Source of the DNA: Variovorax sp. DXTD-1
GTDB taxonomy: Bacteria; Pseudomonadota; Gammaproteobacteria; Burkholderiales; Burkholderiaceae_C
Direction: 5' to 3'
Assembly: GCF_003984625.1 (NCBI RefSeq)
Contig: NZ_RWKH01000021.1
Location: 1 to 64,000 of the forward strand
Length of the DNA: 64,000 nucleotides
Part shown: one piece after another, positions 1 through 64,000 of the stretch
Numbering within the stretch: position 1 is the first letter of the stretch
How the letters are laid out: every line of letters begins with the position of its first letter
Made by a program: the position numbers and the translations under genes
Notes under the pieces: model-generated
Database searches by the model: none
What the model was told of the DNA's origin: nothing
What the model saw: only the letters and a program-made list of their open reading frames with translations

Positions 1-75
1 CCTAGGCCTGAAAAGCTAGAACTGTGGGAAACCTAGTCCAACTGCCCCAATTTCCGGCCAAGGGCCTGCCGATCA

Positions 76-1767
76 TCATGCCGCAGCAGCCACCCTGGCG
101 CGCTTGGCCGGTGCGACGGGCTTGCGGGGCGCGGCCTTGCCCGGGGCCGTCTTGATTGGCGCCTTCCTGGCGGGGGCCTTGGCAGCGATTGTCTTCGCCG
201 CCGCCGGCTTCTTCACTGCCACCTTTTTTGCCGCCGGCTTGGGCACGGCCTTCGGGGCAGCCTTCGCAGCGGGCTTGGCCGCAGCCTTCACGACGGGCGT
301 CGGCTCAGGGGCAGCCGCAGCCTTCGCGGGCGCAGCACCCGCAGCCGCCGGATGCGTCTGCGTCAGGTCCATCAGCAGCTTGTGCTCGGCCAGCATGTAG
401 TCGCCGATCTCGGTGATGTCGGGCACCGCCCGTCGACAGGCGATGAGGCCGTAGTCCATGCGCCCGTTGTAGCTCTGCACCGTCACGTTCAGGGCAGTGC
501 CGTGGCTCGCAATCGACACCGGGTAGTAGCTGGTGACCAGTGCGCCCGCAAAGTACATGGGGAACGGCGCGCCCGCCACATTCGAAATGGCCACGTTGGC
601 CGCCGGCGGCAGCAGGTTCACGAGCCCCGAGCGGCCGACCATCGACGCGATGCCCGACACCAGCCAGGGCGCCGCGAAGGTCGGAAAGTCGTCGAGGATC
701 ATGGCCTTGAAGCGGTTCATCGTCGACTTCGACGCGTTCGACGACGCGTTGATGGCCTTCAGCCGCTGCACCGGGTCGGTGATGTCGGTGGCCAGGCTCA
801 CCAGGATCATGCTGGCCTGGTTGTTGGCCGTGTCGTCGCCGGCTTCGCGCAGGCTCACGGGCACGCCGGCCACCAGCGGCTTGGCGGGCAGTTCGTTGTT
901 GTCGGCCAGGTAGTGGCGCAGCGCGCCCGCCACCGTGGCCATGACCACGTCGTTGAGCGACACGCCGAAGTGCTTGGCAATGTGCTTGGTCTCGGCCAGC
1001 GAGATGGTGCGGCCTGCAAACGTGCGCTGGTTGGTGATCGACACGTTCAGCGAGGTGCGCGGCGCAAAGAGGTTGAACTTCTTCGGCGCGGTGGCAACGT
1101 CTTTCTCGGCCGCCTTTTCGTCGGGCTTGGCCAGGCCGCCGAGCGCCCTTGCAATGGCCGGTGCCATCTTGAAGAGCTTGACGTACTGCTGCGCCGTGTT
1201 GCGCAGCGCCGCGGTCGCGAGCTCGGCCATGCCTAGCTGGTAGCCGCTGCTGCGCGGGCGTGCGCGCGGCGGCTTCACCACGCGCCCCGTCGCCTCCAGG
1301 TCGAAGATGGCCTTGCCGAGCGCCACGCCGGCCTGCCCGTCGATGCCCGCATGGTGCACCTTGGTGTACAGCGCCACCTGGCCGCTCTTGAGCCCGTCGA
1401 TGATGAAGAACTCCCACATCGGGCGGCTGCGGTCGATGAGCGTGGAGTGCAGCCGCGCTACGTATTGCTGCAGCTGCCGGTTGGTGCCGGGCTTGGGCAG
1501 CGTGATGTGGCGCACGTGGTAGTCGATGTCGATGTCGTCGTCTTCCACCCACACCGGGTTGGTCATGTCGAAGGGCATGAGCGCGAGCTTGCGCGTGAAC
1601 ACGTCGGCCAGGTGGATGCGGCTGGCCATGAACTGCTTGGCGTCTTCGTAGAAGTCGCCCTTGTAGCCCTGGGGCAGGTCGAGCACGTTGAGCGAGCCCA
1701 CGTGCATCGGCATCTCGGGGGTTTCCAGATGCAGGAAGGTGGCATCAAGACCGCTCAGGTGTTTCAT
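76..1767 (-). CDS. Wax ester synthase / diacylglycerol acyltransferase (WS/DGAT family) with a basic Ala-Lys-Pro tail
   Basis: Predicted acyl-CoA-dependent O-acyltransferase making storage wax esters or triacylglycerol at the membrane or lipid-droplet surface. The 563-residue protein begins MKHLSGLDATFLHLETP, the usual family N-terminus, and carries the catalytic HHxxxDG motif as HHAGIDG at about residues 138-144. I chose the start at 1767 because AAGGAG lies about nine bases upstream and because family similarity begins there, although the frame stays open to 1878. After about residue 470 the enzyme fold ends and roughly 95 residues of Ala/Lys/Pro repeats follow, resembling histone H1 or AlgP-type tails. 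The gene is divergent from the peptidase gene at 1956. The family call is firm; the substrate is not known. Confidence 0.9.
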   Translation of the reverse strand: MKHLSGLDATFLHLETPEMPMHVGSLNVLDLPQGYKGDFYEDAKQFMASRIHLADVFTRKLALMPFDMTNPVWVEDDDIDIDYHVRHITLPKPGTNRQLQQYVARLHSTLIDRSRPMWEFFIIDGLKSGQVALYTKVHHAGIDGQAGVALGKAIFDLEATGRVVKPPRARPRSSGYQLGMAELATAALRNTAQQYVKLFKMAPAIARALGGLAKPDEKAAEKDVATAPKKFNLFAPRTSLNVSITNQRTFAGRTISLAETKHIAKHFGVSLNDVVMATVAGALRHYLADNNELPAKPLVAGVPVSLREAGDDTANNQASMILVSLATDITDPVQRLKAINASSNASKSTMNRFKAMILDDFPTFAAPWLVSGIASMVGRSGLVNLLPPAANVAISNVAGAPFPMYFAGALVTSYYPVSIASHGTALNVTVQSYNGRMDYGLIACRRAVPDITEIGDYMLAEHKLLMDLTQTHPAAAGAAPAKAAAAPEPTPVVKAAAKPAAKAAPKAVPKPAAKKVAVKKPAAAKTIAAKAPARKAPIKTAPGKAAPRKPVAPAKRARVAAAA

Positions 1768-1955
1768 GTGACATGTCTCCTTGTGTGCGCAGGCGCCGTT
1801 CGGCAGGATACCCGTGGGCAGCCCCGCGAACAGGGGCGAATCCGCCGAACGCGGGTTTGTCCCGAGCCCCTCATGCATTGCGCTATGAATTCAATAGCTC
1901 CCGACGGGCTGCCAGGGACATGCCTTCTTTCACACCGGATTCGTACACTGCGGCC

Positions 1956-4007
1956 ATGACCTCAACTTCTTCTTCCATGCAGACCGACGAGTTCCTGTGG
2001 CTCGAAGACATCGACGGCGGCGAACAGCTCGAATGGGCCCGGCAGCACAACGCGAAGACCATGCAGCACTACGCACAGTCGCCCGCCTTCGAACGGCTGG
2101 AGAAAGGCATTCTCGAAGTGCTCGACTCGGACGACCGCATTCCGATGGTGCGCAAGATCGGCCCGCTGTTCTACAACTTCTGGCGCGACAAGAAGAACCC
2201 CAAGGGCCTCTGGCGGCGCACCACGCTGGCCGAATACCGCAAGCCGCAGCCCGCCTGGGAAACCGTGATCGACCTCGACGCGCTGGCCGAAGCCGACAAG
2301 GAGAACTGGGTGTGGCACGGCGCGCAATGCCTGCAGCCCGAATACAAGCGCTGCCTGGTTTCGCTCTCGCGCGGCGGCGCCGATGCCAACGTGGTGCGCG
2401 AGTTCGATCTGGAGCTCAAGCAGTTTGTCGACGGCGGCTTCACGCTGCCCGAGGCCAAGAGCAACGTGGCGTGGAAGGACATCGACCATCTTTATGTGGC
2501 CACCGATTTCGGCCCGGGTTCGATGACCAGTTCAAGCTATCCGCGCATCGTCAAGGAATGGAAGCGCGGCACGCCGCTCGAAAGCGCGTTGACCGTGTAC
2601 GAAGGCAGCGCCGACGACATGACCGTGAGCGCCTGGCGCGACAACACGCCGGGCTTCGAACGCGACTTCGTCTCGCGCCAGATGGACTTCTACGACAGCG
2701 AAACCTGGCTGCGCCATGCCGACGGCCGGCTTGTGAAGATCGACGTGCCCGACGATTCGAACACCGAGGTCACGCGCGAGTGGATGCTGGTCGAGCCGCG
2801 CAGCCCCTGGACCGTGGGCGGCGCCACCTACAAGCCGGGCTCGCTGCTGGCCGCGAAGTTCGACGACTTCATGGCCGGCAAGCGCGAGCTCACCGTGCTG
2901 TTCGAGCCCAATGACACCACCGCGCTCGATGACCATTCGTGGACCCGCCACCACCTGATTCTCAACGTGATGCACGACGTGGTGAACAAGCTCGAAGTGC
3001 TCACCCCGCAAGCCGGCGAATGGAAGCGCGAGAGCCTGGGCGGCGCGCCCGAGCTTTCGACCATTGCGGCCGGCGGCATCGACGAAGATGAGAACGACGA
3101 CTATTTTCTGACCGTGAGCGGGTTCCTGCAGCCGACCACGCTGTACATGGGCACCATCGGCAAGGGCGGGCCCGAGCCGCTGAAAGACAGCCCCGGCTTC
3201 TTCGACGCGTCGCGCTACCGCGTGAGCCAGCACTTCGCCACATCGAAGGACGGCACGCGCGCGCCGTATTTCGAAATCGCACCGAAGAACCTGCAGGCCA
3301 ACGGCAAGAACCCGACGCTGCAATACGCCTACGGCGGCTTCGAGATCTCGCTGCAGCCCAGCTACAGCGGCGCCATTGGCCGCGCATGGCTCGAGCAGGG
3401 CGGCGTGTACGTGGTCGCCAACATCCGCGGCGGCGGCGAGTACGGCCCGCGCTGGCACCAGGCCGCATTGCAAGAGAACCGCCTGCGCACCTGCGAAGAC
3501 TTCGCGGCCGTTTCAGAGCACCTGATCGCGCGCAACATCACCTCGCCTCGGCATCTGGGCGCGATGGGCGGCAGCAACGGCGGCCTGCTGATGGGCAACA
3601 TGCTCACGCTGTACCCGCAGCTCTACGGCGCCATCGTGAGCGAGGTGGCGCTGCTCGACATGAAGCGCTACACGCACCTGTCGGCCGGCGCCTCGTGGAT
3701 TGCCGAATACGGCGACCCCGACCAGCCGGAGGAATGGGCGTGGATCAAGGCCTTCTCGCCGTACGAGAACGCGAAGAAGGGCCAGCCCTACCCGCCCGCG
3801 CTCTTCACCACATCGACCCGCGACGACCGCGTGGGGCCGGTGCATGCGCGCAAGATGTACGCAAAGCTGGCCGCCATGGGCTACGACGCCAGCTTCTACG
3901 AGAACATGGAAGGCGGCCACAGCGCGGCAACGGACAACAAGGAGTCCGCCTTCATGGACGCCTTGGGCTACGCCTACCTGTGGAAGCACATCGGGCCATC
4001 GACATGA
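1956..4007 (+). CDS. S9 family prolyl oligopeptidase
   Basis: Serine peptidase of the prolyl oligopeptidase family, cleaving short peptides. The N-terminal part should form a beta-propeller and the C-terminal part an alpha/beta hydrolase. The nucleophile motif GGSNGG is at about residues 537-542, the catalytic Asp lies in RDDRV near 621, and the catalytic His is in GGHS near 653, so the triad is complete. No signal peptide is evident, so it is probably cytoplasmic. In-frame ATGs exist at 1920, 1956 and 1977 and no strong ribosome binding site decides between them; 1956 gives 683 residues. Its stop overlaps the arginase start (ATGA), which implies translational coupling and a joint role in peptide and arginine use. 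Confidence 0.88.
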   Translation: MTSTSSSMQTDEFLWLEDIDGGEQLEWARQHNAKTMQHYAQSPAFERLEKGILEVLDSDDRIPMVRKIGPLFYNFWRDKKNPKGLWRRTTLAEYRKPQPAWETVIDLDALAEADKENWVWHGAQCLQPEYKRCLVSLSRGGADANVVREFDLELKQFVDGGFTLPEAKSNVAWKDIDHLYVATDFGPGSMTSSSYPRIVKEWKRGTPLESALTVYEGSADDMTVSAWRDNTPGFERDFVSRQMDFYDSETWLRHADGRLVKIDVPDDSNTEVTREWMLVEPRSPWTVGGATYKPGSLLAAKFDDFMAGKRELTVLFEPNDTTALDDHSWTRHHLILNVMHDVVNKLEVLTPQAGEWKRESLGGAPELSTIAAGGIDEDENDDYFLTVSGFLQPTTLYMGTIGKGGPEPLKDSPGFFDASRYRVSQHFATSKDGTRAPYFEIAPKNLQANGKNPTLQYAYGGFEISLQPSYSGAIGRAWLEQGGVYVVANIRGGGEYGPRWHQAALQENRLRTCEDFAAVSEHLIARNITSPRHLGAMGGSNGGLLMGNMLTLYPQLYGAIVSEVALLDMKRYTHLSAGASWIAEYGDPDQPEEWAWIKAFSPYENAKKGQPYPPALFTTSTRDDRVGPVHARKMYAKLAAMGYDASFYENMEGGHSAATDNKESAFMDALGYAYLWKHIGPST

Positions 4008-4927
4008 GCAACGGCAACGGCATCACCCTCGAACTGATCGGCGCACCCACCGACATCGGCGCCAGCGTGCGCGGCGCCGGCATGGGGCCCGACGCCCTGC
4101 GCGTGGCCGGCCTGCCGGAGGCGCTGGCGCGGCAGGGCTTTGCGGTGCTCGACCGCGGCAACCTCGCGGGCCCGGCTACGCCGTGGACCGCACCGGCCAA
4201 CGGCCTGCGCCACCTGGACGAAGTGATTGCGTGGAACCGCTCGGTGTATGCCGCGGTCGACACGGCGCTGGGCCTTGGCCATGTGCCGCTCATGATGGGC
4301 GGCGACCACTGCCTGGCCATCGGCTCCATCAGCGCCGTGGCCTGGCATGCGCGCAAGCGCGGCAAGAAGCTGCGCGTGCTGTGGCTGGACGCGCACTCCG
4401 ACGTGAACACCGAAACCACCAGCCCGAGCGGCAACCTGCACGGCATGCCGGTGTCGTGCCTGCTGGGCCACGGGCCCGCGGTGCTCACCGGCTGGAGCGG
4501 CGAGCGAGCGGCGCTGGAGCACGACGCCATCCGCTTCATCGGCATCCGCAGCGTCGATACCGACGAGAAGGAAGCCATTCGCACGCTGGGGCTCAACGTG
4601 TTCGACATGCGCCACATCGACGAGCATGGCATGCGCACCACCATGACCGAGGCGCTGCAGGACGTGGACGAAGACACCCACCTGCACGTGAGCTTCGACC
4701 TCGACTGCCTCGACCCGAACATTGCGCCCGGCGTAGGCACCGGCGTGCGCGGCGGCCCCACCTACCGAGAGATGCAGCTGTGCATGGAGATGATTGCCGA
4801 CACCGGCCGGCTCGGCTCGCTCGACGTGGTGGAGCTCAACCCGGCGCTCGACGTGCGCAACCAGACCGGCGAAGTGGCGGTTGAGCTGATCGAGAGCCTG
4901 TTCGGAAAGTCGACGCTGGTGCGCTGA
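4004..4927 (+). CDS. rocF: Arginase
   Basis: Arginase of the ureohydrolase family, converting arginine to ornithine and urea; 307 residues, normal for the family. Manganese ligands are visible in GGDHCLAIG (residues 99-107), DAHSDVN (129-135) and SFDLDCLDP. ERxEL-like features of agmatinases are absent, and the context (glutamate dehydrogenase and PutA nearby) fits arginine catabolism through ornithine to proline and glutamate. The start ATG overlaps the TGA stop of the upstream peptidase by four bases. The gene ends 16 bases before the convergent lipoprotein gene. Confidence 0.9.
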   Translation: MSNGNGITLELIGAPTDIGASVRGAGMGPDALRVAGLPEALARQGFAVLDRGNLAGPATPWTAPANGLRHLDEVIAWNRSVYAAVDTALGLGHVPLMMGGDHCLAIGSISAVAWHARKRGKKLRVLWLDAHSDVNTETTSPSGNLHGMPVSCLLGHGPAVLTGWSGERAALEHDAIRFIGIRSVDTDEKEAIRTLGLNVFDMRHIDEHGMRTTMTEALQDVDEDTHLHVSFDLDCLDPNIAPGVGTGVRGGPTYREMQLCMEMIADTGRLGSLDVVELNPALDVRNQTGEVAVELIESLFGKSTLVR

Positions 4928-4943
4928 CCTTCCCGGCCCGCAA

Positions 4944-5630
4944 TCAGCCCGGGCTGGGCACCGGCTTCACCGGAAAGGTGGTGGCGGGTGCTCCGGGGTT
5001 CAGCGGCGCGGCCGGCCGCGGCGCTTCGGGTGCCACGCTGGGTGCCTCGGGTTCTTCGCCGCCCTGGCCTTCCAGAAAGCGGTCGAGCAGCGCAAAGAAG
5101 CGGTCGTAGAACAGCTCGTCCGTGAGGGTTTCGCTCGCCACCTTGACCATGGCGTCGTCGCTGCCCGCAAAGGGCAGGGAGAGCGAGCCGATGGCGCCCA
5201 CGCCCAGGCTGGCCGAGTTGTTGACCTTCTTGATGCCGTAGCGGTCTTGCAGCGCGGTGGCAAAGGCCACGGTGCTCCGCTTGCCGGACTTGCCGCCTTC
5301 GCGGGCGCACACCACCCGAAACTCCACTTCCACATGCACCTCGGCCGCCGGCTGGAAGCTCTTGCGGCCCGTCACCAGGTCGGTGTTGGCCGCGTTGATC
5401 ATGTAGCCCTGGCTCAGCAGGGCGCGGCGCGCGGCCTCGCAGGTCTGGGCCTCGGTGGCGGCGTAGGTGCGTGTGTGGGTGGTGGTGGAGTCGAACTCCT
5501 CGGTTTCGTACGACACCCGGCGCGGGCTGCTGCCGCAGCCGGCGAGCAGAAGGGCCGACAACAGGCCGAGGACAAGAACGGGCGTGCGAAGAACGGAAAA
5601 GGCAGAAGAGAAGCGAAGGGGCATGATCAT
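4944..5630 (-). CDS. DUF2242-like lipoprotein
   Basis: Predicted lipoprotein of about 228 residues. The N-terminus has a hydrophobic stretch ending in the lipobox LLAGC, so the mature protein should be lipid-anchored. The body has a conserved stretch with YETEEFD and, further on, GRKSFQP, matching my memory of the DUF2242 family; the last 40 residues are Pro/Ala-rich. I chose ATG 5630, with AGGA about 11 bases upstream; ATG 5624 is nearly as good. The function is unknown. It is convergent with arginase and lies downstream of the kinase gene on the same strand. Confidence 0.75.
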   Translation of the reverse strand: MIMPLRFSSAFSVLRTPVLVLGLLSALLLAGCGSSPRRVSYETEEFDSTTTHTRTYAATEAQTCEAARRALLSQGYMINAANTDLVTGRKSFQPAAEVHVEVEFRVVCAREGGKSGKRSTVAFATALQDRYGIKKVNNSASLGVGAIGSLSLPFAGSDDAMVKVASETLTDELFYDRFFALLDRFLEGQGGEEPEAPSVAPEAPRPAAPLNPGAPATTFPVKPVPSPG

Positions 5631-5717
5631 GGCGCGGCGAATCCTAACCGGCGTCTCCGCCGGCGAGGTTTCGAGCATCGTCGAGCGCCGGCGTTCCCAA
5701 CGCGGCGCAAGAATTTT

Positions 5718-6371
5718 TCAGGACCAGTGCAGCACGTGGTGCGCACGCACGCGCGTCGCGGCAATCAGCCGGGCATTGGGCGCATCGGTTCGGGCCACCC
5801 AGTCGCGCGCGGCCTCGGCGCTGCGGCCGAACTGCTGGTGGCGCTTTTGCAAACGCTCCTCGCGCACCGCATCGTCGATGTCGACGTACCAGACCTCGTC
5901 GAGCATGGCCGCTGCACCGGCCCAGGGGCCGTCGTCATGCAGGAGATAGTTGCCCTCGGTGATGACCAGTTGCGTCTCTGGCAGCACCGCGATGGCGCCA
6001 GCGATCGGCTCCTCGATCTCGCGGCGGAACTCGGGGGCGTAGACGATCGGATCGTCCGTCCGCTGCTCGCGCAGCCGCTGAAGCAGCGCCACGTAGCCAG
6101 CGCTGTCGAAGGTATCGGGGGCGCCCTTGCGATCGGCGCGGCCGAGCCGTTGCAGCTCGACGTTGGCCAGGTGAAAACCATCCATGGGCACGACTTGCGC
6201 GCGGCCCGGGCCCACCGCTTGGAGCAGCGCCAGCGCGAGCGTGGACTTGCCCGCGCCCGGCGCGCCGACCAGCCCCAGGAGCTTGCGCTGCCCGCCGGCC
6301 ATCAGGGCTTGCAGGCGGGACAGGCTGTCGGCGGGAATGGAGGGATGTTCTTGCGCGGGGATGGTGCTCAT
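5718..6371 (-). CDS. P-loop nucleoside/sugar kinase family protein (YggC-like)
   Basis: A 217-residue cytosolic kinase of the uridine kinase / pantothenate kinase-like P-loop group. The Walker A motif is GAPGAGKST at about residues 36-44; MDGFHLAN follows, typical of phosphate acceptor binding, and ITEGNYLL is a second family motif. Closest remembered relatives are E. coli YggC and annotated fructose or nucleoside kinases; the substrate cannot be decided here. The start at 6371 lies 34 bases after the glutamate dehydrogenase stop, so the two may be co-transcribed. Confidence 0.8.
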   Translation of the reverse strand: MSTIPAQEHPSIPADSLSRLQALMAGGQRKLLGLVGAPGAGKSTLALALLQAVGPGRAQVVPMDGFHLANVELQRLGRADRKGAPDTFDSAGYVALLQRLREQRTDDPIVYAPEFRREIEEPIAGAIAVLPETQLVITEGNYLLHDDGPWAGAAAMLDEVWYVDIDDAVREERLQKRHQQFGRSAEAARDWVARTDAPNARLIAATRVRAHHVLHWS

Positions 6372-6405
6372 CCCCCAAGCGTACAACCCTCCTTCGCTTC
6401 GAGAA

Positions 6406-7677
<1,272 letters not shown>

Positions 7678-7804
7678 GAGAGAACCCTTGGTTTGAACGG
7701 ATGGCCGCAACGATAGACCTCTCGCGCCCGGCGCGCCATGGCTTATGCGCGCGGCGATGGCGGTTATGCAAGAGAGGTTTGACCAAGGCGCTCGTTCCTC
7801 CGCG

Positions 7805-10783
7805 CTATGCAACAGCGCTCAGCAGCGCGGCATTGCCGCCGGCCGCCGTGGTGTTGACCGTGACCGTCTGCTCGGCGCAAAACCGGTACAGGTAGTGCGG
7901 CCCGCCGGCCTTGGGCCCGGTGCCGCTCAGCCCTTCGCCGCCGAAGGGCTGCACGCCGACCACCGCGCCGATGATGTTGCGGTTCACATAGATGTTGCCC
8001 ACGTGCGCACGCGAGGCCAGCGCCTGGGCGCGCGAATCGATGCGGGTCTGGATGCCGAGCGTGAGGCCGTAGCCCAGCGCGTTGATGCGCTCGATCACCT
8101 CCGCAGGTTCGCTCAGCGCGCCGTGGCCCCATCGCGCAATCTGCAGCACCGGGCCGAATATCTCGCTGGTCACGCTTTCGATGGAAGACACCTCATAGGC
8201 CTGCGGCGCAATCAGGTTGCCTTCCGCATCTGTTGAAGAAGAAGCCGGCGCGAGAAGACGTTTTGCCTCCGAATCCAGCCGCTTCAAATGGCGCCGGATG
8301 TTGTCGGCCGCTTCGCTGTCGATCACCGGGCCCACATCGGTCGACAGCAGCGCCGGGTCGCCGGCCACCAGCTCCCCCGCCGCGCCGCGGATCATTTCGA
8401 TCACCGCGTCGGCAATGGCGTCGTGCAGCACCAGCAGCCGCAACGCCGAGCAGCGCTGCCCAGCCGAACGGAACGCGCTCTGCACCACGGCATCGACCAC
8501 CTGCTCGGGCAGCGCGCTCGAGTCGACCAGCATCGCGTTGATGCCGCCGGTCTCCGCAATCAGCGGCACGATGGGGCCCTCCTTTGCCGCAAGCGCGCGG
8601 TGAATGATGCGCGCCACCTGCGTCGACCCGGTGAACACCACGCCTGCCACACCCGGCGCGGCGACCAGCGCGGCGCCCACCGTTTCACCGGATCCGTGCA
8701 GCAGTTGCAGCGCATCGGCCGGCACGCCGGCGGCGTGCAGCAGCTTCACGGCTTCGAGCGCTACGGCGGGCGTCTGCTCGGCCGGCTTGGCCAGCACCGT
8801 GTTGCCGGTGGCAAGCGCGGCCGCCACCTGGCCCATGAAGATTGCGAGCGGAAAATTCCACGGGCTGATGCACACCCAGGGGCCGCGCGCGGTGAGCCGC
8901 AGTTCGTTGCTCTCGCCCGTGGGGCCGGGCAGCGCCACGGGCTGCATGATGCGTTCGGCTTCGTCTGCGTAGTAGCGCAAGAAATCGATGGCCTCGCGCA
9001 CTTCGGCCACCGCATCGCCCCAGGTCTTGAACGCCTCTTTCACCAGCAGCGCGCAGAAGCGCGGCAGCTCGCGCTGCAGTGCATCGGCGGCCTGGCGCAG
9101 CATGGCGGCGCGGGCCTCGACCGGCGTCTTGCGCCAGCTGCGGAAGGAAGCGGCGCTGGCGGCAACGGCCCTCGCCGCACTGGCGGCATCGAACTCCGCG
9201 ACCCGGGGTACGGCGGTGGCATCCAGCGCCGCAAGCAGCGGCGCGCGCATCGACGCGACGGCAAGGTCCACACCCTCGCTGTTGCGCCGCGCAGGCGGCG
9301 GGCCGAAGAGCGCCGGCGGCAGCGGCAAGGCGGGGTTCGTCGGTTCGAGCCAGAGCGGGGACATGAGCAGCTCATCGATGTCCACGTCTTCGTCGCCCAG
9401 CTGGTTCACGAACGATGAATTGGCGCCGTTCTCGAGCAGGCGCCGCACGAGGTAGGCGAGCAAGTCCTTGTGCTGGCCCACCGGCGCATACACGCGCACC
9501 GGCGCGGCGGTGCTCTTCATCACTTCGCGGTAGACGCCCTCGCCCATGCCATGCAGGCGCTGCAGTTCGAAGGGTGCCTGGGCCGCCTCGGCCATTTGCA
9601 GGATGGCCGCGATGGTGCCCGCGTTGTGCGTGGCGAACTGCGGATAGATCGCGTCGGGCGCCGAGAGCAGCGCGCGCGCGCAGGCCAGGTAGCTGATGTC
9701 GCTGTGGTGCTTGTGCGTGAAGACCGGGTAGTGCGGCAGGCCGAGCTCCTGCGCGCGCTTGATCTCGGCGTCCCAGTAGGCGCCCTTCACCAGGCGGCAC
9801 ATCAGCCGCAGGCCGTGTTTGCGCGCCACCGACGTGACATGCTCGATGAGTTCGAGCGCGCGCGTCTGGTAGGCCTGCAGCGCAAGGCCAAAGCCGCGCC
9901 ACTGCGGCTGTTCGGCGGCCACGCGCGCGGCCAGCGCCTCGAACACATCGAGCGAAAGCTCGAGCCTGTCGACCTCTTCGGCATCGATGGTGAGGTTGAG
10001 GTTGGCAGCCGCCGCAAGCTCGCACAGCTGCCATACGCGCGGCACCAGTTCGCGCATCACGCGCTCGCTCTGCGCATATTCGTAGCGCGGATGCAGCGCG
10101 CTGAGCTTGATGGAAATGCCGTCGTTGTGCTCGGGCGCACGCGCCGCATCGGCACCGGCCGCAATGGCGCCGATGGCGTGCGTGTAGCTGTCGAGGTAGC
10201 GCAGCGCGTCGGCATCGGTACGCGCGCCTTCGCCGAGCATGTCGTAGCTGAAGCGCAGCGCGTCCTGCTTGCGGTGCGCCGAGCGGGCCTCGTCCATGGC
10301 CTCTGCAATGGTCTGGCCCAGCACGAACTGGCGCCCCAGCAGTTGCACCGCGCGCAGCGTGGCGGCCACCACCGTGCGCGCGCCGAGCTTGGCCATGAGG
10401 CCGGGCGGGTGGTCGCCTTCGGGCAGGAACTTCTTCGACATCGCGATGGCGGCGGAAGACAGGCGCGACAGCGTCGAATCGGCCGTGCCTTCGAAATCGG
10501 CGCGGCCCAGCTGATCGGCCGTGAGCGCGATGGCCGTGGCGGCGTCGGGCACGCGAAGCAGTGCCTCGGCCAGGCGCATGAGCGCCAGGCCCTCGGCGCT
10601 GGAAATCGGGTACTCGCGCAGCAGGCTTTCCATGGCCCAGAACGGCGGTGGATGCCGGCGCACCGCCTCCACCCAAGGCCTGGCGGCAGTCGCCGCCGCA
10701 GCCCAGTCGAGTGCGCCTTCGAGGGAGGCGAGCCTGTGCGAGACGACATCCGCTTCTTGGCGGTAGGGGGTGGGCAGGTGCAT
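7805..10783 (-). CDS. putA: Bifunctional proline dehydrogenase / L-glutamate gamma-semialdehyde dehydrogenase
   Basis: PutA oxidises proline to glutamate in two steps (FAD proline dehydrogenase, then NAD aldehyde dehydrogenase) and associates peripherally with the membrane. At 992 residues it is the short class: the protein starts directly with the alpha-helical region and lacks the ribbon-helix-helix DNA-binding domain of the long forms. The PRODH barrel occupies about residues 150-430 ([22 protein letters not shown]). The ALDH domain occupies about 510-960, with the catalytic Glu in AETGG near 743 and the Cys in GQRCSALR near 778. The ATG at 10783 follows AAGGAACTGCC. The divergent Lrp-type gene is the likely regulator. 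Confidence 0.93.
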
Positions 10784-10871
10784 GGCAGTTCCTTGGTTCT
10801 ATCTCCTATGGTCTTTGGATATAGGCCGAATCTTTTGCCAAAAAACAATAGTCAAACCGGATAATTCACCA
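10784..10871. promoter_or_regulatory. Divergent putA / Lrp-type regulator control region
   Basis: The 88 bases between putA and the Lrp/AsnC gene must carry both promoters. The centre (about 10800-10825) is markedly AT-richer than its surroundings and has an imperfect dyad, TATCTCC and GGATATA. Lrp-type proteins bind AT-rich imperfect dyads, so this is a plausible operator, but no exact consensus is claimed. Confidence 0.4.
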
Positions 10872-11345
10872 ATGCCCGACCTGGATCTGGATCGCATCGA
10901 TCTCCGGCTGCTGAAGATTCTTCAGGAAGATGGCCGCATCACCAACCTCAAATTGGCGGAGGCGGTGGCGCTCTCGCCCACCGCGGTGCTGGCCCGGGTG
11001 CAGCGGCTCACGCGCGACGGCTTCATTCAAGGTTACGAGGCGCGGCTCGATCCGCACAAGCTCGGGCGCGGCCTCACGGTGTTCGTGGAAATACTGCTCG
11101 ACCGCACCACCCCCAACGTGTTCGACCAGTTCAAGGCCGCCGTGCAGGTACGCGACGAAATCATGGAGTGCCACATGGTCGCGGGCGGCTTCGACTACCT
11201 GCTCAAGACCCGCATGGCCGACATGGCGGCGTACCGCGATTTCGCGGGCACGGTGCTGTGGCAACTGCCCGGCGTGCGCGAAACACGCACCTACGCGGTA
11301 ATGGAAGAAGTGAAGAGCAGCGCGCGGCTGCCGCTGGGCATCTAG
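10872..11345 (+). CDS. Lrp/AsnC family transcriptional regulator (PutR-like)
   Basis: A 157-residue regulator with an N-terminal winged helix-turn-helix (DLDRIDLRLLKILQEDGR, then NLKLAEAVALSP) and a C-terminal RAM ligand-binding domain, the normal length for the family. It is divergent from putA with 88 bases between. Because this PutA lacks its own DNA-binding domain, proline-responsive activation of putA by this protein is the likely arrangement, as known for PutR in alphaproteobacteria. The start MPDLDLD fits the family. The longer frame from 10770 would run back into putA and is unlikely. Confidence 0.88.
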   Translation: MPDLDLDRIDLRLLKILQEDGRITNLKLAEAVALSPTAVLARVQRLTRDGFIQGYEARLDPHKLGRGLTVFVEILLDRTTPNVFDQFKAAVQVRDEIMECHMVAGGFDYLLKTRMADMAAYRDFAGTVLWQLPGVRETRTYAVMEEVKSSARLPLGI

Positions 11346-11516
11346 CGCGCGAAGACGCGAGCAAGGGGTAGCAGCGACCACTCAGTCAGTCGTGCTTTCC
11401 ATGAAGAATTTGGCAGCAGCGCCGCAGCCTTATGTACGGCGGCCTATTGCACAACCTGCTGAGGCTGCCCCGCCTTGTATAAATCTTTCCTTATCAATGG
11501 GGAGATGGCGCAGGAT

Positions 11517-13310
11517 ATGAGCACAAGCAAGATACTTATCGCGTTGGTGACACTTTTGGGGGTCTTGGCAGGCGGCTGGTTCCTCTCCAATTACCTTGTT
11601 CTGCTCATCCTCGATCTGCGAGATGCACCGCTGGCCTGGAACACGTGGTGGCAATACATTCAGGCGACAGACCTGCCGCAGTACGCACCCTACGCTGCCA
11701 AGATCAAGCTCAGCGGCGCCATAGGCTTCGGCGTACCACTGCTGGGCTGGGCCGCATTGCTCATCCCGCTCTTTCGAGCCAAGGCCGAATCCCTGCACGG
11801 CGACGCCAGCTTCGCCGAACTTGCCGATCTCAAGACAGCCGGCCTGCTCGAGCAGACCCCACAAAGCATTCTCATCGGCAAGTACAAAGGCAAATATCTG
11901 TGGCTCGGCGGCGCCCAGCACGTCATCACCGTCAGTCCGACCCGCTCAGGCAAGACCACCAGCATCGCCATCCCGGTGCTGTTGTCGTATCTGCACTCGA
12001 TGGTCGTGCTCGACCTCAAAGGCGAACTGCGCAAAGCCACCAGCGGCTGGCGCGCAGCGCAAGGTCACACCATCTATGTGTGGGCGCCCTACGACGACCA
12101 GGGAAAGACCCATCGCTTCAACGCCTTCACCCTCTTGGTGGGCATGGATGCGGGCAAGCGCATCGGCGAAATCCAGACCATCGCCGCCATTCTTTACCCG
12201 GACGAGCCCGGCAAAGACCCCTTCTGGACGAGCCAGAGCCGCGCCGCCTTCACCGCCTTCGCCTCCTACATGTTCGAGGCATGGGACCACTGGGGGCGGA
12301 TGCTCGGGCGCGCCCAGGACCCCAACACCGACGAGAACTTTCCCAGTCTTGAACGCATCCTGCGCCTGTCCAGCGGCACCGACGGCCGGGGCACTCTGGC
12401 GATGCTCAAGGAAATCGTGGACAACCCGCAAGAGTCCAGTTTCGTCAGCGTGCAAACGCGCACCGTCTTTGGCAACCTCGCGGGGCTGGCCGAGCAGACC
12501 TTCTCCTCGGTGATCGCCACCATGCAGGCGCCGCTGCAGCAGTTCCTCAGTCCGGTGCTGGCCGCTGCCACCAACGCGACCGACTTCGACATTACCGCCA
12601 TCCGCAAACGGCCGACCACGCTGTATGTCGACATCCCGACCAACAAGCTCGACGAAAGCGGCAAGCTGCTGAACATCTTCTTCAGCAGCGTGATCGGCAA
12701 CAACCTCACCAAGCAACTGGGCGACGAGCCGGACCTGAAATACCAGATGCTCATGCTGATGGACGAATTCACCGCCATGGGGCGCGTGGATGTGTGGGCC
12801 AAGCGTATCTCGATTTCGGCCAGCTACGGCGTGCGCGACTTGTGCATCGTGCAAAGCCGCGCGCAACTGCGCTCGGCCTACGGCGACAACGACGCACAGA
12901 ACTTCATCACCAACCACGGTGCACAGATCGTGTTTGCGCCACGCGAGCAAAGCGATGCGGCCGAATACAGCGAAATGCTGGGCTACAGGACCATCCGCAA
13001 GGAGCACCGCAGCACCAGCCGAGGCGGCGGCTCCAGCCAGGTCTCGACCAACTACACCGAAGAGCGTCGGGCGCTGTTTCTGCCGCAGGAGATCAAGGAG
13101 CTGCCCGCCGACGAGGAATTGATCTTCTATGAAGGCTGCAAGCCGATCCGGGCCCACAAGAACTGGTTCTTCAAGGACAAGGTTTTCAAGGAGCGGGCGC
13201 GCATGGCGCCGGCGCAGATCAAGGGGACGGCTTCGGTGCGTGAGCATCGATTCAAGGTCCCTGTCCACGCAACGGAGCAAGGACGGCATGCTCTCGAACA
13301 GGGTGGATGA
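11517..13310 (+). CDS. virD4: VirD4/TraG-type type IV coupling protein (orphan)
   Basis: Hexameric ATPase that delivers substrates to a type IV secretion channel. From ATG 11517 it has 597 residues: two membrane helices (about 6-34 and 64-86), Walker A SPTRSGKTTS near 140-149, and Walker B with LMLMDEFTAMG near 411-421. The rest matches T4SS-DNA_transf proteins, including SISASYGVRDLCIVQSRAQL. Starts at 11475 (TTG) and 11505 (ATG) are also possible; none has an ideal ribosome binding site. No VirB genes, relaxase or mating-pair genes occur in the window, so a channel must be elsewhere. The genes directly downstream look like secreted effectors and immunity proteins. Confidence 0.9.
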   Translation: MSTSKILIALVTLLGVLAGGWFLSNYLVLLILDLRDAPLAWNTWWQYIQATDLPQYAPYAAKIKLSGAIGFGVPLLGWAALLIPLFRAKAESLHGDASFAELADLKTAGLLEQTPQSILIGKYKGKYLWLGGAQHVITVSPTRSGKTTSIAIPVLLSYLHSMVVLDLKGELRKATSGWRAAQGHTIYVWAPYDDQGKTHRFNAFTLLVGMDAGKRIGEIQTIAAILYPDEPGKDPFWTSQSRAAFTAFASYMFEAWDHWGRMLGRAQDPNTDENFPSLERILRLSSGTDGRGTLAMLKEIVDNPQESSFVSVQTRTVFGNLAGLAEQTFSSVIATMQAPLQQFLSPVLAAATNATDFDITAIRKRPTTLYVDIPTNKLDESGKLLNIFFSSVIGNNLTKQLGDEPDLKYQMLMLMDEFTAMGRVDVWAKRISISASYGVRDLCIVQSRAQLRSAYGDNDAQNFITNHGAQIVFAPREQSDAAEYSEMLGYRTIRKEHRSTSRGGGSSQVSTNYTEERRALFLPQEIKELPADEELIFYEGCKPIRAHKNWFFKDKVFKERARMAPAQIKGTASVREHRFKVPVHATEQGRHALEQGG

Positions 13311-13384
13311 AAAAGACTGCGCACTTTCATTGCGGCGTGATCGCGAACGTCAGACCTTTGCCAAATGGTGATCGGTGACACCCC

Positions 13385-13444
13385 TGACCGGCTCATCCAT
13401 ATCTACAAGTTGAATCGCAGCGCACTGAGCGCTCTGCGCAAGTG
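13385..13444 (+). pseudogene. 3'-end remnant of a third beta-propeller lipoprotein gene
   Basis: About 60 bases between the coupling-protein stop and the first effector leader repeat, almost base for base, the 3' end of the lipoprotein gene that ends at 14839. It encodes the tail HIYKLNRSALSALRK followed by TGA. The rest of the gene is missing, so this is the stump of an upstream cassette deleted by recombination. The 74 bases before it (13311-13384) match neither neighbour. Confidence 0.8.
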
Positions 13445-13468
13445 ACACACCAGGGAGTAGAAAAAATC

Positions 13469-13609
13469 ATGTCGTCCACACTCACCACCACCCAACTGCT
13501 GGGGCTCGCCCGCTCGCCATCGCCACCGCCGGGCTTTGTTGCCGTGCCTGAAACTCGATGGCCCTTTGCCGCTGGTTGTCGCTGGCGAAGAAGTAGCGGG
13601 GCTGACCGC
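13469..13609 (+). other. Remnant effector N-terminus, in frame with the following lipoprotein
   Basis: The ATG at 13469 opens a 47-codon stretch starting MSSTLTTTQLLGLARSPSP, the same N-terminus as the 620-residue protein at 16253. After about 30 codons the similarity fades, and the frame runs without a stop into the lipoprotein ATG at 13610. Translation from 13469 would put 47 residues before the signal peptide and spoil lipoprotein export. I therefore treat it as a relic leader rather than as part of the lipoprotein. Confidence 0.6.
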
Positions 13610-14839
13610 ATGGCCATCAAGGCCTTTTTCGTCGGCATCGCGGTGCTGGCTCTCCTCTTCCTGAACGGTTGCAGCGCGCGCGCTACGCCAGTGATGGAAG
13701 AAACGGGCGTGCTGGAGCTCCCCTACACGGTCCAGTCATTGGCGTGGCATCCCGATGGCCGGCTGCTGGCGGTGGGCTACTTCATGCGCGATGTGGTCGA
13801 AGTGTGGGATGCGCACACGAATAAGCCAGTGTTCGCGGTGCCAAGCAAGCGCTGGGCGGGGAATCGCTCGGGGCAGGACGTGCTATTCAGTCCGGATGGC
13901 AAGCATCTGATCGTCCAGGACTACCAGGACATCAAGCATGGAGAACTCAAGGTCCCCGAAAGCATCGATGAGGCCGCGGAGATCGCAGCGCGAAACGACA
14001 AGGATCGCTATGTGCTCGCGCGGGTGTGGGACGTTGTCAAGCGGCGGGAAGTGGCCCAGATCAAGGGTCCGGGAACAAGACGCATCGGCGTTACACCAAG
14101 GGCCATGTGCGTGCTGGCAAACGGCAGCACATTGGCCGTACTGCGTGCGACAGGCGTCGCGGTGTACGGCTTGCCATCTGGAGCGCTCGAAAGCGAACTT
14201 GATCTTGCACATCCCTTCAACGACCGGCCAGAAGTTGGACGCTCCTACGAGACGATGAGTTGCAACCCGATCCGCGATGAAGTCTCTTTGGGGGCACTGC
14301 AGTTTTTTCGCGATGCGGAGAAGTTTGGCTTGACGAACTGGACGGGCGCAACGGCCATCGTTGTTGCCGATCTGGAGCGCAAGGCCGTCAGGAAAGTCCT
14401 GTTCAGCCCCACGCCCCTGAACGGCGTGGCCTACAGCGCCGACGGCAGCAAGCTCGTGTCCTTCGGCATGTCGCCCATTCGGGTGTGGGATGCGAACAAG
14501 GACTTCGCGGCGCTGGGCGAGATCGAGAATCCGCCCGAGTGGCTGTGGCTGAACCAGCGAGGCATGAAAGTGGACATGCTGCGTCCGCCGCCGAACATTC
14601 CGCGCGGCAATGCGGGCAAGCTGGTTCCCGTGGCCGGCACCGACCTGATGTTCGGGCTCTCGGGCGATCTGTACCTGTGGAGCTTGACGGAGCGTCGCGC
14701 GATCGTTCACCTGCCCGCCTTTCCGGACGTTATGCGCATTGCGGCCCATCAGGCCAGCGACACCTTCGCTGTCGTGGATGACCGGCTCATTCATATCTAC
14801 AAGTTGAATCGCAGCGCGCTGAGCGCCCTGCGCAAGTGA
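13610..14839 (+). CDS. Beta-propeller (WD40-like) lipoprotein, candidate immunity protein, copy 1
   Basis: A 409-residue predicted lipoprotein. The signal peptide MAIKAFFVGIAVLALLFLNGC ends in a clear lipobox. The mature part has WD40-like blades: SLAWHPDGRLLAVGYF then VVEVWDAH, VLFSPDGKHLIV, and GVAYSADGSKLVSFG then IRVWDAN. In Xanthomonas, Xac2610, the immunity protein against a T4SS-delivered peptidoglycan hydrolase, is also a periplasmic beta-propeller lipoprotein encoded just upstream of its effector. By analogy this is a candidate immunity protein; that is inference. Start 13610 is chosen because the signal peptide begins there. The gene is a paralogue of 15005-16237. Confidence 0.75.
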   Translation: MAIKAFFVGIAVLALLFLNGCSARATPVMEETGVLELPYTVQSLAWHPDGRLLAVGYFMRDVVEVWDAHTNKPVFAVPSKRWAGNRSGQDVLFSPDGKHLIVQDYQDIKHGELKVPESIDEAAEIAARNDKDRYVLARVWDVVKRREVAQIKGPGTRRIGVTPRAMCVLANGSTLAVLRATGVAVYGLPSGALESELDLAHPFNDRPEVGRSYETMSCNPIRDEVSLGALQFFRDAEKFGLTNWTGATAIVVADLERKAVRKVLFSPTPLNGVAYSADGSKLVSFGMSPIRVWDANKDFAALGEIENPPEWLWLNQRGMKVDMLRPPPNIPRGNAGKLVPVAGTDLMFGLSGDLYLWSLTERRAIVHLPAFPDVMRIAAHQASDTFAVVDDRLIHIYKLNRSALSALRK

Positions 14840-14864
14840 CACACACCAGGGAGTAGAAAAAATC

Positions 14865-15008
14865 ATGTCGTCCACACTCACCACCGCCCAACTGCTGGGG
14901 CTCACCCGCTCGCCATTGCCACCGCCGGGCTTTGTGGCCATTCCAGCAGATCGATGGCCTTTGCCGCTGCACGTTGCAAGCGAAGCAGCAGCAGGGGCGA
15001 CCCCATGA
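14865..15008 (+). CDS. 47-residue effector-leader ORF, translationally coupled to the next lipoprotein
   Basis: This short frame begins MSSTLTTAQLLGLTRSP, again the N-terminus of the 16253 protein, and ends with TGA at 15006-15008, which overlaps the ATG of the lipoprotein gene at 15005 (ATGA). The sister copy at 13469 differs by one base of length and so runs in frame instead. It may be only a relic of a deleted effector that still couples ribosomes into the downstream gene. No independent function can be claimed. Confidence 0.5.
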   Translation: MSSTLTTAQLLGLTRSPLPPPGFVAIPADRWPLPLHVASEAAAGATP

Positions 15009-16237
15009 CCATCAAAACCTTTTTCGCCGGCATGGCGGCGTTGGCGCTCCTGCTCGTGAACGGTTGCAGCGCGCGCGCTACGCCAGTGATGGAAGAAACG
15101 GGCGTGCTGGAACTGCCCTACGCGGTGCAGTCGTTGGCCTGGCATCCCGACGGCCGGCTGCTGGCGGTGGGCTACTTCATGCGCGATGTGGTCGAAGTGT
15201 GGGATGTGCACACGAAGAAGCCAGTGTTCTCGGTGCCAAGCACGCGCAGGCCCGTCAATCTGTCGGGCCAAGAAGTGCTGTTCAGCCCCGATGGCAAATA
15301 CCTGGTCGTCCAGGATTTCCTGGATACAAAGGACGGCGCGCCGAAGTTTCCGCGGCGATACGAAGATCCCGAGGAGCTGACCGCGCAGCAGGACAAGGAT
15401 CGCTACATCCTCGCTCGGGTATGGGACATCGAGCAGCACAAGGAGATCGCACAACTCAAGGGGCCGGGGTCAGTCGTCTACGGAGGCGCGCAGGATGGAT
15501 TTTGCTGGATCGCAGGCGGGGCGAATCAGCTGGCGGTTCATCGAAAGGCGATCATTCAGGTGCATGACATGCCGTCGGCGCGGCTCGCTTTCGAGTTGAA
15601 TGCTTCGCACCCATTTGCTGACAAACCCGACCAGCGCCGGGGCTATTGGAAGATGGCATGTCACCCTACGCGACCCGAAGTGGCCCTTGAAGGGGCCCAA
15701 CTGTTCAAAGAAGCTCCCCAGTTTGGTTTCCCCGCAAACAGCGGGGCTACCCCCATCGTCGTTGCCGATCTGGATCGCAAGGCCATCAAGAAAGTCCTGT
15801 TCAGCCCCACGCCCCTGAACGGCGTGGCCTACAGCGCCGACGGCAGCAAGCTCGTGTCCTTCGGCATGTCACCCAGTCGGGTGTGGGATGCGAACAGGGA
15901 CTTCGCGGCGCTTGGCGAGATCGAGAACCCGCCCGAATGGCTCTGGCTCAACCAGCGAGGCATGAAAGTGGACATGCTGCATCCGCCACCCAACATTCCG
16001 CGCGGCAATGCAGGCGAGCTTGTTTTCGTTGCCGAAACCGACCTGATGTTCGGTCTTTCAGGCGACTTGTACTTGTGGAGCCTGTCCGAAAAACGAGCGA
16101 TAGAGCACCTGCCTGGGTTTCCGGACATTTTTCGTATTTCCGTGCATCAGCCCAGCCTCACGTTTGGGGTTGCCGAAGGCCGACGCGTTCATTTTTATCA
16201 ACTGAACCGCTCAGCACTGAGCACATCGACGAAATAG
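15005..16237 (+). CDS. Beta-propeller (WD40-like) lipoprotein, candidate immunity protein, copy 2
   Basis: A 410-residue paralogue of the preceding lipoprotein. It starts MTIKTFFAGMAALALLLVNGC, with lipobox LVNGC, and shares nearly identical blades at both ends (ATPVMEETGVLELPYAVQSL near the N-terminus). The middle, about residues 85-230, has diverged strongly from copy 1, as expected of immunity proteins matched to different effectors. It lies 15 bases before the 620-residue effector-like gene, with AGGAG in the gap, so the two are probably co-transcribed. The lipoprotein should act in the periplasm. Immunity function is inferred from position and fold. Confidence 0.75.
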   Translation: MTIKTFFAGMAALALLLVNGCSARATPVMEETGVLELPYAVQSLAWHPDGRLLAVGYFMRDVVEVWDVHTKKPVFSVPSTRRPVNLSGQEVLFSPDGKYLVVQDFLDTKDGAPKFPRRYEDPEELTAQQDKDRYILARVWDIEQHKEIAQLKGPGSVVYGGAQDGFCWIAGGANQLAVHRKAIIQVHDMPSARLAFELNASHPFADKPDQRRGYWKMACHPTRPEVALEGAQLFKEAPQFGFPANSGATPIVVADLDRKAIKKVLFSPTPLNGVAYSADGSKLVSFGMSPSRVWDANRDFAALGEIENPPEWLWLNQRGMKVDMLHPPPNIPRGNAGELVFVAETDLMFGLSGDLYLWSLSEKRAIEHLPGFPDIFRISVHQPSLTFGVAEGRRVHFYQLNRSALSTSTK

Positions 16238-16252
16238 GAATAGGAGTCAGCT

Positions 16253-18115
16253 ATGTCATCCACACTTACCACTGCCCAGATGCTTGGGCTCGCCCGTTCG
16301 CCATCTCCGCCGCCGGGCTTTGGCGCCGTTCCGCCCGACCGGCTTGTTTTGCCGGCAAGCCAGTATCAGGCCCGCATCAACTATCAAGCTTTCTTCAACC
16401 CGACAACGAACGAACTGGTCATCACTGGCACGCCGAAGCCGCAGATGCTGGTGCGGCCAGGCCAAGCCGTGGAGGATGGCAAGGATATTGGAATTTTTCA
16501 CGACAGCCCGCGGTCGCCAACAGGCGGATTCAGCGAACCCACGGTTCCTGTAACTCAAACAGAGGCGTTGGTTCGGCAACTGACCGATGCATTTCAGGGC
16601 ACCTACCCCAACGCCACCGTCAGCTTTGCCGCCGAAGGCGCGGTCGGCCTCGCCTTCTCCGCCGCCTCCCATGAGCTTCGCAGCAACCCCAGTTCGTCCG
16701 TCAGCGTCGGCAGCACCGTCACCCTGAACGCCTGGACAGGCCATTGGACACCCGACGGCAGCACCGACGCGGGCGTGCTCGATGTGCGCACGCCCAACCC
16801 CGCCAACGGCGACCCCGGCATTGGCAGCCTTCACGTCGGCCCTGAACTCTGGAAACCGGGCGGCGTCGTGGCCGCAGTGAACACGGGCAATGCCCAACTG
16901 GCAGGCGCACTGACCGATATCGGCACCCAGGGCGCGATGGCCATGGCTGAATCGCTGACCGGCAAATTGGGCGGCAAGGTCCTTGGCGAAGGCGCCGCCT
17001 GGATCGCGGACAAGCTCATCGGCAAGGGTGCCGAGGCCCTCACGGAACCGGCAGCCGACGCTGCCGCCAGCGCCGCCGCCAATTACATCGACAGCCCCGC
17101 GCGGGCCGTCAAGGCATTGGGCTGGCAGGCCCACCTCACGCCCGCCGAAACCACCCAGGTCGTTCAGCAAGGCATCGGGCAAGCCCAGTGGAACGTGATG
17201 CATGGCCTGAGCCCCACAGGCTATGCCGTGGACGGCACCTACTACGAGAACGCCGGCACGGCCACCATGGCCGGAGCAGGCAGCATGAGAGAGACACGCC
17301 AGCCCTCCATACAGGTGACGACCTGGCGCGACGAGACGACCGGCGCCATCATGGAGGCGCGGGTGTCGGGCCAACGGGTGGAGGGCCAGTTCCAGGCCGA
17401 TGCCTCGGGCGTCTTCGCCTCGGGCATGGACGCCGCGGGGCGCATGATCCTGAAGGGGAGCGCGGCGCAAAGCGTGGCCGACTATCAGATGCGCCCCGCT
17501 GCTTCGACGGCCTCTGGCGGCGCAACGCCGCAAGACCCGGCTCTTGCACCCGTGGTGGTGGAAGCAGGAAGCGGCCTCGGCACCTACACGACCGTCAGCA
17601 TCCAGACCCACGCCAATGGTGCAGCAAGCTTCGATTTCGTCGGCGAGGACGGCAGCCGCGCATGGGTGATGCACGATGCGGAAACCGGCCACCGCACCGT
17701 GACCCTCAACAGCGGGCAAGAAGTGGCAGGCGAGCCGCGCACCGTGATCTATGAACTTGACCGGAACGGCGGGCGCGTCGGACACGAGCGCTACTTCGAC
17801 GCCGCCGGCACACCCGTCAACGAGCAGGGTGCGGTGCAGATGCCGCAGGCTGAAGTGGCGCCTGCACAGGCTCCTGCGCAGCAGGAACCCATTCCCCAGA
17901 TCACCACGCATGAATCGCGCATCGTGCCCACGCCGGGCGGCATGAGCTTTGCCGAGGCGCACAGGCGCCGCGACGAACCCGAGCAAATTTCCGCGGGTTC
18001 GTTGCAGCCCGTGGGCAAGCTGGACGCATCCAATCTTGCTGCCGTGTCGCCGCGCCAACACTTCGGCACCAGCAAGATCCTCTTTGGAAATGAAGTTTGG
18101 AGGGAGGCCGCATGA
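16253..18115 (+). CDS. Effector-like protein lacking its C-terminal secretion domain
   Basis: A 620-residue protein with no domain I can name. It begins MSSTLTTAQMLGLARSP, the leader repeated upstream. It has an Ala/Gly-rich stretch around residues 215-285 (LGGKVLGEGAAWIADKLIG) and a C-terminal half with YD-repeat-like phrases such as DAETGHRTVTLN. Around residue 548 it enters a module shared with the 880-residue protein (ITTHESRIVPTPGG, FAEAHRRRDEPEQIS), at about 90 percent DNA identity. Just after GKLDASN the match stops and an unrelated tail ends the protein. The coiled coil and XVIPCD-like end present in the larger protein are therefore missing. I read this as a truncated effector. The stop overlaps the next start (ATGA). 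Confidence 0.7.
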   Translation: MSSTLTTAQMLGLARSPSPPPGFGAVPPDRLVLPASQYQARINYQAFFNPTTNELVITGTPKPQMLVRPGQAVEDGKDIGIFHDSPRSPTGGFSEPTVPVTQTEALVRQLTDAFQGTYPNATVSFAAEGAVGLAFSAASHELRSNPSSSVSVGSTVTLNAWTGHWTPDGSTDAGVLDVRTPNPANGDPGIGSLHVGPELWKPGGVVAAVNTGNAQLAGALTDIGTQGAMAMAESLTGKLGGKVLGEGAAWIADKLIGKGAEALTEPAADAAASAAANYIDSPARAVKALGWQAHLTPAETTQVVQQGIGQAQWNVMHGLSPTGYAVDGTYYENAGTATMAGAGSMRETRQPSIQVTTWRDETTGAIMEARVSGQRVEGQFQADASGVFASGMDAAGRMILKGSAAQSVADYQMRPAASTASGGATPQDPALAPVVVEAGSGLGTYTTVSIQTHANGAASFDFVGEDGSRAWVMHDAETGHRTVTLNSGQEVAGEPRTVIYELDRNGGRVGHERYFDAAGTPVNEQGAVQMPQAEVAPAQAPAQQEPIPQITTHESRIVPTPGGMSFAEAHRRRDEPEQISAGSLQPVGKLDASNLAAVSPRQHFGTSKILFGNEVWREAA

Positions 18116-18693
18116 AAGCCTCGCCCCTCAGTTCGCCGAAGCAATCTCCTTGGCGAAACCCCTTCGGAATTGCGCTGGTGGCGTACTACCTTGTCATGGT
18201 GGTTGTGGGCCTGCTGATCCCTGCCGACATCCTCCAAGCCAACGCATGGGCTCGGGACTTCAGCGATTTCATGGCTTCCATCGTTCCTCAGATCGATCGC
18301 ATTACGGCGCTGAACATCAAGCCGGATGTGAACCGGTTCTATTTCTCCGTGCTGTGGGCCGGGAGTCCGGTCTTGTTCGTGATTTCGCTCTTTCTCATCT
18401 GGGACGGATGGCGGCAGCGTTCGGCACTCATGTGGACTGCGCCGTTCAAAACGGCGTCGGTACCAATGGTGTTTGCAACGCTTGTGTTTATTGCGATGCT
18501 GCAAGTCAACTGGCTTGTTGACCCCACGCTTAGATTGTCAAGGTCTTACTTTGGAACTGTCTTAGGCCGAGCCACCCTCGCTCAACTCTTCGTTCTGGGG
18601 CCAGTCATATTCGGCCTGGGCCTAGCAGCTTGGTTGCTGGGCTGGCTTAGCGGATACATCCCGCGCAACATGAAGGAACCGCGTCATGAATGA
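18112..18693 (+). CDS. Four-helix membrane protein, candidate immunity protein A
   Basis: A 193-residue predicted inner-membrane protein with about four hydrophobic helices (residues about 20-38, 80-98, 118-136 and 160-180). The ATG at 18112 follows GGAGGGAGG and overlaps the stop of the upstream gene. The first half (SPKQSPWRNPFGIALV through DFSDFMASIVPQIDRITALN) is nearly identical to that of the next gene, while the second halves differ. No family is recognised. Small polytopic proteins encoded before large toxins with Gly-rich membrane segments are often immunity proteins against pore formers; here that is inference. Confidence 0.7.
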   Translation: MKASPLSSPKQSPWRNPFGIALVAYYLVMVVVGLLIPADILQANAWARDFSDFMASIVPQIDRITALNIKPDVNRFYFSVLWAGSPVLFVISLFLIWDGWRQRSALMWTAPFKTASVPMVFATLVFIAMLQVNWLVDPTLRLSRSYFGTVLGRATLAQLFVLGPVIFGLGLAAWLLGWLSGYIPRNMKEPRHE

Positions 18694-19279
18694 GCGTATT
18701 TCAAAAGCCTCGTCTCGTAGTTCGCCGAAGCAATCTCCCTGGCGAAACCCGTTTGGTATCGCACTGGTGACGTACTACCTCGTCATGGCGATCATGGGCC
18801 TGCTGATTCCGGATGACATCCTCAAGGCCAACGCATGGGCCCGGGATTTCAGCGATTTCATGGCTTCCATCGTTCCTCAGATCGATCGCATTACGGCGCT
18901 GAACATCGAGCCGGACGTGAACCGGTTTTACTTCTCGGTGCTGTGGGCTGGGAGTCCATTGCTATGCGCCATGGTGATCGGAGAACTGCTTAGCGGAAGG
19001 AGGCGTGGCTACTCCATGTGGCATTCCACTCCACGGACGATGTTCCCGGCGCTTGTTGCGGTCGCATTCGTCGTCCTTTGGTCAATCAATCTTTGGTGGG
19101 TCGACCCGAACCTCATGCTGAGCCGGATGTTGTTTTCTGCGCCTCTGGGCAGATCGGCATTCGGAAGCATCGCGTTCTCACACGCTCCTGTCGCATGTGC
19201 TGCCGCGGCCGCCCTTTGGCTGTTAGCTTGGTGCACTGGCCACATTCCTCGCCACATAAGGAGTCATCGTCATGACTAA
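18686..19279 (+). CDS. Four-helix membrane protein, candidate immunity protein B
   Basis: A 197-residue paralogue of the preceding gene, overlapping it by eight bases and overlapping the start of the 880-residue effector gene by eight bases. Residues 12-95 match protein A almost exactly (ARDFSDFMASIVPQIDRI, NRFYFSVLWAGSP). The C-terminal half keeps hydrophobic helices but has different residues. Being the gene immediately before the intact effector, it is the better candidate for that effector's cognate immunity protein. Location is the inner membrane by prediction; no experimental relative is known to me. Confidence 0.72.
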   Translation: MNERISKASSRSSPKQSPWRNPFGIALVTYYLVMAIMGLLIPDDILKANAWARDFSDFMASIVPQIDRITALNIEPDVNRFYFSVLWAGSPLLCAMVIGELLSGRRRGYSMWHSTPRTMFPALVAVAFVVLWSINLWWVDPNLMLSRMLFSAPLGRSAFGSIAFSHAPVACAAAAALWLLAWCTGHIPRHIRSHRHD

Positions 19280-21914
19280 CCCGATTTCCACTTCCAACGC
19301 CCTCGTTCAAGTCACGAATGTTTTCGCATTCTCGGGAGGATCGTTGTCGACAGTAGCAAGCGCTGGTACCTTCCAAGCCAACGCAGGCATCTTCGCGGCA
19401 GTGTCGCGTCGACGCACTGGCACGGCTGAAGTACTTTCGGATGGCCCATCGGCTGTCGTTTCAGGCATCGAGCACGGCGCTGCGAGCGCCGGGGCCGGCA
19501 TACCTTCTACGGCACTTATTGCTGGTCGCATCGTGCCTGCGGCTGCGGTGGTTGGAGGCTTCAATGACGCGATTAATGTCGGTCAGCATGTTGTGCGAGG
19601 CAACGGAGCAGAGGCTGCAACCGAGGGCCTTGGCGTTGGCGGGCAAGCGAGCGGTGCCATGTTGGGCGCGCGTTTCCTAGGTAGTGCACTTGCCCCATTT
19701 GGTCCTTATGTGTCGGCGGGTGGCGCATTTGTCGGAGGACTTGCAGGCGCCTTCGCAGGCGCCCAAGGCGCCAAGTCCCTCGGTGCCTACCTGACAGGCG
19801 GCGACACTCCCGACAAGCTCGGCCCGCCGCTTACCTTGCCCAATGACACGCTGCTGACGCCCACCGTCACCACATCGGACGGAAGCCAGTACGCGCTGGT
19901 GCAGATCGAAGGCAAGTACACCTGGTTCTCGATCCAGGACAACCCCGCATTGCCCAGCCGCTATGTGGAAGTCGTCAGCGGGCCCAGGGCCGCCGAACTC
20001 ACCGGCAGCTACCTTCAGGCGGCGGGCTTCGAGTCCCAGTTGGCCCAGGCGCAGGCGGACGGTGCCCGGCAACAGCGCGAAGCCTTGCGGGATGCGTTTG
20101 CGCGCAGCGAGATCCAGTCGGCCAACAACATGGGCCCCAATGGCCTGCCCTGGGGCACCCCTTCGGCCATCGGTGCCAACGCCACCCAGACCTGGGCTCG
20201 GTCGCCCGAGCCGGCCCAGGCACTGAACATCCTGGAAGTGCGCAATGCCGATGGCTCTGTCAGCCGCATCGTGCAGGAAGTCGACAAAGCCAGCGGCGTG
20301 CTTCTCGGCGACAAGACCTACGAGAATCCCGAGGCCTCCAACCCCGACGGCTTTCGCCTGGTGGCGACCAGCGACCATCAAAGCGACGTTCACTGGACGC
20401 TCAACCGCGAGACGGGTCTCATGGAGCAAGCCGGGATCGCACCCGCCAAGGGCGGCGGCCCATCCGTCGAGGAGGGGTTTGCTCCCGATGGCTCGCCTCT
20501 GGGACAGGCCGCAACGGTGATCCATGAAGGCAGGGCCCGCACGACCGTCTGGGCCCGCGATGCCGCAACCGGCCACTACACCGAAACCGAGACCATCACC
20601 CGGCGCGATGGCGCGGGCAACGTCACGCAGTCCGCAACTGCCGTTCGAAACTACGCGGCCGATGGCAGGGAATTGCAAAGTGCGGCGGAAGGGGGCGGCC
20701 TGCAAGGCATCCCCAATCCGGTTGCCGACACCCACACCGCGCAAAACAAGGTGCAGGCGCCGCAGGCTGCACCGATGCCTGGGCCCGCACAGACTCCAGC
20801 GCAGCAGGAATCCATTGCCCAGATCACCACGCATGAATCGCGCATCGTGCCCACGCCAGGCGGCATGAGCTTTGCCGAGGCACACCGGCGCCGCGACGAG
20901 CCCGAGCAGATTTCCCCGGGCTCGTTGCGGCCCGTGGGCAAACTGGATACATCCCAGATGGACAAGGGCAGCCCGTTGTACCGGATGCACCTGGCGCAGG
21001 AGCAGGCCCATATGCGCGACCTGGAGATTGCGCTGGCGCAAGACAGGGAGCGGTTCAAGAACGAGCCCAAGCTGCCGCAGCCCTCGGTGGAGCGCACGCA
21101 GGAGCGCGCACAGGACCATTCGCCAAGGCGTTTGCTGGAGGAGGCACCTGTGGCACAGGCGCATGTCAGCCCTGCTCGGCCGGCCGCTGGTGCCGAGGCG
21201 ATGCACTCGCCGACAACCCACGCCTCAGTGGCGGCCCCGGTGCACTCGAACCCTCAAGGCGATGCGGCAGCCATTGCGGCGGCGCAAGCCCAGGTGGCCG
21301 CAGCGCAAGCCCGGGAGGCTGCGGCACAGGCCGAATTGGCCCAGATGCGGGAGCAGGTGGCACGCATGGCCGCCGAGCGCGGACACGACGGCCTGGAGCG
21401 GCGTGATGAGCGCGATGAGAAGGACCAGCGCGGTCAGCCTGAGACCACGCAACTCGCGCAAGGCCGCGACACCCGGCAAGATTTGGAGGCTGGCACGCAC
21501 GGCAAGCAGATATCAGCCGCTGCCGCGGCTGACACGAGCCGCCCGTTGCTGCGCGATTTCAGTGACCCGGGCCATCCCCAGCATGCGCTGTACAGCACCC
21601 TCAAAGACCTCCTCCCGAAGGGCACCTCCGAAGAACGCTTGGCCCAAGGCACGGCCGCCTGCCACCGGTCGAGAATTACGGAGAAAGACCTGTCGGGTAT
21701 TTATATTGGCGACAAGTCGGTGGTCTTCGCCTCCCGCTCGCTCTTTGCCGTGCCAGCACAGATGGACATCAGCCAGCCCGCACCCAGCGTTCAGCAGAGC
21801 GATCAGCACATCCTGCGAACCGACCAGCAGCGGGAGCAAATAATGAGCGAGATTCGGACACAGGCCGTAGCGCAAGCCAACCAGCAACAGGGCTCGGTGC
21901 TGGGCGGCCCCTGA
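19272..21914 (+). CDS. Candidate T4SS-delivered effector with XVIPCD-like C-terminus
   Basis: An 880-residue protein. AAGGAG lies ahead of ATG 19272. From the N-terminus: Gly/Ala-rich hydrophobic segments at about 76-98 and 128-172 (GGAFVGGLAGAFAGAQG), able to form membrane-inserting glycine zippers; a beta-rich middle at about 195-480; the module shared with the 620-residue protein near 515-560; an Ala/Gln/Glu/Arg-rich coiled coil near 655-725; and a C-terminal block at about 754-850 with DPGHPQHALYSTLKDLLP and VVFASRSLFAVPAQMD. That last block follows the pattern of the XVIPCD domain that binds VirD4 in bacteria-killing T4SSs, and the protein ends Gln-rich like those effectors. The toxic activity is not identified; pore formation is a guess from the glycine zippers and the membrane immunity candidates. 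Confidence 0.72.
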   Translation: MTNPISTSNALVQVTNVFAFSGGSLSTVASAGTFQANAGIFAAVSRRRTGTAEVLSDGPSAVVSGIEHGAASAGAGIPSTALIAGRIVPAAAVVGGFNDAINVGQHVVRGNGAEAATEGLGVGGQASGAMLGARFLGSALAPFGPYVSAGGAFVGGLAGAFAGAQGAKSLGAYLTGGDTPDKLGPPLTLPNDTLLTPTVTTSDGSQYALVQIEGKYTWFSIQDNPALPSRYVEVVSGPRAAELTGSYLQAAGFESQLAQAQADGARQQREALRDAFARSEIQSANNMGPNGLPWGTPSAIGANATQTWARSPEPAQALNILEVRNADGSVSRIVQEVDKASGVLLGDKTYENPEASNPDGFRLVATSDHQSDVHWTLNRETGLMEQAGIAPAKGGGPSVEEGFAPDGSPLGQAATVIHEGRARTTVWARDAATGHYTETETITRRDGAGNVTQSATAVRNYAADGRELQSAAEGGGLQGIPNPVADTHTAQNKVQAPQAAPMPGPAQTPAQQESIAQITTHESRIVPTPGGMSFAEAHRRRDEPEQISPGSLRPVGKLDTSQMDKGSPLYRMHLAQEQAHMRDLEIALAQDRERFKNEPKLPQPSVERTQERAQDHSPRRLLEEAPVAQAHVSPARPAAGAEAMHSPTTHASVAAPVHSNPQGDAAAIAAAQAQVAAAQAREAAAQAELAQMREQVARMAAERGHDGLERRDERDEKDQRGQPETTQLAQGRDTRQDLEAGTHGKQISAAAAADTSRPLLRDFSDPGHPQHALYSTLKDLLPKGTSEERLAQGTAACHRSRITEKDLSGIYIGDKSVVFASRSLFAVPAQMDISQPAPSVQQSDQHILRTDQQREQIMSEIRTQAVAQANQQQGSVLGGP

Positions 21915-21917
21915 TTG

Positions 21918-22619
21918 TCAGGCAGGTTTTTGCGGACGACCGCCGAAGATGGCCGTGCCGATGCGAACCATCGTGCTACCTGCGCTGATCGCCGCCTCCA
22001 GGTCAGCGCTCATGCCGAGCGAGAGCGTGTCGATCTCAATACCCGCGGCACGAATGGCGTCGTAAACCGCACGCGCGCGCAGGCACAGTTCGCGCTGCGC
22101 GGCGAAATCCGGCGCCGGTTCGGGAATGGCCATGAGCCCGCGCAGCCGCAAATGTGGCAAAGCCGCCACAGCGCGCGCGAGCGGCAAAGCCTCTTCAGGA
22201 GGCACGCCGGACTTGTTGGCGCCACCGTCCACATTGACCTGCAGGCACACCTGCAGCGGCGGCAAATGCGCCGGCCGCTGCGCCGAAAGCCGCTCGGCAA
22301 TCTTGAGCCGGTCGATGCCGTGCACCCAGTCGAAATGCTCGGCCACGGACCGCGTCTTGTTGCTTTGCAGAGGGCCGATGCAGTGCCATTCGAGCTCCGC
22401 GCGCAAATCCGAAAGCGCCTCGATCTTGTCCAGGCCCTCCTGCACATAGTTCTCGCCGAAGGCCCGCTGGCCCGCCGCATGGGCCTCGCGCACGGCCTCC
22501 GAACCGAAGGTCTTGGACACCGCCAGCAGCCGGACTTCGGCCGGGTTGCGGCCCTCGGCGGCGCAAGCATTTTCGATCCGGTTCTTTACTTGCTGGAGGT
22601 CGCCGCCAATCATCGTCAT
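21918..22619 (-). CDS. yggS: YggS family pyridoxal phosphate homeostasis protein
   Basis: A 233-residue cytosolic PLP-binding protein that buffers PLP and affects amino acid and vitamin B6 balance. The PLP lysine is in LLAVSKTFG; FGENYVQE, WHCIGPLQSNK, LSLGMSADLEAAI and VRIGTAIFG are the standard family motifs. The start is 22619 or the second ATG at 22613; the much longer open frame upstream is antisense to pilT and pilU and is not coding. It is divergent from pilT with 51 bases between, the common betaproteobacterial arrangement. It is convergent with the effector gene, three bases apart. Confidence 0.92.
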   Translation of the reverse strand: MTMIGGDLQQVKNRIENACAAEGRNPAEVRLLAVSKTFGSEAVREAHAAGQRAFGENYVQEGLDKIEALSDLRAELEWHCIGPLQSNKTRSVAEHFDWVHGIDRLKIAERLSAQRPAHLPPLQVCLQVNVDGGANKSGVPPEEALPLARAVAALPHLRLRGLMAIPEPAPDFAAQRELCLRARAVYDAIRAAGIEIDTLSLGMSADLEAAISAGSTMVRIGTAIFGGRPQKPA

Positions 22620-22670
22620 AATCGTCCCAAATCGTATCAAAACGTCACCGAACTCGAGCCGAGGAGCCCC

Positions 22671-23714
22671 GTGGACATTACCCAACTGCTGGCATTCAGC
22701 GTCAAGAACAAAGCCTCCGACCTGCACTTGTCGGCCGGCCTGCCGCCGATGATTCGCGTCCACGGCGACGTGCGGCGCATCAACGTCGACGCGCTCGACC
22801 ACAAGTCGGTGCACGCCATGGTGTACGACATCATGAGCGACACGCACCGCAAGCACTACGAAGAGTTCCTGGAGGTCGACTTCTCGTTCGAGATCGACGG
22901 CCTGGCGCGCTTCCGCGTGAATGCGTTCAACCAGGCACGCGGCGCGGCCGCCGTGTTCCGGACCATTCCTTCGAAGATCCTGACGCTGGAGCAGCTCAAC
23001 GCGCCCAAGATTTTCGCGGAACTGGCGCTCAAGCCGCGCGGGCTGGTGCTGGTGACGGGGCCCACCGGCTCGGGCAAGTCGACCACCCTGGCGGCGATGG
23101 TCAACTACCTGAACGAAAACGAATACGGCCACATCCTCACGGTGGAAGACCCGATCGAGTTCGTGCACGAATCGAAGAAGTGCCTGATCAACCAGCGTGA
23201 GGTCGGGCCGATGACGCTGTCGTTCTCGAACGCCCTGCGCTCTGCCCTGCGCGAAGACCCGGACGCGATTCTGGTGGGCGAGCTGCGCGACCTGGAAACC
23301 ATTCGCCTGGCGATGACCGCGGCCGAAACGGGCCACCTGGTGTTCGGCACGCTGCATACCTCGTCGGCCGCCAAGACCATCGACCGGATCATCGACGTGT
23401 TCCCGGGCGAGGAAAAGGAAATGATCCGGGCCATGCTCTCTGAATCGCTGCAGGCCGTGATTTCGCAGACGCTGTGCAAGACCAAGGACGGCCAGGGCCG
23501 CGTGGCGGCGCACGAGATCATGCTGGGCACGCCCGCCATCCGCAACCTGATCCGCGAGGCCAAGGTGGCGCAGATGTATTCGGCCATCCAGACCGGGCAA
23601 GGCGCGGGCATGCAGACGCTCGACCAAAACCTGACCGACCTCGTGCGCCGCAATGCCATTTCGGCCGCCGAGGCGCGTGGCAAGGCCAAGATCCCCGAGA
23701 ATTTCCCAGGCTGA
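22671..23714 (+). CDS. pilT: Type IV pilus retraction ATPase PilT
   Basis: Hexameric cytoplasmic ATPase that depolymerises type IV pili for twitching motility and DNA uptake. The 347-residue protein has Walker A GPTGSGKS near 129-136, TVEDPIEFVH (Asp box), the His box GTLHTSS, and the PilT hallmark AIRNLIRE near the C-terminus. The start is a GTG at 22671 with GAGGAG seven bases upstream; no in-frame ATG fits. It is followed 27 bases later by pilU, with which it probably forms an operon. Confidence 0.95.
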   Translation: MDITQLLAFSVKNKASDLHLSAGLPPMIRVHGDVRRINVDALDHKSVHAMVYDIMSDTHRKHYEEFLEVDFSFEIDGLARFRVNAFNQARGAAAVFRTIPSKILTLEQLNAPKIFAELALKPRGLVLVTGPTGSGKSTTLAAMVNYLNENEYGHILTVEDPIEFVHESKKCLINQREVGPMTLSFSNALRSALREDPDAILVGELRDLETIRLAMTAAETGHLVFGTLHTSSAAKTIDRIIDVFPGEEKEMIRAMLSESLQAVISQTLCKTKDGQGRVAAHEIMLGTPAIRNLIREAKVAQMYSAIQTGQGAGMQTLDQNLTDLVRRNAISAAEARGKAKIPENFPG

Positions 23715-23741
23715 TCCACAGCCCTTCGGAGCACCGACATC

Positions 23742-24878
23742 ATGGAACGCGATCAAGCCAGCCAGTTCATCAACGACCTGCTCAAGCTCATGGTGAGCCG
23801 CAACGGCAGCGACTTGTTCATTACCGCGGACTTTCCGCCAGCCATCAAGGTCGACGGCAAGGTCACCAAGGTGTCGCAGCAGGCGCTGGGCGCGCAGCAC
23901 ACGCTGGCGCTGACGCGCTCGGTCATGAACGACCGGCAGACGGCGGAGTTCGAGCGCACCAAGGAGTGCAACTTCGCGATCTCGCCGACCGGCATCGGCC
24001 GTTTCCGCGTGAACGCGTTCGTGCAGCAGGGCAAGGTCGGCATGGTGCTGCGGACCATTCCGGCCAAGCTGCCGACCATCGACGGCCTGGGCATGCCGCA
24101 GGTGCTGAAAGACGTGTCGATGACCAAGCGCGGCCTCACCATCATGGTGGGCGCCACCGGCTCGGGCAAGTCGACCACGCTGGCGGCAATGATCGACTGG
24201 CGCAACGAGAACTCCTACGGCCACATCGTGACGGTGGAAGACCCGGTCGAGTTTGTGCACCCGCACAAGAACTGCGTGGTGACGCAGCGCGAAGTGGGCA
24301 TCGACACCGACAGCTGGGAAGCCGCGCTCAAGAACACGCTGCGCCAGGCGCCCGACGTCATCTTGATGGGCGAAATTCGCGATCGCGAAACCATGGAGCA
24401 CGCGGTGGCTTTTGCCGAAACCGGCCACCTCTGCATGGCCACGCTGCACGCCAACAGCGCCAACCAGGCGCTGGACCGGATCATCAACTTCTTCCCCGAA
24501 GAACGCCGCGCGCAGCTGCTGATGGACCTGTCGCTGAACCTGCGCTCGCTGGTTTCGCAGCGCCTGATTCCCACCGAGGACGGCCAGGGCCGCGTCGCCG
24601 CGGTGGAAGTGCTGCTGAACACGCCGCTGATTTCCGACCTGATCTTCAAGGGCGAAGTGGGCGAGATCAAGGAAATCATGAAGAAGAGCCGCAACCTCGG
24701 CATGCAGACCTTCGACCAGGCGCTGTTCGACCTGTTCGAAAGCCACTCGATCACCTTCGAAGACGCCATCCGCAACGCCGACTCGGCCAATGACCTGCGG
24801 CTGCAGATCAAGCTCAACAGCCAGCGCGCGCGCAGCACCGACCTTTCGGCCGGCACGGAGCATTTCGCGATTGTTTAG
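23742..24878 (+). CDS. pilU: PilT-dependent accessory retraction ATPase PilU
   Basis: A 378-residue PilT paralogue that works with PilT in forceful pilus retraction. Walker A is GATGSGKST, followed by TVEDPVEFVH and a His box ATLHANSANQ. It has KKSRNLGMQTFDQAL instead of the PilT-specific AIRNLIRE signature, and a C-terminal extension beyond the PilT length, both usual for PilU. The ATG at 23742 lies 27 bases after pilT. Confidence 0.94.
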   Translation: MERDQASQFINDLLKLMVSRNGSDLFITADFPPAIKVDGKVTKVSQQALGAQHTLALTRSVMNDRQTAEFERTKECNFAISPTGIGRFRVNAFVQQGKVGMVLRTIPAKLPTIDGLGMPQVLKDVSMTKRGLTIMVGATGSGKSTTLAAMIDWRNENSYGHIVTVEDPVEFVHPHKNCVVTQREVGIDTDSWEAALKNTLRQAPDVILMGEIRDRETMEHAVAFAETGHLCMATLHANSANQALDRIINFFPEERRAQLLMDLSLNLRSLVSQRLIPTEDGQGRVAAVEVLLNTPLISDLIFKGEVGEIKEIMKKSRNLGMQTFDQALFDLFESHSITFEDAIRNADSANDLRLQIKLNSQRARSTDLSAGTEHFAIV

Positions 24879-24885
24879 ACGCCCC

Positions 24886-24966
24886 CCGAAGCGCCTTCGG
24901 CGCCTCCCCCCACTGGGGGGCGCACCCAGCGGCCCGGCAAAGCCGGTTCCGCGGGTGCGCTGGGTG
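24886..24966. repeat. Structured intergenic repeat with nested hairpins
   Basis: Between pilU and the oxidoreductase gene lie three stem-loops: GCGCC-TTC-GGCGC (24891-24903), CCCCCC-ACT-GGGGGG (24906-24920), and a large stem CACCCAGCG/CGCTGGGTG (24923-24931 with 24958-24966) enclosing a small stem CCGGC-AAA-GCCGG (24934-24946). All stems are perfect. No T-run follows, so this is not a classical terminator. It looks like the REP/BOX-type palindromes common between genes in Comamonadaceae and may protect the pilTU mRNA end. Confidence 0.7.
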
Positions 24967-25013
24967 AATCCGCTGCGAGACGAAGGCCGCTCATTGGCTT
25001 TAAGCTCTCGCCC

Positions 25014-25922
25014 ATGAGCAGCATCAACCCCCGAACCTACGAATCCACCCCCGCGCAGACGGTGGCCTTCCTGGGCCTTGGCGTCATGGGCGGGCCGATG
25101 GCCGGTCACCTGGCCAAGGCCGGCCACAACGTCACGGTCTACAACCGCACGCCGGCCAAGGCCGAGGCCTGGGCGGCCGAATTCGGCCCGCCGGGCCGCT
25201 ACGCCGCAACACCGCGCGATGCGGCGGCCGGCGCCGACATCGTGTTCAGCTGCGTGGGCAATGACGACGACCTGCGCTCCGTGGTGCTCGGCCCCAACGG
25301 CGCCTTCGCGAGCATGAAGAAAGGCGCCGTGTTCGTCGACCACACCACCGCTTCGGCCGATGTGGCGCGCGAGCTGTCGAATGCGGCGCAGTCGCTGGGC
25401 CTGCAGTTCATCGACGCGCCGGTGTCCGGCGGCCAGGCCGGCGCGCAGAACGGCGCGCTCACCGTGATGTGCGGCGGCGACAAGGCGAGCTTCGAGCGCG
25501 TCAAGCCGGTGATCAACGCCTTTGCGCGTGCCGTCACGCTGCTCGGCGCCAGCGGTGCCGGCCAGCTCGCAAAAATGGTGAACCAGATCGCCATTGCGGG
25601 CCTGGTGCAGGGCCTCTCGGAAGCCATTGCCTTCGGCCAGCGTGCCGGCCTCGACATGAAGATGGTGCTCGAGGTGATCGGCAAGGGCGCCGCCCAGAGC
25701 TGGCAGATGGACAACCGCGGCAAGACCATGATCGACGGCAAGTTCGACTACGGCTTTGCCGTCGACTGGATGCGCAAGGACCTGGGCCTGGTTCTCGACG
25801 AGGCCAAGCGCAACGGCGCGCGCGTGCCGGTCACCGCGCTGGTCGACCAGTTCTATGCCGACGTGCAGCAGGCCGGCGGCAGCCGCTGGGACACGTCGAG
25901 CCTGATCATCCGGCTCAAATAA
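25014..25922 (+). CDS. NAD(P)-dependent oxidoreductase, 3-hydroxyisobutyrate dehydrogenase family
   Basis: A 302-residue beta-hydroxyacid dehydrogenase. The Rossmann motif GLGVMGGPMAGHL is at about residues 20-32, the substrate-binding signature DAPVSGGQAGAQNG near 133-146, and the catalytic lysine in GQLAKMVNQ near 183-191. The family includes 3-hydroxyisobutyrate, tartronate semialdehyde and succinic semialdehyde reductases, and the substrate cannot be fixed here. The start at 25014 follows the structured repeat. A strong terminator follows the stop. Confidence 0.88.
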   Translation: MSSINPRTYESTPAQTVAFLGLGVMGGPMAGHLAKAGHNVTVYNRTPAKAEAWAAEFGPPGRYAATPRDAAAGADIVFSCVGNDDDLRSVVLGPNGAFASMKKGAVFVDHTTASADVARELSNAAQSLGLQFIDAPVSGGQAGAQNGALTVMCGGDKASFERVKPVINAFARAVTLLGASGAGQLAKMVNQIAIAGLVQGLSEAIAFGQRAGLDMKMVLEVIGKGAAQSWQMDNRGKTMIDGKFDYGFAVDWMRKDLGLVLDEAKRNGARVPVTALVDQFYADVQQAGGSRWDTSSLIIRLK

Positions 25923-25952
25923 AAAAACCCGCTCCGGCGGTTTTTTTTGTTT
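25921..25952. terminator. Bidirectional rho-independent terminator
   Basis: An A-run, a short GC stem (CCGC, loop TCCG, GCGG) and a run of eight T lie between the convergent oxidoreductase and BON-lipoprotein genes. Because both flanks are homopolymeric, it can stop transcription from either side. Confidence 0.8.
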
Positions 25953-26709
25953 AGCGCACCGGCGAGGTGGTCACGCCGCCGGGCTGGGCCGGGGCCGGCG
26001 ACAACGGTTCCATCGGCGGCAGCGGCACGCGCGACGATGACGAAGGCGCCGCGCCGGCCGGCGCAGGTGCGGGAGCGCCCGTGCCGCCGCGCTGGGCCTG
26101 GTTGGCCAGTTCGGCCTCGCTCACGATCTCGACCACGCGCACCACCTTCTGCACACCCGAAATGCCGCGCGCGATTTCGGTCGCGCGGTCGGTTTCGCGG
26201 CGGGTGGCAATGCCCATCAGGTAGACCACGCCGCGTTCGGTCACCACCTTGAACGAATTGGCGAAGATGTCCTTGGCGTCGAGCAGCGAGGCCTTGACCT
26301 TGCCGCTGATGAACACGTCGTTCGAACGTTCCTGGAAAGTGCTGGGCTGGCCGATGGTGAGCTCGTTGACCACCGAGCGCACGTTGTCCACGCGCTGCAC
26401 CACTTCTTCGACGCGTCGGCGGTCGGCCTCGCTGCCCACGGCGCCCGTCAGCAGCACCTGGCGGTTGTAGCTGGTCACGCTCACGTACATGTGGTCGTTG
26501 GCAATTTCGCGCACGCGGGCGGCCGCACGCAGTTCGATGCCCTGGTCGTCGAGCTGGGCCCCAGAGCTGCGGCGGTCGGTCGCCACCATGCCCACGCCCA
26601 TGGCGGCCGCGCCCCCCACCACGAGCGGCACGCAGCCGGAAAGCCCGGCAACCAGCACGGCTCCCGAGGCGAATGCAATGGCGAGGCGTTGGAATGGTGT
26701 CGTCGTCAT
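25951..26709 (-). CDS. dolP: BON-domain outer-membrane lipoprotein (DolP/YraP-like)
   Basis: A 252-residue lipoprotein with lipobox LSGC at the end of its signal peptide and two BON domains (about residues 50-115 and 125-195; VSVTSYNRQVLLTGAVG and FKVVTERGVVYLMGIATR). The C-terminus is Pro/Ala/Ser-rich and disordered. In E. coli the double-BON protein DolP supports outer-membrane integrity. The start at 26709 overlaps the stop of the SIS-domain gene, matching the conserved yraN-diaA-dolP order. Confidence 0.85.
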   Translation of the reverse strand: MTTTPFQRLAIAFASGAVLVAGLSGCVPLVVGGAAAMGVGMVATDRRSSGAQLDDQGIELRAAARVREIANDHMYVSVTSYNRQVLLTGAVGSEADRRRVEEVVQRVDNVRSVVNELTIGQPSTFQERSNDVFISGKVKASLLDAKDIFANSFKVVTERGVVYLMGIATRRETDRATEIARGISGVQKVVRVVEIVSEAELANQAQRGGTGAPAPAPAGAAPSSSSRVPLPPMEPLSPAPAQPGGVTTSPVR

Positions 26710-27350
26710 GTGGAAGCTTCCTGTTCTCCGAGTAGCTGGGCATCCACGCCATCGCACAGGCAATGCAGTGCGAGCAGGTGGACTTCGTGGATGCGTGCCG
26801 CACGCTCGTGCGACACACCGATCTGAACATCAGTTTCGCGCAGCGCGCGCCCGATGGCGCCGCCGGTTCCGCTGCTGCCCGCTGCGGGCGAGGCCGGCTG
26901 GCCGATGCTGGCATTGCCGAGCAGGGCAACGACGGTCATGTCGCGCTCGTGCGCGGCCATGACCGCGGCCAGCACGGAAGCCGACTGTCCGCTGGCGCTG
27001 AGTGCCAACAGCACGTCGCCGGCCTGGCCGAGTGCGCGCACCTGGCGGGCAAAGCGGTCGGCGTCGATGGCATTGGCGCTGTCGGCCGCGGGGTCGGTGG
27101 TGTCGCCGGGCAGCGCGATGGCGCCCAGCTCGGGGCGCTCGCGCTCGAAGCGGCCGACGAATTGCGCCGCGAACTGGGCCGCGAGCAGGCCCGACACGCC
27201 CGCACCGCAGGCCAGCACCTTGCCGCCGCTGGTCACGCATGCCAGGATGGCCTGCATCGCCTGCGATATGGGTTTGCTGAGGACTGGGCCGGCCTGGTAC
27301 TTGAGGTCGGCGCTATCGATGAAGTGTTGCTGAATCCGTTGCTCGAGCAT
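26706..27350 (-). CDS. diaA: SIS-domain protein, DiaA/GmhA family
   Basis: A 214-residue phosphosugar-isomerase-fold protein. The SIS domain covers most of the chain, with CGAGVSGLLAAQFAAQ and LLALSASGQSASVLAAV. The sequence resembles sedoheptulose-7-phosphate isomerase, but the yraN-diaA-dolP neighbourhood points to DiaA, the DnaA-binding initiation factor, rather than LPS heptose synthesis. The start at 27350 is chosen from the family N-terminus; its ribosome binding site is weak. Confidence 0.83.
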   Translation of the reverse strand: MLEQRIQQHFIDSADLKYQAGPVLSKPISQAMQAILACVTSGGKVLACGAGVSGLLAAQFAAQFVGRFERERPELGAIALPGDTTDPAADSANAIDADRFARQVRALGQAGDVLLALSASGQSASVLAAVMAAHERDMTVVALLGNASIGQPASPAAGSSGTGGAIGRALRETDVQIGVSHERAARIHEVHLLALHCLCDGVDAQLLGEQEAST

Positions 27351-27442
27351 GGGGCGGGATGATACCGGGGGGCAATGAAACAAGACGTTTGCGGTGTGGA
27401 GCCTTCGGCGGCCATTCAGTTCCCGCTCGGGCGGCGACGACG

Positions 27443-27808
27443 CTAGCCCGCGTCGAATGCTCCCTTCAGCCAGGTGATGCGCTCTTCGACCAGCACCACG
27501 TCGAAGCGGCAGGGCGGCAGCGTGCGCAGGCCGTTCAGATAGTGCCGCGCGGCGAAGACGATGCGCCGCTGCTTGATGCCCGTGATGCTGCCGCCGGCGC
27601 CGCCATGCGCGGCCGTGCTGCGCTGGCGGACCTCCACGAACACCAGCGTTGCGTCCCGCGGATCGCGCATGATCAGGTCGATCTCGCCGCCGCCGCGTCC
27701 GGGCGTTCGATAATTGCGCGCAACCAGCGCCAGGCCGGCATCCTGAAGATGGTCGAGCGCGGCGTCTTCCGCCGCATCGCCGCGATGCTTGGTCGTGATG
27801 GTCTTCAT
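27443..27808 (-). CDS. yraN: YraN family protein (UPF0102, predicted nuclease fold)
   Basis: A 121-residue protein with the family core GDAAEDAALDHLQ, then GGGEIDLIMRDP, LVFVEVRQRS and GIKQRRI. The conserved Glu, Asp and ExK-like residues suggest a Holliday-junction-resolvase-like nuclease fold, though no activity has been shown that I know of. It is divergent from rsmI with 45 bases between and lies 92 bases before diaA. Confidence 0.88.
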   Translation of the reverse strand: MKTITTKHRGDAAEDAALDHLQDAGLALVARNYRTPGRGGGEIDLIMRDPRDATLVFVEVRQRSTAAHGGAGGSITGIKQRRIVFAARHYLNGLRTLPPCRFDVVLVEERITWLKGAFDAG

Positions 27809-27853
27809 GCTTGCTCCCTGCCGGCTTTCTTATTTGTTCTTCGGAGAAACCCA

Positions 27854-28810
27854 TTGGCTTCACTAGCACCCGCTTCTTTCGGCGCCGCCCTTGCGGCCGC
27901 GCACGACGCCTCGGGTGCACAGCATTATCCGCAGGGCACGCTGTACGTCGTGGCCACGCCCATCGGCAACCTGGCCGACATCACGCTGCGCGCGCTGCAT
28001 GTGCTGCAACTCGTCGACGTCATCGCCTGCGAAGACACGCGCCATACGCAAAGCCTGCTGCGCGCCTACGGCATCGACCGGCCGAATGCCCGGCTGCTGG
28101 CCGTGCACCAGCACAACGAGGCCGAGGCCGCGCAGGCCGTCGTCGCGCGGCTCGCACAGGGTGAGCGCATCGCCTACGTGAGCGACGCCGGCACGCCCGG
28201 CGTGAGCGACCCCGGCGCGCGGCTGGTCGCAGCCGTGCGCGGCGCCGGCCAGCGCGTGCTGCCGCTGCCGGGCGCCAGCAGCGTGACCACGCTGATCGGC
28301 GCGGCCGGGCTGGTGGCCGACGGCGGCGACGGCAACGCCAGCAGCGCCTTCGTGTTCGCCGGCTTCCTGCCGACGAAGGCGGGCGAGCGCGACACCGCCG
28401 TGCAGGCGCTCGCGCAAGAGCCGCGCGCCGTGGTGCTGCTGGAGGCGCCGCACCGCATCGAAGCCCTGGCCCGCGCGCTCGCCGCGCTCGGCGAGCGCCG
28501 CATCACCGTGGGACGTGAGCTCACCAAGCAATTCGAAGAGATCGCGACCGTGCCGGCCAGCGCCCTGCCCGACTGGTTCGCGGCCGACCGCGACCGCACG
28601 CGCGGCGAATTCGCGCTGGTGCTGCATCCCGTAGCCGTTGCGGCCGACGACGGCGCCGAGGGGGAGCGCGTGCTGCGGCTCCTGCTGGCCGAGCTGCCGG
28701 TGAAAACCGCCGTGCGCCTGGCGGCCGAGATCAGCGGCGCGCCGCGCAATGCGCTGTACGAAACGGCGCTGCGCATTCGCAACGATGCCGGTTCAGCGGA
28801 CGACGAATAA
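27854..28810 (+). CDS. rsmI: 16S rRNA (cytidine(1402)-2'-O)-methyltransferase RsmI
   Basis: A SAM-dependent tetrapyrrole-methylase-fold enzyme that 2'-O-methylates C1402 of 16S rRNA. Motifs: GTLYVVATPIGNLADI, DVIACEDTRHT, SDAGTPGVSDPG and FAGFLP. The start is a TTG at 27854 with GGAGA eight bases before; no suitable ATG exists in that frame near the family N-terminus. The product has 318 residues. It is divergent from yraN and convergent with the GST gene, whose stop lies two bases away. Confidence 0.92.
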   Translation: MASLAPASFGAALAAAHDASGAQHYPQGTLYVVATPIGNLADITLRALHVLQLVDVIACEDTRHTQSLLRAYGIDRPNARLLAVHQHNEAEAAQAVVARLAQGERIAYVSDAGTPGVSDPGARLVAAVRGAGQRVLPLPGASSVTTLIGAAGLVADGGDGNASSAFVFAGFLPTKAGERDTAVQALAQEPRAVVLLEAPHRIEALARALAALGERRITVGRELTKQFEEIATVPASALPDWFAADRDRTRGEFALVLHPVAVAADDGAEGERVLRLLLAELPVKTAVRLAAEISGAPRNALYETALRIRNDAGSADDE

Positions 28811-28812
28811 GC

Positions 28813-29541
28813 TCAGCCGTCCAGCTCCGCATAGCGCCTGAAGATCCCGTCTTCATTGAACGCGATGCGGCGCGGGCTTTTCAGGTAGTCGTGCACACGC
28901 TCCCGGCGCTTGACGTTGTCGTGCAATTTCTCGACCTCCGGCGTGGCGGCCAAGGCCCGCGCGGTGGCCTTCGGAAATGCATAGTGCAGGCCATCCACCA
29001 ACTGGAAGAGCGACAGGTCGGCATAGGTCAGCACATCGCCGACCAGGTGCGAAGACCCCGCGGGGTTGCGCTGCAGCACCCGCTCGAACCAGTTCAGGAA
29101 CTTTGGAATGCGCTCTTCGCGGAAGGCCCGCGCGCGCTGCATGGCCGCGTCGCGCTGGTCTTCGTAGTAGGCGCCGGTCGAAATCGGGTGGTGCGTGTCG
29201 TGCGCCTCGGCCACCACGTCGGCAATGGTGAGCTGCAGCTGGTGCGTCCACAGCCCGTCGGACTCGCCGACGCCCGCCAGGCCGAGCCTCGGCCCGAGGT
29301 ACAGCAGGATGGCCGCGGTTTGCCCGACGACGACGTCGCCGTCGATCAGGAACGGCGGCGCGAAGGAGGGGCGGACGATCTCCGGACCGTCGAGCCGCTC
29401 GCCCAGCGCGGACTCGCCGCCGCCCTTTTTCTCGGGCAGCCGCGCCACGTCGACATAGTCCGCCCCGGCCGCCTCGAGCGCGAGCCGCACGAATTCGCCT
29501 CGGCCCTGAATGGTGGACCAGTAATGAAGTTGGTACGTCAT
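28813..29541 (-). CDS. Glutathione S-transferase family protein
   Basis: A 242-residue protein with an N-terminal thioredoxin-like GST domain (YQLHYWSTIQGRGEFVRLAL, VGQTAAILLYLG) and an all-helical C-terminal domain (LTYADLSLFQLVDGLHYAFP). The Tyr/Ser region and the QGRGE phrase resemble sigma-like bacterial GSTs. Substrate unknown; probably detoxification in the cytosol. It runs towards rsmI. Confidence 0.85.
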   Translation of the reverse strand: MTYQLHYWSTIQGRGEFVRLALEAAGADYVDVARLPEKKGGGESALGERLDGPEIVRPSFAPPFLIDGDVVVGQTAAILLYLGPRLGLAGVGESDGLWTHQLQLTIADVVAEAHDTHHPISTGAYYEDQRDAAMQRARAFREERIPKFLNWFERVLQRNPAGSSHLVGDVLTYADLSLFQLVDGLHYAFPKATARALAATPEVEKLHDNVKRRERVHDYLKSPRRIAFNEDGIFRRYAELDG

Positions 29542-29585
29542 GCGGCCATGGTGTCAGGGTCTGCGCGGCCCTGCAACCGGCCGGT

Positions 29586-30218
29586 TCAGAGCCCCTCGGC
29601 GAGCTCGATGGCTCTGCGCTTTGCCTCGGCCCGGGCGCTGGCGTCGACATCCGGCCCCATCAGCGTCTTTTCGACGACGACCGAGCGCACCTCGCGCACG
29701 CCGATGAACCGCAGCCACGTCTCGATGTAGGGCAGCTGAAAGTCGAGCGCGTGCGCGGAGCCGTCTTTGCCCAGCGGGTAGTCGAGCCCCCGCGCGCAGA
29801 CCACCGTCGCCATGCGGGTCTGGAGCATGCCCGAGAGGCCCGATGCGTCGAAGCGGAACAGCACGTCCTTGTGCGACACCACGTCGATCAGGTGTTTCAG
29901 CTTGTAGGGAATGCCGAAGTTCCAGAGCGGCATTGCAAGCACGATGTGGTCCGCGGCGTGGAAGGGCGCGGCAATGCGCCGCACTTCGTCCCACGCCGTT
30001 TGCTGCGCAGCGGTGAGCGGCACGCCGTTGATGCCGGCGTACTTGGCGTCGAGCATGTCCTGCGACAGCTCCGGAAGCTCCATCGTCCATGGGTTGAGGG
30101 TGGTGACGCGGCAGCCCGGGTGGACGCGCGTCACCTCGTCGATGAATGCCCCGGCGACCTCGATGCTGGCGGAGCGCGCAGCCCTCGGCGACGTCTCGAT
30201 GTACAGAAGTTCTTTCAT
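29586..30218 (-). CDS. azoR: FMN-dependent NADH:quinone reductase / azoreductase
   Basis: A 210-residue flavodoxin-fold enzyme reducing quinones and azo compounds with NADH. Motifs include ETSPRAARSASI at the FMN phosphate site, MPLWNFGIPYKLKHLID for FMN ring binding, and GLDYPLGKDGSAHALDFQLP. Length matches E. coli AzoR. It is divergent from a LysR regulator, a very common pairing, so induction by electrophiles or quinones through that regulator is likely. Confidence 0.9.
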   Translation of the reverse strand: MKELLYIETSPRAARSASIEVAGAFIDEVTRVHPGCRVTTLNPWTMELPELSQDMLDAKYAGINGVPLTAAQQTAWDEVRRIAAPFHAADHIVLAMPLWNFGIPYKLKHLIDVVSHKDVLFRFDASGLSGMLQTRMATVVCARGLDYPLGKDGSAHALDFQLPYIETWLRFIGVREVRSVVVEKTLMGPDVDASARAEAKRRAIELAEGL

Positions 30219-30309
30219 GGCATGCGTGAGGTGAATGGTTCAGGAAAGCCGAGGCTAGGCATCGCACGCAATGCACACAAGCAACATAATTTGCACCGAT
30301 TCAGAACCA

Positions 30310-31212
30310 ATGGCACTGAAACCCATGCTCGACTCCCAACAGCTGCGCGCCTTCGTCTCGGTGGCCGAACACGCCAGCGTGACCCGCGCGGCCGAGGCCA
30401 TGCACCTGACCCAATCGGCCGTGAGTGCGCAGATTCGGCGGCTTGAAGAGCAGCTGGGCTGCCGCGTCTTCGACCGCACCACCCGATCGCTGCAGCTCAC
30501 AGCCCAGGGCAGCGTGCTGCTGAGCTATGCCAGGAGCATCCTCAAGCTGCAGCAGCAGGCGGTCTCCAGGCTTGCGGCGCCCCGCCATGCGCCGGCCACG
30601 CTGCGCCTCGGATGCTCGGAAGGGTTCCCCAGCGAATGGCTGTTCGCCGCACTCGCGGGTTTTCGCCAGCGCAGGCCGGAGGTGCATGTGGAAATCACCT
30701 GCGGCATCAGCACGGTGCTGGCCAGGCAGGTTCGGCAGCGCTCGCTGGACCTGATGGTCGGCACGGTCTGCGATGCCGGGAGCGACACCGAAACGCTCTG
30801 GATGGAGCCGCTGGTATGGGCCTTTTCGGAAAGGGCGCTGCTCGACCCCGACGCGCCCGCCCCGCTCGCGTTTTTGTCGGAGCCCTGTCCGTTCCGCGAA
30901 GCCGCGCTCGCCTCGCTGGCCGGCCACGGAACGACGAGCTGGCAGATCGTGCTCACCGCACAGGGCTCGGGCCCCCTGGTGGCCGCCGCGGCCGCCGGCC
31001 TGGCCATTACCGTGCTGACGCCGTCGGGCATGCCGCCCCTGCTGCGCTCCATTGCGCCCGGCGGCTTTCTGCCGCCGCTGCCGCCCGCGCGCTTCGTGAT
31101 CCAGCAGGCCGAAGGCAGCGCGGCGCCGGAGCCGCTGGCGGCGCTGGTCGACGCGGTGCGCGAGGCCTGCTTCCGCTGGCGCGGGGCGCATGCGAGAACG
31201 CTCGACGCGTAG
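30310..31212 (+). CDS. LysR family transcriptional regulator
   Basis: About 300 residues. The N-terminal winged helix-turn-helix is LRAFVSVAEHASVTRAAEAM then LTQSAVSAQIRRLEEQLG, followed by a periplasmic-binding-like effector domain. Starts at 30310 and 30325 are both possible, without a clear ribosome binding site. It is divergent from azoR. The intergenic region has GCAT-N8-ATGC at 30259-30274, a possible LysR operator. Predicted regulator of azoR and of itself. Confidence 0.85.
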   Translation: MALKPMLDSQQLRAFVSVAEHASVTRAAEAMHLTQSAVSAQIRRLEEQLGCRVFDRTTRSLQLTAQGSVLLSYARSILKLQQQAVSRLAAPRHAPATLRLGCSEGFPSEWLFAALAGFRQRRPEVHVEITCGISTVLARQVRQRSLDLMVGTVCDAGSDTETLWMEPLVWAFSERALLDPDAPAPLAFLSEPCPFREAALASLAGHGTTSWQIVLTAQGSGPLVAAAAAGLAITVLTPSGMPPLLRSIAPGGFLPPLPPARFVIQQAEGSAAPEPLAALVDAVREACFRWRGAHARTLDA

Positions 31213-31237
31213 CGTCGGCACCCTCGGCGGCGGCTGG

Positions 31238-32236
31238 TTATTCGGCGGTGATTCCCGCCTTGCGCACCACGTCGCCGAACTTCACGAGGCGCTCGGACAT
31301 CATCTTCTCGAAGGCGGCGGGCGTCATTTCCTCGGGCACGATCACGCCGCGGTCCTTCAGGCTGGCCTGCATGGCCGGCGACGTGGCCACCTGGCGCACG
31401 GCCTTGTACAGCGTCTGCACGATGGCGTCGGGCGTGCCGCCCGGAGCGGCCAACCCGGTCCACGAGGTGAGATTGAGCTGGGGATAGCCCACCTCGGCCA
31501 TGGTGGGCACGTCGGGCAGCTGCGGCAGGCGCTGGTCGGCCGCCACGGCGAGCGCGCGCACCCTGCCCGCCTGGATGTGCGGCAGCATGATGACCAGGTT
31601 GTCGAGAATGAACTGCACCTCGTTGGCCAGCACCGCCGTGATCAGCGGCGTGCCGCCGCGGTAGGGAATGTGGGTGGTGAACACGCCCGTGGCCGCCTTG
31701 AGCATCTCGACGTTGAGCTGGCCCATGCTGCCCACGCCGCCGCTGCCGTAGTTGAGCTTGCCGGGGTTCTTCTTCGCGTAGTCGATGAACTCCTTGAAGG
31801 TCTTGATGGGCAGGCTCGAATGCACCACCAGCGCATTGGGCTGCCGGCCCAGGATGGCGATGTTCTCGAAATCCTTGATGGGGTCGTAGCCCACCTTGGG
31901 CTGCGTGAGCGGGTTGGCCAGGTGGCTGCTCTGCGACGACACCACCAGCGTGTAGCCGTCGGGCTTGCTGCGCGCCACCATCTGCGACGCCACCGAGCCG
32001 CCCGCGCCCGCGCGGTTCTCCACCACGATGGGCACGCCCAGCGCGCTGGACAGCGGCTCCGAATACTGGCGCGCCATGATGTCCACCGACCCGCCCGGAG
32101 GGAACGGCACCACGAGCGTGATGGGTCGCGAGGGGTATTTGTCGTCGGCGCGCGCAGCCAGCGGGGCCAGGCCCGCCAGGCCAAGCCCCAGGCCGGCGTT
32201 GAGGATGTGGCGGCGGGTGGGTTGTGTGGAATGCAT
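31238..32236 (-). CDS. TTT-type (Bug family) extracytoplasmic solute receptor
   Basis: A 332-residue periplasmic binding protein of the tripartite tricarboxylate transporter family, expanded in Burkholderiales. The signal peptide has a twin-arginine-like TRRHIL start and ends ARA. The mature start (YPSRPITLVVPFPPGGSVDI) and VENRAGAGG are family signatures. No TctA/TctB membrane genes lie nearby, as is usual for orphan Bug receptors. It is 20 bases downstream of the M20 peptidase gene and probably in one operon with it, so its ligand may be a substrate or product of that peptidase. Confidence 0.9.
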   Translation of the reverse strand: MHSTQPTRRHILNAGLGLGLAGLAPLAARADDKYPSRPITLVVPFPPGGSVDIMARQYSEPLSSALGVPIVVENRAGAGGSVASQMVARSKPDGYTLVVSSQSSHLANPLTQPKVGYDPIKDFENIAILGRQPNALVVHSSLPIKTFKEFIDYAKKNPGKLNYGSGGVGSMGQLNVEMLKAATGVFTTHIPYRGGTPLITAVLANEVQFILDNLVIMLPHIQAGRVRALAVAADQRLPQLPDVPTMAEVGYPQLNLTSWTGLAAPGGTPDAIVQTLYKAVRQVATSPAMQASLKDRGVIVPEEMTPAAFEKMMSERLVKFGDVVRKAGITAE

Positions 32237-32256
32237 GGGGATAAGCTCTCGGAAAG

Positions 32257-33426
32257 TCAGGGGTGGTCGAGGATGGCCAGGGCCACGGCCTGGGCGCGCG
32301 GCACGAAGGTGGCGAGCTCGCAATATTCGCGCTCGGTGTGGGCGTGTCCGCCCACGGGGCCGGTGCCGCACAGCGTGGGCGCGCCCACCGAGGCGGTGAG
32401 GCCGCTGTCGGCCGCGCCGCCGGTGAACTCGCCCTGCACCTCGAAGCCCAGCGCCCTGGCGCCGCGCTGGTAGAGCGCCATCAGATCGTCGGGCGTGGGC
32501 CTCATGGGCATGGTGCGGCGCGCATCCGTCACGCGCCCTTTGGTGCGCGGCACCGATTCTTCCTCGACGATGGCGCGCACCTTCGCAAGCAGCTCGTCCG
32601 GGTCGGTTTCCGACGTGAAGCGCATGTCCAGCTCCGCCTTGGCGTGCGGCGCCACCATGTTGGGCACGATGCCGCCGTGCACCACGCCCACGTTGGCGGT
32701 AACGCCCGTGGCCGGATCGGTCAGCGCATGCAGCGCGATGGTCTTGCGGGCCAGCGCCTCGATGGCGCTGGCGCCGGCCGCGTGGTTGATGCCCGCATGG
32801 GCGGCGACGCCTTCGACCTCGAACTCCACCACCATCGAACCCTTGCGGCTGGTGACGAGGTTGCCGCTGACGCGGCCCGGTTCGGCATTGAGCACCGCCC
32901 GCGCACCGCGCGCCTTGGCCATGATGCGGTCGCGCGTGGCGGGCGAGCCGATTTCCTCGTCGCACGAGAAGAACAGCTGCAGCGGCGCCTTCAGCCCACC
33001 GCAGCGCGCGAAGGCCTCGGCCACGAACACGTTCATCACCAGGCCCGACTTCATGTCGGCCACGCCGGGACCGTAGGCGCGCCCGTCCTGCACGCGGAAG
33101 GGCCGGCGCGCCGCGGTGCCCGCCGGGTACACGGTGTCCATGTGCCCCATGAGCAGGATGGGCGCGCCCTCGGCGGGCCCGGGCACCTGGGCGTGCAGCA
33201 GCACGCCATAGCCCGGCACGGACTCGAACTGCACGGCCACCCCCGCGGCCTCCAGGTGCTCGCGCAGCGCCGTGGCCACCGCGATCACGCCCGCTTCGTT
33301 GCGGCTGCCGCTGTCAATGTCGACCACTTTCTGCAACAGGTCTTGCATGGCCTGCCCCTGGTCGGCCAACCAGTCCAGTATGCGCGCCCGCACCTGCGAG
33401 CGGCTCTCTTCAAGGGTATCCTGCAT
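32257..33426 (-). CDS. M20 family metallopeptidase (glutamate carboxypeptidase-like)
   Basis: A 389-residue zinc peptidase similar to carboxypeptidase G2. Metal ligands and catalytic residues are visible in MGHMDTVYP, GVADMKSG, DEEIGS and NAEPGR, with a C-terminal His in GPVGGHAH. There is no signal peptide, so it should act in the cytoplasm on N-acyl amino acids or glutamyl conjugates. It is followed by the Bug receptor gene and divergent from an RpiR regulator, suggesting a small peptide or conjugate uptake and catabolism unit. Confidence 0.88.
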   Translation of the reverse strand: MQDTLEESRSQVRARILDWLADQGQAMQDLLQKVVDIDSGSRNEAGVIAVATALREHLEAAGVAVQFESVPGYGVLLHAQVPGPAEGAPILLMGHMDTVYPAGTAARRPFRVQDGRAYGPGVADMKSGLVMNVFVAEAFARCGGLKAPLQLFFSCDEEIGSPATRDRIMAKARGARAVLNAEPGRVSGNLVTSRKGSMVVEFEVEGVAAHAGINHAAGASAIEALARKTIALHALTDPATGVTANVGVVHGGIVPNMVAPHAKAELDMRFTSETDPDELLAKVRAIVEEESVPRTKGRVTDARRTMPMRPTPDDLMALYQRGARALGFEVQGEFTGGAADSGLTASVGAPTLCGTGPVGGHAHTEREYCELATFVPRAQAVALAILDHP

Positions 33427-33509
33427 CTTCGTCCTTCGATGAACCCCGCGGCGGCGGGGTGAAATTTGGGCCGCAGTGTTGCACGCGTTGTCGGTGTTTG
33501 CAATGCTTT

Positions 33510-33534
33510 TTTCATAAATGAGACATCAATGAAA
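33510..33534. promoter_or_regulatory. Possible RpiR operator between divergent genes
   Basis: TTTCAT (33510-33515) and ATGAAA (33529-33534) form an inverted repeat overlapping the start codon of the RpiR-type gene, in an AT-rich intergenic region shared with the peptidase promoter. An autoregulatory site is plausible but untested. Confidence 0.3.
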
Positions 33535-34467
33535 TCATCATTGCAAGAATCGGCCGGCCTGCTCACCGAGCGCCTGACCCGCCAGGGCGGCGAACTGACC
33601 GCCAGCGAACGCGCCCTGGCCGAGGCCCTGGGGCGCGACTATCCGCACGCGCTGCTCGAATCCGCCACCGCACTGGCCGCGCACAACGGCACCAGCGCCT
33701 CCACCGTGGTGCGCCTGTTCGCCAAGCTGGGCTACGCCAGCTATGCCGAGGCGCAGCGCGAAGCGCGCGCGGAAGTGACCGCCATGCTGCAGACGGCCGG
33801 CCAGCGCGCCCCCGTGACCATCGGCACGCAGCGCAGCCTGCAGCAGTGCGTGGACGACGCCCTGCTGCACGACCAGCACAACATTGCCGCCACGCGTGAC
33901 GGCCTGGACATGGCGGCGTTCGAGGCCATGGCCACGCGCATTGCCAAGGGCAAGGGCCGCCTCTTCGTGCTGGCGCAGATCAACAGCGCCCCCGTGGCCG
34001 CTTGGCTGGCGCTGCACCTCAACATGTGCCGCCCCGGCGTGCACGAGCTGGGCGCGGGCGCGGTGACCGCCACCGACCAGTTGCTGTGGATACAGCCCGA
34101 CGACGCCCTGCTCGCCTTCAGCATCCGGCGCTACGCCAGCGGGCCGGTGAAAGTGGCGCAGCGCTTTCGCGAAGCCGGCGCGCAAGTGCTGGCCATTACC
34201 GACAGCCCCGCCGCGCCGCTGGCCAAGCTGGCCCACCAGCGGGTGCAGGTGCGCACGTCGAACGCATCGCCGTTCGACTCTTACACCGCGGCCTTCTTCG
34301 TCTGCAACGCGCTGGTGTCGGCCGTGGCGCAACTGCGGCATGAGGCCGTGCCGCAGGTGCTGGCGCGGCGCGACCAGCTGTGGAAGGACGTGGAGGAGGC
34401 GCAGCTGATCGTGGATGAGGCGCCTGTGCGGGTGGGGTTGGGGCGGCGCAAGGCGGGCAAGAAATAG
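33529..34467 (+). CDS. MurR/RpiR family transcriptional regulator
   Basis: A 312-residue regulator with an N-terminal RpiR helix-turn-helix domain (residues about 1-80; ASERALAEALGRDYP, then NGTSASTVVRLFAKLGYASY) and a C-terminal SIS domain (about 120-290; LAFSIRRYASGPVKVAQRF, VLAITDSPAAPLAKLA) that should bind a phosphosugar or related ligand. It is divergent from the M20 peptidase/Bug receptor pair and is their likely regulator. Confidence 0.87.
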   Translation: MKSSLQESAGLLTERLTRQGGELTASERALAEALGRDYPHALLESATALAAHNGTSASTVVRLFAKLGYASYAEAQREARAEVTAMLQTAGQRAPVTIGTQRSLQQCVDDALLHDQHNIAATRDGLDMAAFEAMATRIAKGKGRLFVLAQINSAPVAAWLALHLNMCRPGVHELGAGAVTATDQLLWIQPDDALLAFSIRRYASGPVKVAQRFREAGAQVLAITDSPAAPLAKLAHQRVQVRTSNASPFDSYTAAFFVCNALVSAVAQLRHEAVPQVLARRDQLWKDVEEAQLIVDEAPVRVGLGRRKAGKK

Positions 34468-34507
34468 GCAAGGAAGGGGAGAGTCGCCCGGCTGCGCCGC
34501 GGACAAA

Positions 34508-35230
34508 CTAACGACTCGGGTTTCGATCATCCTGCGCGCGAATCCGCTCACCGCGCTCAACGCCTACGTGGTGAATGCTGGCCAACTCGCAGCGCCGCCA
34601 CAAATTCACGCCCTCCAACGCACTGGTGATGTCGATCTCCGCGAGCCCAAAGAATCCCAGGACCACCCCTTGCGCGAATGCCAAGATCAGCGGCTCCGCG
34701 TGCTCGGTATTCCTCAAGCTGCCGCGGATCAGTTGTCCGCCAAGCTCCATGAGCTTCAGTGTGTGGGTAGATGCGGTTGCGGTACTTTCCTTCGGCACCC
34801 GCAGACACCAAAGCCTGGAGCCGAGCGTCCACACCGTGTGGCGCTGAACTTCATCGCACCGCGCCTCTTCGATCACCATCTGCCTTGCGCGGATTGCATC
34901 GAAGTTGCGATGGTCCCGGCCGTAGAAGAATTCAGCGAACTCATCGGCTTTCTTCGCGACGGCGCGTTCGTTGCGCACCATCTTCTCTGTGGCCCTGAGG
35001 TCTGACACACGCTCGACAAGGAAACCTAACTCATCGTCTGACATTCGGCGACCGGACGCGCGGCGGTCATACCAGTCCGCTAGTTGGGCCAAGGTCTTGC
35101 ATTCCGTGAAAGCCCTGTCGAAGGGCATATCAGGAGCGAGGCAAGCGAGCCGCTTGGGCTTGCCTTCAATCCGCTTCAGAGCAGCGTCCCTCCGCTCGGG
35201 CCGCGCTCGAGAAAACTTCCTGCACTTCAT
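34508..35230 (-). CDS. Hypothetical protein of the accessory block
   Basis: A 240-residue protein I do not recognise. The N-terminus is very basic (KCRKFSRARPERRD), the middle is charged and helical (SDDELGFLVERVSDLRATEK) and there is no signal peptide or clear membrane segment. Codon use is less biased than in the core genes, fitting acquired DNA. It is divergent from the XRE regulator gene across a 153-base region with four iterons, so the two may share a control region. Confidence 0.5.
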   Translation of the reverse strand: MKCRKFSRARPERRDAALKRIEGKPKRLACLAPDMPFDRAFTECKTLAQLADWYDRRASGRRMSDDELGFLVERVSDLRATEKMVRNERAVAKKADEFAEFFYGRDHRNFDAIRARQMVIEEARCDEVQRHTVWTLGSRLWCLRVPKESTATASTHTLKLMELGGQLIRGSLRNTEHAEPLILAFAQGVVLGFFGLAEIDITSALEGVNLWRRCELASIHHVGVERGERIRAQDDRNPSR

Positions 35231-35270
35231 TTCGAATCCCCCTGCCGCTTATTGGTATCGCGTCGGTCGG

Positions 35271-35299
35271 TTGCCGCCGCGCAGGAAAGATCGTAACTT
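35271..35299 (+). promoter_or_regulatory. Possible promoter of the XRE regulator gene
   Basis: TTGCCG (35271-35276) and TAACTT (35294-35299) are spaced by 17 bases, giving a sigma70-like promoter whose transcription start would fall just before the iterons at 35309. A bound repressor on the iterons would then block transcription. The hexamers are only fair matches. Confidence 0.3.
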
Positions 35300-35308
35300 A
35301 AAAGCTAC

Positions 35309-35363
35309 TTATAGACCGCGCTTTTATGGACCGCCGACTTATGGACCGTGGAGTCTTGGACCT
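35309..35363 (+). repeat. Four 15-bp direct repeats (iterons) upstream of the XRE gene
   Basis: TTATAGACCG (35309), TTATGGACCG (35324), TTATGGACCG (35339) and the weaker TCTTGGACCT (35354) start exactly 15 bases apart. They lie between the divergent hypothetical and XRE genes, ending 20 bases before the XRE start codon. Such phased repeats suit a cooperatively binding regulator, most simply the XRE protein itself. Confidence 0.65.
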
Positions 35364-35383
35364 TCTAGGGCGACCATCGAGAA

Positions 35384-35656
35384 ATGGCCCGAGTACCACC
35401 CCCACCAGAAGAAAGACACCCTGCGCTGGTGGCTTTTGGCCAGGCCGTGCGAATTCGGCGGAAGGCGATGAATTTTTCGCAAGAGTCGTTCGCCGACGAG
35501 TGCGGGATCGACCGTAGCTACATGGGCGGCGTAGAACGCGGCGAACGCAACCTCGCCATGGTGAACATGATGAAAATCATCGACACCCTGGGCGTGCAGC
35601 CCTCAGAGTTCTTCAAGGCGCTGGATAAGCCCGCCAAGAAGAACAAGTCTGCGTAG
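35384..35656 (+). CDS. XRE-family helix-turn-helix regulator
   Basis: A 90-residue single-domain DNA-binding protein. The helix-turn-helix (FGQAVRIRRKAMNFSQESFA, then IDRSYMGGVERGERN and LGVQPSEFF) spans about residues 18-80; the tail is basic. It resembles restriction-modification controller proteins and phage-type repressors. No good ribosome binding site precedes ATG 35384. It lies in the same accessory block as an ImmA/IrrE protease and a restriction-modification system, either of which it might control. Confidence 0.78.
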   Translation: MARVPPPPEERHPALVAFGQAVRIRRKAMNFSQESFADECGIDRSYMGGVERGERNLAMVNMMKIIDTLGVQPSEFFKALDKPAKKNKSA

Positions 35657-36073
35657 CGATCGGTGGTCGGGCTGCTCCAGCTGACTGTTTGCGAGATCAG
35701 TCCTAGGCGGAGATCACAGCCACGCATGCGCCTCGGCCACACGCCTCCGTTGAACCTTCGCGAAGGCTGCTGTGCAGCGTCTGCGGTCTTCGGTCCGATG
35801 GACACGAACGACCGCAATCTGCCGCTCCACCGCCATCCCTGACCACATCTTCCAACGCGCACAACGTGCTTCAATGTCTCGGATCATGCTGGACATGTAC
35901 ATCCAGCAAGCCCTAGGCCAGAGGGCTGCTTATTTGGGCCAGACAGATTCACGGCCATATGCGTCTGGAAAAGGTAGGGAAAATCTACGCCATCCGACAC
36001 AAGCTGGTCAAGGCGTAGGCGCCTCCAGCCAACAAAGGCGGCCGCGTGAAGCGATCGCCACGGCTCGATCTTT
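35657..36073. other. 417-base gap without a convincing gene
   Basis: This lies between the XRE gene and the convergent ImmA/IrrE gene. Overlapping open frames on both strands show no recognisable protein, consistent ribosome binding site or codon bias. It is probably decayed coding sequence or spacer. Confidence 0.5.
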
Positions 36074-36787
36074 CTAAAGGTATACCAAGCTGGTTTGGCG
36101 CAGACGAATCGCCATTGTGGAAGGGGAAACTTGGAAGAGATCGCACAACGCATCGAAGTGGCGGCCGCCAAATCGCCTCGCCTGCGCAACAAGCCGCTCG
36201 AAGGTAGGCAAGGGATTGGGGGAGTTCATCAACGAAGCGTAGCTGGGCCCGAGCAGTTCCCATGCAACGGTGTCCGTCAGCCTCAGGTGCTCCACGCCGA
36301 AACAGGCCAGGAAAGCGAGGCGAAGCTGCTTCCCAGGCACCAAGAAGCAACCGGCGAAGTGATTCGCCTGACGCTCTTTCGGATCGGCAGGCGCATATGG
36401 TTCGGTCAGTCCATGCATCGGCATTTCCCGGTGGTGGTGAAGCCCCGGATGCATGAGCAAGTGTCCGACTTCATGGGCCAGGGTGAAAAGCTTCGTGCGC
36501 GGCTTCTGCTCATCAGAGATCGCAATAACTCTGGCCGGGCGATTGATGAATCCACCTAGCTCAAATCCCTTTCGCGTTCCAGTGCAGCTCAGCCACCCCT
36601 CTTGGACCTCAAAGCCGAGGTACTGTGCAGCAACCCAAGGATCACAAACGTCCATCGGGGTGACGTTTTGCCCCGGCCAAAGCGTGCACTGTCTATCCCA
36701 CAACTCTAGTTGCAGCTTACGCGCCGCCTTCTCAGGGTCGATACGGGTCGTGGCCGGTGTCATTTCGGCACTGTAATACAGATCCAT
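36074..36787 (-). CDS. ImmA/IrrE family zinc metallopeptidase
   Basis: About 237 residues. The zinc-binding motif is AHEVGHLLMHP, an HExxH with a further conserved His, followed by KERQANHFAGCFLVPGKQL, typical of ImmA/IrrE proteins that cleave a partner repressor. The N-terminal part is variable. ATGs at 36787 and 36763 are both possible starts, neither with a good ribosome binding site. It converges on the XRE gene 417 bases away; such proteases often inactivate an XRE repressor, so the two may form a switch. Confidence 0.82.
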   Translation of the reverse strand: MDLYYSAEMTPATTRIDPEKAARKLQLELWDRQCTLWPGQNVTPMDVCDPWVAAQYLGFEVQEGWLSCTGTRKGFELGGFINRPARVIAISDEQKPRTKLFTLAHEVGHLLMHPGLHHHREMPMHGLTEPYAPADPKERQANHFAGCFLVPGKQLRLAFLACFGVEHLRLTDTVAWELLGPSYASLMNSPNPLPTFERLVAQARRFGGRHFDALCDLFQVSPSTMAIRLRQTSLVYL

Positions 36788-36849
36788 CGGAAACGCTATA
36801 TGCGGGGCCAAAGCAAGGGCCTGGACACTACATCTAGTGTTTCTTGGTG

Positions 36850-37237
36850 ACGGGCCGGCCTGACCAACGTGCGCGTCGTAGACGCGGAGCAGCCGGTTCA
36901 TGCAGAGGCGTCTGTCGATGCGGCGATGTGCAGGCTCGGGCTCATGTTCTGCATGAATCCGGCCGCGGCGCTGCCCGCAGCATTCAAAGTCCTGCGACCG
37001 AGCGGTCGCTTCGTCGCACTGGTGTTCGGTGACCCCGCGAACAACCCTTGCCGCTGCCTACGTCGCCTTCGTTCGAAGTTCGGGTTCACCGATCATGGAA
37101 TCCTCGCGCCGCTGGATGCAAAGGCCAAGGAGTCGGCTTGGCGAGAAATGAAGGAGGCGCTTCAGCATATTCGCGGCGATCAGGGCTGGCTGGGGCCAAA
37201 CGAACTCTTGCTCGGCTCGACGACGCGAGCGGGCTGA
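36850..37237 (+). pseudogene. Decayed SAM-dependent methyltransferase fragment
   Basis: The frame encodes a piece of a UbiE-like class I methyltransferase: VDAAMCRLGLMF, NPAAALPAAFKVLRPSGRFVA and VFGDPANNP match the region after the SAM-binding loop. The end (WREMKEALQHI, GPNELLLG) matches the C-terminus of the same family. The N-terminal SAM-binding half is absent and an internal stretch is missing, so the gene cannot be functional. Confidence 0.7.
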
Positions 37238-37509
37238 GGCCAGCGTTGGCAGCTTGCTCTTCACAGTCCCGAGTCGCGTCCAAGGTGCTGGCGGCTTTGC
37301 AGCGATAGTGCCAATTTGCCTGGGCGCATTGGGCGTCAGCAACCGGTCTCAATCAGACTTTTAATTCAACGGCCGCAGCAAATCATCGTCACATTCGATG
37401 CTCGATGCCTCGCGCTCATCCCATGTTCATGGGAGAACGCTCGTAAACCCCCACCCGACAACAGAAGCGGAGGTACACACTCCAGCGCTCATTGAAACAA
37501 GGAGGCGTC

Positions 37510-37634
37510 ATGAAGAAGATTGCAATACTCATCAGTGCGCTTTGCTTAAGCTGTGGAGTACTTGCGCACTCGGGAGGTACCGACAAGAACGGCTGCATCG
37601 CGACAACAAAAGTGGGGGCTCCCACTGCCATTAA
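37510..37634 (+). pseudogene. Small secreted YHYH-domain protein, frameshifted
   Basis: ATG 37510 follows a perfect AGGAGG. It opens a signal peptide MKKIAILISALCLSCGVLA, then HSGGTDKNGC, and the frame then departs into unrelated residues, stopping at 37644. In the neighbouring frame the DNA continues as HRDNKSGGSHCH and TAA at 37632. Restoring one base near 37597 rebuilds the family pattern HSGGxDxNGCHxxxKxGxxHCH. Either the gene is broken by a one-base deletion or there is a sequence error. The intact protein would be a 41-residue periplasmic His/Cys-rich polypeptide, possibly metal-binding. Confidence 0.7.
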
Positions 37635-37918
37635 CAAGCGCTAGGAGTTCCAAGGTATCTCACAGCACATTCGATATGTGATCTGGCTTTGCTAGCCCTG
37701 CTTCGCAGCAATTGCAGAGTCTCGCGTCGCTTGTAGTCGCACCTCATGGATCACCATAGCAGCGAAGTCATCCGAGCTGATGTTGGGATTCAAGTAAGGC
37801 TTTCCCGCTGCATTTCAGTATTGCGGAATGAGTCGCAGCCTGGCTGTACAAAATTCGACTACAAATGTGGCAAAAGAGTTTGGACGGACAACTATGCCTA
37901 AACGGCCGAGGGAGTGCT

Positions 37919-39769
37919 ATGCGGCTGCGCCGATTTGAAATCCGCAACTACAAGTGCATTGAGCACGTGATCCTTGAGTGGGAGGACCTTATCGTCCTCA
38001 TCGGGGAGAACAATGCGGGCAAGTCGTCCGTACTGTCGGCCATCGCCGTGTTTCTCAGTGGCAGTTCCATCAAGGACTCGTCGCTCTTTCGTCGACATCA
38101 AACCGGCGACGCCAATGCGATCGAACTGATAGGGCATTTCGATAGCTTGACCGACGACGAGACGGGCCAGGTCGCCGTGCGCGGTCGCATGGACGGCGAC
38201 CGGTGGGTACTTAAGAAGCGCTACTGGTTTGAGCTTGGCGAAGACGGCGAGGCTGGGGGTTGGAAGGAAGTGCTGTACTCCTTTTCCGGCCTCGAGCAGT
38301 TTGTGGGTTGGCCTGATCCAGACACAACCTGGGCAGCGTTCCCGGCTGACTATCAGCCGATCATTGATTCGTTGCCAAACAAGGGGGCGCGTCCCACCGT
38401 CGGCTCGCGGGACTCGCTTAAGGTTGCCGTGCGCGAACAGCGCCCCGACCTGGTCGTGGTCGGCGCTGCGGCCTGGGTGCCCAATCCCGGCGGCGGCGGC
38501 AATTGGAAGAGCAACGCGAACTCCATCCTGCCGCGGCCCATCCTGGTGAGGGCAGTTCAAGAGGCAAGCGACGAGACCAACGCGAAGGACGCGTCGACGT
38601 ACGGGAAGCTCATCAACCTCATCGTTGAGCGCAGTCTGGCTCAGCGCCCCGAGATGGCCGCGCTCCAAGCGGCTCTGGATGACGTCTTGGCACTTTTCCG
38701 TCCTGACCCCGCCAACCCGCGCCGGCAGGCTCAGGAGGTTCGTGACCTGCAGGACCGCATCAACCGTAGCCTGAACGAGGTCGTCGGCGGCCAGGCTCTC
38801 ATCCGCACCGAAGCGCCTGAGCTGCGCACGATGGTGCTACCGTCTACCTCCCTGGTCATCCGAGATGCTCAAGCAGGCATCGAGACCGAGGTGAGCCATC
38901 AAGGTCACGGCCTGCAGCGGACGCTTGTCATCACGCTGCTTCAGTTGCTTGCTGATGCCCAGGCTCAGGGCGTGCAAGGCGCAGTGCCTGGCTTAGAGCG
39001 CGGCACCATTCTCCTGCTCGAAGAGCCTGAGCTCTATCTGCATCCTCAGATGGAGCGTCTGATGCGCGACGTCCTACATCGCCTGGCGGCGCAGCCGGGT
39101 ACCCAGGTGGCTTGTTGTACCCATTCCCCGGTTTTCCTGGACATCGCCGCGAACTACCGCGCCATCGTGCGCATGTTCAAGACGCCCCAAGGGGACGCGT
39201 CTTGCCATCAAGTGACACAGGACTTGTTCCCCGGGCAACCGAACCAGACCGACAAGCAACGCCTGAACACGGTCGCGCGTTTCGACCCCACGGTCAACGA
39301 GCTCTTCTTCGCCCAACGTGTCGTGCTGATGGAGGAGTTCAGTGCGATTGCGGCCTTCGAGCGCGCCGCTGAACTGATGGGGCTATTCGAGCGCCATTTG
39401 CGTCTGCGGCGAGAGGTCTCGCTTGTGGACTGCAACGGCAAGTCCAACATTCCCGCGTTCTTGCGTGTGCTCAATGCGTTCAACATCCCATACCGAGTTC
39501 TGCACGACGAGGACCCAGGCAATCCCGCAGCACAGGCCACCAATCAGCAAATCCTCGGGCTTCTCCCTCAAGGAGCTGCTCAGGTCCACATGGTGGCCCC
39601 CGACCTCGAAGGGCTGCTGGGCTACCAAGCCCCCGGAAAAAACAAGCCCTATGCGGCGGTTTGCACCGTGGAAAATCTGCACTCTCAGGGACATTTGCCG
39701 GCTGCATTCCAGCAGGCCGTGTGCATGGCCTACTTTGGCCAGCTGGCCGAGCCGCAGCCGGCGGTCTGA
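37919..39769 (+). CDS. OLD-family-like ATPase with C-terminal Toprim-like region
   Basis: A 616-residue protein with an N-terminal ABC-type ATPase: Walker A GENNAGKSSVL near residues 27-37, a signature-like SHQGHGLQRT, and Walker B ILLLEEPELYLHPQ near 363-376. A C-terminal Toprim-like fold follows (VSLVDCNGKSNIPAFLRVL, RVLHDEDP). In OLD nucleases the Toprim begins with an E-G-xx-E motif; here it reads LMEEFSAIA, so the first motif is altered and nuclease activity is uncertain. The start at 37919 has GAGGGAG upstream. OLD and Gabija-type proteins act in phage defence, and this one sits next to restriction genes. Confidence 0.8.
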   Translation: MRLRRFEIRNYKCIEHVILEWEDLIVLIGENNAGKSSVLSAIAVFLSGSSIKDSSLFRRHQTGDANAIELIGHFDSLTDDETGQVAVRGRMDGDRWVLKKRYWFELGEDGEAGGWKEVLYSFSGLEQFVGWPDPDTTWAAFPADYQPIIDSLPNKGARPTVGSRDSLKVAVREQRPDLVVVGAAAWVPNPGGGGNWKSNANSILPRPILVRAVQEASDETNAKDASTYGKLINLIVERSLAQRPEMAALQAALDDVLALFRPDPANPRRQAQEVRDLQDRINRSLNEVVGGQALIRTEAPELRTMVLPSTSLVIRDAQAGIETEVSHQGHGLQRTLVITLLQLLADAQAQGVQGAVPGLERGTILLLEEPELYLHPQMERLMRDVLHRLAAQPGTQVACCTHSPVFLDIAANYRAIVRMFKTPQGDASCHQVTQDLFPGQPNQTDKQRLNTVARFDPTVNELFFAQRVVLMEEFSAIAAFERAAELMGLFERHLRLRREVSLVDCNGKSNIPAFLRVLNAFNIPYRVLHDEDPGNPAAQATNQQILGLLPQGAAQVHMVAPDLEGLLGYQAPGKNKPYAAVCTVENLHSQGHLPAAFQQAVCMAYFGQLAEPQPAV

Positions 39770-39794
39770 CCCAACGACAAGCAGTCAACCCGCA

Positions 39795-40037
39795 ATGGTG
39801 GCGAACTCAAAAGCCAACGAATCAAGCATGCTCACCGGCGAACTCCGCTCCCAAGTCGACTCAATCTGGAACGCCTTCTGGTCCGACGGCATCTCCAATC
39901 CCATGTCGTTGCGAGTCAAGCTGCCATTGCCCACCTCGGGCGTGGCGCTCGTATCGTCAACATCGGTCGCCGATGTTCGCCGCGCTGCAAATTGCGCTTG
40001 CATTACAAGCGGTCAGTCGATCTTCGGCGCCGACTGA
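39795..40037 (+). pseudogene. Relic of a type I restriction methylase gene (hsdM 5' end)
   Basis: About 36 codons from ATG 39795 read MLTGELRSQVDSIWNAFWSD, then GISNP, the near-invariant N-terminus of HsdM/N-6 DNA methylases. After that the frame continues with unrelated residues to 40037. No further hsdM, hsdS or hsdR sequence is present. This is a leftover from a replaced type I system within the 418 bases between the OLD-like gene and the convergent res gene. Confidence 0.7.
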
Positions 40038-40187
40038 CGACAATCAGTCTGAAGTGGGTATACCCGAAGCGCGGCTACGCAGCGACTGCTGTCGATCGAC
40101 AAATCGACGTCAAAAACCGGTATGTGCCAACAAACGGCCATACAGGCACGCCGCGATAGCGTGCGGCGGCCCCTTAAGCCGCATGCC

Positions 40188-42704
40188 CTACTTGGCCATT
40201 TCCTCAAACAGATCATCCAATTGCGGATTACTGGTCATTGGCAGCAAGCGCTTGATGGTCGCAGCCTGATTGATCTCCAATCTCGCGAAGTGCTCGCCAC
40301 CCGCGTTCGTATGCTTGCGGATCAGCTGAATTCGGCCGAACAACGCACCGTGCTTTTGGGCGAACCTGGCGAGGCCGACGGCCTTCTCGAAGTTGTCGCC
40401 AAGGCTCGGGTCATGAGGCTCGAGGATGTCGACATCAAAGGTCTCACTCGTCTTACGCACGATCACGAGGTCCGGGAACATTGGCCGGACGTCCCCGCCA
40501 GTCTCGTAGGGAATCTCGAGCGACCAGGGCTTGCGGTCCACGTTCCTGAGCCAACCCACCACGGCTTGATTCGCCAGCTCTTCCTTGAGCACCCCGGCCT
40601 CCCAGGTTCCAAGCTCTGCCCGGAACTGCCCGCTGCTCTCAACGAAGAGGTGGCGCTCCCAAATGGCATCGCTCGGCTTGCGCCGGAAGTCGATCGAGTC
40701 GGGAAGGTGCCATGGCACGTCGCTGGGCGTCGTGGTGGCCAGCCGGAGGTTCTCATAGGTTGCTCGGCGATGCTGCTTGAGCTTGTGTATCGACTTCTTG
40801 TGCTCGTCGTACAGCGCATCAAAGGCCACGCCAGCGAGCTTCTCCAGCTCGCTCATCTGAGCCGCGTCGCGTGCCAGCACGATTGCCTCGACCTTGACAT
40901 CGACGGCACGGCGCTCAGCATGGGCGCGCCAGTACTCCATTTGCAATCCATGGCTGAACGCTCGGCCGGCCTCCTCGAACAAGCGATCGATGTCGACGCT
41001 TGAGGCGCTAATCTGATAGTCCGCTCCGGGCTCGGACACGTTGGTCCCGTTCTGCACCGCCAGGGTCCGCAAGCCCACGTGGGTGATGGCCTTGGCCGCA
41101 GCTTCGAACTGTCCGGCGGCCTTCAGCGCGGCAACTCGATCGTCCATCCACTTCACGATCTCAGCCTTTGCATTGCCCCAAGCCTCCTCGTCGATCTCGT
41201 CTACGGTCAGGCTGCGGCAAATCGCCATGAATCGGCGCAAGGGACTCTGCGCCCGTGCTGCGTTGACCCGGTAGGTCACGAGTTCGTCCAGAACTGCGAA
41301 CAGGGCTTCGGTCCCCTCGCGGCGCTTGAGCACGACCAGTTCCCGGCTGGAGCCAGCCTCCGTCGGGGGCACCTCTTCCTGGTTGTGCAAAGCCGCGACG
41401 ACACCCTGCACCGCCTGCGTATCGAAGTAGGGCAGGAACAGATGCACATCGTTCAGCGCCGCGTCCTTCTCGATCCGCCGCGCCAAGGGGGTGCGCACCA
41501 TGCGGCCAAGCAACTGGGCGATGTAGGTGTGATCCTCGGCACGCCGGAACGACATCATGACTTCCGCGCGTGGGCAGTCCCAACCGGTAGACAGGCTGGT
41601 CTTGAAGAACACTACGCCGATGTTCTTGTCCGCGTCGATGCGCGATGCCTCCACCTTGCGCACGCGCCGACCGCCTACATCCAGATCGCCAGAGTCGTGC
41701 AGCGCGTGCGCGACCTCGCCTTCATTGAGACGGCGGCCGATCGCGCTCTCGATCACGGTCAATGCGTCGGCGAGATCGGTCTTGGTCAATTGACGGTCGG
41801 TACCGTTCTCCACCTGCACCACCAGCACTGGCCAGACGGTCGCCTCCTGTTCGTCTTCGCAGTAGGCGCCCCAGGCCACCGTCATCTGGCTCCAGCGTCG
41901 CGCCGCCTCCTCCAACAAGCCCATCTCCGCTGTCGTGGCCGATTCCGGGTGGTGGATCAGGATGCGGTCCTTCAACAGGCCCGACTTGCGCACCTCTTCG
42001 GCTGGAATGGCGACCTTGTGCACAGTGTGCGGGGCGTGTTCCAGCAGGTCCATGAAGCGCTTGGGCGTGGCAGACACACCGATCACCAAGGGCATCTTCA
42101 CTAAGCCCGACTGCGAGTGTCCCAGCAGAAAACGCTGCATCAGTGTCTGTGCGGCTTGCGCGCCGCGGCCAGAGGTCATGCCGCGGTGTGCCTCGTCAAT
42201 CACGACGTAGAAGCGGCCGGGGATTGCGCGCGCTGTGTTAGTCAGCGTCTCCCAGATCAGGTGCTGTCGCCCGTCGCCGCGATTGGTCAGCGGCTGGTTC
42301 ACCGCGAGCTTCTGTGTGTTGATGAAGTAGATGCGCCCACCTTGCAGCTGCGGTGCGTCAAAGTTAGCGTCGATGGTGATCAGCTGATTGACGCGGTAGA
42401 CCTTGTCAGACTTGCCCTCGATCTTGAGTCTGGTTTGCTCGTTGAGCTCAGGCATGTCGGACACCCAAAGGATCGCGGCATCCGGCTGCGGTTCCCAGTC
42501 CAGTGGCCATGCCAGTTCGTCGTCGGGCTGGTCGAGGATGGCCTCGAACAGCGCCGTCATGATGATCGTCTTGCCGCTACCAGTAGGTGCGGAGAAGGCG
42601 ATCACCTGTGGGTTGTCGATGGTGGCGAATTTACGCGCAGCGACGATTCTTTCACGCAGCTGGTGCAGCGCCTCCCGCTGGAAATCAAACAACGAGATCT
42701 TCAT
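40188..42704 (-). CDS. res: Type III-like restriction enzyme Res subunit (DEAD/DEAH helicase-nuclease)
   Basis: An 838-residue superfamily 2 helicase with Walker A APTGSGKT near residues 40-47, DEAH box VIDEAHRG, motif III GVSATPKR and motif VI QLLGRMVRTP. A PD-(D/E)xK-like nuclease follows near the C-terminus (MFPDLVIVRK, then DVDILEPHDP). This is the Res architecture of type III restriction systems. The gene overlaps mod by four bases and is translated after it. It would cut unmodified invading DNA after ATP-driven sliding. Confidence 0.86.
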   Translation of the reverse strand: MKISLFDFQREALHQLRERIVAARKFATIDNPQVIAFSAPTGSGKTIIMTALFEAILDQPDDELAWPLDWEPQPDAAILWVSDMPELNEQTRLKIEGKSDKVYRVNQLITIDANFDAPQLQGGRIYFINTQKLAVNQPLTNRGDGRQHLIWETLTNTARAIPGRFYVVIDEAHRGMTSGRGAQAAQTLMQRFLLGHSQSGLVKMPLVIGVSATPKRFMDLLEHAPHTVHKVAIPAEEVRKSGLLKDRILIHHPESATTAEMGLLEEAARRWSQMTVAWGAYCEDEQEATVWPVLVVQVENGTDRQLTKTDLADALTVIESAIGRRLNEGEVAHALHDSGDLDVGGRRVRKVEASRIDADKNIGVVFFKTSLSTGWDCPRAEVMMSFRRAEDHTYIAQLLGRMVRTPLARRIEKDAALNDVHLFLPYFDTQAVQGVVAALHNQEEVPPTEAGSSRELVVLKRREGTEALFAVLDELVTYRVNAARAQSPLRRFMAICRSLTVDEIDEEAWGNAKAEIVKWMDDRVAALKAAGQFEAAAKAITHVGLRTLAVQNGTNVSEPGADYQISASSVDIDRLFEEAGRAFSHGLQMEYWRAHAERRAVDVKVEAIVLARDAAQMSELEKLAGVAFDALYDEHKKSIHKLKQHRRATYENLRLATTTPSDVPWHLPDSIDFRRKPSDAIWERHLFVESSGQFRAELGTWEAGVLKEELANQAVVGWLRNVDRKPWSLEIPYETGGDVRPMFPDLVIVRKTSETFDVDILEPHDPSLGDNFEKAVGLARFAQKHGALFGRIQLIRKHTNAGGEHFARLEINQAATIKRLLPMTSNPQLDDLFEEMAK

Positions 42705-45268
42705 GCTCGCGCCCCCTTTGCATCGCCTTGGACCAATGCTCCAGTGGTTGCCCGATGCTGGTTGTGGTTGATCATGAAGTTGAGCAAGTAGTCGCGGTAC
42801 AGCTGCGCAACCTGCAGGTCGGGGTTGGTCTTCTCGGCGATCTCACGAATCTCCCTGGCCATGTTCTTGAACGACTCATCGGCGTCGGTGACGATGAAGA
42901 CGTGCGACAAGCCCTCCCTGCCGCGAATTAACTTGAGCATGCGCGACATTCGAGTTTCGTCGAGCAGCACAATGAAGTTGCTGCCATCTGGCGCAAACAA
43001 GGCCGGCTCGGGCTCTCCGCGTTTCAATTCAGGCCGACGACCCGCGGCACCGGCCTTGAGCCATAGCAACGGAAGAATCTCGCGGAACGCGCGTCGCAGC
43101 GATACCCGCTCGGATTCAAGAAAGTCGAGCTTGAAGTACGCGAGATTCGCTTCGAAGCCTTTGCTCATGGGGCGCCGCTCCTCCTCTGACACAAGAAGCG
43201 GACCCAGCAGGTCTATGACTTGCGCCTTGAGTTGGTCGAACACTCGCTTGAGTGGGGTGACAATGTAGAAATCAGTAATGTGGTCTTGGCCGTCCAGCGC
43301 CTCCAGCCAGTCGTCAGCTTTAAATGGATCAAAGAGCACGCTCGCCTTGTGCTCTTCCGACACGATGAATGGGCAGGGCTCCTTGACCAAGGTCTGTGGC
43401 AAAGCATCGATCAACGCAACAAGCTGCCTCTTCTTAGCAGCACTCTCCAGTGTTGCTGGATCGACAAAGCCAACCTGCATAAATCGGCGACCCCTTTCAC
43501 GTTCTACGTTCCGCCCAGTGTAGTAGTCGCTCGAGAGGACTGTGCCATCGTCTCGTCGCCCGAGAATGGTGTACTTGTTTCGTGGCCATGTCACCGATCG
43601 ACAGATGCCGAGCGATTCCCATGCCGCATCTCCGGGCTGCAGCGCCCTTGCGCTAAGAGCAGCGGCTTCGTCTGCTGAAACCTCATTGTTCGTCACGAGA
43701 ATGCAGCGGCGCCGGCCGCCGTCTGTAGCGTTGAGCAGATTGACTGCGTTGAGGGTCGTGCCGCTACCGGCGAAGAAGTCGAGAACAAGCCCATTCGGCT
43801 TCTGACCGACGGTTAGACGCAGCGTATCTACAACTGAGTAGAGTGATTTCGGGAAAGGGAAGGTCTTGCCCGGTAATACAGCGCCGACCAAGTTTGTGCC
43901 GTGCCATCCAGCGTGATGCGTGGGGCGATTCCAGACTGTCTTGGCGACTGTTTTTCGACCGTGCGCTACTTCTGGATTCGGGGTAACGATAACTGCGCCC
44001 TGCAAGTCGCGGCCCGAGATCAAGATCTCTCCCGTTTCGATCTTCTGGATTGCAGATTTTCCGAGATACCAGATCGTTCCTCGGCCTTCACCGGGGCGGT
44101 ACTCTGCTACTCGAACGAAACCCTTCTTTGCCAGTTGCCTGAGGTATTCAGGAGATGCGCGCCAGTTTCCTTCCGAACCATCGCTCTTTAGCGGCCAAAC
44201 CGCAGTAGCTCCAGCTGGTATCTGCCAAGCATCCCGAGGAGTTCCAAGAGGCTTTGAATCACCGGCTCCGACCATTTCTCGGGATTCAGGTCGGATGTAA
44301 ACGGGATAGAAGAGCGCTGGGCGATCTACGCGACGAGAATTTGTCCCACTACGCAGGAGTGATTCCCAGCGCACAGTGCTCGGATTATGGGAGGGCTTGT
44401 CGTTGAGTAGATCATCTGCCACCAGAGGGGGTTCGGCAGAGCCGATGAAAAGGAAGTAGGCGTATTCCTCGACTCGGGCAAGCTGCTGCTTTCTCGTCTG
44501 ACCAGGCGCATTGATTACGATGGTGACCATCTGCATTCGAGCGTCCGGAAACATCTTCTCCAGCAGCATTCCGAGGTGCAGATATTCCTTCTCGTCAATC
44601 GTCACAACGAGTACAGAGTTGTCCGGCCTGAGGAGACGCTTGGCGAGCTGAAGCCGCCTCTCCATAAATGCGAGCCACTTACTGTGCCGCCAGCCATCGT
44701 TGCCGTCAACATAGTCGTTGTTGTACTTCCAGTCGCGCGCGCCGGTGTTATACGGCGGATCGATGTAGATACAGTCCACCTGTCCCGCGTAAAGATATTC
44801 CAGCAGCTGCAGCGCGTGGTAGTTGTCGGCTTCGATCAACGTATGCCAAGGCGCGTCCGCCGGGCCGTTGGCCACGGCATCAACCGGGACCAGTGATGGA
44901 AAGATCGGGTCGCCGAACTGGCGAACGACCAAGAGTTCCTCGACGGCCCATTGAGAGGCTGCGACCGGGGCATCGCGATCGGGCGTATGCCCAGCGGCCT
45001 GTTGAGCCTCCCTCCCTGGCTTCACGCAGACGGCCATGCCATTCCTGATCTGCTGGACCTGCCAAACGTCCTTGATCGGCCCATCGCGCCGGCAAACCAG
45101 ATCGCCGCGTCGCGGCTTGGCCTTGCGTAGCGGCAGCAACTCCGGAAGATGGTCCTCGAACACGAGGCCGAATTTCTTGCCCCTCGATGCGTTGGCCCAC
45201 TCGGCCGCTAGCCGATCGCGTAGACGTGGGTCGCTGACTTGCGAAATCAAGTCGTGGATGGCTGACAA
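42701..45268 (-). CDS. mod: Type III-like DNA methyltransferase Mod subunit
   Basis: An 855-residue beta-class adenine/cytosine-N4 methyltransferase. The catalytic motif DPPYNTG is at about residues 176-182 and precedes the SAM-binding motif LDFFAGSGTT near 500-509, the order of type III Mod enzymes. It is longer than typical Mod proteins (about 650), with about 150 residues before the catalytic motif (VCRRDGPIKDVWQVQQI) and a long C-terminal region (SHVFIVTDADESFKNMAREI). It sets recognition for both modification and restriction with the overlapping res gene. Codon use is less extreme than in core genes. Confidence 0.86.
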   Translation of the reverse strand: MSAIHDLISQVSDPRLRDRLAAEWANASRGKKFGLVFEDHLPELLPLRKAKPRRGDLVCRRDGPIKDVWQVQQIRNGMAVCVKPGREAQQAAGHTPDRDAPVAASQWAVEELLVVRQFGDPIFPSLVPVDAVANGPADAPWHTLIEADNYHALQLLEYLYAGQVDCIYIDPPYNTGARDWKYNNDYVDGNDGWRHSKWLAFMERRLQLAKRLLRPDNSVLVVTIDEKEYLHLGMLLEKMFPDARMQMVTIVINAPGQTRKQQLARVEEYAYFLFIGSAEPPLVADDLLNDKPSHNPSTVRWESLLRSGTNSRRVDRPALFYPVYIRPESREMVGAGDSKPLGTPRDAWQIPAGATAVWPLKSDGSEGNWRASPEYLRQLAKKGFVRVAEYRPGEGRGTIWYLGKSAIQKIETGEILISGRDLQGAVIVTPNPEVAHGRKTVAKTVWNRPTHHAGWHGTNLVGAVLPGKTFPFPKSLYSVVDTLRLTVGQKPNGLVLDFFAGSGTTLNAVNLLNATDGGRRRCILVTNNEVSADEAAALSARALQPGDAAWESLGICRSVTWPRNKYTILGRRDDGTVLSSDYYTGRNVERERGRRFMQVGFVDPATLESAAKKRQLVALIDALPQTLVKEPCPFIVSEEHKASVLFDPFKADDWLEALDGQDHITDFYIVTPLKRVFDQLKAQVIDLLGPLLVSEEERRPMSKGFEANLAYFKLDFLESERVSLRRAFREILPLLWLKAGAAGRRPELKRGEPEPALFAPDGSNFIVLLDETRMSRMLKLIRGREGLSHVFIVTDADESFKNMAREIREIAEKTNPDLQVAQLYRDYLLNFMINHNQHRATTGALVQGDAKGARA

Positions 45269-45747
45269 GTGTGGTCCTCGTTTCTGGTTCTACCGGTCGA
45301 CCGACAAGGTCGATCCAGTTGGGTACTTTGGTGTTGTTGTGGCAACCCAGCGATTGCCGATTTCGCAGAGTTTGCCAAAACCGTGGCGCCGATCGACTAG
45401 CAGACAACTCGGATCGAGCTGCGTACGGCAAGCATAAGCGACCGGTTTCGGCGCTCGCAGCCCCTCGGCAGTCAAACCCTATCGGCCGCAATCAGGCTGA
45501 AGCCGACTTTGCGGCGGACTTGAATGAGCTTACCCAGGCAGCTTGTCAAGATCCCTTCGCCATAGTTGCGTTTCTAGAACTTCAACTCGATGCACCTCCT
45601 GGTGCTCGGCATCCACCGCGCCAGAAGATGGGAGAGGAATCGGCCCAGTCCCCCTACCCCATCGGCCTCCAACTAGCATCGGATTCGGTCAAATTTCCTC
45701 GAACCAATCGGACGATAGAACCGCATCCCCCAGACAAGAAAACAAAA
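45269..45747. other. About 480 bases upstream of mod without a convincing gene
   Basis: Open frames here on both strands lack family similarity, codon bias and ribosome binding sites. The segment must hold the mod-res promoter and the right boundary of the accessory block next to tRNA-Arg. I see no integrase fragment and no copy of the tRNA 3' end at the left side of the block. Confidence 0.5.
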
Positions 45748-45777
45748 AAGCCGGACACCCTTGAAAGTGTCCGGCTT
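45744..45777 (-). terminator. Rho-independent terminator of the tRNA-Arg gene
   Basis: An 11-bp perfect stem (AAGCCGGACAC / GTGTCCGGCTT) with an 8-base loop lies 9 bases beyond the tRNA 3' end. On the minus strand it is followed by a run of T (AAAAAA at 45744-45749 on plus). Confidence 0.88.
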
Positions 45778-45786
45778 CTTGCTATT

Positions 45787-45861
45787 TGGTCCCGCCGCCA
45801 GGAATCGAACCTGGATCTCAGCCTTCGGAGGGCCGAATTCTATCCGTTGAAATACAGCGAG
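45787..45861 (-). tRNA. tRNA-Arg(CCG), slightly degenerate 5' half
   Basis: The minus strand folds as a tRNA with encoded CCA (45787-45789). The T arm is CCAGG-TTCGATT-CCTGG and the anticodon loop is CTCCGAA, giving anticodon CCG between stems CGGCC and GGCTG. The D loop is AACGGATA. The acceptor stem CTCGCTG/CGGCGGG closes with two G-U wobbles, and the D stem has a T10-T25 mismatch. It is probably still functional, but the 5' side looks mutated relative to a perfect CCCGCCG partner. The accessory block ends at its 3' side, a typical integration target. Confidence 0.82.
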
Positions 45862-45901
45862 GAATCTGGGTTCCGGCAGAACCGGAGCCCCGCATTATCG
45901 C

Positions 45902-46570
45902 CTATGAAGCGACGACTTCTTCGGCTTCGTTCCCGATACCTGCGGCCGAGTTCCGCCCAAAGCCCAGCCCGGCCAGGTAAACGCGGAACGTGCGCCGGCC
46001 GGTAAGCACCAGGTCGAAGGCGGTCGGGTCGAGCAGCCAGTTCTGAATGAGTCCGCTGATGAGCGCGTGCAAGCCTTGGGCGGCCACGTGGCCGGGCACC
46101 GGGAGCTTGAGCTGGGCGCGGCGCGCGGCCAGGCGCAGCGCCTTTTCGAAATCGGCCACGCAGGCATTGCGCGCATCCAGGTGCCGCTGCTGCACCGAGG
46201 CCATGTCGTGCGTGTATTCGACCTTGTGGGTGGCCACGTCGAACACGCGGCGCACCTGGGGGTCGGTGGCCATGAGGGTCAGCGCGTGCACCATGCCCTC
46301 CTCGATCTCGGCCAAGGGGTCGTCGTTGCCCGCCGCGGCGGCGGCCCTGGGCCCGGCTTCCAGCGGCAGGATGACGCGCTCCATCATCGCGTTGAAGATA
46401 TCGGCCTTGTCCTTGAAGTGCCAGTAGATGGCACCCCGGGTCGCGCCGGCCTGCTGCGCAATCTGCTGCAGCGAGGTCTGCGAGACGCCCTGCGCCTGAA
46501 ACAGCAGCTCCGCGGCATCGAGCAACCGATGCCGTGTGGCCAATGCTTCTTCCTTCGTACGACGTGCCAC
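45902..46570 (-). CDS. TetR family efflux regulator (AcrR/TtgR-like)
   Basis: A 222-residue repressor with an N-terminal helix-turn-helix (LLDAAELLFQAQGVSQTSLQ, then QQAGATRGAIYWHFKDKADI) and a C-terminal AcrR-type ligand domain (DPQVRRVFDVATHKVEYT). The start is GTG 46570 with AGGAG seven bases before; a TTG lies directly upstream at 46573. It is divergent from the RND pump genes, with an AcrR-like operator in the shared region. It should repress the pump until drugs or other ligands bind. Confidence 0.9.
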   Translation of the reverse strand: MARRTKEEALATRHRLLDAAELLFQAQGVSQTSLQQIAQQAGATRGAIYWHFKDKADIFNAMMERVILPLEAGPRAAAAAGNDDPLAEIEEGMVHALTLMATDPQVRRVFDVATHKVEYTHDMASVQQRHLDARNACVADFEKALRLAARRAQLKLPVPGHVAAQGLHALISGLIQNWLLDPTAFDLVLTGRRTFRVYLAGLGFGRNSAAGIGNEAEEVVAS

Positions 46571-46632
46571 CAAGTCTCCTGTTTTGTAAAGCCAAGCCCT
46601 TTCTGCATCGTGGGGCCATTCAATCCTGTCAC

Positions 46633-46654
46633 TATACATCCATGAATGTATGTA
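46633..46654. promoter_or_regulatory. AcrR-like operator for the efflux operon
   Basis: TATACATCCATGAATGTATG with its last two bases TA forms a dyad whose core TACAT-N6-ATGTA is perfect. It closely resembles the known AcrR/TtgR-type site built on TACAT and ATGTA repeats. It lies in the divergent tetR/pump interval. Confidence 0.65.
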
Positions 46655-46749
46655 AACTAGCGGGCTTCCCCGATGGCCCGGCTGTTTATGCAGGCTTTCT
46701 GTTCGCTTGGCGAACGCGCCATCTCCCGTCTTTGCTTCAAAGGATTCGC

Positions 46750-48015
46750 ATGCCTCTCCTGCATGTTTCGCGTCAATCTTCGTTCTCGCCGCGCCTCGCG
46801 ATCGTGGCCGCTGCCGTGGTGCTGGCGCTCGCGGCCTGCTCCAAGGGCGATGCGCCCGCCGGCAAGGGTGGTGCAGCGGGCGGCGGTGCCCCGCCGGCGC
46901 CCGAAGTGGGCGTGGTGGTTGCCGCGCCAACCGACGTGGGCCTGGTCACCGAACTCCCGGGCCGGCTCGAAGCCTCGCGCGTGGCCCAGGTGCGGGCCCG
47001 CGCCTCGGGCATCCTGCTGAAGCGCGAATTCCGCGAAGGCAGCGACGTGAAGGCCGGCCAGCTGCTGTTCCGCATCGACCCGGCGCCGCTGGTGGCCGCA
47101 TCGCAAAACGCGCAGGCCACGCTGGCGCGCGCTGAAGCCAACGCCGTGCAGGCCAAGGCACTGGCCGACCGCTACAAGCCGCTGGTCGAGGCCAATGCGG
47201 TGAGCAAGCAGGAATACGCCACCGCCGTGGCCTCGCAGAAGACAGCCGAGGCCGACGTGGCTGCCGGCCGCGCCGCCGTGCAAACCGCCAAGATCAACCT
47301 CGGCTACGCCAACGTGACCTCCCCGATCGCGGGCCGCATCGGCCGCGCGCTGGTGACCGAGGGCGCGCTGGTGGGCCAGGGCGACGCCACCGAGCTGGCC
47401 GTGGTGCAGCAGATCAACCCGATGTACGTGAACTTCACGCAATCGGCGTCCGACGTGCTGAAGCTGCGCCGCGCACTGGCTGCCGGCCAGTACAAGCGCG
47501 CCAACGGCGAAGAGGCCGCCAGCGTGACGGTGGTGCTGGAAGACGGCACCGACTACGCGCTGCCCGGCAAGCTGCTGTTCTCGGACCTGACGGTGGATTC
47601 GACCACCGGCCAGGTCACGCTGCGCGCCGAGGTGCCCAACCCGAAGGGCGAGCTGCTGCCCGGCCTGTATGTGCGCGTGAAGCTGGAGCAGGCGCAGGCC
47701 ACCAACGCGATCACGGTTCCCCAGCAGGCGGTTACGCGCACGCAGCAGGGCGACACGGTGTCGGTGGTGAGCGCCGACGGCAAGATCAACCAGCGCACCG
47801 TGAAGATCAGCGCCGCCAAGGACAACCAATGGGTGGTGCTCGACGGCCTGAAGGCGGGCGAGCAGGTGATGGTCGACGGCTTCCAGAAGCTGCAGATGAT
47901 GCCGCCCGGCACGCCGGTGAAGGCGGTGCCGTGGAAGAAGCCGGCGCCTAACGGTGCGGCACAACCGGCAGCGCCGGCGGCGTCTGCCGCGGCTGCGCCG
48001 GCCGAGAAGAAGTAA
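46750..48015 (+). CDS. RND efflux periplasmic adaptor (AcrA/MexA-like lipoprotein)
   Basis: A 421-residue membrane-fusion protein linking pump and outer-membrane channel. The signal peptide ends in lipobox LAAC. The lipoyl/hairpin/beta-barrel order is visible in LPGRLEASRVAQVRARASG, QLLFRIDPAPL, a long helical hairpin at about residues 115-175, and INLGYANVTSPIAGRIGRAL. The tail is Ala/Pro-rich. AAAGGA precedes ATG 46750. It is the first gene of a three-gene operon and follows the AcrR-like operator. Confidence 0.92.
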   Translation: MPLLHVSRQSSFSPRLAIVAAAVVLALAACSKGDAPAGKGGAAGGGAPPAPEVGVVVAAPTDVGLVTELPGRLEASRVAQVRARASGILLKREFREGSDVKAGQLLFRIDPAPLVAASQNAQATLARAEANAVQAKALADRYKPLVEANAVSKQEYATAVASQKTAEADVAAGRAAVQTAKINLGYANVTSPIAGRIGRALVTEGALVGQGDATELAVVQQINPMYVNFTQSASDVLKLRRALAAGQYKRANGEEAASVTVVLEDGTDYALPGKLLFSDLTVDSTTGQVTLRAEVPNPKGELLPGLYVRVKLEQAQATNAITVPQQAVTRTQQGDTVSVVSADGKINQRTVKISAAKDNQWVVLDGLKAGEQVMVDGFQKLQMMPPGTPVKAVPWKKPAPNGAAQPAAPAASAAAAPAEKK

Positions 48016-48033
48016 TAGCAGGAGCGCGCCCGC

Positions 48034-51000
48034 ATGGCCAAATTCTTTATCGACCGCCCGATCTTCGCCTGGGTGATCGCACTGTTCATCCTGGTGATGG
48101 GCGGCGTGGCAATCACTCAGCTGCCGATCTCGCAATATCCGCCGGTGGCACCGCCGGCCATCGTGATCAACGTCGCGTACCCCGGCGCCTCGGCCCAGAC
48201 GCTCGAGGACAGCGTGCTGTCCGTCATCGAGCGCGAAATGAACGGCTCGCCGGGCCTGATCTACATGGAATCGGTGGCCCAGGCCGACGGCACCGGCACC
48301 ATCACGATCAGCTTCGAGGCCGGCACCAACGAAGACCTCGCGCAGGTGGACGTGCAGAACCGCCTCTCGCGGGCCACGCCGCGCCTGCCGGCCGCGGTGA
48401 CGCAGCAGGGCGTTCGCGTGGACAAGTCACGCGACAACTTCCTGATGTTCGTGATGCTGTCCTCGGACAATCCCGCCTTCGACCCCATTGCGCTCGGCGA
48501 CTACGCCGCGCGCAACGTGGTGCCGGAACTGCAGCGCGTGGTCGGCGTGGGCCAGGCCCAGCTGTTCGGCTCCGAAAACGCGATGCGCATCTGGATCGAT
48601 CCGGCCAAGCTGCAGGGCTTCAACCTGTCGGCAACGGACGTGAACAACGCCATTCGCGCGCAGAACGCCCAGGTGTCTTCGGGCACGCTCGGCGACCTGC
48701 CGAACATCCCGGGCCAGGCCATTGCGGCCACGGTGGTGGTGAACGGCCAGCTCGCCACCGTCGACCAGTTCCAGAACATCGTGCTGCGCGCCAACACCGA
48801 CGGCTCGACCGTGCGGCTGAAGGACGTGGCACGGGTCGAACTCGGCGGCCAGTCGTACGCCACCTCGGCGCGCCTGAACGGCGTGCCGGCGGTCGGCATC
48901 GGCGTGCAGCCCACGCCCAACGGCAACGCGCTGGAGTCGGCCAAGGCGATCCGCGCCAAGATGGCGGAGCTCCAGCGCTTCTTCCCGCAGGGCGTGAAGT
49001 GGGACATTCCGTACGACAGCTCGCGCTTCGTGCAGATCTCGATCACCGAAGTGGTCAAGACGCTGCTGGAAGCCGTGGCGCTGGTGTTCCTGGTGATGTT
49101 CCTGTTCCTGCAGAACTGGCGCTACACGATCATCCCGACCATCGTGGTGCCTATCGCGCTGCTGGGCACGTTCGCCTCGCTGCTGGCGCTGGGCTTCTCG
49201 ATCAACGTGCTGACCATGTTCGGCATGGTGCTGGTGATCGGCATCGTGGTGGACGACGCCATCGTGGTGGTGGAAAACGTCGAGCGCATCATGAGCGAAG
49301 AGGGGCTCTCGCCGCTCGAAGCCACGCGCAAGGCCATGAAGCAGATCTCGGGCGCCATCATCGGCGTGACCGTGGTGCTGATCTCGGTGTTCGTGCCGCT
49401 CGCGTTCTTCGCGGGCTCCACGGGCAACATCTACCGCCAGTTCTCGGCGGTGATGGTGACGTCGATCGCCTTCTCGGCCTTCATGGCGCTGTCGCTCACG
49501 CCCGCGCTGTGCGCCACGCTGCTCAAGCCCGTGGAAGCGGGGCACCACCACGAGAAGACCGGCTTCTTCGGCTGGTTCAACCGCGGTTTCACGCGCACGG
49601 CCAAGGGCTATGAAAGCGTGGTCGCGCGCATCCTGCGCCGCGCCGCGCGCTACCTGATCATCTATGCCGTGATCATCGGCGCGGTGGTGTTCACCTACAT
49701 GCGCCTGCCGAGCTCGTTCCTGCCGGCGGAAGACCAGGGCAACATCATCGTGAATGTGCAACTGCCGCCAGGCGCCACGCAAGAGCGTGCGCTGTCGGTC
49801 ATGCAGCAGGTCGAAGGCTTCATCCTGAAGCAGCCCGAAGTTCAGAGCATGGTGGGCGTGATGGGCTTCAGCTTCTCGGGCCAGGGTCAGAACGCAGGCC
49901 TCGCCTTCGTCACGCTGAAAGACTGGGAAGAGCGCAAGGACCCGGCCCATTCGGCCAGCGCCCTGGCGGGCCGCGCCTTCGGTGCGCTTTCGGGCATTCG
50001 CGACGCGTTCATCTATCCGCTGAGCCCTCCGCCCATTCCTGAACTGGGCAATGCCAGCGGCTTCAGCTTCCGCTTGCAAGACCGCTCGGGCGCGGGCCAC
50101 GAGGCGCTGATCAACGCGCGCAACCAGCTCCTGGGCATGGCCGGGCAGAGCAAGGTCCTGGCGCAGGTTCGCCCTGACGGACTGGAAGACGCGCCGCAGC
50201 TGGAGATCGACATCGACCGCGACAAGGCCAGCGCGCTGGGCGTGAGCTTCGACGCGATCAACGCCACGCTGTCGACGGGGCTGGGTTCGAGCTACATCAA
50301 CGACTTTCCGAACCGCGGCCGCCTGCAGCGCGTGGTGGTGCAAGCCGATGCGCCGGCCCGCATGCAGCCGGACGACCTGCTGAGGCTCAACGCCAGCAAC
50401 ACGCAGGGGCAGCCGGTGCCGCTGTCGGCCTTCGCGACCACGAAGTGGGTCACGGGGGCCACGCAAACGGTGCGCTACAACGGCTACCCGGCCATCCGCA
50501 TCAGCGGCGACGCCGCTGCGGGCTACAGCACGGGTGCCGCCATGGCCGAGATGGAAAAGCTCGCCAGCCAGTTGCCGCAAGGCTTCGGCTACGAGTGGAC
50601 GGGCCAGTCGCGCGAAGAAAAGCTCGCGGGCTCGCAGGCCATGATCCTCTACGGCTTCGCGATCCTGGCCGTGTTCCTGTGCCTGGCGGCGCTGTACGAG
50701 AGCTGGTCGATCCCGCTGTCGGTCATTCTGGTGGTGCCGCTCGGCGTGCTGGGCGTGCTGCTCGCGACGATGCTGCGCGCCTATTCGAACGACGTGTACT
50801 TCCAGGTGGGCCTGATCACCATCATCGGCCTGTCGGCGAAGAACGCGATCCTGATCATCGAGTTCGCCAAGGACCTGCAGGCGCAGGGCCGGGGCATCGT
50901 GGAATCGGCGCTGGCCGCGGCGCACCTGCGGTTCCGCCCGATCATCATGACCTCGCTGGCTTTCGGCCTGGGCGTGGTGCCGCTGGTCCTTGCCTCGGGC

Positions 51001-51195
51001 GCGGGCTCTGCGAGCCAGCGCGCCATCGGCACCGGCGTGCTCGGCGGCATGGTGACGGGCACGGCGCTCGCGGTGATCTTCGTGCCGGTGTTCTTCGTGG
51101 TGGTGCGCACCCTGTTCAAGGGCAGCGCGCGCCAGCATGAAGCCGACAAGCGGCATGCGGAGGCCGCCGGCATCACGGAGGAAAAGACCATATGA
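48034..51195 (+). CDS. RND efflux pump inner-membrane transporter (AcrB/MexB, HAE-1 family)
   Basis: A 1053-residue proton-driven trimeric transporter exporting hydrophobic and amphiphilic compounds. It begins MAKFFIDRPIFAWVIALFI, the HAE-1 signature, and has the proton-relay pair in GIVVDDAIVVVENVERIM near residue 405. Two sets of membrane helices flank large periplasmic loops, as expected. It starts 18 bases after the adaptor stop and overlaps the next start by four bases. Substrate range cannot be read from sequence. Confidence 0.95.
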   Translation: MAKFFIDRPIFAWVIALFILVMGGVAITQLPISQYPPVAPPAIVINVAYPGASAQTLEDSVLSVIEREMNGSPGLIYMESVAQADGTGTITISFEAGTNEDLAQVDVQNRLSRATPRLPAAVTQQGVRVDKSRDNFLMFVMLSSDNPAFDPIALGDYAARNVVPELQRVVGVGQAQLFGSENAMRIWIDPAKLQGFNLSATDVNNAIRAQNAQVSSGTLGDLPNIPGQAIAATVVVNGQLATVDQFQNIVLRANTDGSTVRLKDVARVELGGQSYATSARLNGVPAVGIGVQPTPNGNALESAKAIRAKMAELQRFFPQGVKWDIPYDSSRFVQISITEVVKTLLEAVALVFLVMFLFLQNWRYTIIPTIVVPIALLGTFASLLALGFSINVLTMFGMVLVIGIVVDDAIVVVENVERIMSEEGLSPLEATRKAMKQISGAIIGVTVVLISVFVPLAFFAGSTGNIYRQFSAVMVTSIAFSAFMALSLTPALCATLLKPVEAGHHHEKTGFFGWFNRGFTRTAKGYESVVARILRRAARYLIIYAVIIGAVVFTYMRLPSSFLPAEDQGNIIVNVQLPPGATQERALSVMQQVEGFILKQPEVQSMVGVMGFSFSGQGQNAGLAFVTLKDWEERKDPAHSASALAGRAFGALSGIRDAFIYPLSPPPIPELGNASGFSFRLQDRSGAGHEALINARNQLLGMAGQSKVLAQVRPDGLEDAPQLEIDIDRDKASALGVSFDAINATLSTGLGSSYINDFPNRGRLQRVVVQADAPARMQPDDLLRLNASNTQGQPVPLSAFATTKWVTGATQTVRYNGYPAIRISGDAAAGYSTGAAMAEMEKLASQLPQGFGYEWTGQSREEKLAGSQAMILYGFAILAVFLCLAALYESWSIPLSVILVVPLGVLGVLLATMLRAYSNDVYFQVGLITIIGLSAKNAILIIEFAKDLQAQGRGIVESALAAAHLRFRPIIMTSLAFGLGVVPLVLASGAGSASQRAIGTGVLGGMVTGTALAVIFVPVFFVVVRTLFKGSARQHEADKRHAEAAGITEEKTI

Positions 51196-52610
51196 CTCAC
51201 AAGAAACTGATTCCCACGGCCCTGGCCGCAGCCATGCTGCTGGCCGGCTGCTCGCTGATTCCGACTTACGAGCGCCCCGCGGCGCCGGTGCCGACCACCT
51301 TCCCGGGCGACCCGGCGCAGCCGGCGGGCCAGGCCGCGGCCGCCCTGCCCTGGCAGGACTTCTTCACCGACCCCCGGCTGACTGGACTCATCCAGACCGC
51401 GCTTGCCAACAACCGCGACCTGCGCGTGTCGGTGCTCAACATCGAGCAGGCGCGCGCGCAATTCCAGATCGAGCGCTCGGCCTTGTTCCCGGCGCTGGGC
51501 CTCACCGGCAGCGGGTCGCGCTCGAGCCCCAATCCGTACCAGGCCTTCGACAGCAGCGCGGGCAGCGTGTCGTCGCAGTACAGCGTGAACCTGGGCATCA
51601 CCGCCTGGGAAATCGACTTCTTCGGCCGCATCCGCAGCCTGAAGGACCAGGCGCTGGCGCAATACCTCGCCACCGAGGAAACGCGCAAAGCCGCGCAAAT
51701 CAGCCTGATCGCGTCCGTCGCCACCGGCTGGCTCACGCTGATTGCCGACGACCAGCTGCTCGAACTCACGCGCCAGACGATGGTCACGCGCGAAGAATCG
51801 GTGCGCCTGACCAAGATGCGCTTCGACAACGGCGTGTCGTCGGAGCTCGACTTCCAGGCCGCGAATTCGCTCGCCGAAACCGCGCGCGCTTCGTACGCAC
51901 AGCAGCTGCGCACGCGCCAGCAGGACGAGAACGCGCTCGCTCTGCTGCTCGGCGCGCCGGTGCCGGCCGAAGCCACGGCCGGCGGCGCCAAGGGCCTGGA
52001 CGGCATCCAGCCGATGCCGGACGTGCCCGCGGGCCTGCCCTCCGACTTGCTGACCGAACGGCCCGACATCCGCTCGGCCGAGCAGCAGCTGATTGCCGCC
52101 AACGCCAACATCGGCGCGGCACGCGCGGCCTTCTTCCCGCGCGTGTCGCTGACCACCTCGATCGGCACCGCGAGCAGCGAGTTCTCGGGCCTGTTCGACA
52201 GCGGGTCGAAGGCCTGGGCCTTTGCGCCGCAGATCACGCTGCCCATCTTCGACGCGGGGCGCAACATCGCGGGGCTCGACTCGGCCAAGGCCGGGCGCGA
52301 GATCGCCGTGGCGCAGTACGAAAAGTCGATCCAGACCGCGTTCCGCGAGGTGGCGGACGCCCTGGCCGGCCGCGCCACGCTGGGCGAGCAGGTGCGCGCG
52401 CAACGCGCGCAGGCCGATGCCGAGGCGGTGCGCTTCAAGCTCTCCGACATGCGCTACCGCAACGGCATTGCGAGCGCGCTCGACCTGCTGGACGCGCAGC
52501 GATCGCTGTACGCGGCGCAGCAATCGGCCGTGACCACGCGGCTCTTGCAGTTGCAAAACCAGGTCACGCTCTACAAGACGCTGGGTGGCGGCTGGGCCAG
52601 CAAAGGTTGA
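51192..52610 (+). CDS. Outer-membrane efflux channel (OprM/NodT family lipoprotein)
   Basis: A 472-residue TolC-type channel protein with lipobox LLAGC after a short signal peptide and two outer-membrane efflux domains (LNIEQARAQFQIERSALFP, ERPDIRSAEQQLIAANANIG, ALDLLDAQRSLYAAQ). The start ATG 51192 overlaps the transporter stop (ATGA). It completes the tripartite pump. A hairpin 44 bases after the stop probably ends the operon. Confidence 0.93.
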   Translation: MTHKKLIPTALAAAMLLAGCSLIPTYERPAAPVPTTFPGDPAQPAGQAAAALPWQDFFTDPRLTGLIQTALANNRDLRVSVLNIEQARAQFQIERSALFPALGLTGSGSRSSPNPYQAFDSSAGSVSSQYSVNLGITAWEIDFFGRIRSLKDQALAQYLATEETRKAAQISLIASVATGWLTLIADDQLLELTRQTMVTREESVRLTKMRFDNGVSSELDFQAANSLAETARASYAQQLRTRQQDENALALLLGAPVPAEATAGGAKGLDGIQPMPDVPAGLPSDLLTERPDIRSAEQQLIAANANIGAARAAFFPRVSLTTSIGTASSEFSGLFDSGSKAWAFAPQITLPIFDAGRNIAGLDSAKAGREIAVAQYEKSIQTAFREVADALAGRATLGEQVRAQRAQADAEAVRFKLSDMRYRNGIASALDLLDAQRSLYAAQQSAVTTRLLQLQNQVTLYKTLGGGWASKG

Positions 52611-52653
52611 GCAAAGGGCCGGAGGCTGAGGCTTTCGCGCGACGGCTCCGGGT

Positions 52654-52682
52654 AGGCCTTCCGTCCTTTGGGCGGAGGGCCT
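52654..52682 (+). terminator. Hairpin after the efflux operon
   Basis: AGGCCTTCCG / CGGAGGGCCT forms a 10-bp stem with one G-U pair and a 9-base loop. A pyrimidine-rich TCTCTAT follows rather than a clean T-run, so termination may be partial. It directly abuts the -10 box of the cytochrome gene. Confidence 0.5.
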
Positions 52683-52685
52683 CTC

Positions 52686-52691
52686 TATAAT
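52686..52691 (+). promoter_or_regulatory. -10 box of the cytochrome c5 gene
   Basis: A perfect TATAAT stands 52 bases before the cytochrome start codon. The -35 region overlaps the preceding hairpin and has only a weak match, so the promoter may need an activator. Confidence 0.5.
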
Positions 52692-52743
52692 CGCCGGTTG
52701 ATTCGAAAAAGCCCCCCGACGAGCCCCCGTTATTGAGGACGCC

Positions 52744-53358
52744 ATGAGCGCAGACCCGCATTACCAGGCCACAGAAGAAGCCCACACCGGCCCGATCAAG
52801 AACCCGAAGCAACTGCTGCTCGCGGTATTTTTCTCCTTCCTTGCCCCCATCCTGATCATCGTGGGCCTCGTGGCCTATGTGGTTTCGGGCAACAAGCCCG
52901 CGGGCACCGCCGAGGGCGACAACATGGCGCTGTACGGCGTGTCGAAGGAGGCGCGCGACCGCGAAGTGGCCGAGCGGCTCAAGAAGGTCGGCGCCATCGA
53001 AATCCGCGATGCGAACCGACCGCTCGCAGCCGGCGACGCCGTTTTCAAGGCCCAGTGCGCCGCCTGTCACGCGCCTCCCGGCATTCCCGGCGCTCCGCAC
53101 CTGAACGACGCCGCAGCTTGGGGCCCGCGCATCGGCCAGGGCTACCAGACGCTGCTCGACCATGCCCTGCATGGCAAGGGCGCGATGCCGCCCCAGGGCG
53201 GCGGCGACTTCGAAGACCTCGAAATCGGCCGTGCCGTGGTCTACATGGCCAACGCCGGCGGTGCCAAGTTCCCGGTGCCCGAGCGTCCCGCCGCGGCAGC
53301 GGCACCCGCCGAAGGCGCTGCCTCGGCGGCCGCACCGGCTGCCAGCGCCAGCAAGTAA
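52744..53358 (+). CDS. Membrane-anchored cytochrome c5 family protein
   Basis: A 204-residue c-type cytochrome. An N-terminal membrane helix (about residues 24-48) anchors a periplasmic haem domain with CAACH near 102-106 and a distal Met in KGAMPPQGGG. The tail is Ala-rich and disordered. It should shuttle electrons in the periplasm towards a terminal oxidase. It is transcribed alone, with a TATAAT upstream and a clean terminator downstream. Confidence 0.9.
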   Translation: MSADPHYQATEEAHTGPIKNPKQLLLAVFFSFLAPILIIVGLVAYVVSGNKPAGTAEGDNMALYGVSKEARDREVAERLKKVGAIEIRDANRPLAAGDAVFKAQCAACHAPPGIPGAPHLNDAAAWGPRIGQGYQTLLDHALHGKGAMPPQGGGDFEDLEIGRAVVYMANAGGAKFPVPERPAAAAAPAEGAASAAAPAASASK

Positions 53359-53380
53359 ACCGGGGCCCTGCCCCAAAGAG

Positions 53381-53405
53381 AAAGCCGGCCTCGAGCCGGC
53401 TTTTT
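53381..53405 (+). terminator. Rho-independent terminator of the cytochrome c5 gene
   Basis: A perfect 9-bp stem AAAGCCGGC / GCCGGCTTT with loop CTCGA is followed by a T-run. It lies 22 bases after the stop codon. The A-rich upstream arm may also serve the convergent gene. Confidence 0.88.
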
Positions 53406-53425
53406 CATGCGCGCACGGCGACCGG

Positions 53426-53974
53426 CTACGGTTTTGATAGCACCGCAGGCTGGCGTGCCGCGGGGCTCAGCACATGGCCGAAGCGCTGCGGCAGGTCGCC
53501 AGAGCGTACCGGCTCGGGTGTCCACAAGCCCTGCTCGATGGCCTCGGCCGCCAGGCCGACGTCCTGCGTATGGACCAGCCCGAGCCCGATGGGAGCGGCC
53601 AGATAGAGCCGGCCCTCCTCGTCGAGCAGGCACCCCGATATGTCGACTGCCTGCCCGGTATGGGCCGTGACGGCAAACCCCTTGTCATCGGCAATGCGCC
53701 AGACGAGGGGCGCAAGCTCGAGCTCGACATAAACGCGCTGGGGGCCGTTCTGGAAGAACCATTGGCCTTCGCCGTCATGGTCGTAGTTGCGGTGGATGAA
53801 GTCGATCAGCTTGTCGTGCCGCAGCATCGAGCCCTTCGCGGCCGGGAACTGGCCCTGGGCTTGCGTGCGGTCGTCGCGCATGTACCAGTTGCCGCGCGCG
53901 TCGAGGCCGAGCCAGCCGTAGCAGTGCGGCACGTTGGGCCACTTGGCGAGCGCCTGTTTAACGATGTCGTCCAT
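53426..53974 (-). CDS. Conserved hypothetical protein (possibly DUF2946)
   Basis: A 182-residue soluble protein widely conserved in betaproteobacteria as far as I recall, possibly annotated DUF2946. Striking conserved phrases are NVPHCYGWLGLDARGNWYMR, LIDFIHRNYDHD, WFFQNGPQRVYVELELAP and GLGLVHTQDV. There is no signal peptide, and no catalytic motif can be named. It lies 19 bases downstream of the YheT-like hydrolase gene and may share its transcript. Confidence 0.8.
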   Translation of the reverse strand: MDDIVKQALAKWPNVPHCYGWLGLDARGNWYMRDDRTQAQGQFPAAKGSMLRHDKLIDFIHRNYDHDGEGQWFFQNGPQRVYVELELAPLVWRIADDKGFAVTAHTGQAVDISGCLLDEEGRLYLAAPIGLGLVHTQDVGLAAEAIEQGLWTPEPVRSGDLPQRFGHVLSPAARQPAVLSKP

Positions 53975-53993
53975 GAAGGCTATTTTGCGCGCC

Positions 53994-55025
53994 TCACGAA
54001 AAGACCGGTGGGGCAAATTGAGCCAGCCAGCCACCCACGCGCTCCGGCATGCCGCGCACATGCCCGGGAGGCGGACCGAGCGGGAAGCCCACATGGCCGC
54101 CATGCGCGGGCTGCCACAGCGTGACGTGCGGGCCGACCTCGCCCGGAGTTGGCAGGCTGCGGGCCGGAATGAACGGATCGTTCAGTGCGTTCACCACCAA
54201 CGTGGGCACGCGGATCGCGCTCAGGTGCGGCTTGGACGAGCCCCGCGCCCAGTAGTCGTCGGTATTGCGAAAGCCGTGCAGCGGCGCCGTGAACACGTCG
54301 TCGAAGGTATAGAGGTCTCTGGCGGCCAGCAGCCGCTCGCGGTCGAACAGGCCTGGAAACTGGGCCAGCTTGGCCAGCGCCTTGGGCTTCATGGTCGCGA
54401 GGAACATGCGCGTATAGACCAGCCGGTTGAAGCCGCGGCCGATGGCCTCGCCGCCGGCCGTGAGATCGAGCGGCGCGCTCACCGAAGCCACCGCGCTCAC
54501 GCAAGCACGGGCCGTGTCGCCGGCTTCGCAGGCCCAGCGCAGCAGCGCATTGCCGCCGAGCGAAACGCCCGCGGCCAGCACCGGGCCGCCACCGCGAAGC
54601 GCCTGCTGTTCGCGCATGCGCCGCAGGATCCAGTCGATTTCTTCGTAGTCGCCCGAGTGGTAGGCGCGCGGCGCCAGGTTCAGCTCGCCGCTGCAGCCCC
54701 TGAAATGCGGCACCGCGAAGGCCATGCCGCGCTCGGCCGCAAAGGCGGCAAAGGCTTCCGCATAGTGGCTGCGGGAGGAGCCCTCCAGCCCGTGGAACAG
54801 CACCAGCAGCGGCCGCGGACCCGGCACGGTTGCATCGACGAAATCGACGTCGATGAAATCGCCGTCGGGCGTGTTCCAGCGCTCGCGGCGGTACGGCGGC
54901 CCCGCTGCGCCGCCGCGGCGCGCATAGAGCGCCGCCCAGATGGTCTGCAGGTTGCCGCCGGGCAGCCAGCGCGGCGCCACGTAGTCCATCGATGAGTTCG
55001 CAGAGGGAACAACGTCGCCGGGCAT
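53994..55025 (-). CDS. YheT family alpha/beta hydrolase
   Basis: A 343-residue hydrolase of the YheT/EMB8 family. The nucleophile elbow is GVSLGGNALL, and LVLFHGLEGSSRSHYAEA carries the oxyanion HG motif. The catalytic Asp is in NALNDPFIP and the His in AHGGHVGF. The N-terminal ARWLPGGNLQTI-like stretch is a family trait. The substrate is unknown; esters are likely. It starts three bases after the stop of the SnoaL-like gene upstream, so both are in one transcription unit. Confidence 0.88.
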   Translation of the reverse strand: MPGDVVPSANSSMDYVAPRWLPGGNLQTIWAALYARRGGAAGPPYRRERWNTPDGDFIDVDFVDATVPGPRPLLVLFHGLEGSSRSHYAEAFAAFAAERGMAFAVPHFRGCSGELNLAPRAYHSGDYEEIDWILRRMREQQALRGGGPVLAAGVSLGGNALLRWACEAGDTARACVSAVASVSAPLDLTAGGEAIGRGFNRLVYTRMFLATMKPKALAKLAQFPGLFDRERLLAARDLYTFDDVFTAPLHGFRNTDDYWARGSSKPHLSAIRVPTLVVNALNDPFIPARSLPTPGEVGPHVTLWQPAHGGHVGFPLGPPPGHVRGMPERVGGWLAQFAPPVFS

Positions 55026-55028
55026 CGC

Positions 55029-55481
55029 TCAGTGCAGGGTCTGGGGCGGATCGTTCGCGTCGACGGGCTCGCGCGCGCTGCCGGGGCTCGCATGGTGCGC
55101 CACCATGCGCCAGCCCTCGGCGGTCTTGTGATAGACGTTGGTGGCCAGCACGAAGGCGTGCTTGGGCCCTTCAGGCGTGAGAACCTCGATGCGCTCCAGC
55201 ACGTTGTGCACCGCGCTCGCGAGCGACTCGATCTTGCGTACACGCGCGGGCATGGCGTGGATGGCACCGTTGCCGAACATCTGCTCGAAAGCCGCGCGGA
55301 TCGCCGTGGCGCCGACCAGGCGGGGCCCGCCGGGACGCACGCAGAACACCTCGTCCTCGTCGGCCCAGCACGCCATCAACGCATCGATGTCGCCGCGCTG
55401 CAGCGCTTCATAGAAGGCCGCCTCGATGTCGTCGGCAGTCCCGCCGAGGGCCGCGGCGGCGCGGAGTGGGGTCTTGGGCAT
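55029..55481 (-). CDS. SnoaL-like / NTF2-fold protein
   Basis: A 150-residue protein of the YybH/SgcJ-type NTF2-like superfamily: IEAAFYEALQRGDIDALMAC, WADEDEVFCVRPGGPRLVG and EGWRMVAHHASPGS are typical. Such proteins form small cone-shaped cavities that bind hydrophobic ligands or act as simple isomerases. The role here is unknown. The start MPKTPLR at 55481 is chosen because family similarity begins there. Confidence 0.8.
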   Translation of the reverse strand: MPKTPLRAAAALGGTADDIEAAFYEALQRGDIDALMACWADEDEVFCVRPGGPRLVGATAIRAAFEQMFGNGAIHAMPARVRKIESLASAVHNVLERIEVLTPEGPKHAFVLATNVYHKTAEGWRMVAHHASPGSAREPVDANDPPQTLH

Positions 55482-55540
55482 GGCGTGATTTTGCCGCGTG
55501 ATCCGTGACGTGAGCGTTGCCGGGGAATCAAGCGCGTCAA

Positions 55541-56329
55541 TCAGGAGTTGATCGGGGCTTCTTGCACGGCAGCAGCCAGCCAGCGCCGCACCACGGACTG
55601 CATCTCGCCCTGGGCCGCCTCCCACACCAGCTCCGGCGCGGCCACGTGCACGCCTGCAGGTGCAATGCGCAGGGCCACGTCGACCAGTTCGGCCACCTTG
55701 GAGGGGCGCACCGGCTGCTCGCTCGTCGGCACCATGAAGCGCATGACCGACAGCATCCATGCGGCTAGCCTTTCGGCCGGGTTGGCGAACCGGGCATTCA
55801 GCGGCTTGCGCGCCGAACGCAGGAGGATCACGCGCTCGAAGCCGCTGGCGACCACCGCCTGTTCGTCGAGGCTCGCGAGCCCGCGCTTGAGCGCCTCCGG
55901 CAGGCGGCCCTGGTCGTGCGGCTGCACGATGGCCAGCGTCTGCACGCCGCAAGCGCGCAACCAGCGCGAGAGCTCCGGCAGATCGGAGGGTTGCGGCACC
56001 CACAGCGCACGCTCGCGGCCGTGGTACAGCCGGGGCGGGTCGAAGGCGATGACCGCGGTATCGGCCGAGGTGAGCCCCCATTGCGCGATCGGCAGGTTGG
56101 GGCAGAGGCAGGTTTCGACGCCGCGCATGCCGTCGCGCATCGGTTCGCGCGACAGCACCCGGACATGGGCAAAGCGGTGGCCGCCCGCGAGCCGGCGCAG
56201 AAGCTCCTGCCCCAGGGCGCCGGTCGCGCCGGCAATCAATAGCGTTCCGGCGGTTGCGGCCCTCGCGGCCATCGCGGGCAATACCGCGCGGTTCGCGGCC
56301 TGCAGTGCTTGAAGGGGATCGAGGGCCAT
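55541..56329 (-). CDS. NAD(P)-binding Rossmann-fold protein (atypical SDR-like)
   Basis: A 262-residue protein with the dinucleotide-binding motif GATGALGQELLRRL near residues 33-46 and a YwnB/HTATIP2-like layout (ERVILLRSARKP). It has no classical YxxxK active site that I can see, so it may be a binding protein or an atypical reductase. It is divergent from the lemA gene and precedes the SnoaL-like gene. Confidence 0.72.
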   Translation of the reverse strand: MALDPLQALQAANRAVLPAMAARAATAGTLLIAGATGALGQELLRRLAGGHRFAHVRVLSREPMRDGMRGVETCLCPNLPIAQWGLTSADTAVIAFDPPRLYHGRERALWVPQPSDLPELSRWLRACGVQTLAIVQPHDQGRLPEALKRGLASLDEQAVVASGFERVILLRSARKPLNARFANPAERLAAWMLSVMRFMVPTSEQPVRPSKVAELVDVALRIAPAGVHVAAPELVWEAAQGEMQSVVRRWLAAAVQEAPINS

Positions 56330-56375
56330 GGAGCCATCTATGCTAACTTCCGGCTCTTCTGCGGAGGTAATGCAA

Positions 56376-56975
56376 ATGATGATGAAACGCTGGCTCTTGA
56401 TTCTTGCTTCGGTCCTGTCCCTGAGCGGATGCGGCTACAACCAGTTCCAGTCGCTCGACGAGACGAGCAAATCGGCATGGAGCGAAGTGCTCAACCAGTA
56501 CCAGCGGCGTGCCGACCTCGTGCCCAACATCGTGGCGACCGTGAAGGGCGAGGCCAGCTTCGAGCAGGACACGCTCACCAAGGTGATCGAGGCGCGGGCC
56601 AAGGCCACCTCGATCCAGGTGACGCCCGAGACGCTGAACAACCCCGAGGCATTCAACAAGTTCCAGCAGGCGCAGGGCGAGCTCTCGTCGGCGCTGTCGC
56701 GGCTGATGGTGGTGTCGGAGCGCTACCCGGAGCTGAAGGCCAACCAGGCCTTCCGCGACCTGCGCGTGACGCTCGAAGGCACCGAGAACCGCATCACCGT
56801 GGCGCGCAACCGCTACATCCAGACGGTGCAGGAATACAACGTGCTGGCGCGCAGCTTCCCCACGAACATCACGGCCAAGATCTTCAGCTACGAGCCGAAG
56901 CCGAACTTCTCGGTGCAGAACGAAGCACAGATCTCGACGCCGCCCGCCGTCGACTTTTCTGCGCCCAAGAAGTAA
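56376..56975 (+). CDS. lemA: LemA family lipoprotein
   Basis: A 199-residue LemA protein. The signal peptide ends in lipobox LSGC. The following helical bundle has the family phrases QYQRRADLVPNIVATVKG, RLMVVSERYPELKANQAF and ENRITVARNRYIQTVQEYN. GGAGG lies eight bases before the ATG triplet at 56376. It heads a three-gene unit with two TPM-domain genes, a conserved arrangement of unclear function linked to envelope or electron-transfer maturation. Confidence 0.9.
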   Translation: MMMKRWLLILASVLSLSGCGYNQFQSLDETSKSAWSEVLNQYQRRADLVPNIVATVKGEASFEQDTLTKVIEARAKATSIQVTPETLNNPEAFNKFQQAQGELSSALSRLMVVSERYPELKANQAFRDLRVTLEGTENRITVARNRYIQTVQEYNVLARSFPTNITAKIFSYEPKPNFSVQNEAQISTPPAVDFSAPKK

Positions 56976-56987
56976 GACGCCCGATCG

Positions 56988-57914
56988 ATGGCACTTGCCC
57001 TGATACGCCGTGCGCTGGCCGCCGTCCTGCTGGCGGCGACCGCGTGGGCCGGGCTTGCGGCCACCGCATGGGCGCAGGGCCTGCTGCCGGTGCCCGCGCT
57101 CACGGCCCGGGTGATCGACCAGACGCAGACGCTGGCCGAACCGGAGCGCGCCGACCTCGAAGCCAAGCTGGCCGCTTTCGAGCAGCGCAAGGGCTCGCAG
57201 ATGGTGGTGCTGATGGTGCCCACCACCGAGCCTGAAGACATAGCAAGCTACGCCAACCGCGTGGGCAACGCGTGGAAGATCGGGCGCAAGGACGTGGGCG
57301 ACGGCATCCTGGTGATCGTGGCCAAGAACGACCGCAAGATGCGCATCGAAGTGGCCAAGACCCTCGAAGGCGCGGTGCCCGACCTGGCGGCCATCCGCAT
57401 CATCGACGAAGAGATGAAGCCGCGTTTTCGCAACAACGACTTCGCGGGCGGGCTGAACGCGGCCGTGGCCCGGCTCATCGGGCTGGTCGACGGCGAAGCG
57501 CTGCCCGCGCCTTCCAGCGGCAGCGACAAGGATTCCAGCGAAGGCATCGACTGGGAAAACCTCGCAATCTTCCTGTTCATCGGCGTCTTCGTCGGGGCGC
57601 CCATCGTGCGCTCGATCGCCGGCAAGAAGCTCGGCTCTGTTGTCATGGGCGGCGGCATCGGCGTGATTGCATTCTTCATCACGACCAGCATCGTCATCGC
57701 GGTGCTGGCAGGCATGGCGGCACTGATGGTGTCGCTGTTCTCGGCCGTGGCTGCGTCGGCGCCGGGGCGCCGCGGCGGCGGCGGTGGTGGATTCGGCGGC
57801 TGGGGTGGTGGCGGCGGCGGCGGTGGCTGGAGCGGCGGCAGCAGCGGCGGTGGGGGCTTCAGCTCCGGCGGCGGCGGCGATTTCGGGGGCGGCGGCGCCT
57901 CGGGGGACTGGTAG
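56988..57914 (+). CDS. TPM-domain membrane protein (YgcG-like) with Gly-rich tail
   Basis: A 308-residue protein with a cleavable signal peptide (about residues 1-29), a TPM domain (RVIDQTQTLAEPERADLEAK through RIIDEEMKPRFRNNDFAGGL), two membrane helices around 190-250, and a C-terminus of about 50 residues that is nearly all Gly and Ser. This is the standard YgcG layout. It lies 12 bases after lemA. Confidence 0.88.
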   Translation: MALALIRRALAAVLLAATAWAGLAATAWAQGLLPVPALTARVIDQTQTLAEPERADLEAKLAAFEQRKGSQMVVLMVPTTEPEDIASYANRVGNAWKIGRKDVGDGILVIVAKNDRKMRIEVAKTLEGAVPDLAAIRIIDEEMKPRFRNNDFAGGLNAAVARLIGLVDGEALPAPSSGSDKDSSEGIDWENLAIFLFIGVFVGAPIVRSIAGKKLGSVVMGGGIGVIAFFITTSIVIAVLAGMAALMVSLFSAVAASAPGRRGGGGGGFGGWGGGGGGGGWSGGSSGGGGFSSGGGGDFGGGGASGDW

Positions 57915-57916
57915 GC

Positions 57917-58435
57917 ATGGCAACGCTTTTCTCCAGGCTCGGCCGCATCTGGCGCCACCAATGGATGGACGAGGCCGATGTGCGCCGCGTGCTGCCCGAT
58001 GCCGCCATGGAACGCCTTGCCGCGCGGGTGGCTGCAAGCGAGCGGCGCCACAGTGGCGAGATCCGCATCTGCGTCGAGGCCGGCCTGCCCTGGTCTTACC
58101 TGCGGCGGGATGCCTCGGCGCGCGAGCGTGCCGTCACCATGTTCGGCAAGCTGCGCGTATGGGATACCGAGCACAACAACGGCGTGCTCATCTACCTTTT
58201 GCTCGCCGAGCATGCGATAGAGATCGTGGCCGACCGCGGCATCAGCGCGCGGGTCAGTGCCGCCGAATGGTCCGCGATGACGCAGCGCATGGGCGCGGCA
58301 TTCCGCGAAGGGCGTTTCGAAGACGGGCTGACGCAGGCGCTCGAAGAAATGTCAGCCTTGCTGGTCGAGCACTTTCCGCTGGCGGACGACCAGCCGGACA
58401 CCAACGAATTGCCCGACAAGCCCGTGGTTCTTTGA
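57917..58435 (+). CDS. Second TPM-domain protein, soluble
   Basis: A 172-residue TPM-domain protein without signal peptide or membrane helices: AASERRHSGEIRICVEAGLP, FGKLRVWDTEHNNGVLIYLL and MGAAFREGRFEDGLTQALEE match the domain. It starts two bases after the stop of the first TPM gene, so the two are translated together. In related genomes a soluble TPM protein often accompanies a YgcG/LemA pair. Confidence 0.85.
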   Translation: MATLFSRLGRIWRHQWMDEADVRRVLPDAAMERLAARVAASERRHSGEIRICVEAGLPWSYLRRDASARERAVTMFGKLRVWDTEHNNGVLIYLLLAEHAIEIVADRGISARVSAAEWSAMTQRMGAAFREGRFEDGLTQALEEMSALLVEHFPLADDQPDTNELPDKPVVL

Positions 58436-58543
58436 ATTTCTCCCTCCCCTCCCGGGGGAGGGTTGGGGTGGGGGCAAGCGGCGTTGGCGATGGGCACGCT
58501 CTGCCCGCCCCCATCCCAGCCTTCCCCCAGAGGGGGCAGGAGC
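58434..58543 (+). repeat. Dispersed palindromic repeat, copy A
   Basis: A 110-base element between the second TPM gene and pdeM. The left arm starts GAATTTCTCCCTCCCCT and ends GCAAGCGGCGT; the right arm runs from CCCCCATCCCAGCCTTCCC to AGGAGC; a variable 23-base centre separates them. Both arms contain G-run/C-run palindromes. The same element in inverted orientation occurs at 62396-62515. Confidence 0.8.
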
Positions 58544-58549
58544 GAATCA

Positions 58550-59239
58550 TCAATCCGATGGCGGCAGCGCCCACACGGTTTCACCGCCCACCGCAAAGAA
58601 CCGCCGCCCCGACGCGCGCTCCACCAGCCACCCGCCCGTGAACTCGCCGAAGGCCGGCAGCACGGCCTGCCGTTCGTCGCTCGTGAAACACGGCAGCCGC
58701 ACGCTGTCTCGCCCCGGCCCATGGAGCCTGCACACCGGATGCAGGTGCCCGGCGAGAACGAAGTGCGTGGCATGCGCTTGCGGATGGTGGCAGCAGGCGA
58801 AAGGGCCGAGCAGATAGGGCTCGTCGACCACCTCGATGTCCAGGGCCGCAGGCGGATCGCCCGCGCGGCTGTCGTGGTTGCCCCGCACCAGCGTCATGCG
58901 GACGGACCCATGCGCGGAGCGCCAGTCGGCTAGCGCAGCCAGCACCTGCGGCGTGCGCGCCTGCACCGCATGCATGAAGTCACCAAGAAACACGATGCGT
59001 TGCGGCGCGTGGGCTGCGATCAGCGCGTCGAGCCGCGCGAGGTTCTGCTGCGTGGTGCCGCCCGGCACCGGCTGCCCCAGCGCGCGGTAGGTCGCGGCCT
59101 TGCCGATATGCAGGTCAGCAATGAACAGCACACGGCCGTCGGGCCACCAGATGGCGCGTTCGGGCAGCAGATGAAGCAGTTCGCCGGCCCATCGGACCGG
59201 CAGGGCCGATGCGGAAAGTTGCGGGGAAGTCACTGCCAC
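58550..59239 (-). CDS. pdeM: Ligase-associated metallophosphoesterase PdeM
   Basis: A calcineurin-like phosphoesterase of about 229 residues with metal-binding motifs FIADLHIGK, VFLGDFMH, RGNHDSR and AGHLHP. PdeM proteins occur with an ATP-dependent DNA ligase and a DEXH helicase, and both lie just beyond, separated by the oppositely oriented trxC. The start is uncertain: no ATG fits, and GTG at 59239 or 59233 is likely. Probably a DNA-repair nuclease or phosphatase. Confidence 0.85.
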   Translation of the reverse strand: MAVTSPQLSASALPVRWAGELLHLLPERAIWWPDGRVLFIADLHIGKAATYRALGQPVPGGTTQQNLARLDALIAAHAPQRIVFLGDFMHAVQARTPQVLAALADWRSAHGSVRMTLVRGNHDSRAGDPPAALDIEVVDEPYLLGPFACCHHPQAHATHFVLAGHLHPVCRLHGPGRDSVRLPCFTSDERQAVLPAFGEFTGGWLVERASGRRFFAVGGETVWALPPSD

Positions 59240-59313
59240 CAAGTGTCGCAAAAGCCGGTGCGCATGGGCGGCCGTCACTTGCAATTCACCGCTGCGGACC
59301 CCAGTTCTTGGGT

Positions 59314-59763
59314 ATGACCGAAACGCCATCGCTGCACATCGTCTGTCCGCACTGCCACACCACCAATCGCGTGCGCGAGGCACAGCTGGGCAGCGCGCCC
59401 GATTGCGGCAGTTGCCACCGCCCACTGTTCGCCGGCCACTCGACGGCGCTGCCGGACGAAAAGACCTTCGACCGCCACATTGCACGCAATGAAATTCCGG
59501 TGCTGGTGGACTTCTGGGCACCGTGGTGCGGCCCGTGCCGCCAGATGGCGCCGGCCTATGAACAGGCCGCGGCCCAGCTGGAGCCGCGGGTGCGGCTGGC
59601 CAAGGTCGATACCGAGGCCATGCCCAACCTGGGCGCGCGCTTCAACATCCGCAGCATCCCCACGCTGGCGCTGTTTCGCGGCGGCCGCGAGGTGGCGCGG
59701 CAGGCCGGTGCCATGGGCGCGGCGGACATCGTGCGCTGGGTCAAGGCGCACGGCGCCGGCTGA
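59314..59763 (+). CDS. trxC: Thioredoxin 2 (TrxC) with zinc finger
   Basis: A 149-residue thioredoxin with an N-terminal zinc-binding domain (CPHC near residue 10, CGSC near 29) followed by the thioredoxin fold with active site WAPWCGPC near 66-73. Cytosolic disulfide reductant, often induced under oxidative stress. It lies between pdeM and the helicase gene on the other strand. Confidence 0.92.
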   Translation: MTETPSLHIVCPHCHTTNRVREAQLGSAPDCGSCHRPLFAGHSTALPDEKTFDRHIARNEIPVLVDFWAPWCGPCRQMAPAYEQAAAQLEPRVRLAKVDTEAMPNLGARFNIRSIPTLALFRGGREVARQAGAMGAADIVRWVKAHGAG

Positions 59764-59785
59764 GCCGGACGGCTCACTCCTCACT

Positions 59786-62536
59786 TCACAGCGGCGGCAA
59801 AGGCCGCGAGCGGCGTGAGGGCGGCCTGCGCTGGCGCTGCGGCGCGGGTGGCTTGCCCGGCCCTTCCTGGCCGAACGCGAGCGTGCTCTTCACGCGTTCG
59901 ATCCCGCCGGCGGTGACCACGCCGCCCGCGGCTTTTTCGAGCTGCTCGACCATGCGCGCGATGCGGTCGGCCACGTTTTCGTTCGACAGCTTCTCGCGGA
60001 ACAGCTCGACCATGAGCGGAAACGAAAACGGCGTCGGCCGCTCGAGCGGCTTCAGCACCAGCTGCTGAGTCGCCATGCGCGCGAGGCTGGCGCGCAGCCG
60101 GCCTATCTCGAGCTCCTGCGCGAGCAGCTCCTGCTCGGCCTGCAGCAGCAGCTTGTTGGCGGGGTCGTACTTGCGGAACACCTCCCAGAACAGTGACGAC
60201 GAGGCCTGCAGCTGCCTGTTGCTGCGCTTCTCGCCGGGGTAGCCCTGGAAGATGAGGCCCGAGACGCGCGCAATTTCTCTGAAGCGGCGCTGCGCCAACT
60301 CACCCGCGTTGAGCGAAGCCAGCACCTCGTGCAGCAGCTCGGCATGCGCATCGTCGCCTTGCGGCAGGCGCAGCACCTGCGGCAGCAGCGCGGGCCAGTC
60401 GACCGGCACGGCACTCAGCAGTTCGAAGCCGTAGTCGTTCACCGCAATGGAGAAGGTGCGCGCATCGTGCTGCGCCACGCGCCAGGCCAACAGGCTTGCA
60501 AGCCCCATGTGCACGTGCCGCCCCGCAAAGGGATAAAGAAACAGGTGCGAGCCTTCGCGTGTCGTCAGCGTCTCCGCCAGCAGCGTCTGCGGCGTGGGCA
60601 GGGCCGACCACTGCTGCTGGATTTCGAGCAGCGGCCGCACGCACTGCAGTTCGGGTGAGTCATAGCGCCCCTCGCCAGCCAGCGCGAGCTGCTGCACCAC
60701 GGCATCGGCCAGCGTGGTCGACAGCGGCATGCGCCCGCCGTTCCAGCGCGGCACCGCGGCGCGCTTGCCGGTGGCGCGCCGCACCCAGGCCGTCATGTCG
60801 TGGATGCGCACGAGCTCCAGCAGCCGGCCGCCGAACAGGAAGCAGTCGCCGGGCTTCATACGTGCGACAAAGCCTTCTTCGACGCTGCCGATCTTCGCGC
60901 CGCCCATGTACTGCACCGCCATGCTGGCATCGCTCACGATGGTGCCGATGTTCATGCGGTGCCGCCGGGCAAGCCGCGCATCGGGCACACGCCAGACGCC
61001 TTCGGCATCGGGCACCGCGCGGCGGTAGTCCGGGTAGGCGGCCAGCGAAGGGCCGCCCTGCGAGACGAAGGACAGGCACCACTCCCAGCTCTCCCGCGAC
61101 AGCCCTGCATAGGCCGCGGTGCCGCGCACTTCCGCATACAGGTCGTCGGGCACGAAGCCGCCGCCGAGCGCCACTGTGACGAGGTGCTGCACCAGCACGT
61201 CGAGCGGCTGCACCGGCGTGTGCCGCGCCTCGATGTGGCCGGCCGCAATGGCCGCGCGCGCCGCGGCGCCCTCGACCATCTCGATGCTGTGCGTGGGCAC
61301 GAGCGTGATGCGCGACGGCCGCCCCGGTGCATGGCCCGAGCGCCCCGCGCGCTGCAGCAGCCGCGCCACGCCCTTGGGCGAGCCGATCTGCAGCACGCGC
61401 TCGACCGGCAGGAAATCGACACCCAGGTCCAGGCTCGATGTGCAGACCACCGCCTTGAGTTCGCCGCTCTTCAAGCCAAGCTCCACCCACTCGCGCACCG
61501 CGCGGTCGAGCGAGCCGTGGTGCAGCGCAATGGTGCCCGCCCATTCGGGCCGCGCCTCGAGCATGGCCTGGTACCAGATCTCCGATTGCGAGCGCGTGTT
61601 GGTGAACACCAGCGTGGTGCTGCTGGCGGCAATCTCATCGAGCACCTGCGGCAGCATCGTGAGGCCGAGGTGGCCTCCCCACGGAAAGCGCTCGGCGCGG
61701 CCAGGCAGCAGCGAATCGACCACCAGCTTCTTGGGCACCGCGCCCTGCACCAGCACGCCCTCTTCATCGCCAAGCAATGCGCGCATGGCCTCTTGCAGGT
61801 TGCCCAGCGTGGCCGACATGCCCCACACCGCGAGCCCCGCATTCCAGCGCCGGAGCCGCGCGAGCGCGAGCTGCACCTGCACGCCGCGCTTGTTGCCGAG
61901 CAGCTCGTGCCATTCATCGACCACCACCATCTTCACGCGGCCGAGCACCTCGCTGGCATCGGCGCGGGCGAGCAGCAGCGAGAGGCTCTCGGGCGTGGTG
62001 ACGAGCACGGTGGGCAGGCGCTCGTTCTGCGCGGTGCGCTCGGCCGACGAGGTGTCGCCGCTGCGCGCGCCGGCGCTCCACGGATGCACCTCGGCGCCGA
62101 GCGCTTCGAGCGGCTGCTTCAGTGCGCGCAGCGTGTCGGCCGCAAGCGCGCGCATGGGTGTGAGCCACAGCAACGTGAGCGGCGGCGCGGCGGGGCGCGC
62201 GGTTTCCTTTCTCGCTTGCGAGAAGACCTGCAGCGCGCCGAGCCACACGGCGTAGGTCTTGCCCGCGCCGGTGGTCGCATGCAACATGCCGGACTTTCCT
62301 TGCGCGATGGCTTTCCATACATCGCGCTGGAATTTGAAGGGCTTCCAGCCGCGGCCGGCAAACCATTCATCGAGCGCCGCCTTGACTGCTGTCTTGCTCC
62401 TTCCCCCGCTGGGGGAAGGCTGGGATGGGGGCACGCGGCCTCCGACAGGCAGCCGATCCTCGATACGCCGCTTGCCCCCACCCCTGCCCTCCCCCGGAAG
62501 GGGAGGGAGAAATTCGGGGTCCACAGGGTCGGTCAT
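59786..62536 (-). CDS. Ligase-associated DEXH-box DNA helicase (Lhr-like)
   Basis: A 916-residue superfamily 2 helicase. Walker A is [13 protein letters not shown] near residues 89-101, the DEXH box is [12 protein letters not shown], motif III is GMSATLGN and motif VI is [10 protein letters not shown]. The long C-terminal half matches Lhr-core and associated domains, and the last 30 residues are Pro/Arg-rich. Residues about 8-47 are encoded by a palindromic repeat and look foreign ([12 protein letters not shown]). The start overlaps the ligase stop (ATGA). With PdeM and the ligase it forms a conserved repair module. Confidence 0.9.
62396..62515 (-). repeat. Dispersed palindromic repeat, copy B, inside the helicase gene
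   Basis: A 120-base inverted-orientation copy of the element at 58434-58543. The arms match with only a few differences and the centre is a different 33 bases. It lies wholly inside the helicase reading frame, and its length is a multiple of three, so it adds 40 in-frame codons. Confidence 0.8.
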
Positions 62537-64000
62537 GACGGCAGCAGCGCAGCCAGCGTCTGCAGCGTGTCGGCCTCCGCCACCGGCTTGTCCTCGCGCC
62601 AGCGCAGCATGCGCGGAAAGCGCACCGCAATGCCGCTCTTGTGGCGCGTGCTGCGCGCGATGCCCTCGAAGCCGAGCTCGAACACAAGGGTGGGCTCCAC
62701 GCTGCGCACCGGACCGAAACTTTCCACCGTGGTCTTGCGGATGATCGCGTCCACCCGCGCCATTTCGGCATCGGTCAGGCCCGAATAGGCTTTTGCAAAG
62801 GGCACGAGCTTTCGGTCTTGCTGTTCGGGCGGACCGTCCCACACGGCAAAGGTGTAGTCGCTGTAGAGGCTGGCGCGCCTGCCGTGGCCGCGCTGCGCGT
62901 AGATGAGCACGGCGTCGATGCTGAGCGGGTCGATCTTCCACTTCCACCATACGCCCACGTCCTTGGTGCGGCCCACGCCGTACTGCGCATCGCGGCGCTT
63001 GAGCATCATGCCTTCCACACCCATGCTGCGCGCGGCTTCGCGCTGGCGCGCCAGGTCGTTCCACTCATTGCCGGTGAGCATCGGGCTCGGCAGCAGCGAC
63101 GGGTGCTGCATGCGCGTGACAAGCTCGTCGAGCAGCGCGCGGCGCTCCCCTTGCGGCAGCGCGCGCAGGTCGCGGCCTTCCCATTCGAGAAGGTCATAGG
63201 CCAACAGCACCACCGGTATTTCGCGCAACAGCTTCGTGCCCAGGGTCTTGCGGCCGATGCGCTTTTGCAGTTCCGCAAAGGGCTGCACCTTGTCCTCGCG
63301 CCAGACGGCAATCTCGCCGTCGAGCACCGTGCCGTCGGGCAGCGCCTCGCCGAGCACGGCAAGTTCGGGAAAGCGCTCGGTCACCAGCTCTTCGCCGCGC
63401 GACCACAACCAGACCGCACCCGCGCGCTTCACCAGTTGCGCGCGGATGCCGTCCCACTTCCATTCGACGATCCAGTCGGCCGGTGGGCCGATTGCCGCAT
63501 CGAACTGCTGCAGCGGCAAGTTGAACGCGTGCGCAAGAAAGAAGGGATACGGTTGCCCGCTGGTCTTTTGCACCTGCTCCGCGCCCGACTCCGGCGCGAT
63601 GAGCGCGCGGTAGTCATCGGCTCCTGGCCGGCCGCCGATGTGGGTGTAGCCCATGAGCCGCTGCGCCACCCGCTTGGGGTCGATGCCTCCCACGGCCGCG
63701 AGCGCCTGCGTGACCTGCAGCTTCGAGACGCCCACGCGAAAGGCGCCGGTGATGAGCTTGAAGTACACCAGCCGCTCTTCGGCCGCAAGCTGGCGCCACT
63801 GCGCACGCAGCCGGACGGGCAGTTCGTCGGGCGCGGACTTGCCGGCTTCGCGCAGCGGCAGCAGGTGCTCCTCGACCCAGCGCGCCAGGCCAAGGTCGTG
63901 CGCCTCGGTGGGCGGCGGCAATAGCAGCGCGATGGTTTCCGCAAGATCGCCGACCGCCTCGTAGCTCTCGTCGAACAGCCATTCAGGAAGACCCGCCGCT
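62533..64000 (-). CDS. ATP-dependent DNA ligase, N-terminus beyond the window
   Basis: The frame is open to the right edge, so the true start lies beyond 64000. At least 488 residues are visible, starting with [19 protein letters not shown]. The nucleotidyl-transferase lysine is in [21 protein letters not shown] and [12 protein letters not shown] are further ligase motifs, followed by the OB-fold domain. It belongs to the ligases paired with a DEXH helicase, PdeM and a predicted exonuclease in proteobacteria. A TTG at 63921 is in frame but too far inside the conserved N-terminal domain. Confidence 0.92.

Follow-up and report, generated by a model that had tools for sequence, protein, structure and literature searches.

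The window, i.e. the whole stretch of 64,000 nucleotides of Variovorax sp. DXTD-1 DNA (contig NZ_RWKH01000021.1) that was analysed, contains at 34.5–45.8 kb a block of genes whose G+C content (about 0.57–0.62) is below that of the near flanks (about 0.66–0.70). At the left end of this block, a gene for a 240-aa protein with no family assigned, hereafter U34 (34508–35230, − strand), diverges from a gene for an XRE/C-protein-like regulator (35384–35656, + strand; HTH_3, E = 2.5e-10 by Pfam; Control_protein, E = 1e-20 by PADLOC). These are followed by an ImmA/IrrE-type metalloprotease gene of the Peptidase_M78 family (36074–36901, − strand; E = 8.1e-14 by Pfam), in which the HEVGH motif is present, and by a SAM methyltransferase fragment (36869–37237, + strand; Methyltransf_11, E = 9.6e-06) covering only profile positions 47–94 of 95, which is probably a relic and thus further gene debris in the island. 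The preliminary description, which had placed the XRE and ImmA/IrrE genes together with the restriction cluster at 37919–45268, was right about their presence but not about their position, as both lie to the left of that interval. Between the ImmA/IrrE gene and the next large gene, a 50-aa ORF (37492–37644) was also seen, which begins like a signal peptide and contains the stretch HSGGTDKNGC. The remainder of the block consists of a gene for a 616-aa OLD-like protein with an ABC-type ATPase and a Toprim domain (37919–39769, + strand), an hsdM relic (39795–39908, + strand), res (40188–42704, − strand), mod (42701–45268, − strand) and tRNA-Arg(CCG) (45787–45861, − strand), which forms the right border of the variable region. 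A terminator-like hairpin lies between mod and the tRNA (45745–45780, both strands scored); 9 such sites were counted in the region against a mean of 9.9 in shuffled sequences, i.e. there was no excess.

U34 had no family match in profile searches and no match in the plasmid search. Of the 101 genomes of the genus, 13 carried it, the own genome among them, and one of these had four matches. The same XRE gene adjoins U34 in 5 of the 10 loci examined, window included, and in three of the loci bearing both genes the XRE proteins were 95–97% identical, the U34 proteins just 63–87%.

Beside the tRNA-Arg(CCG) gene stand a gene for a TetR regulator and an efflux operon of the RND type, identified by sequence. 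The TetR gene was present in all of 21 genomes, hand-picked from 26 members of the genus, and the tRNA end adjoined it in all 21 fetched loci. The opposite side was hypervariable: with genomes linked whenever they had a stretch of 150 bases in common within 1.2 kb, 22 genomes (the 21 and genome G791) fell into 15 sequence groups. At this very site G416 carries a tyrosine integrase gene, G409 carries type I genes for HsdM and HsdR, and G402 carries the same U34-XRE pair, after which come HsdM and HsdS genes of type I with an AAA ATPase. In G791 the order was as in the window, namely U34 (78% identity), XRE (97%), other genes, res-mod, tRNA and TetR, its res-mod pair sharing 30% and 44% identity with that of the window; in G401 a pair with 31% and 42% identity lies a few kb from the tRNA. 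A search of the window for the 24-base tRNA end, allowing up to 3 mismatches, gave a single copy, and no integrase was found among the 10 window ORFs scanned by Pfam. The island block is the variable-side filling of a tRNA-Arg(CCG) hotspot. The reading of the locus as a defence island was thus borne out, in that restriction, OLD and phage-type regulatory genes share a hypervariable tRNA-Arg hotspot at which relatives hold other restriction systems. It is an ordinary defence hotspot of known type beside a tRNA gene, and it adds a tRNA-Arg(CCG) defence hotspot for the genus.

The hsdM fragment reported earlier could be recovered as a match to HsdM N-termini from 39795 to about 39908, comprising just about 38 codons. 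It keeps about 28 conserved N-terminal residues of type I HsdM but lacks everything past about codon 38. The best plasmid match had 71% identity over 28 aa (E = 5e-8), and the 20 records listed of 41 plasmid HsdM matches aligned over about 28 N-terminal residues at 51–71% identity; in 19 of these 20, the match ended at query residue 38 or 39. The scrap recurs at five other places in 101 genomes of the genus (four in other genomes and one elsewhere in its own genome), where the match ended at residue 38 in all five cases, and in the four of these five places that were compared, DNA similarity stopped at 39901. The homology of the window copy ends at 39901–39908. Its start differs from the HsdM starts of G402 and G409. 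The scrap fits hotspot turnover, and is probably what is left of a type I system that stood here earlier.

The description of res and mod as a type III-like pair also stood. Both frames are intact and overlap by 4 bases, Res matched ResIII (E = 4.2e-14) as well as a DEAD profile in Pfam, and Mod matched MTase_III of PADLOC over residues 1–583 (E = 1.3e-152). As in type III restriction-modification, the genes form an overlapping mod-res operon, Mod, predicted to be an N6/N4-type DNA methyltransferase, bears DPPYNTG from residue 170 and FAGSGTT from residue 499, and Res, a DEAD/DEAH helicase, bears helicase motifs (TG.GKT, DEAH and SAT) that were invariant in 4 of 4 aligned sequences. It differs from type III systems in the C-terminal nuclease-like motif of Res, PD...DILEPH...K, a variant with a similar form in its subfamily; PD and PH...K were invariant in 4 of 4, but in the window DILEPH stands at the E/D-x-K core. 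Mod had been thought to be about 200 residues longer than typical. It is indeed longer (855 aa versus 694, 709 and 711 aa), but the main extra part amounts to 110 residues, not about 200: positions 584–594 and 598–696, which are missing in three relatives (L075, L076 and L085) and present in the viral contig L052; the Mod of L086 showed the same 110-residue gap in its tblastn match. Res was 81% identical to that of L052, and dN/dS against L052 was 0.057 for Res and 0.113 for Mod, i.e. purifying selection. In that viral contig (L052, 103–8014), Res and a Mod cut short at the start are followed by genes for an AAA_5 protein and an McrBC-family protein, which are McrB- and McrC-like by order. Mod would methylate adenines at a site of its own, and unmodified DNA would be what Res translocates on and cuts.

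The OLD-like ORF, upstream of whose start a second in-frame start is present at 37865, was confirmed as a 616-residue ATPase/Toprim-like protein: both domains were found by Pfam (AAA_15, E = 5.4e-34; OLD-like_TOPRIM, PF20469, E = 5.9e-10), and the top PADLOC match was Old (E = 6.9e-69), with the AriA and GajA models ranking lower. The Walker A, Walker B and H-loop motifs read IGENNAGKS, ILLLEEPEL and CTHSP, and their catalytic residues were invariant in all six unbroken sequences of the close clade described below. The nearest solved structure by sequence was 6p74, the Class 1 OLD nuclease of Thermus scotoductus (E = 6.9e-28). A full-length model had a mean pLDDT of 52.3, too weak for reading the active site; its best PDB match was again 6p74, with low TM-scores of 0.24–0.28. 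A model of the Toprim domain only (mean pLDDT 75.6) also had 6p74 as its best match (Foldseek E = 2.9e-6; VIA Z 13.6, rmsd 3.4, 148 aligned residues), followed in the fold list by Class 2 domains of B. pseudomallei and X. campestris and by GajA, with lower VIA Z values (10.8 for the B. pseudomallei domain, 6nk8, and 8.8 for GajA).

The protein resembles Class 1 OLD proteins (6p74 and P2 Old) in being encoded by a single gene, with an N-terminal ABC-type ATPase and a C-terminal OLD Toprim domain, and in matching metal-A residues and the direct metal-B glutamate. With Class 2 OLD proteins and GajA of Gabija it shares the combination of ATPase and Toprim, and many GajA models match it, but no UvrD-like GajB adjoins it and the fold scores were lower than for Class 1. 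Among the 10 ORFs scanned by Pfam, including the next full genes on both sides, neither a UvrD/PcrA/Rep-like GajB helicase nor a reverse transcriptase was found, on which ground membership in Gabija (Class 2) and in the retron OLD group (Class 3), respectively, was rejected. Downstream of the gene there is only the 38-codon hsdM scrap and then the convergent res. WonAB, in which an OLD-type ATPase is paired with another nuclease partner (as described in PMC12137116), is likewise unlike it. Since the Toprim fold best fits 6p74 and the gene has no GajB or reverse transcriptase neighbour, we take the product to be a stand-alone, Class 1-like OLD protein, as judged from sequence and model. Lacking one of the ligands that define Class 1 in the literature, it is classed here as a variant within the OLD family, and not as a canonical member of Class 1. 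Its location among defence genes also sets it apart from 6p74 and P2 Old, and runs contrary to the statement in the review PMC10568477 that Class 1 OLD genes do not occur near other defence genes. Placement in a housekeeping family, looked for as a refutation of a variant OLD protein, was not found, the nearest structure being the T. scotoductus Class 1 enzyme.

In order to place the protein among its relatives, a one-genome-per-species collection was scanned with exact short peptides, a dependence by which relatives are undercounted. Six close relatives (62–86% identity) were found, in Rhizobacter, Trinickia, Paraburkholderia, Pseudoxanthomonas, Comamonas (C. testosteroni, 86%) and one Acidobacteriaceae MAG. 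Genome sets for the order (399 genomes), the class (369) and the genus (101), which overlap and all include the own genome, gave no close relative besides the window itself, so that a close OLD occurs in a single genome of the genus set. Distant relatives numbered 12 in the order set (E 1e-20) and one in the class set (E 1e-40). The protein matched 67 plasmid and 2 phage records, all below 60% identity, in four of which the motif was read, and viral contigs, scanned also with a distant OLD as query, gave no close relative. An OLD-like gene in Rhizobium phage RHph_Y3_56_1 (L078, 4001–5699) is annotated as two CDS divided inside the Toprim domain and adjoins an integrase gene. In a tree of 19 rows, the six unbroken close sequences formed one group with a support of 100/100; the Trinickia copy (L002) was excluded from alignments and tree, as its frame is broken.

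The preliminary description had pointed out LMEEFSAIA in place of the usual E-G-xx-E at the Toprim start, and this was read at residues 470–478 (E472-E473-F-S475-A476). All 7 close members, counting the window and spanning two phyla, have the form E-E-x-S-A, and E-G-x-x-[E/D] was kept in 17 of 17 distant OLD proteins examined, comprising 13 from numbered genomes and 4 from annotated plasmid or phage records; in 6p74 the start reads E-G-Y-G-D. Compared with 6p74 and P2 Old, the glycine is replaced by glutamate and the second acid by alanine. The suggestion of a new variant is therefore upheld, the altered start being common to all 7 close members and absent from the 17 distant ones. The E-E-x-S-A clade is rare and, judged from alignments, has an altered metal-B site throughout, and this is one mildly unusual, clade-wide change within a known nuclease family. 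An altered OLD Toprim start was not named in the titles and abstract openings of the literature searched, from which many subscription papers lay out of reach.

Alignment to 6p74, with ligand roles taken from PMC7049728 and PMC6755086, placed the metal-A residues of the T. scotoductus enzyme (E377, D431 and D433) at E472, D530 and D532 of the window protein, and its metal-B positions D381, S478 and E480 at A476, D562 and E564. The A476 position was alanine in 7 of 7 close members, the D562 position was asparagine in L005, and E472, D530, D532 and E564 were invariant in all six unbroken sequences. Within the Toprim part (residues 440–616), 9 of 17 acidic positions of the window protein were invariant across these six; the four retained canonical ligands were all among them, which four random draws from the 17 would give with a chance of 0.053, and for this reason the invariance is only mild evidence for a retained site. 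No conserved basic residue aligns with R487 of the T. scotoductus enzyme or K550 of P2 Old; K576, which lies close by and is invariant, is only a candidate counterpart.

For this clade, the published OLD mutants give conflicting indications. In B. pseudomallei, whose enzyme is a Class 2 OLD, E404, which matches A476, holds metal-B waters, and E508, equivalent to E564, contacts the metal directly (PMC6755086); single substitutions including E404A are described there as having no discernible effect on in vitro cleavage. Triple metal-B mutants of the T. scotoductus and B. pseudomallei enzymes are reported to have still nicked plasmid (PMC7049728, PMC6755086), and a triple metal-B mutant of Cran1 is reported to have lost all nuclease activity (PMC12796447). 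In P2 Old, which kills in a recBC background, all tested substitutions in the ATPase and Toprim motifs, including E402 at the A476 position, abolished killing (PMC7049728), so an alanine at this position could abolish function. A clade in which one ligand change is fixed and the rest kept offers a ready natural test of metal B in OLD proteins.

With a probability of roughly two-thirds, we read the locus as a defence island of independent modules, in which a functional, stand-alone Class 1-like OLD protein with an altered metal-B site would stand beside an unrelated Mod-Res system. By analogy with the family, from which its trigger, substrate and effect on phage are taken, the ABC-type ATPase dimer would sense an infection cue during phage infection and then release the Toprim nuclease, a mechanism already put forward for other members of the family, with growth arrest or a block of the phage as the outcome. 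In the clade, E-G-x-x-E has become E-E-x-S-A with one of three metal-B ligands gone, metal A and the main metal-B glutamate remain, and the altered site may lower processive cleavage, leaving nicking. The likeliest consequence would be a working but altered OLD nuclease, perhaps nicking-biased or directed at another nucleic acid, and not a dead protein. More tentatively, and with doubt prevailing, the clade might be a natural metal-B-altered lineage that now acts as a single-metal nickase, or has a metal-B site rebuilt with E473 for a substrate such as tRNA, and has been favoured by selection as an OLD effector type of its own.

An alternative is that the Toprim domain of the clade has no nuclease activity and acts in nucleic-acid binding or regulation, with the ATPase part as effector. 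The fixed alanine at a metal-B ligand and the loss of killing on E402 substitution in P2 Old would agree with it, and in Cran1 it is the ATPase, not the nuclease, that appears critical according to PMC12796447. In addition, YbjD, a Class 1 OLD of E. coli, is described as keeping its phage phenotype without the Toprim domain (PMC13261556); since it acts on phage in that form, the nuclease may not matter in the window protein either, and on this ground the alternative is retained, though we regard it as unlikely. It is opposed by the invariance of the metal-A glutamate, the DxD aspartates and the direct metal-B glutamate, and by the cleavage activity of the E404A mutant.

That OLD and Res-Mod belong together in one multi-gene system, for instance with OLD acting when restriction fails, was suggested by their adjacency in the window and by their three intact frames. 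The two genes next to each other, OLD and res, are however convergent, none of the six close OLD loci carries Res or Mod (L001 and L003 are cut short by contig ends), and none of five res-mod loci (L052, L075, L076, L085 and L086; 9.7–17.5 kb each) carries this OLD. The joint system, and with it the earlier grouping of the two, was rejected for this lack of co-occurrence, and we consider it very improbable.

Returning to the reading of a functional OLD protein among independent modules, decay was considered as a further alternative, in which the protein would be a passenger whose Toprim domain is degenerating in this genome, as the preliminary description had also allowed. The altered motif and the debris nearby (hsdM scrap and methyltransferase fragment) could be taken in its favour, as could the broken frame of relative L002, but the frame of the window gene is full-length, its altered motif is shared by relatives with as little as 62% identity, across two phyla, and dN/dS against the nearest of them, L006, was 0.079. 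Because the motif is clade-wide, with the altered residues and the remaining ligands invariant in six sequences, and because of this dN/dS value, decay of this copy was rejected and retains hardly any plausibility. Values of dS were saturated (−1) in 13 of the 15 OLD pairs, which were not used; selection on the gene as a whole is clear. In L002 (10001–11826), the OLD-like frame is broken near codon 497, beyond the Toprim start motif.

A housekeeping repair ATPase unrelated to defence, as in the case of Cran1, is scarcely credible, for although some OLD proteins are described as cellular (PMC12796447), this one occurs in a single genome of the 101 of the genus, is patchy across Pseudomonadota and an Acidobacteriota MAG, and has at least one scanned defence-type neighbour in 5 of 6 relatives.

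These neighbours were scanned in part (9 proteins by PADLOC or NCBIfam), and no partner was constant. An Mrr/nSTAND3 protein (PDC-S73) was found next to the OLD gene in L006, type II restriction-like and Dam-like proteins in L005, a DUF6602 protein with PD-DExK/NucC-type PADLOC matches in L001, and a DUF2130 gene with no PADLOC match in L003. The neighbour in L002 scored above the NCBIfam cut-off for anti-phage ProA, for which no paper was found in the literature search, and that in L004 is related to this ProA-like protein by PADLOC (PDC-S37, Hhe). In L004 (9989–13933) the OLD gene also adjoins a glmS-like gene, named from sequence, and the glmS-like side is the classical Tn7 target side.
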